A stretch of 21,555 bases of DNA from positions 1 to 21,555 of the IMG/VR virus record IMGVR_UViG_3300010150_000220; one strand, 5' to 3'. The notes beneath the pieces are model-generated. The model saw nothing but the letters and a program-made list of their open reading frames with translations. It made no database searches and was not told where the DNA came from. Within the stretch, counting starts at the first letter, position 1, and each line of letters opens with the position of its first letter. Positions 1 through 21,555 of this stretch are shown piece after piece. The position numbers and the translations under genes are program-made. The stretch is from a virus.

Positions 1-215
1 GCACCGTCACTACCTTCAGCAAAACCTGTAGCCGCTAAAGGCTCGCCTTCTACACGCTGTCTAGCAATATCTGTGTAACGTCCAATCTTTGCGGCTGCAC
101 GAGGGCTAGACGCTAAGAAAGCATCCATCTCATCCTTCTGCGCTGGGCCAGTAAAGCCCATCTCTTTAAGGAGAGTATGTGTTTGCTGATTGGTAAAACC
201 TTTAAACTTTTTCAT
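1..215 (-). CDS. N-terminal part of a probable phage structural protein (runs off the left edge)
   Basis: The ATG is at 215-213, two bases after the stop of the preceding gene, and the frame stays open to the window edge, giving 71 codons. The peptide starts MKKFKGFTNQQTHTLLKEMG and continues with an Ala/Arg-rich helical stretch. This kind of N-terminus occurs on long proteins of marine podoviruses found after the tail genes, often presumed internal or ejected virion proteins, but the visible part is too short to assign a function. Position directly after the holin-like and membrane-anchored genes means it belongs to the same late transcript. It does not look like a lysin from what is visible. 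The frame and start are well supported; the function is a guess. Confidence 0.7.
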   Translation of the reverse strand, partial: MKKFKGFTNQQTHTLLKEMGFTGPAQKDEMDAFLASSPRAAAKIGRYTDIARQRVEGEPLAATGFAEGSDG

Positions 216-217
216 TG

Positions 218-679
218 TTACCTAGTTCCTATCCATACAAAACCAAATAGAGCACTTAAACAAAGAATAAAGAGTACAATACCTGCTGACCACTCTACAA
301 TCTTTTGTTTCATTTCTATTTGTCTGTGTTCGTGTTCTTTTTTTTGCTTACGTAAATCTGCTTCTATTTGCAGTATCTCTTCCCACTTTGACGGTCCATA
401 CATAACTGAGATATAGTCTTTTAGTTCTTTCCTCATCTGAGCTGCTTTTTCTTTAGCTTGCCAGATTTCCATAGCTTGCGCTTCTACTCCACTGCCTAAG
501 ACTTTGTACCATGCAGGTTTTTTATTCTGCTGGTCAGCAAAGTCAAGGTCAGCTATTGCACCTGCCCACTTAGAAAGCTGACCACCCATATCCTGTAAAT
601 CTTTACCAACGGCTATGCCTTTTTTTATATACCCAAAAGCTGCCGTGGCTGCAGTAATCGCAGTCACTGGATCAATCAT
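218..679 (-). CDS. Hypothetical phage protein with C-terminal transmembrane segment
   Basis: 153 aa from the preferred ATG at 679. An ATG six bases upstream (685) overlaps a GGGGAG Shine-Dalgarno, whereas 679 lies six bases after it, so I choose MIDPVTAITAATAAFGYIKK as the N-terminus. The first 20 residues are Ala/Thr rich and mildly hydrophobic. The middle (about 75-130) is charged and helical with many Lys, Glu and Gln and is probably a coiled coil. A hydrophobic segment of about 20 residues sits near the C-terminus, ending FVWIGTR. I recall similar proteins beside holin genes in marine phages, but with no established function. Small size, membrane anchor and position 24 bases after the holin-like gene would fit a lysis accessory or spanin-like role, or a membrane-associated ejection protein; this is inference. 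Confidence 0.75.
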   Translation of the reverse strand: MIDPVTAITAATAAFGYIKKGIAVGKDLQDMGGQLSKWAGAIADLDFADQQNKKPAWYKVLGSGVEAQAMEIWQAKEKAAQMRKELKDYISVMYGPSKWEEILQIEADLRKQKKEHEHRQIEMKQKIVEWSAGIVLFILCLSALFGFVWIGTR

Positions 680-703
680 AAGCATCTCCCCATTGCTTAT
701 AAA

Positions 704-952
704 TTATTTACCGAAGGTCATCCAAACTGCGGTAGCTATAAAAGTTAGTACTGCCACTGTTACCATCCTTACAGTGGTAGACCATATACTTTTCTTAGTA
801 AGTCTCCATGCATCTAGTAAGCTACGCATATCACGTAGGTCACTAGCGGCATCCTGATCTTGTAAACCTATATCAAGTAAAGCCTGTGCTGCACCCTTTT
901 TTGCTGCACGGTCTAGCATCTCTTCTAGTTGCTCTGGTGTAAGATCTACCAT
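704..952 (-). CDS. Holin-like small membrane protein
   Basis: 82 aa. The N-terminal half (1-55) is polar and helical: LTPEQLEEMLDRAAKKGA, then the pattern LLDIGLQDQDAASDLRDMRS, then a Trp/Arg segment. One hydrophobic segment follows (about 60-78, VRMVTVAVLTFIATAVWMTF), ending GK. The pattern DIGL-D-DAA-D-RD-RSLLDAWR followed by one membrane helix matches a small phage and alphaproteobacterial family I know as DUF6127-like, usually regarded as holin candidates. No endolysin is visible in the window, so a lysis role rests on size and topology only. The gene follows the last fibre gene after a 79-base gap and has only a weak ribosome binding site (AGAG). Confidence 0.6.
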   Translation of the reverse strand: MVDLTPEQLEEMLDRAAKKGAAQALLDIGLQDQDAASDLRDMRSLLDAWRLTKKSIWSTTVRMVTVAVLTFIATAVWMTFGK

Positions 953-1031
953 ATTAATTCTCTGTGTTACTTTCTAGTTGAGAGGTGCCTGTAAAAAAAG
1001 TTTAGTATGTCAATTATAATTATATGTAATG

Positions 1032-2156
1032 TTACGCATCCCATTCCATTTCTGCTTTAGTCACAGTACTAGTATACTTATAACCTTGACCTTGAAAGGA
1101 ATGAGCACTTCCTAAATCTGTAACAGGGTCTACATACCCAATCGCTTCTACGGTGTTAGTGTTCAGATCACACTTAGCTATTCTTGCACAAGTATTTCCA
1201 CCTATGGTTTCATTCTCAAATACTAAAAACACAACCCTAGATTCACTTTTAGAAGGTAGAGCACAAACTAAGTTTTTATTGTTTGGGTTATAAGTGGGGT
1301 TACCTGAACTTATTAGTATGTTATTATTGGCACTGCTAGATAATCCATTAGCCTGTGAGATTGCAGCAGCTATAACTGAGTTGTACTTAGCATAAACTAA
1401 CAGTCCATTATTGGACATACGATAATCACCAAAATCACCGCCGTCCATAACATATGATTGATTAAGAGTTGTAGTTCCATCTTGGACATAGCTTGTATAA
1501 CTTGTATAGTAAGGCCCAACCCACCATCCTTTGTAGTAGTGCATAGATATTGTACCTTGGATATTAGAACTACTTACAGACACATCCGTACCTGAAGTAA
1601 AATCAAAACCATTCATACCATACGTATACTTTTGTGAGGCATAACATCTTTTGTTAGTTCCGTTATAAGACACCATATGCCTGTAACCTCTGTTACTGAA
1701 TGTTTCAGAGTTTACATAAGTAAATCCACCTGCAAGGTTATTGGCTTGTATTTTAAATTCATATGCTGTGTTAGTACCTGCTCTATGACAGGAATACAGA
1801 TAACCATCAATATAGGTAATACTACGAATAAGACTCATAGAATTTGAATTACCAGGTGTAGTTGCTGTACCTGATCTTTCTTCTTGTGCTAGAGTATCGG
1901 GATTAAATCTATGTATATAATCATTACAACAGGCATATAACTTTCCATCATCACCTATGATCATATGGTCAACACCGTTATTGTTACCAATACTTACTGT
2001 ATTATAAAAGTCTACAGATGCTGCGATAGAAGCGTCTTTAGTGCTAACTTTTAAAATAGAAGGATAGGCGTACATATAAATATATTCTTCAGAACTAGCT
2101 GCCCCATAGCCAAATCCTTTAGCTGATGCTCCACCCATTGTCGAAAGTAAAGGCAT
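1032..2156 (-). CDS. Putative distal tail fibre or receptor-binding protein, beta-propeller-like
   Basis: 374 aa with a good ribosome binding site (AAGGA, six bases before ATG). The Gly-rich N-terminus (MPLLSTMGGASAKGFGYGAA) resembles the start of many marine-phage distal fibre proteins. The rest is beta-rich with repeated blade-like units: a Gly/Asp turn, a short strand such as GKLYAC or GYLYSC, then a polar segment. Examples begin near residues 70, 115, 160 and 250. This suggests a propeller of the kind used to bind glycans or surface protein, but I see no diagnostic motif. It is the last fibre gene before the lysis-like genes, a common place for the host-recognition protein. Annotation as fibre is moderately secure; the fold is inference. 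Confidence 0.65.
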   Translation of the reverse strand: MPLLSTMGGASAKGFGYGAASSEEYIYMYAYPSILKVSTKDASIAASVDFYNTVSIGNNNGVDHMIIGDDGKLYACCNDYIHRFNPDTLAQEERSGTATTPGNSNSMSLIRSITYIDGYLYSCHRAGTNTAYEFKIQANNLAGGFTYVNSETFSNRGYRHMVSYNGTNKRCYASQKYTYGMNGFDFTSGTDVSVSSSNIQGTISMHYYKGWWVGPYYTSYTSYVQDGTTTLNQSYVMDGGDFGDYRMSNNGLLVYAKYNSVIAAAISQANGLSSSANNNILISSGNPTYNPNNKNLVCALPSKSESRVVFLVFENETIGGNTCARIAKCDLNTNTVEAIGYVDPVTDLGSAHSFQGQGYKYTSTVTKAEMEWDA

Positions 2157-2165
2157 GTATAATCC

Positions 2166-2735
2166 TTATGCGTACTGTATAATAGATGCAAACACTGTAA
2201 ATGTAGCATCTGCTGTTTTTATAATAGTGAATGAGTAAGCATCAATACCTGAAGCATTACCTTCTGTAGGCGCTGATCCACCTTGCCATTTAGGTGTTAC
2301 TGATGATCCATCTACTTGATATGCGTTAAGATAGTATGCAGTAGACCCCTGTGTCATTAATACAGCAGAAGTCATAGATTGACCTATGGCTAAATTTGAA
2401 TTGACATTACTAAAATTAATTGTTCTATTTGCAGTTTGATTTGCTGTATAAAACTCAATTGCTTGAGTAGTAGTATCAAATGTAATTGTGCCAGTTGTAG
2501 TAGTTTGAGTAGTTACTTTTTCGTACACTTCTTCAATGTCTAGTGTGCCATTTATAGTGGCAGTGCCTGTAAGAGTAGGGCTTGCAGTAGGCGCTTTTGT
2601 ATCTAACTGCGTTTGGATTGCTGAAGTTACTCCATCTACATAGTTCAACTCAGTGGTGGTAACAGTAGCACCATCAAGTATCTGTACTTCAGCTTGAGTT
2701 AAGTCAGCTAAAGCAGATGCGGTTGTGCTCCCCAT
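2166..2735 (-). CDS. C-terminal part of an amber-interrupted tail fibre gene
   Basis: The open frame after the TAG at 2784-2786 continues in the same frame as the upstream fibre. The first possible internal start is the ATG at 2735, giving 189 aa, but it has no Shine-Dalgarno and lies inside a repeat that continues upstream (LTELAT before MGSTTASALADL in the intact paralogue at 6111-7160). The region holds two or three more ELNYVDG/QTQLD repeats, then from about residue 75 a beta-rich C-terminal domain ending FTVFASIIQYA, resembling the tip domains of marine-phage fibres and in the same position as the C-terminal domain of the paralogue. It is best read as the distal half of one 467-residue fibre. 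Whether it is translated depends on suppression or readthrough of TAG, or on a sequencing or population artefact. Confidence 0.6.
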   Translation of the reverse strand: MGSTTASALADLTQAEVQILDGATVTTTELNYVDGVTSAIQTQLDTKAPTASPTLTGTATINGTLDIEEVYEKVTTQTTTTGTITFDTTTQAIEFYTANQTANRTINFSNVNSNLAIGQSMTSAVLMTQGSTAYYLNAYQVDGSSVTPKWQGGSAPTEGNASGIDAYSFTIIKTADATFTVFASIIQYA

Positions 2736-2783
2736 AGTTGCAAGTTCTGTAAGCTCAGCATCTAAAGCTTGCTTAGCATCTAA

Positions 2784-2786
2784 CTA
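2784..2786 (-). other. In-frame amber codon interrupting a fibre gene
   Basis: On the minus strand the local reading is GCA ATC CAA ACG TAG TTA GAT GCT. The same repeat elsewhere reads CAG at this point: near 2610 (CAA ACG CAG TTA GAT) and near 6710 (CAA ACA CAG CTA GAT). The change is therefore CAG to TAG (C to T on the minus strand). The frame is open for 206 codons beyond it. Confidence 0.9.
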
Positions 2787-3569
2787 CGTTTGGATTGCTG
2801 AAGTTACGCCATCAACATAGCCAAGTTCAGTAGCTGTCAACGTAGCAGGAATGCCATCTAAGGTGTTTAACTCAGTAGCTGTAGCTGTAACCCCACTTAA
2901 TATATTAAGCTCTGCAGTAGTAGAGTTTACACCGTCTAGAAGGTTTAACTCAGTAGAAGTAGACGTAACACCTAAGTCTGACAGTTTAGAGATTGTCTTA
3001 TTTGCCTCACCACCCATGCCAGAATGATTTACACAGTAGTAATACAAAGTACTTGGCGTGTCTTGTTCAAGCTTAATCTGCGTATAAGATCCTGCACTAC
3101 CTGGCGTACCTACTGAAGTAACACCCGTAGTAAACGCACTACCACCACCATGTGTACCATTTGAAGTTGTGCTAAATAGTAGTGGGTGTCCTGCGTTAGA
3201 AGAGTCAGACTGATCAAACCTATATGTTACAGAAGGAGTAAGTAAAGCAAGTTGTTGCACAGTTCCATCAAGCGCATACTTATTGCCGCCAGAGTTTACT
3301 ACAGTGACTGCAATTGTGGCATACGGTTGCTTCGCATCTATTTGTGTTTGAACATTAGATGTAACACCGTCAACGTGGTTTAACTCTGCAGTAGTAGATG
3401 TAACACCATCTAAAATGTTAAGATCCGCTACTGCTCCTGTAAAACCATCTAGCTTATTTAACTCAGCAGCCGTAGCTGTCAAGTCATTTATTTCAGATAC
3501 ACTAATGTTTCCATCTGCCAACTCACCGCCAGTAGACATATAGTTAGCTAAATCTCTTGCTTTACTCAT
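2784..3569 (-). CDS. Tail fibre with cupredoxin-like insert, N-terminal part ending at in-frame TAG
   Basis: 261 aa with a good ribosome binding site (AAGGA upstream of ATG 3569). It starts MSKARDLANYMSTGGELADG, a common fibre N-terminus in marine phages. Residues about 28-80 carry repeats of the ELN-LDGV type. Residues about 83-193 form a different domain with the pattern of a small copper protein: H128 in a GHPLLFS motif, then C179, H182 and M185 in YYYCVNHSGMGG. Repeats resume at about 200 and run to the stop. The frame ends in the middle of a repeat at TAG, where the other copies read CAG (Gln), and lacks the C-terminal tip domain, which lies downstream in the same frame (2166-2735). If TAG acts as a stop the product is a tipless fibre, probably unable to bind its target. 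Confidence 0.75.
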   Translation of the reverse strand: MSKARDLANYMSTGGELADGNISVSEINDLTATAAELNKLDGFTGAVADLNILDGVTSTTAELNHVDGVTSNVQTQIDAKQPYATIAVTVVNSGGNKYALDGTVQQLALLTPSVTYRFDQSDSSNAGHPLLFSTTSNGTHGGGSAFTTGVTSVGTPGSAGSYTQIKLEQDTPSTLYYYCVNHSGMGGEANKTISKLSDLGVTSTSTELNLLDGVNSTTAELNILSGVTATATELNTLDGIPATLTATELGYVDGVTSAIQT

Positions 3570-3579
3570 CTGTTAATCC

Positions 3580-4077
3580 TTACGGTTTTGTAGGCCAATC
3601 ACTATCTTCAAGATCAGGCCAATTGCTGTGTGATGGTAGATCACGTAGAGCCTGACGATATGCTGTCATAGCATCTGTCATTGTTACATCTGACAGAGCA
3701 TAGAAGTCTGTCTCAGCAAGTAAACTAGCTCTTGTGTTACGGTGTCCTTCAGCAGTTCTAGCATCTAGTGTAGCTTGATATGCAGCTTCATGCTCTGCCT
3801 TGGTGGTTGTTACGCCATCTTCTGTAGTGTCAGCAAACATGTCACGAGCAACATACTTTTCTACCCAGTTACCATTACTGTCCTGCTCAACACCATCACG
3901 TACAGATGTTTGATATGCTGTAGTGGTAGCAGCAGGACTACGTAGCACTGCATCTATATTAAGTGCATCTAGTACATTACTGTTCCACACTTTAGGTAAA
4001 GACATATTAGGATTAGCTGCTCGCCATTGCCCTTGTGTTTTAACTTCACCTGTTGTTCTGTTTCTGTATTCACTCAT
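3580..4077 (-). CDS. Putative tail fibre assembly chaperone (Phage_tail_APC-like C-terminus)
   Basis: 165 aa. The C-terminal 50 residues show the pattern RASLLAETDFYALSDVTMTD followed by AYRQALRDLPSHSNWPDLED and a WP near the end. Loss of a starting Arg/Leu, Ala-Glu-Thr-Asp, then Tyr-Arg-Gln-Ala-Leu-Arg-Asp and a Pro-Trp-Pro ending is the signature of the tail assembly chaperone C-terminus (Pfam Phage_tail_APC, also seen in XkdW and fibre-assembly proteins). The N-terminal part (1-110) is polar with a repeated Tyr/Arg/Thr pattern and has no motif I recognise. It sits between two fibre genes, as expected of a protein that helps fibres fold or join the tail. The AAAGGA site lies eight bases before the ATG at 4077. 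Confidence 0.65.
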   Translation of the reverse strand: MSEYRNRTTGEVKTQGQWRAANPNMSLPKVWNSNVLDALNIDAVLRSPAATTTAYQTSVRDGVEQDSNGNWVEKYVARDMFADTTEDGVTTTKAEHEAAYQATLDARTAEGHRNTRASLLAETDFYALSDVTMTDAMTAYRQALRDLPSHSNWPDLEDSDWPTKP

Positions 4078-4130
4078 TTGATTGATCCTTTCGTCTGAGT
4101 TTGAGTAGTCCGTTAGGACGTTGCGTAGTG

Positions 4131-6104
4131 TTATGCAATTGCGTAGAAAACATATCTAGCACTAGAAGCATTTACCTGAGCATTGCTTGAACCTAGTGAA
4201 AAACCAGCGTTATAAGGGTCTACATAGTCAGTGCCTGTAGCTTCTGCTGCCTTGTTGTTTATTGTTAACACACCATCTGTTCCTGCATTAATACCTCTAC
4301 GGGTATCAAATACATTCCAATCATAGCCTGTAGTATCTACACGTTTAATTAATACAAATCTAGCACCGTTTGTAAAGCCACAATCTATTTGTTTTCCTGC
4401 AGAGCCTGACCCTGTATAATGCCCTACTTTACTTACACCATCTAGTGTTGCAAACAAATAAGCAACATAATCTTGATTGTTGCCATTTGTGTTAGCTGTA
4501 TTGTTTACAGTAAAAACACTTGCTGTTGGAGCAGTATTATTAAAGTAAGAACTTTCCCCAGATTCTGCAGTAGTTCCATTTAATCTTAACTGATAGTTTG
4601 CGGGATTGGTTCCTGAGTTTGCCCCAGAATGATATACTGCCCATTGTGATGTGGCTCCTCTTCGTTTAATCCATATCATTTCAGGCGCAACACCTAAATT
4701 ATGTTCTACGTTTTGAGCAGACGATGTTCCATCATAGCAGACAACATCAAAAAAGTGAGGTGCTCTACGCCACATCCACGATTGAAAGTCAGTATTGCTA
4801 CCACTAGAACCCCACCCATTCATGTAGTCCATACCTGCATAAATCAGATTATTAGAGGTAGCTTCTGCATCAGTATCATTTACACAAAGGTGAAATGCAA
4901 GATCATTATTAGCCCCATACCTTACTCTGTCATGTATTTCATAGTCTTGTGAACTAGAAGTGATACTTTTATGAAATGCCATATCTACTGTTTTCATAGT
5001 AGATGATTGATATGTAGGTGCCGTTCCATCTAAGTTTGCCATATCAAAAACTTCATCAGCATCTTCTGGCACTGCCATTGGGCCACGGCGTATGGCTATA
5101 TAAATATAGTCACCAATATCTCCACCAGTATTATTTCTAAATCCATCATGATTTAAGCGAATAGAAGATGTGTTATTTTCTGCACTAGTTGCCTGAAGTG
5201 TCACCTGTCTAGCATAAGTAAAATCAGGACCACCCCCAAAAGGAAAACCACGCATAGTATCTACCACTGTCCACGCAGCACCAGACATATTATAGCCTTT
5301 TATTAGTACCCATTGTGGTTCAAATCCAATATCTGCAGCAAAAGTTTTTCCAGAGTTAACAGTATATTTACCACATTTAATAATGTCTTGATCACCATCA
5401 GGGCCGAAATTACCATCACCATTATTGTGCGCCCATAAATAAGCAACATATTCACCGCCAGATTGATTTACATCGTGGTTTGTACCTAAAGTAAATTGAG
5501 TGCTAGTTGGAGCTGTATCATTCCATCTTGAATTATTGTTAGCCCGTTCATCTTGTGTATTTAGTTGCATGTAATAATCTTCTGGCGCAGTAGCATCCAT
5601 GCTTCTATGAAAAACTTGCCAAGGACCAGCACTATCTAAACGTTTTACCCAAATACATCCTGGCACACTGCCAAGATTATGGCTTACATTATGTCCTGCA
5701 GTTCCGTTACCCGTATATTTTACTACATCAAAAAACTTAGGAGCTTTACGAAATGTCCAAGAAAGATATTCAGTGTCACTAGCGTTTGTACCGCCATAGG
5801 TTCCAGTAGTAAATCCATCAGAATTAAACGAGCTTAACGCAGCAGACTGTGTTGTTAGCAGTTGAGTTGAAGCCGACATCACATACTTAGTTGCACCGTT
5901 CTCAGTATCAAAGAAGAAAGTGTTAGCAGGGATACGACCTCTTTGAATAACTAGGCCACCACTTCCTTCTAAGTCAATGTCGTTAGTGATAGCCAATGAA
6001 GAACCCGTGCCCGTATATAAATAGTTACTGAACACGTTTTCTACATTTAAAGGATCACCACCTAAACCAGAAGCAGCATTTAATACAATTTTACTAGCAG
6101 TCAT
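4131..6104 (-). CDS. Tail fibre or adhesin with duplicated DUF7483-like domain
   Basis: 657 aa. After an N-terminal attachment-like region (1-110) there are two copies of the same domain, at about 116-287 and 443-605. Each starts FRKAP-FFDVV or WRRAPHFFDVV, followed by a (H/E)HNLG-P--IW(V/I)KR motif, a W-V(F/Y)H segment, a conserved NDTAPT or NNTAPT, D/EYVAYL, and a closing W-V-DT-RG. Between and after the copies are beta-rich segments; the last ends YVFYAIA. This domain is abundant in marine-phage virion proteins and I know it as DUF7483. It is probably a receptor-binding or glycan-binding fibre part, but function is unproven. The gene follows the preceding fibre by six bases, and its own ribosome binding site is poor (GGGG), suggesting translational coupling. 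Confidence 0.75.
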   Translation of the reverse strand: MTASKIVLNAASGLGGDPLNVENVFSNYLYTGTGSSLAITNDIDLEGSGGLVIQRGRIPANTFFFDTENGATKYVMSASTQLLTTQSAALSSFNSDGFTTGTYGGTNASDTEYLSWTFRKAPKFFDVVKYTGNGTAGHNVSHNLGSVPGCIWVKRLDSAGPWQVFHRSMDATAPEDYYMQLNTQDERANNNSRWNDTAPTSTQFTLGTNHDVNQSGGEYVAYLWAHNNGDGNFGPDGDQDIIKCGKYTVNSGKTFAADIGFEPQWVLIKGYNMSGAAWTVVDTMRGFPFGGGPDFTYARQVTLQATSAENNTSSIRLNHDGFRNNTGGDIGDYIYIAIRRGPMAVPEDADEVFDMANLDGTAPTYQSSTMKTVDMAFHKSITSSSQDYEIHDRVRYGANNDLAFHLCVNDTDAEATSNNLIYAGMDYMNGWGSSGSNTDFQSWMWRRAPHFFDVVCYDGTSSAQNVEHNLGVAPEMIWIKRRGATSQWAVYHSGANSGTNPANYQLRLNGTTAESGESSYFNNTAPTASVFTVNNTANTNGNNQDYVAYLFATLDGVSKVGHYTGSGSAGKQIDCGFTNGARFVLIKRVDTTGYDWNVFDTRRGINAGTDGVLTINNKAAEATGTDYVDPYNAGFSLGSSNAQVNASSARYVFYAIA

Positions 6105-6110
6105 AGTTTA

Positions 6111-7160
6111 TTACCCCAGTGCTTGTCCAAGCGTAAATCCGTAATAGGTTGTACCACCGTCAACTGTCATAAAACCAAATACGTCTACACCTGCATTAGT
6201 AGCAGTTATTGTTGGTGCGGTAGCAGCAGCCCAGTCAACGCTTGAAGGCCATGTAATAGTTCTTGCTGAACTATCCTGTGTTATCTTTAGAATAAAAGCA
6301 GATGCTCTGCCTGATGCTGCAGGGTTACTGAATGTGTATGTTACGTTTTCGGACAGTGTGTGTGTAAATACATTACCATCACGTAGGTTAATCGTAGCTG
6401 CATTTGAACTAGATGTAATGGCAGTACTTTCCTCAACAGTACCATTGTCAAATGAAACAACTCCGTTGCTGTCTGCAGTTACAACTTTACTTGCTTCTGA
6501 TAGACCTTCTGTAGTTACGTCTACCCTGTTAAGATCAGCAACTGCTCCCGTATAACCATCTAGCTTATTTAACTCTGCTGTGCTGACAGTAGCACCATCA
6601 AGTATCTGTACTTCAGCTTCAGTTAAATCTGCTAAGGCTGCTGCAGTTGTACTTCCCATAGTTGCAAGCTCTGTTAGTTCAGCATCTAGAGCTTGTTTAG
6701 CATCTAGCTGTGTTTGCAAAGCAGATGTAACACCATCAACGTAGCCAAGCTCAGTAGCTGTCAGAGTGCCAGGAATACCATCCAGAACATTCAATTCTGC
6801 TGGTGTAGATGTAATGGCAGCGCCACCTACTTGAAGTGTAGTAGCATTAACCTCACCAGAGGAACCGTACACCACACCCTTACTATTTACAATACTTCCT
6901 GCACTAGATCCATCAAGAAGGTTTAACTCTGCTGGTGTAGATGTAATGGCAGCGCCACCAACCTGTAGTGCAGTGCTTGCATTTACTGTTGGTGCAGTTG
7001 CTGTACCTGTAAATGTAGGACTAGCTAACGGTGCAGCACCACTAATTTTACTTAGTGCTATGGCTGCACTAGCATTAATGTCTGCGTTTGTAATAGTACC
7101 ATCTGTTATATTAGTACTTGTGACATTAGTTGGTGCTGGTTGATTACCAATGTAGGGCAT
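6111..7160 (-). CDS. Tail fibre protein with ELN-LDG repeats
   Basis: 349 aa with a strong site AAGGAG nine bases before ATG. The N-terminus MPYIGNQPAPTNVTSTNITD is a common fibre start in marine phages. Residues 66-211 hold a series of short repeats built on TPAELNLLDG, TATELGYVDG, QTQLDAKQ and ADLNR or similar, probably a trimeric beta-helical or coiled shaft. Two repeats are almost identical at DNA level (see the 32-bp repeat). The C-terminal 110 residues form a beta-rich tip (TYTFSNPAASGRASAFILKI, then a WPSSVDW loop, ending TYYGFTLGQALG), a tip type frequent on phage fibres. Residues about 134-211 share a long nearly identical segment with the amber-interrupted fibre downstream. No catalytic motif is visible. 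Confidence 0.8.
   Translation of the reverse strand: MPYIGNQPAPTNVTSTNITDGTITNADINASAAIALSKISGAAPLASPTFTGTATAPTVNASTALQVGGAAITSTPAELNLLDGSSAGSIVNSKGVVYGSSGEVNATTLQVGGAAITSTPAELNVLDGIPGTLTATELGYVDGVTSALQTQLDAKQALDAELTELATMGSTTAAALADLTEAEVQILDGATVSTAELNKLDGYTGAVADLNRVDVTTEGLSEASKVVTADSNGVVSFDNGTVEESTAITSSSNAATINLRDGNVFTHTLSENVTYTFSNPAASGRASAFILKITQDSSARTITWPSSVDWAAATAPTITATNAGVDVFGFMTVDGGTTYYGFTLGQALG
6796..6827 (-). repeat. 32-bp direct repeat, copy 1 (fibre shaft)
   Basis: A 32-base stretch encoding part of GGAAITSTPAELN is identical to 6928-6959 and lies 132 bases (44 codons) from it, in the same frame. It belongs to the fibre repeat units, and near-identity at DNA level suggests recent duplication or gene conversion. 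Confidence 0.85.
6928..6959 (-). repeat. 32-bp direct repeat, copy 2 (fibre shaft)
   Basis: Second copy of the 32-base repeat of 6796-6827, encoding the same GGAAITSTPAELN segment in the shaft of the 349-aa fibre. Recombination between copies would remove or add exactly 44 codons without shifting the frame. Confidence 0.85.
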
Positions 7161-7172
7161 CTGTGTCTCTCC

Positions 7173-7505
7173 TTATGTCTGCTGTAGTACGGATACAAGG
7201 GCATCTGCACTTGACGAAGCACTACTTGTAACTTTAAGTATGTCTGTTGCTTCTAGCACAACCTTTTGATCACCGCCTATTGGAACAACTGCACCGCCAA
7301 CAGGCACTGTAGCTCCTTTAACTATATGAACACTTGTGCTTGCACTTGTGTCGGTAACAACAACATCAACTGTTATGTCTGAGGATGTTATATTTGATAC
7401 AGTCAATCCAATAACTGTAGAAGTAGTAGCAGAAGGTACAGTATAGACACTTGTTTGGCTAGTGCCTATTGCTGAACTAACTGCATTTTTAAATGTATTA
7501 GCCAT
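7173..7505 (-). CDS. Small beta-rich virion protein in the fibre cluster
   Basis: 110 aa, starting MANTFKNAVSSAIGTSQTSV, with a good ribosome binding site (AAGGA). It is almost all short beta strands separated by Thr/Ser/Gly turns (VIGLTVSNITSSDITVDVVV, then a VPVGGAVVPIGG loop and KVVLEATDILKV), with no Cys and few charged residues. Short proteins of this type are recurrent beside fibre genes of marine phages and are thought to be tail or baseplate-associated beta-sandwich proteins, but the role is unknown. The order between two fibre genes suggests a linker or a fibre accessory. I do not recognise a named family with certainty. Confidence 0.65.
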   Translation of the reverse strand: MANTFKNAVSSAIGTSQTSVYTVPSATTSTVIGLTVSNITSSDITVDVVVTDTSASTSVHIVKGATVPVGGAVVPIGGDQKVVLEATDILKVTSSASSSADALVSVLQQT

Positions 7506-7514
7506 GTTTTTTCC

Positions 7515-9260
7515 TTATCCTAATGCAATAGCCATAGCGATTGGGTCATCTATTGACGCATAACGTGCATCACTCTGTGTTTGTGTATAATGATTAGCTA
7601 GTTCAAAAGCACCATACGCAACAATATCTACAATGTCTCCTGCAGTAGCACCTGACGATAATATTATAGCAGTTCCGTTAGTAGCTGTAAAGTCTGTACC
7701 TGCTAAAAGTTTAACACCATTTAAATATACATCAACAAAACCTACATCGTAAGTAACACTAAATGAAGTTTGATTAGATGTAGCGGTTGCTACAGTACGT
7801 GAAGAAGTTCCATTTACTGTAGAACCCGCATTCTTCCAGACACTACCTGTATATACTTTTAGTTGTTCTGCGGTAGTATTATAGTATAAAGCACCTGTTA
7901 CAAGTGCATCACCATCATTGTCTACTGTAGGGTCACTAGACTTAGAACCTAAATAACGATCATCAAACTGATCATATAAACTAGCAGCAGAAGCAGCAGA
8001 GGCAGCAGCAGCCGTAGCACTTGCTGAAGCAGCAGCAGTCGCACTAAAGGTACTATCAATGTAGCCTTTTGTCGCTGCATCTGTAGAGGCAGTAGGTGTA
8101 GCAAGACCAGTTATCTTACTATTACCCATAGCTATAGCACCTGTCATAGTGCCACCTGCTAGTGGTAACTTAGTTGCAATACTGTTTGTTATGGTAGTGC
8201 TAAAGTTAGCATCATCACCAATGGCTGCGGCTAGTTCATTAAGGGTATCTAGTGCTCCTGGGGCTGAGTCTATAAGACCTGCAACTTCAGAATCTACATA
8301 GGCTTTTGTTGCAGCATCTTGTGCAGATGTTGGATCAGTTACAGCCGTAATCTTATTGCTGCCCATATCAATAGTGCCAGACATATCAATGTCAGCAAAT
8401 GTAGATGTGCCAGAAGAAGTTACGTTACCTGTAAGGTTTCCTACTACACCACCATTAGCAGTGACAGTGCCTGTAAAAACAGATGTACCAGTAACCGCTA
8501 AAGTAGAACTAAGAGTAGCTGCACTTGTAACACCTAGTGTACTATTCAGTGTAGTTGCACCTGTTACAGCTAAAGTACCACCTATTGCATTTGTACCTGT
8601 AGTGCTCATGTTGCCGCCTACAGATAAGTTACCTGTGACTGCACCATTTTCATCTACTTGTAATGTATCAATGGTAGCTGTACCATCAATATGCAAGTCT
8701 TGCCATTCGTGAGTAGCAGAGCCAAGATCATATGTACCATCTGTAGTGGGTATAAAATCAGAAGCTGCTCTAGCTGTATATGTTACAGTATCACTTGTAG
8801 CATTACCAAGTACCGTATTACCATTAACCGTAAAGTTTCCTGTGACTGTACCGTTCTCATCAACTTGAAGAGTGTCAACTGTAGCAGTACCATCTAGGTA
8901 TAAGTCTTTAAACTCTAAGCTAGATGTACCAAGGTCAACGTCATTATCTGTGACAGGAACTATAACACCGTCTTGAAAACGTAACTGCTCTACAGCAGAG
9001 CCACCTACCTCAACAAATAAACCAAAAAGATTGTTAGTCTGATCTACTGTAAAGTAATTCTTTTTATCTAAGTCAGCAATAAAAGGAACGTAAGAGCCTT
9101 CATCAGAACTACCATCATGTCGGTGTCCTGTTGTACCTGTATCACTTTGAGTGAAAGCATCCCTTAGCTTATCAAACTCTGCATTTATTGGGGCAGCACG
9201 TACAACGGCTGTAGGTACAATAGTAGCTACCGACTGTCGTGAGTATCCTGATCCTGCCAT
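7515..9260 (-). CDS. Main tail fibre, tail-attaching N-terminus and repeat shaft
   Basis: 581 aa, the first fibre gene after the tail-neck genes, with AGGAGA before ATG. The N-terminus (1-50) includes RQSVATIVPTAVVRAAPINAEFDKL and a TGHRHDG motif, typical of phage fibre ends that attach to the tail. A repeated unit DLGTSS-EF-DLYLDGTATVDT, then LQVDENG-VTGN occurs at about 108-148 and 177-216. Residues 220-330 are a glycine and threonine-rich shaft (LAVTGATTLNSTLGVTSAAT). A segment around 315-400 with ATKAYVDSEVAG and ATKGYIDS resembles the fibre repeats of other phages, followed by an Ala/Ser-rich helix (SATAAAASAASAAS) at about 410-430. The last 140 residues are a beta-rich tip, ending IDDPIAMAIALG. 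It probably anchors the following fibres to the tail; this is inference from order. Confidence 0.8.
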   Translation of the reverse strand: MAGSGYSRQSVATIVPTAVVRAAPINAEFDKLRDAFTQSDTGTTGHRHDGSSDEGSYVPFIADLDKKNYFTVDQTNNLFGLFVEVGGSAVEQLRFQDGVIVPVTDNDVDLGTSSLEFKDLYLDGTATVDTLQVDENGTVTGNFTVNGNTVLGNATSDTVTYTARAASDFIPTTDGTYDLGSATHEWQDLHIDGTATIDTLQVDENGAVTGNLSVGGNMSTTGTNAIGGTLAVTGATTLNSTLGVTSAATLSSTLAVTGTSVFTGTVTANGGVVGNLTGNVTSSGTSTFADIDMSGTIDMGSNKITAVTDPTSAQDAATKAYVDSEVAGLIDSAPGALDTLNELAAAIGDDANFSTTITNSIATKLPLAGGTMTGAIAMGNSKITGLATPTASTDAATKGYIDSTFSATAAASASATAAAASAASAASLYDQFDDRYLGSKSSDPTVDNDGDALVTGALYYNTTAEQLKVYTGSVWKNAGSTVNGTSSRTVATATSNQTSFSVTYDVGFVDVYLNGVKLLAGTDFTATNGTAIILSSGATAGDIVDIVAYGAFELANHYTQTQSDARYASIDDPIAMAIALG

Positions 9261-9263
9261 ATT

Positions 9264-11051
9264 TTATCTCCTGTCTCCTACACCGTAAGTTATACTATAT
9301 GCCTGAATAGTATGGCTAGGTTGATCTGTGTTGGTAACATATCTAATTGAAACGGACTTACCTGATCCTGAAACATTTGTTGAACGTATTGGTGATGGAT
9401 TACCATCATATATTTCTGCTGCATCATACACTGCACGATCATAATAAGCAGCGGCCCCTGTAGTAGTAAAATCAAAGTCTGTAGGATTTAAAACACTTGT
9501 GTCTCCATAGTCATACTCTAAACCCATAACAACATTTATAACACCTTCTGCCCGCAAATAAGTATTAATACTGTGAATGTTTTTACGTACCTCTGGATCA
9601 TTCATATATACATATGGAGTTTGGTACAAGCTGAAAATATCACTACCATTAAAGTTATTACCATCTTCTTGACGATAAACAAAACCATTTGAGTCACCGT
9701 GAATTACAAACTCTTCATCACCAATGTAACCACTATCACCAGAGTTTACTTCAATACCTACAAGCTGACCAAACTCAAAACCTGCCTGTGTACTAACACC
9801 ACTACGGCGAATACCACCGATTAAACCAAGAGAGTTTTGATCTGCAAAGAATAACCTAAACTGTGATTTCTTCTTAACGATAATAGTACGAATGGATGCT
9901 AGATCTTCTTGGTCAATATAGTCTTCAAAGATCGACTGAATAGGTTTAGATAATGTAGCAAGTTCAATATCACCAATACGATCAGTACCCGATATAGGAC
10001 GTAAACCATCAGGTGCTAAAAAGATAAGCTCCCCGTTAAACTCTGCAACACTGTCAGGTGCTATGCAACCTAAATTACTAGTAACTGTGCGTACAACCCA
10101 ATCATCTCTATTAGTACCTTCTAGGCTTTTGATACTATTCTCACCAAAGATATAGAGTACATTACGAAATACTTTAAGTTGCGTTATCTTAAAACCTACG
10201 TTTACTACAAATGCACCTAAGTCTACCCCAAAGTTAGTTTCATCCTCAGGTATACTATGGTATAGATTGTAAGGTTCTGCAGGATCACCCGCTAAAAATA
10301 AATGGTTTTGATATGCTACTACAAGTGTAGGGTCAGTAGGGGCAAGCGCATGAGTTACTTGTGTGTACGTAGTACCATCATATATAGCAGCAGGATTAAC
10401 ACCATCCACTAAAGCAATCTTTGGCGTACCCCAATTAAAACTTTCAAACCTGACTTGACTTACACCTGTCATAGTAGGAGAACCTGCACTACTTACAGCT
10501 TGCCATCCTTTAACTGCAGGAGTAGATTGTACTGTACCTGTGGCAGTTGATGTACCGCCTGTTAGGACATTACCAGTAGCAAATATTTGTTCAGGTAGTT
10601 TACCAAAATTAATTACAAGGGCATTTGCAGTTTTAGATATAACAGTGCCTGTAGCAGCTACTCCTGTGTTATCACCCGAACTAACTACACCTGTAACTGT
10701 TTCTCCTACACTAAATCCAGCACCTTCTCCTGAAGCTAGTGTGACATCGTAATAATGATTATACCAATGTAAGTAATTATTACCTGATGCAGGTTTACGG
10801 CATCCAAAGATACCTTGATTAATATCAGGTGAAACATGTAACCCTAAGACAGGACTATTAGCTAATCCTGTAAGTTCACCATATGCGTTTGAGTATCCTG
10901 AGATACGACGATAGCCACCGTTAAGAGATGGCTCATAGTTAATCATACGATATGCAGAACCTGCAAACTGACCACCATGTGTTAAGGGGTCTACATTAGA
11001 TATAAGCCCGCCGCCGCATGGTACAGGAAATGTAGCTAAATTATCTGCCAT
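9264..11051 (-). CDS. Tail-neck protein, P22 gp10-like (or T7 gp12-like nozzle)
   Basis: 595 aa. It starts MADNLATFPVPCGGGLISNV, with a typical pattern of PVP-GGG-SN-DPL, and is beta-rich throughout with propeller-like blades: PTLVVAYQNHLFLAGDPAEP, a repeat around VFRNVLYIFGENSIKSLEG and ELIFLAPDGLRPISGTDRIG. These motifs are shared by the P22 gp10 packaged-DNA stabilization family and the T7 gp12 nozzle family. Its position directly after the adaptor-like gene and before the fibres matches the gp4-gp10 order. It probably forms the lower neck below the adaptor and joins fibres to the head. The start at 11051 overlaps the end of the preceding gene by 11 bases. The choice between the gp10 and gp12 groups is not settled by sequence reading alone. 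Confidence 0.7.
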   Translation of the reverse strand: MADNLATFPVPCGGGLISNVDPLTHGGQFAGSAYRMINYEPSLNGGYRRISGYSNAYGELTGLANSPVLGLHVSPDINQGIFGCRKPASGNNYLHWYNHYYDVTLASGEGAGFSVGETVTGVVSSGDNTGVAATGTVISKTANALVINFGKLPEQIFATGNVLTGGTSTATGTVQSTPAVKGWQAVSSAGSPTMTGVSQVRFESFNWGTPKIALVDGVNPAAIYDGTTYTQVTHALAPTDPTLVVAYQNHLFLAGDPAEPYNLYHSIPEDETNFGVDLGAFVVNVGFKITQLKVFRNVLYIFGENSIKSLEGTNRDDWVVRTVTSNLGCIAPDSVAEFNGELIFLAPDGLRPISGTDRIGDIELATLSKPIQSIFEDYIDQEDLASIRTIIVKKKSQFRLFFADQNSLGLIGGIRRSGVSTQAGFEFGQLVGIEVNSGDSGYIGDEEFVIHGDSNGFVYRQEDGNNFNGSDIFSLYQTPYVYMNDPEVRKNIHSINTYLRAEGVINVVMGLEYDYGDTSVLNPTDFDFTTTGAAAYYDRAVYDAAEIYDGNPSPIRSTNVSGSGKSVSIRYVTNTDQPSHTIQAYSITYGVGDRR

Positions 11052-11766
11052 CTATGTCAAACCTATTAAAGGCTTTTCTTGCAATGACCTTGGAAGATAC
11101 ATAGCGAGGCTCATCTAGTAAAAGCCTTCTCATTGTATCTATACCATCATCAAACTTTTGCTGGTGTAATGCAGCGCTCTGTTCATTGCTACGAAAGCGC
11201 ATCATGTACATCATTGCGCCATCTATGAGTATATGTTTAAATCTATCTGGAATAATTGAGGTGCTATCAAATTCTGTTAGATCACTAGGGAAAGACCAAT
11301 AACGATATTCAATTTCATATGCAGCATCTGGTACGGGCGTTACACCAAACTTACGTTCCTGCGTTTGATAAACAGTAGTAGGTACAGTTCTTCCTGACGC
11401 ACCTGAATTATCTTCTTGAGGTCTGTAATATTTTAGATAATCTTCATATTTAATTACAGGTAATAGCTTTGGTTCGTTGTCTACAGACGTTAGCTTTTTT
11501 AAATAAAACGTATCCCAATCTACTTTAGATGTATCAGACTGCCAAGCATAAGTTCCTGTACCTGCTGAAAGAGTTTGAGTATATGTAGTTAGTGTAAAAG
11601 GCCACTCTTGCGAAACTTGAAGAATCTCACGAGTGCTTGAATTAATGGCATCCTTAGCAATAGCCTGTAGGTTACGGGCATCAGCAAAACCATCACCTGC
11701 TACATCAAGTGTTGTTTCGTTAATGCGTCTTAATAACTCGTTTACTAGTGCTACATACGTTGCCAT
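11041..11766 (-). CDS. Head-tail adaptor, P22 gp4-like or T7 gp11-like
   Basis: 241 aa, starting MATYVALVNELLRRINETTLDVAG. The N-terminal helical region (1-60) and a beta-rich middle with TQTLSAGTGTYAWQSDTSKV (about 65-85) match adaptor proteins that attach under the portal ring, such as P22 gp4 and T7 gp11. A conserved EYRYWSFPSDLTEFDSTSII then IPDRFKHILIDGAMMYMMRF follows (about 160-190). The gene follows the terminator at 11787-11812 and has AAGG eight bases before its ATG. Its product should form the first tail ring. Family placement is by pattern and position, so the label is moderately sure, the exact family less so. Confidence 0.7.
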   Translation of the reverse strand: MATYVALVNELLRRINETTLDVAGDGFADARNLQAIAKDAINSSTREILQVSQEWPFTLTTYTQTLSAGTGTYAWQSDTSKVDWDTFYLKKLTSVDNEPKLLPVIKYEDYLKYYRPQEDNSGASGRTVPTTVYQTQERKFGVTPVPDAAYEIEYRYWSFPSDLTEFDSTSIIPDRFKHILIDGAMMYMMRFRSNEQSAALHQQKFDDGIDTMRRLLLDEPRYVSSKVIARKAFNRFDIDGR

Positions 11767-11786
11767 TTTAAAAACCTTGTTATTTC

Positions 11787-11812
11787 AAAAGGGGCCACCC
11801 GAAAGCAGCCCC
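11787..11812 (-). terminator. Rho-independent terminator after the capsid and decoration genes
   Basis: On the minus strand an eight-pair stem GGGGCTGC / GTGGCCCC (six Watson-Crick and two G-T pairs) closes a six-base loop TTTCGG and is followed by TTTT. It lies 12 bases after the stop of the decoration-like gene and upstream of the adaptor gene. The short T-tract suggests only partial termination, which would let some transcripts reach the tail genes. Confidence 0.8.
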
Positions 11813-11824
11813 CAATGTTAGTAG

Positions 11825-12358
11825 TTATACTTGGTCACGAGACACTTCAGTTGGAGCTACACGTCCACGAGGTCCAGTGTCGATGCAACATGCAACAACA
11901 CGAAGGATACCTGATGTAACATCTGCAGAAGCTGCAATCAACTTAACGTCAATTGTATCTGTAGCTGTTACATGCTGTGTAAACGTAGAAGCTGCACCTG
12001 TTCCAACAGTCATAGCCTGACCGTTTGTACCAGAAGCTAGGAAGCCAGCAGCAGAAACGTCACCGCCATCAACAATATCATCACCTGCTGCAAAATCAAT
12101 ATCTACAGTTGGTGAAGAACCATTAAACGCAGTTTCAACCTCAGCACCTGCAAACAATACCATAGTATTGGCAGGAATTTCTAGAAGCTGAAAGATGTCT
12201 CCGTTTGCACAAGAGTATCCATCTTCTACCATTTTAGCAATGTCAAGACGTGCTTCACGCATGTACATGCCCATTGCTGCGTGGCGTGATGTAGCTGCTG
12301 CAATGCTGTTAGAATCAACACCGACAGTAGCTGATGAGGTCATATCATAAGTAGCCAT
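11825..12358 (-). CDS. Probable capsid decoration (head) protein
   Basis: 177 aa, with AAGGGGG before ATG. It begins MATYDMTSSATVGVDSNSIA, then a helical stretch (about 30-48, MGMYMREARLDIAKMVEDGY), then a beta-rich core of alternating hydrophobic and Asp/Gly turns (PSPTVDIDFAAGDDIVDGGD). The last 25 residues (GILRVVACCIDTGPRGRVAP) are conserved-looking. Position between capsid gene and terminator, in the same unit, and a size near 18 kDa suggest a capsid-stabilizing decoration protein or a head-associated structural protein. I do not recognise a named family. Confidence 0.6.
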   Translation of the reverse strand: MATYDMTSSATVGVDSNSIAAATSRHAAMGMYMREARLDIAKMVEDGYSCANGDIFQLLEIPANTMVLFAGAEVETAFNGSSPTVDIDFAAGDDIVDGGDVSAAGFLASGTNGQAMTVGTGAASTFTQHVTATDTIDVKLIAASADVTSGILRVVACCIDTGPRGRVAPTEVSRDQV

Positions 12359-12371
12359 AATCTATTCCCCC

Positions 12372-13445
12372 TTACGCTGCGTTATACTTGGCAGATACGA
12401 TACCTTCTGGACGAAGGATCTTTCTACCGTAAAGATGCATACCACGAACAATGTCAGCAAAGCTGTCAGGGTCACGATACGTTTCTGTTTTGTTGATAGT
12501 CTCTGCTGTTGCGACTGCTGAGTCGTGTCCAGCAACAATCACACCGAAGTTGGTGTTCTGGTTTGCCGTACCTGTGGTGCCGGGTCCAGTTCCCAATGAC
12601 GGAAGATTTGATGATGAATAAACACGGAAACCGTGGAAGTTATTCACCGACAGACCATTACGGATTCCACCTGATTCACCGAAGTCAGCGTTAAAGAAAC
12701 GGCTGTCTTCATCAGCAAGGAGTTCCATAAATACCGGGTCAACTACGAGCCACCGTCCAGCTTTATCAACTTGCTGTTGATCAAGTAAACGAGCCATACG
12801 AGCAACAACCATTGCTGGTGAAGCTGTAGCAGTTGGAAGTGCGGTAGCACCTGGCAGACGTGCTGCAAGAGGAATGGAGTGATCACCAGCAGAACCTGTT
12901 GTGATGTTTCCAAAGTCAGACTTTTTTAATTTCATTGAAGAAAGAAGTTCGTCTGAACCTGCAGTTGAAACAGCTTTAGTACCATTAACTTGGTCATTCA
13001 CTGTGTCTGCTTTTGAGTGCAGAGCAGATTGCTTGTAGCCTGACAAATAACCAAGAACTTCTTGGTCATACTGATCAGACAAACGATATGCTGCACGGTC
13101 TGTTGCAAGACTCATAAAATTGACGTGTGCGTGACTCTCTTCGATATCATCAACTTTGAAAGCATAATAGTTGCTCTTGTCAATAACGAGAGAAAAGTCT
13201 TCATCGTCTAAGTCTTGTGGTGAGATCTGCGTACCCCTTGCATAGGCGCTCACTGAAATCTCAGGTTCTTTAATGATTTTAACGGTATCACCCTGTGCAG
13301 AGATCTCACCGAAATAATCAGAGTTAGTAATGTCTCCTACTACAGTGCTCTTGCGAAATGCAAGTTGCACCTTTTGGGAGTAGATTACAGGACTGAAGTT
13401 GCCATTTGGCAAGTTCCCGTAACCCGCTGCGGTTTGAAAAGCCAT
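12372..13445 (-). CDS. Major capsid protein (HK97-fold type)
   Basis: 357 aa, close to the size of podovirus capsid proteins. The start MAFQTAAGYGNLPNGNFSPV is typical of the group, followed by VIYSQKVQLAFRKSTVVGDI, an early helix, then a strand region with GDTVKIIKEPEISVSAYARG (about 52-72). The central part has FKVDDIEESHAHVNFMSLAT and helical segments; the Pro/Gly loop LPGATALPTATASPAMVVAR (about 193-212) then a core helix and WLVVDPVFMELLADEDSRFF (about 222-242) follow, and a late FGVIVAGHDSAVATAETINK strand-helix. This order fits the HK97-fold capsids of marine podoviruses. Strong expression signals (sigma70 promoter, AAGGAGG site) upstream agree. No N-terminal protease or maturation site is evident. 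Confidence 0.85.
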   Translation of the reverse strand: MAFQTAAGYGNLPNGNFSPVIYSQKVQLAFRKSTVVGDITNSDYFGEISAQGDTVKIIKEPEISVSAYARGTQISPQDLDDEDFSLVIDKSNYYAFKVDDIEESHAHVNFMSLATDRAAYRLSDQYDQEVLGYLSGYKQSALHSKADTVNDQVNGTKAVSTAGSDELLSSMKLKKSDFGNITTGSAGDHSIPLAARLPGATALPTATASPAMVVARMARLLDQQQVDKAGRWLVVDPVFMELLADEDSRFFNADFGESGGIRNGLSVNNFHGFRVYSSSNLPSLGTGPGTTGTANQNTNFGVIVAGHDSAVATAETINKTETYRDPDSFADIVRGMHLYGRKILRPEGIVSAKYNAA

Positions 13446-13453
13446 GAGTTAAT

Positions 13454-13460
13454 CCTCCTT
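13454..13460 (-). promoter_or_regulatory. Full-consensus Shine-Dalgarno of the capsid gene
   Basis: AAGGAGG on the minus strand lies eight bases before the capsid ATG, a complete match to the anti-Shine-Dalgarno core. It is stronger than any other site in the window and fits the highest-expressed virion gene. Confidence 0.85.
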
Positions 13461-13528
13461 AGATAGTTAGGCTTGTATATAAAGCAGAACAATCAGGTAA
13501 GAGGCTGTTCGTTTTAGGGTGCGACATT

Positions 13529-13549
13529 AAAAAAGATTGGCCTATCTTT
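13529..13549 (-). promoter_or_regulatory. Hairpin with T-run in the capsid leader (possible weak attenuator)
   Basis: On the minus strand a six-pair stem AAAGAT / ATCTTT with loop AGGCCA runs directly into six T. It lies between the promoter and the capsid gene. The AT-rich stem makes strong termination unlikely; it could slow polymerase, end a fraction of transcripts, or be chance. Confidence 0.35.
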
Positions 13550-13610
13550 AAGTCAGTCGGGCCTATACTAGAGCAGGTAGGTCTTATCGTATTTGTCTTC
13601 TCTTAGTAGA

Positions 13611-13658
13611 AAGTATAGGTACAGTGGCTGTAACGTTTAACAGGGTATACCTATACTT
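13611..13658 (-). promoter_or_regulatory. Perfect 11-bp inverted repeat at the 5' end of the capsid leader
   Basis: On the minus strand, AAGTATAGGTA (13658-13648) and TACCTATACTT (13621-13611) are exact reverse complements. Two more pairs inside (U-G and A-U) extend the stem to 13, and a CTGT / ACAG minor stem is possible in the loop. It starts about seven bases after the predicted transcription start, so the mRNA would begin with a long hairpin. This could protect the transcript or act as a binding site. A third related AGTATAGG lies at about 13563-13570 on the minus strand. Confidence 0.65.
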
Positions 13659-13671
13659 ATTAACATACACA

Positions 13672-13700
13672 GTTATAGCATAGTGTTAGTGTAATGTCAA
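13672..13700 (-). promoter_or_regulatory. Near-consensus sigma70 promoter for the capsid gene
   Basis: On the minus strand TTGACA (13700-13695), a 17-base spacer, and TATAAC (13677-13672) match the sigma70 consensus at 11 of 12 positions with ideal spacing. It begins nine bases after the scaffold stop codon. Start of transcription would be near 13665, giving a leader of about 220 bases before the capsid ATG. It suggests recognition by host RNA polymerase rather than a phage polymerase. Confidence 0.8.
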
Positions 13701-13708
13701 TACCTTAT

Positions 13709-14587
13709 TTACCTAGCACCGCCAGATATATCATAAATAAATTTACCGCTACGAATAGCTTCCATTATATCATCTGATTTTTTTTCGTACTCTGCACTAC
13801 TCATACGCTGAACGTCAGATTCACGTATACTTCCTGCAGTGTCAGAGGACTCTGGTTTTGCGGTGCGTCTGGTTTTAATAGCAGATGCTGCATCTTTAGT
13901 GTTCTGTCTTTTCCCTTTTGTGTCCATACCTTTGTCTACTTTGAATAGATCAATGACACGAATCACAGACTTAGGGTCATCTTGATTTTCATATAGTGCG
14001 TCTTGAACCCACTTAGGTTGCTCACCAGCCCAATCATGGAAGTCATCACTACTACGTAATTCATCAAAGTCCGTATGCATAGCACGAATTTCATTCTCTG
14101 CTTTTGTGCGCTGGGCTTCTGAGTTCAGCTTATCAATCTCTCGTAGACGTTCATCTGCAGAATTAAACTTTTCTTGTGCTTTCTTCTCAGCAATAGTTTC
14201 TACAATACCAGCAATCTCAGGATACTTTTCAGCCCATGCGTCGATACTCTCATCTGAAGTGGGGGCACGTACCTTACCTGTCTTCTGTACTGTTTCAAGC
14301 TGTGACTTGAGTTGTTTTAACTCTTCTGATTGTTTATTAAGGTGACTACGTAGATCACTGTAGCGCTTCTTGTAGGTACGCTCTTCACCTGACAATTCTT
14401 CCTGTTCAGGTTCTTTATTGGCTTTACTCTGCTCAGTCTCTACAGCTTCTTCTTTTTCTTCTTGCCCCGCTTCTAGTTCAGCAAGTGCTTTTTCTTGCTC
14501 TTCTATACGCTTGCGATTTCGATTAACGTGATTGGGATTTACCAAACCTGCTGTCTTTGGGGTTTCTACTTCTGCTAGTTCAGGCAT
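13709..14587 (-). CDS. Capsid scaffolding protein
   Basis: 292 aa, highly charged and helical. Residues about 20-70 are Glu/Lys rich (EEQEKALAELEAGQEEKEEA) and 72-100 form a likely coiled coil (KKRYSDLRSHLNKQSEELKQ). A more ordered middle holds IDAWAEKYPEIAGIVETIAE and FHDWAGEQPKWVQDALYENQ, and the last 40 residues contain a helix with DIMEAIRSGKFIYDISGGAR. Acidic N-terminus, coiled coil, and a conserved end, placed directly before the capsid gene, are typical of podovirus scaffolds. Site AAAGGA lies seven bases before the ATG at 14587. No protease domain is seen. The capsid promoter follows its stop. Confidence 0.8.
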   Translation of the reverse strand: MPELAEVETPKTAGLVNPNHVNRNRKRIEEQEKALAELEAGQEEKEEAVETEQSKANKEPEQEELSGEERTYKKRYSDLRSHLNKQSEELKQLKSQLETVQKTGKVRAPTSDESIDAWAEKYPEIAGIVETIAEKKAQEKFNSADERLREIDKLNSEAQRTKAENEIRAMHTDFDELRSSDDFHDWAGEQPKWVQDALYENQDDPKSVIRVIDLFKVDKGMDTKGKRQNTKDAASAIKTRRTAKPESSDTAGSIRESDVQRMSSAEYEKKSDDIMEAIRSGKFIYDISGGAR

Positions 14588-14609
14588 AATTGTTTCCTTT
14601 ATGTTGGGG

Positions 14610-14623
14610 CCAGCCTAAGCTGG
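14610..14623 (-). other. Short hairpin in the 48-base gap before the scaffold gene
   Basis: On the minus strand CCAGC, loop TTAG, GCTGG form a perfect five-pair hairpin between the 643-aa gene and the scaffold ribosome binding site. No T-run follows, so it is not a terminator. It may be an RNA-processing or translation-spacing structure, or chance. Confidence 0.35.
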
Positions 14624-14635
14624 GTAGCCTTATTA

Positions 14636-16567
14636 TTATTTTACAAACAAACCTGTCAAGAAAAACTGGGTTGTACGTAGGTAGTAATTTATTGCTGGCT
14701 TCACGCCTTTCTTGAGTCCTCTACCGTAAGACACAAAATCTTTAAACTCTTGGTAATGCTTTGCTGCCTTACCTTTTTCTATCGCTTTATTACCTGCATG
14801 ACGGTAGCCACGTCTGAATGCTTCACCATACCACTTACCGTGATACGTGCGCTCACACCAGAGTTCAGCTTTAGCTTTATCTAGCAGACTAAACCCACCT
14901 GTTGAGATACCGTGTGTAGCTATTACACAGCTATCCTCATCTTTATCTCCTGGGTCAGAACCTGCAGGTGAATCATCTGTTACTACTCTAGCAGGAGCAC
15001 CTAAACCTTGATTAACAGCAGTTCCTGTTGCTATGGCTGTTGCTACACTACCACCATACTTATCTGCTTGATCCATATCTGCATTAGACAAACCAAGAGC
15101 AGCGCCTTCCTCACGAGACATATTACCTTGAGCATACCTGTCCTGTTTATTACGAAGCCTATTGATAGCTACGTAATGACTTGCAACCCCATCATTTCCA
15201 CTGTCCACGGCATTATCAAAAGCAGCCTGTTCTTTTGTAGTTAATGTATTTGTTGTAGCACCTGCTGATGCTGACGCTTTAGTGGGATCATACTTACCTT
15301 TGGGAGCCTCAACACCAATCTTACCCGATTCTAAAGTAGGTGGTCTTCCTCTAGGTCTTACCCCACCTGCTGCGTAATAATCTTCTACATCCCCTACAAA
15401 AACACCTTTGTCTGTTACTGTACCTTTAATTTTACTCATGTCTAGTATGCTAGTGGCAGACATTTGCTTATTAGGATCGTGCAGTGTATAATTCAGCCCT
15501 CTGTCACTAAAAGCTTTTTCTGTTGGCATACCGTATATATCTAATTCATCCCCTGCTTTTAAGGATGTATAATCGCCTTCTTCGTAATCAAACGTTTTAT
15601 AAGGATTAGCTACTAGAGGATCATAACCTTCTTTACCAAGCATAGATCCTAAAATATAACGTGTATCATTTTTTACAGGATCTGTGTCTTCTAATGTAGA
15701 TACATGGTTAAATATATCTTCCGCACGTTTTAACTTCTGTTTTTTCATCAGGCTTTCTATAGCGCTATCCGCACCGAAAACTTTGCCTAATAAACCAAAC
15801 GGCCCACTTAAAAGACTAGTTACAAGTTGTTCGCCTTCATCTAAGTCTAGAGCGCTTTTACCAGATTTTATATTTGAGTTAAGCTGAGCGTAGTAACTAG
15901 CATACTCATCATCAGACCAACTCTCTACGTTTTTATTTCTCCAATCAGTCGAAGACTTTTTAATCTCATCTGTTAAGCCCTCATTAGCATCTGTAGAATC
16001 TGTTGCTGCTGCAATTGTTTGTTCTTCTACAGGCGTTTCACCCTTCTCACGAAAGCCTTCAGGTATCCTACTTAAAGGTCTACCATTAAAGTGAAAGATA
16101 GTTATCTGCTGATTTGTAGCATCGTTTACAAATACTTTACTTTGATATCCTGTGAAAGCAGATCCAGTTCCACCGTACTGACCATAACCGCCACCTACAG
16201 GTTCAGGAACTACTGAGCCGCCTTCATCATAACCTTTGACAACACCACCATAAGCAAAGCCTTCTGGTGCTACTTCTTCCGTTTGATCATCTTCAATATC
16301 AAGTTCATCATCTCTGAAAGGTAACTCTTCACCTTCCTTAATACGTTTAAAACCTTCTGATGCAGCTTCTTGTAACTCATTAAAAAAATCCTCTCCAAAG
16401 TATCTCACTGTCTGTGCATTGATTACGTACTCTCCTGCACTCACTCTTATATCTATATCATCACGAACTTCTTCAGGTTTAGATCCTATAGGAGCAGTGT
16501 TTCCACTTACAGGATCTTTCTGCTCATTCATAATGAGGTCCATCTCTAATTGGTTTTGATCAAGCAT
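14636..16567 (-). CDS. Large structural-like protein with Cys/His C-terminal domain
   Basis: 643 aa. The start overlaps the preceding gene by eight bases (ATGCTTGA) with GGAAG before it. Residues about 33-80 (RVSAGEYVINAQTVRYFGED then FFNELQEAASEGF) are a pattern common in marine-phage virion proteins, followed by an acidic stretch and a Gly-rich linker (AYGGVVKGYDEGGSVVPEPV). The middle (170-530) is polar, low in Cys, and partly disordered-looking. The last 97 residues are different: C547 in CVIATHG, W-C pair in AELWCERTYHGKWYGEAFRR, then HYQEFKDFVSYGRG and a hydrophobic end. The C-IATHG, FR-GYR and FKDFV-GRG pattern looks like the CFI-box type C-terminal domain. It probably is a head or internal virion protein; its place between portal and scaffold is unusual compared with P22. 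Function unknown. Confidence 0.65.
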   Translation of the reverse strand: MLDQNQLEMDLIMNEQKDPVSGNTAPIGSKPEEVRDDIDIRVSAGEYVINAQTVRYFGEDFFNELQEAASEGFKRIKEGEELPFRDDELDIEDDQTEEVAPEGFAYGGVVKGYDEGGSVVPEPVGGGYGQYGGTGSAFTGYQSKVFVNDATNQQITIFHFNGRPLSRIPEGFREKGETPVEEQTIAAATDSTDANEGLTDEIKKSSTDWRNKNVESWSDDEYASYYAQLNSNIKSGKSALDLDEGEQLVTSLLSGPFGLLGKVFGADSAIESLMKKQKLKRAEDIFNHVSTLEDTDPVKNDTRYILGSMLGKEGYDPLVANPYKTFDYEEGDYTSLKAGDELDIYGMPTEKAFSDRGLNYTLHDPNKQMSATSILDMSKIKGTVTDKGVFVGDVEDYYAAGGVRPRGRPPTLESGKIGVEAPKGKYDPTKASASAGATTNTLTTKEQAAFDNAVDSGNDGVASHYVAINRLRNKQDRYAQGNMSREEGAALGLSNADMDQADKYGGSVATAIATGTAVNQGLGAPARVVTDDSPAGSDPGDKDEDSCVIATHGISTGGFSLLDKAKAELWCERTYHGKWYGEAFRRGYRHAGNKAIEKGKAAKHYQEFKDFVSYGRGLKKGVKPAINYYLRTTQFFLTGLFVK

Positions 16568-16748
16568 TTACTTCTTCCCGTAAATAAGTTAGCCTTCGTA
16601 GTGCAGCAATTTCACCTTGAGCACGGTAGACACCTTCTATAGCTGTTTCTTGCTCTAGCTTACGTTGTGCTACATCAATCTTTGTATTAAGTACCTCTAA
16701 GAAACTATCCCACAGAGGCTTATCGTTTACTAGTTTCTTTATTGTCAT
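16560..16748 (-). CDS. Small helical protein coupled to the portal gene
   Basis: 62 aa, starting MTIKKLVNDKPLWDSFLEVL and continuing with a charged helix that contains AQRKLEQETAIEGVYRAQGE and ALRRLTYLREEV. It overlaps the portal stop by ATGA and the next gene by eight bases, so it is translated in the same coupled chain. Trp near the N-terminus and heptad-like Leu/Ala spacing suggest a small coiled coil. Proteins of this size and pattern (W-F-L---I---RR-LEQ-----EVYRAQG) are common between portal and head genes in marine phages; no function is known to me. Confidence 0.65.
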   Translation of the reverse strand: MTIKKLVNDKPLWDSFLEVLNTKIDVAQRKLEQETAIEGVYRAQGEIAALRRLTYLREEVNA

Positions 16749-18883
16749 GTACCAGTAAATCCTTGCTCACCCGGTGTAGGCGCAGTACCTGTACCAATAT
16801 TACCACCCCCAGCGCCTGTGGTGTCAGCTACGCCAACCCCTGCTTGTTCTGGTGCTGCTCCGGGTGTAGGTGGTACGGGTGGACCTTGCTCTGCACCTGC
16901 AGGGGGTTCAGGAGGTGTAGTAAACTTTTTAAGTATCTCTGCCTGTATAGCAGCGTCACCTAAGGAGTTTGTCACCTTATCAGGATCTAGGTCCATGCTC
17001 TTAGCTATCTCACGAATAATGTAGTCAGACTTTACAAACGGCATAAGCGCTGGGTTTGAAGCTACACCCATGAACTGCATCAAGCGCTGACTGCGTACTT
17101 CGTTAGCCATCAAGCTCTCTGTACCTGAAGCCTTAACTTCCAGATCACCTTTTATTTCCTTATCAAAGTCAAACTGCATATTAAACGCAAAGAACGCCTT
17201 ACCAATAGGACCAATAAGATAGTCATCTACGTTCTTGACAACATTTCGTATAGAGCCGTTAGCTGCAGACATAAGCATACTAATCCCAGAAGCAGTCCTT
17301 CCCACTCCTGAAACACCTGTCTGCCCGTGTGCAAACGATGGGAAACCTGTACTCTCATCAGCCAATACTCTCGCTTTATCAAACAGTTGCATGTTTTCAT
17401 TAGCTACGTTAGGAAACTTAGTTCCAAAAATGCCTTGTCCTGGTGCACCCCCCTGACGCCTAAATATTTTTCCAGGGTACACAGATAAGTCCTGCCCAGG
17501 CACCAAATTAGTTTCGTCTACTTCGATTATAAGATTACCAGAAAGTGCAGCATTATCTATCGCCATACGCATGAACCCATTCATAAGGGTTTGTGTGTCA
17601 TCCATATTCTCCGCAATACCTACCCCAAAGAATGAGTAGGGGTTTAATTCGTATGGTACAGCGTAGTAAGGAATACGTGTAGGCTTGAACGGATTGAGTA
17701 CAAGACGCAGTACCTGACCATTACAGATCCATACATTTACGTTTACTTGCTCTGCATTTTTAAGTTCACGAGGAATGCGTACACCGTTCTGTTCAAGAAT
17801 GTCTGTGTCTACATAACCCCAAAATTCTAGGACTTCATAACGTTCAGGATAGCCACCTTCTTGTGCGCCATCCTCCATGTCGTGTTCCCAATACTTTTTG
17901 TCATACGACTCGCCCATGCTTATTGCTTCATCAATAGATTCTTTTCTAAAGAAAGGACGTGACTTTAAACCACGCATTTGAGAACGTGTCATACGGTGAC
18001 GTTCTACTACATACTCTGCCTCATCCATGTTGTAAGCATCTGGGTCTGGATAAAAATTCCACACTGATACATGGCTAGTAGAGGGTACTGTCTTAACCGT
18101 AGGATCGTAATTACCTTCTTCATTCCAGTTAGGATACTCCTTGTCAATAGCAAACGGGCCTTTCATTATACCCGTTCCAAAGAGAGCCATCTCAAAAGAA
18201 GTATGGCGAAGCTGTTTATTAGCTCCGCTTTCTTCTAACTGGTCATGTATTTTCTTTTCCATCTTCTTAGCTGCAACCATAGCAGGATGGAAAGTAACAG
18301 TATCTTGAGTGGTACCTGGACCTTCTATGACCTTATCACCTACAGCCTCAAGCTTCTTCTGCAGTGATCCCATACGTTTCATACGGTCATACATTGTTTC
18401 GCCTGGCTTCAGTTTTTCATCAGGATCAAACAGAAACTTTACTTTAGGCTCTTCTTCAAATGCACCACGTAAAGGGTCCATAGCTTGTTCAGCTTGTGGG
18501 TTTACATTAATGTGCATAGACTCAGCTACACCCTCAGGTAATGTTGTAGGGTTTACTGTTAGAGGAAAACGTGAACTACCAAAGAGTACATCTACTATTT
18601 GACCGTAAGCTGCCAACGTTTTAGTCTTAGTAACTTTAACAAAAATACGAGACTTTTCAGTTTCTGTAAATTGTACATCGCTTCCATACAAACCTCTGTA
18701 GTTTCTATAAGAGCGCAGCCATCTATTCTCATCTGAATATCGTGCGTCCTCTGCACGTTTAAATCTAGACTGTACGTAAGACACTACACTAGATGCATCT
18801 AAGTCATCACCGTCTTGAATAACAGACACTTCATCTGTCTCAAACAGTTCGCCTTGTTCGTTTACATTATCTTCTTCTGCCAT
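16745..18883 (-). CDS. Portal protein
   Basis: 712 aa, close to the P22 portal (725) and longer than T7 portal (about 536). Early region SYVQSRFKRAEDARYSDENR then WLRSYRNYRGLYGSDVQF (about 35-75) is characteristic of podovirus portals. Further portal-like motifs are AAYGQIVDVLFGSSRFPLTV, HVSVWNFYPDPDAYNMDEAE, YVVERHRMTRSQMRGLK and the core segment NPYSFFGVGIAENMDDTQTL followed by MNGFMRMAIDNAALS. A GVGRTASGISMLMSAANGSI stretch is the tunnel-side helix region. The last 60 residues are Pro/Gly rich and probably disordered (ending GEQGFTGT). It forms the twelve-part ring through which terminase packs DNA. It begins four bases after the terminase stop, with only a weak ribosome binding site, and ends in an ATGA overlap. 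Confidence 0.85.
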   Translation of the reverse strand: MAEEDNVNEQGELFETDEVSVIQDGDDLDASSVVSYVQSRFKRAEDARYSDENRWLRSYRNYRGLYGSDVQFTETEKSRIFVKVTKTKTLAAYGQIVDVLFGSSRFPLTVNPTTLPEGVAESMHINVNPQAEQAMDPLRGAFEEEPKVKFLFDPDEKLKPGETMYDRMKRMGSLQKKLEAVGDKVIEGPGTTQDTVTFHPAMVAAKKMEKKIHDQLEESGANKQLRHTSFEMALFGTGIMKGPFAIDKEYPNWNEEGNYDPTVKTVPSTSHVSVWNFYPDPDAYNMDEAEYVVERHRMTRSQMRGLKSRPFFRKESIDEAISMGESYDKKYWEHDMEDGAQEGGYPERYEVLEFWGYVDTDILEQNGVRIPRELKNAEQVNVNVWICNGQVLRLVLNPFKPTRIPYYAVPYELNPYSFFGVGIAENMDDTQTLMNGFMRMAIDNAALSGNLIIEVDETNLVPGQDLSVYPGKIFRRQGGAPGQGIFGTKFPNVANENMQLFDKARVLADESTGFPSFAHGQTGVSGVGRTASGISMLMSAANGSIRNVVKNVDDYLIGPIGKAFFAFNMQFDFDKEIKGDLEVKASGTESLMANEVRSQRLMQFMGVASNPALMPFVKSDYIIREIAKSMDLDPDKVTNSLGDAAIQAEILKKFTTPPEPPAGAEQGPPVPPTPGAAPEQAGVGVADTTGAGGGNIGTGTAPTPGEQGFTGT

Positions 18884-18887
18884 TTAA

Positions 18888-20474
18888 CTAGTATCCAAAT
18901 GTTGAATCTGCAGCTTGAAAACCTGCATTGTGTGATACAGGATTATAATCCCATAGAGAACTTCTAGGTCTTGTCATTATACCGTCTCTGATAGCATCGT
19001 ATAAGTGATCTTCAGCATTAGTATCTACATCTTCTGGGTTTCTTTTGTCTAAAGGTATGCTTGGTAGTTGAGCTATAGAATGAGTGCAAGTCGAAAAGAA
19101 CACCAACCTTGGCTCATCAGTGTACTCATCCACTTGCAAGCGGCGGTGAAGCTCGTTCTTACCTGCAACCCTTGAGCCTCGTGAACGGTCTGAAGGCCTC
19201 CACCTACATCCCTTTTGATTCATCTGCTCAGCCAAGGAAGGGCCAGTGTCACCTCTTTTGTGCCACAGGGAGCTATCCAACACGCCGTACCTTATACTAC
19301 CATCTTCAGCTTCCGCTTCAAGAATCATGTCAGCTAGATCAGTAGCTGTAACTTTAGAACAATATAACTCTCTGTAGACAACAAGCTGCTCAGAGGGTGA
19401 TACAGCAAACCAGACAACGCCTGTGAAACTTCCGTAGCCGTAGTCGCAAGCTCTAAACTTAGTCCACCCTGAGGGAATTTTAAAAGGGTCCACGACATGT
19501 ATGGATCTGTTCCATTCAGGAAATGCTGCACCTTCGTTGACATCCCAATTACCTTCTAGTAGTTGCTTTCTTTGATGCTCTGGTAGTGACAGAAGCATAG
19601 CTTCATAGTCACCACTATCAGCTAGGTACGGATTATCAAAGAGGCTGGCAGGTATAAACCTTCTTTTGAACAGGGGTTGTCCAGCTTTACTATGTCCTGC
19701 AGGGAAGCGTAATACCTCACCAGTCTCTATGTTCGTTGCCCAAAAAGATGTATTAACAGGTGATGGGTCAATGAACATTTTTTTAACCCAAGCATGTCCT
19801 ACTCCACCTGGGTTAGTTGTAGCTCGCATATACAAACCTAAGTCTTTGTTTGCACTACGTAATCGGGATCTCATGTAATCCCACGCAAAGGGTGACTGCC
19901 ACTGCGTCAACTCGTCAAACGCTACATAGTTAAACGCCTGTCCTTGATAGCGCATAACGTCTGTGTCTCTGTCCAAGTACGACATCCAAAGTGTGCCGCC
20001 TCTTGGTGTAGTCCACTGGCTTTTACGCTCAGACCACTTTATTCCCGGTATAGCCTTAGGGTACAACTCTTGGCTTTTCTGTATAAGCTCTCTGAGTTCC
20101 TCTGTCGTGTGACGTACAAGAAGCCCACTAAAGTCAGGACTGTTCATATTACGTAAAGGGTCAGCTAGTGTAGCGTAACTCTTACCCCCACCCGCTGCTC
20201 CACCATATAGTACCTCACGTTCACCTGAAGCTAAGTACTCTGTCTGTGGCCCAGCGTTAGGCTTAAAGACAATGTTCTGCGATTCCTCTACATCATACTC
20301 AGGTGGTTTGACCTGCGCTGGGCTGGGTGTCGCTACTATCGGTTCCGTCTTCTTCGTAGACGAAATAGCCTGTGTAGTTTTTTTCGAGCGCTTCGATTTG
20401 TTGTAACGCTTTTTCGAGCCGCTTGGTGTAGTAGCGCTTAATTGCAGCAAGACGCTTTCTTTTTCTTTCGACAT
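18888..20474 (-). CDS. terL: Terminase large subunit (packaging ATPase and nuclease)
   Basis: 528 aa. The ATPase half has a Walker A of GGAAGGGKS (91-99), a Walker B of FNYVAFDE (181-188), and a coupling motif TTNPGG (219-224). The nuclease half has acidic residues in RACDYG (D344), VLDSS (D400) and EDHLYDA (D489, D493), which are the expected RNase H-like metal ligands. The first 57 residues are basic and low complexity, and overlap the end of the upstream gene by 176 bases in another frame. The next Met in frame (M110) is past the Walker A, so the start cannot be moved out of the overlap. An AGAGAG site lies before ATG 20474. It ends with TAG, the only such gene stop I find here, with TAA seven codons on. 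Confidence 0.92.
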   Translation of the reverse strand: MSKEKESVLLQLSATTPSGSKKRYNKSKRSKKTTQAISSTKKTEPIVATPSPAQVKPPEYDVEESQNIVFKPNAGPQTEYLASGEREVLYGGAAGGGKSYATLADPLRNMNSPDFSGLLVRHTTEELRELIQKSQELYPKAIPGIKWSERKSQWTTPRGGTLWMSYLDRDTDVMRYQGQAFNYVAFDELTQWQSPFAWDYMRSRLRSANKDLGLYMRATTNPGGVGHAWVKKMFIDPSPVNTSFWATNIETGEVLRFPAGHSKAGQPLFKRRFIPASLFDNPYLADSGDYEAMLLSLPEHQRKQLLEGNWDVNEGAAFPEWNRSIHVVDPFKIPSGWTKFRACDYGYGSFTGVVWFAVSPSEQLVVYRELYCSKVTATDLADMILEAEAEDGSIRYGVLDSSLWHKRGDTGPSLAEQMNQKGCRWRPSDRSRGSRVAGKNELHRRLQVDEYTDEPRLVFFSTCTHSIAQLPSIPLDKRNPEDVDTNAEDHLYDAIRDGIMTRPRSSLWDYNPVSHNAGFQAADSTFGY

Positions 20475-20769
20475 CTACTCTCTTCTTCAGACCATCGTGA
20501 GTTATACTTTTACCTGATTGAGTAGTCAACCATGCTGATACCTGCCTGAAAGAGTACTGCTTTAAGTGCTTCTTAGCTAACTCTAACAGTTCTAACTCTT
20601 TAGGTATAGGGTTCAGCCATTCCTCATCTTCAGGATCAACCTCATAGCCGAAAGGTATATAGTTGCTAGTACGTGGTATGCGTTGCCAAAGCTTTACCTT
20701 AAAAGGTACTTTGGGTAACATCCAGTACTCACTCTGTAGTGGGCGCTCTTTACGTAGCCTCAGAAGCAT
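20299..20769 (-). CDS. Helix-turn-helix protein upstream of terminase, possible small-terminase component
   Basis: 156 aa from ATG 20769; the open frame also reaches a GTG at 20802, and another ATG is at 20721. None has a clear ribosome binding site; I use 20769 because it overlaps the preceding gene by only 20 bases. The well-formed part starts PFKVKLWQRIPRTSNYIPFG. A helical section (LELLELAKKHLKQYSFRQVS then AWLTTQSGKSITHDGLKKRV) looks like a resolvase- or sigma-type helix-turn-helix, followed by a basic coiled coil (VERKRKRLAAIKRYYTKRLE) and an acidic tail. Position before terL and DNA-binding look suggest a packaging-related role or a regulator. It overlaps the terminase start by 176 bases. 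Confidence 0.65.
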   Translation of the reverse strand: MLLRLRKERPLQSEYWMLPKVPFKVKLWQRIPRTSNYIPFGYEVDPEDEEWLNPIPKELELLELAKKHLKQYSFRQVSAWLTTQSGKSITHDGLKKRVDVERKRKRLAAIKRYYTKRLEKALQQIEALEKNYTGYFVYEEDGTDSSDTQPSAGQTT

Positions 20770-21127
20770 CTGTGTTCTTAGGGGGAAGTATAAACAAACC
20801 ACCGCTTGACTCTACTGTCACCCTCTCAGTTTTTACAATACCTGCACGGTCTAGGATCTGTCCTGCAGCTACCATACGCTCCTTAACACCTAACTGGGTA
20901 GGATCGTCCAAAGCACTCGCATATGCCACTGCAGCCTTAGGCCCAACCCGTGACATGTATGTTTTAGTTGCATCAAAGATTTCATCTTTCAAAGCCTCTA
21001 CAATAGATGCGGTAGATGATTCAGGGTTATACCCTGCAAGTTTCTTAGCTAGTACAACGTCACCACCAGCCTCTTCAAAGAGAACTTCTAAGAACTTACT
21101 TTGTTTTTCTGTAAGGTTTCGTTTCAT
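20750..21127 (-). CDS. Terminase small subunit-like protein
   Basis: 125 aa, starting MKRNLTEKQSKFLEVLFEEA. The first 30 residues match the opening helix of small terminases (LT-KQ-KFLE-LF-EA-GD---A-KLAGY), where a helix-turn-helix usually binds the packaging site. A VKERMVAAGQILDRAGIVKT then ERVTVESSGGLFILPPK end (about 85-118) is the usual late part of this group. It lies two genes upstream of terL. AGGAAAG precedes the ATG and the start overlaps the previous gene by ATGA. The match is by motif; the next gene is a second candidate for the DNA-recognition role. Confidence 0.7.
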   Translation of the reverse strand: MKRNLTEKQSKFLEVLFEEAGGDVVLAKKLAGYNPESSTASIVEALKDEIFDATKTYMSRVGPKAAVAYASALDDPTQLGVKERMVAAGQILDRAGIVKTERVTVESSGGLFILPPKNTDASEAT

Positions 21128-21372
21128 TTTACTTTCCTATAGGCTTTGGTTTTAGCTGCAATCTTCTTAGGCTGAGCCACATGCTGCTTACCTGCCTTAG
21201 TGCCTTTTCGTTTAGCTCTGGTTGTAGCGGCGTACTCAGAATCGCTAAGAGACTTAATAGCCTTAGCAGGTAGATAACGCTCACCAGTTTTAGCACTAGG
21301 CTTACCACTCTTAGTACGCCACTTCTGTTTAGTCCAAGACTTTAAACTCTTTTGAGATTTAGCAAGGGCCAT
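21124..21372 (-). CDS. Small basic protein (packaging-module accessory)
   Basis: 82 aa with about a third Lys and Arg. It starts MALAKSQKSLKSWTKQKWRT and has TGERYLPAKAIKSLSDSEYA in the middle, then a Lys-rich tail (KAGKQHVAQPKKIAAKTKAY). Proteins with KSQKSLKKWTKQKWRTKSGK and ERYLP-KAIK-L---EYAATTRAK are common in marine phages near the terminase and nucleic-acid genes; I am not sure of the DUF number. The ATG overlaps the stop of the preceding gene (TAATG) and the end overlaps the next gene (ATGA), so it is tightly coupled. High charge suggests nucleic-acid binding. Function unknown. Confidence 0.75.
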   Translation of the reverse strand: MALAKSQKSLKSWTKQKWRTKSGKPSAKTGERYLPAKAIKSLSDSEYAATTRAKRKGTKAGKQHVAQPKKIAAKTKAYRKVK

Positions 21373-21554
21373 TACTTATAGCCCCCGCCTTTTGCTTTAT
21401 ACTGCTTTGCAACCATCTGTGCTTTCCTGGCACTCCATTGTCCGGGCTTTCCACCTTTCCCACCAGCTTTAACGGAAGCAACGAGGCGCTTCCGCATACT
21501 AGGCTTAGTATAATTACCCGCTGCATTAACCGTAGACTTTTTGCCTGACTTCGC
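21372..21554 (-). CDS. C-terminal end of a second small basic protein
   Basis: The frame enters from the right edge (first codon 21554-21552) and ends in TAA at 21374-21372, giving 60 visible residues. They begin AKSGKKSTVNAAGNYTKPSM and end with GQWSARKAQMVAKQYKAKGGGYK in part. The pattern NAAGNYTKP-MRKRL, K-GGKPGQWSARKAQ-LAK-YKAKGGGYK is a widespread small marine-phage protein, which I recall as DUF5872-like. It is very basic and Gly-rich and probably binds nucleic acid. It is short in whole form (about 65 to 70 residues), so only a few residues are missing. Function unknown. Confidence 0.75.
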   Translation of the reverse strand, partial: AKSGKKSTVNAAGNYTKPSMRKRLVASVKAGGKGGKPGQWSARKAQMVAKQYKAKGGGYK

Positions 21555-21555
21555 C

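Follow-up and report, generated by a model that had tools for sequence, protein, structure and literature searches.

A premature TAG in a phage tail-fibre-like gene: a commonplace one-off mutation or an error in the consensus

The question raised by this locus is whether a stop codon inside an otherwise intact phage fibre gene reflects an unusual way of reading TAG or a change of a familiar kind. The window, the whole stretch of DNA analysed, comprises 21,555 nucleotides of the viral record IMGVR_UViG_3300010150_000220, a contig from a marine phage. An earlier note, made from the letters of the window, described a single fibre gene split by a CAG-to-TAG change. It offered five explanations: fresh loss by mutation, a suppressor or recoded TAG, programmed readthrough, phase-like variation, and sequencing error. 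The parts of the gene and its intact paralogue are these:

Positions 2166 to 3569, minus strand: tail-fibre-like gene of 467 codons, interrupted in the window contig; an intact 467-aa ORF in a conspecific contig.
Positions 2784 to 2786, minus strand: premature TAG at codon 262, where the conspecific contig has CAG and each aligned relative has Gln or some other amino acid.
Positions 2787 to 3569, minus strand: translated first part of 261 aa; it holds an N-terminal segment and some of the repeat shaft, and is served by a ribosome-binding site of its own, TAAGGA.
Positions 2166 to 2783, minus strand: remainder that translation no longer reaches; its 205 codons are open, and its first ATG (2735) is not preceded by any Shine-Dalgarno-like match.
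Positions 2169 to 2549, minus strand: tip domain, 127 aa, beta-rich; AlphaFold2 pLDDT 90, all 28 family-invariant residues kept.
Positions 6111 to 7160, minus strand: intact paralogue of the fibre, 349 aa; its matching repeat codon encodes Gln.

Read on the minus strand from 3569 to 2166, the frame has 468 codons, made up of 261 residues, the TAG, 205 residues and a TAA. A fibre repeat of the LDG/VDG type crosses the stop (...VTSAIQT, then TAG, then LDAKQALDAELTELATMGSTTA...). At the matching repeat position the paralogue reads TSALQTQLDAKQALDAELTELATMGSTTA, with Gln where the interrupted fibre has TAG. The TAAGGA motif precedes the start at 3569, while no Shine-Dalgarno-like match was found before either ATG 2735, the first after the TAG, or the next candidate start, TTG 2648. 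No further decay is seen in the sequence 3' of the stop. The single 467-codon frame, the repeat running across the TAG and the CAG of the conspecific contig bear out the earlier description of one split gene. The details that went with it are right as well: the Gln in the paralogue, and a second half that is open (205 intact codons, with the 127-aa module at the C-terminus) and has no ribosome-binding site before ATG 2735. For the fibre, searches of Pfam and NCBIfam brought up no useful match. A 43-bp near-identical repeat occurs twice within the gene, at 2601-2643 and 2778-2820, 177 bp apart; the pair is a possible site of unequal recombination, which would change the length of the shaft.

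A protein search of IMG/VR found a second contig of the same species, IMGVR_UViG_3300025108_000226 (31,969 bp). It spans the entire window at 99.865% identity, with 29 substitutions in 21,555 bases and no indels. Codon 262 is CAG in this contig, and the fibre gene is one uninterrupted ORF of 467 codons. The earlier note had named reads with nothing but CAG as evidence against its CAG-to-TAG change; CAG is what this other contig has, as an assembled sequence and not at the level of reads. Sixteen of the 29 differences fall between 6984 and 7137, within the N-terminal part of the paralogue. The 13 dispersed differences comprise seven synonymous, four missense, one intergenic and one nonsense, the last being the fibre TAG. 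Besides the TAG, 11 of the dispersed differences lie in coding sequence; because 7 of these are synonymous, as in natural variation under selection, the two contigs appear to differ mainly by real mutations. Leaving aside the tract 6984-7137 and the fibre TAG, the pattern of differences is, judged from the alignment, that of ordinary strain variation. Roughly 2% of the possible transitions in the window genes create a stop (259 C-to-T sites plus two for each of the 74 TGG codons, in 6,754 codons), so that one nonsense change per dozen coding changes needs no special cause, provided that selection has not yet acted.

The tract in the paralogue has a history of its own. The other allele is present, letter for letter, in conspecific contigs L169 and L170 (99.4-99.6% identity to the window), and the window version is further from all relatives than that allele. 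Going by the alleles compared, the tract appears to have entered the window's lineage by recombination. A diversity-generating retroelement was considered as the cause of the cluster and rejected, since many of the changes are synonymous and the position is N-terminal. Besides the fibre TAG, this lineage has a divergent stretch in the second repeat fibre, at 6984-7137. Directly upstream of the interrupted fibre is a tail-fibre assembly chaperone-like gene (3580-4077; PF16778, phrog_4912), preceded in turn by a 657-aa fibre with DUF7483 at 4131-6104. The gene order of the structural cluster resembles that of CRP-2 and CRP-9.

Comparison with relatives gives the direction of the change. In DNA alignments the coding strand has C at the site in all 35 aligned stretches of other fetched contigs. 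At the protein level there are 79 distinct aligned places, 64 of them with a residue at the site, although these include several repeat units of one protein and are not all independent. Gln, as CAG or CAA, occupies 52 of the 64, and the remaining 12 have Glu, Ile or Thr; none has a stop. With C in every stretch, Gln at most sites and no stops, the fibre TAG is derived. A degenerate search of IMG/VR found no exact match with a stop at this repeat codon, in a collection from which the window's own record may be excluded. An exact 32-base search allowing C or T at the site had two matches, the conspecific contig and a more distant one that also has CAG. Among the sequences compared, then, the TAG is private to the window contig. 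The earlier note had called for this alignment of homologous fibres, and the absence of a stop among the 64 sites leaves a recoded or programmed TAG unsupported.

The use of TAG elsewhere in the window can be followed in the terminase gene:

Positions 18888 to 20474, minus strand: terL, whose stop, TAG, is placed at the same residue as the stop of terL in CRP-2; it serves as a control for TAG termination.

The protein ends in ADSTFGY before this TAG, and an in-frame TAA is the seventh codon past it. As the TAG falls at CRP-2's residue, TAG evidently terminates translation in this lineage. The 21 closed genes of the window stop with 16 TAA, 4 TGA and 1 TAG, and a 5'-open gene adds a TAA that overlaps the ATG at 21372. 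The recount thus agrees with the 17 TAA, 4 TGA and single TAG of the earlier note, which had also placed the TAG at terL and a TAA seven codons behind it. Within genes, the fibre TAG is the only in-frame TAG in 6,754 codons; no other gene has an internal one. As for a suppressor tRNA(CUA), which the earlier note had advised looking for, no tRNA genes of any kind were detected in the window, the conspecific contig of 31,969 bp or the complete CRP-2 genome. Isolated RCA phages, with the exception of CRP-7, likewise have no tRNAs (PMC6918029).

The tip domain that the TAG cuts off is a mobile C-terminal module, noted also at loci L049, L066, L118 and L124. Among relatives it is joined to many different shafts. 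There are 28 invariant residues common to 46 aligned copies, and the window copy keeps all of them. Some relatives have stand-alone tip-domain genes of about 138-190 aa, mostly with their own starts and GGA/AGG-type motifs, and with distinct N-termini. In a set of 87 distinct tip-domain ORFs, the window's is the only one with an in-frame stop and repeats that continue upstream of it. The two halves are therefore not normally separate genes of such a kind; had they been, that would have counted against the earlier note by its own terms. By sequence, no convincing solved relative of the tip was found. A search of its fold against the PDB gave no significant match (best, the capsid spike 9ny6 with E 1.4e-3; T4 gp9, 0.08). 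Predicted phage proteins gave many strong fold matches, including several with tail-fibre or collagen-repeat annotations.

With these observations the explanations can be weighed. If the phage or its host read TAG as glutamine, the full fibre would be made, and the open frame past the stop and the ancestral Gln would fit. Such recoding has been proven in some gut crAss-like phages (PMC9523058). It is nevertheless extremely unlikely here: the one in-frame TAG contrasts with the many in recoded phages, terL terminates in TAG, tRNA genes are lacking, and the conspecific contig has CAG. None of the three marks of code 15 (many in-frame TAG codons, a phage suppressor tRNA(CUA), TAG unused as a terminator) was found. 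Programmed readthrough or phase-like switching, either of which would yield long and short fibres, could draw on the occurrence of TAG and CAG alleles in one species. However, a programmed stop would be conserved, and this one is conserved in no relative. Nor was a homopolymer, an inverted repeat or a template copy carrying T seen at the site, and we know of no switch that consists of a single transition without one of these. We regard both mechanisms as very unlikely. Hardly any weight can be given to the suggestion that the tip part is a gene expressed by itself, as are the short tip proteins of relatives. The ORF after the stop would, at 189 aa, match them in size, but the window's first ATG lies inside the repeat with no GGA/AGG-type motif before it, in contrast to the starts, motifs and separate N-termini of the short genes, and the conspecific contig has a single ORF there. 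A further idea, conversion of the site by a neighbouring repeat, was rejected because CAG stands in the paralogue and in the gene's own near-copy alike.

Two of the five original options thus survive, fresh loss by mutation and sequencing error. The conspecific CAG, the absence of a stop in relatives, the TAG of terL, the lack of tRNA genes and the missing substrate for switching contradict the other three or leave them without support. An error would mean that an amplification, sequencing or assembly artefact entered the consensus of a phage whose fibre gene is intact. CAG stands in the only other contig of the species to span the site, none of the relatives has a stop at the codon, and a single C-to-T change suffices, which is about as believable in a metagenomic consensus as a real mutation. 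C-to-T is the commonest amplification and deamination error, which counts against a real mutation, and purifying selection should keep a fibre-killing change out of a consensus, which favours an artefact somewhat. The site also lies inside a repeat, whose 43-bp near-copy is found elsewhere in the gene at a distance of 177 bp. However, this near-copy and the other matched repeat units have CAG or CAA, so that collapse of the repeat could not supply the T, and natural variation seems to explain most of the remaining differences between the two contigs. An error is a serious contender that we place somewhat below an even chance. The absence of decay 3' of the TAG fits a very young mutation and an error alike. 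We lean, if only slightly, towards a real, recent nonsense mutation private to this contig; this preference and the weight given to error are judgements, not computed values. That the TAG is a real segregating polymorphism, maintained because virions without the tip adsorb to a subset of hosts, seems improbable.

On the preferred reading of a real mutation, a coding-strand C-to-T transition would have converted a Gln codon of the repeat shaft to TAG in one genome lineage of what is probably an HMO-2011-type (CRP-2-like) roseophage, whose other sampled genome has the fibre gene whole. Translation should end after 261 residues, and restart is not expected, leaving a shaft stub without the C-terminal tip domain. 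The fibre would then probably be non-functional, and the genome either defective or able to adsorb with other fibre proteins.

The fibre TAG is a commonplace one-off mutation or an error in the consensus, rather than a novel decoding of a stop. Its importance is small, apart from the fact that one near-identical contig settles a question of recoding that a single sequence had left open. A split fibre gene met in one metagenomic contig should be compared with conspecific contigs ahead of any proposal of readthrough or recoding. In a search of the literature, no account of a naturally occurring amber mutation in such a fibre gene stood out.

Among known systems, the closest is a phage fibre gene hit by a naturally occurring amber mutation. 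The window shares with it the single C-to-T change from Gln to TAG, the otherwise intact gene and a wild-type allele in the same species, the marks of an ordinary nonsense variant; it differs in that the variant is known from an uncultured, assembled contig alone. Phages with genetic code 15 (PMC9523058) also have TAG where relatives have Gln, but the window phage has a single such TAG, no detected suppressor tRNA, a terL that terminates in TAG, and a conspecific contig with CAG. The HMO-2011-type roseophages CRP-1 and CRP-2, together with CRP-9 and CRP-13, have a similar gene order around the fibre cluster and a related repeat shaft. These phages, which are in culture, share only about 73-76% DNA identity with the window over short stretches, and their fibres are mosaic, with other tips and lengths.
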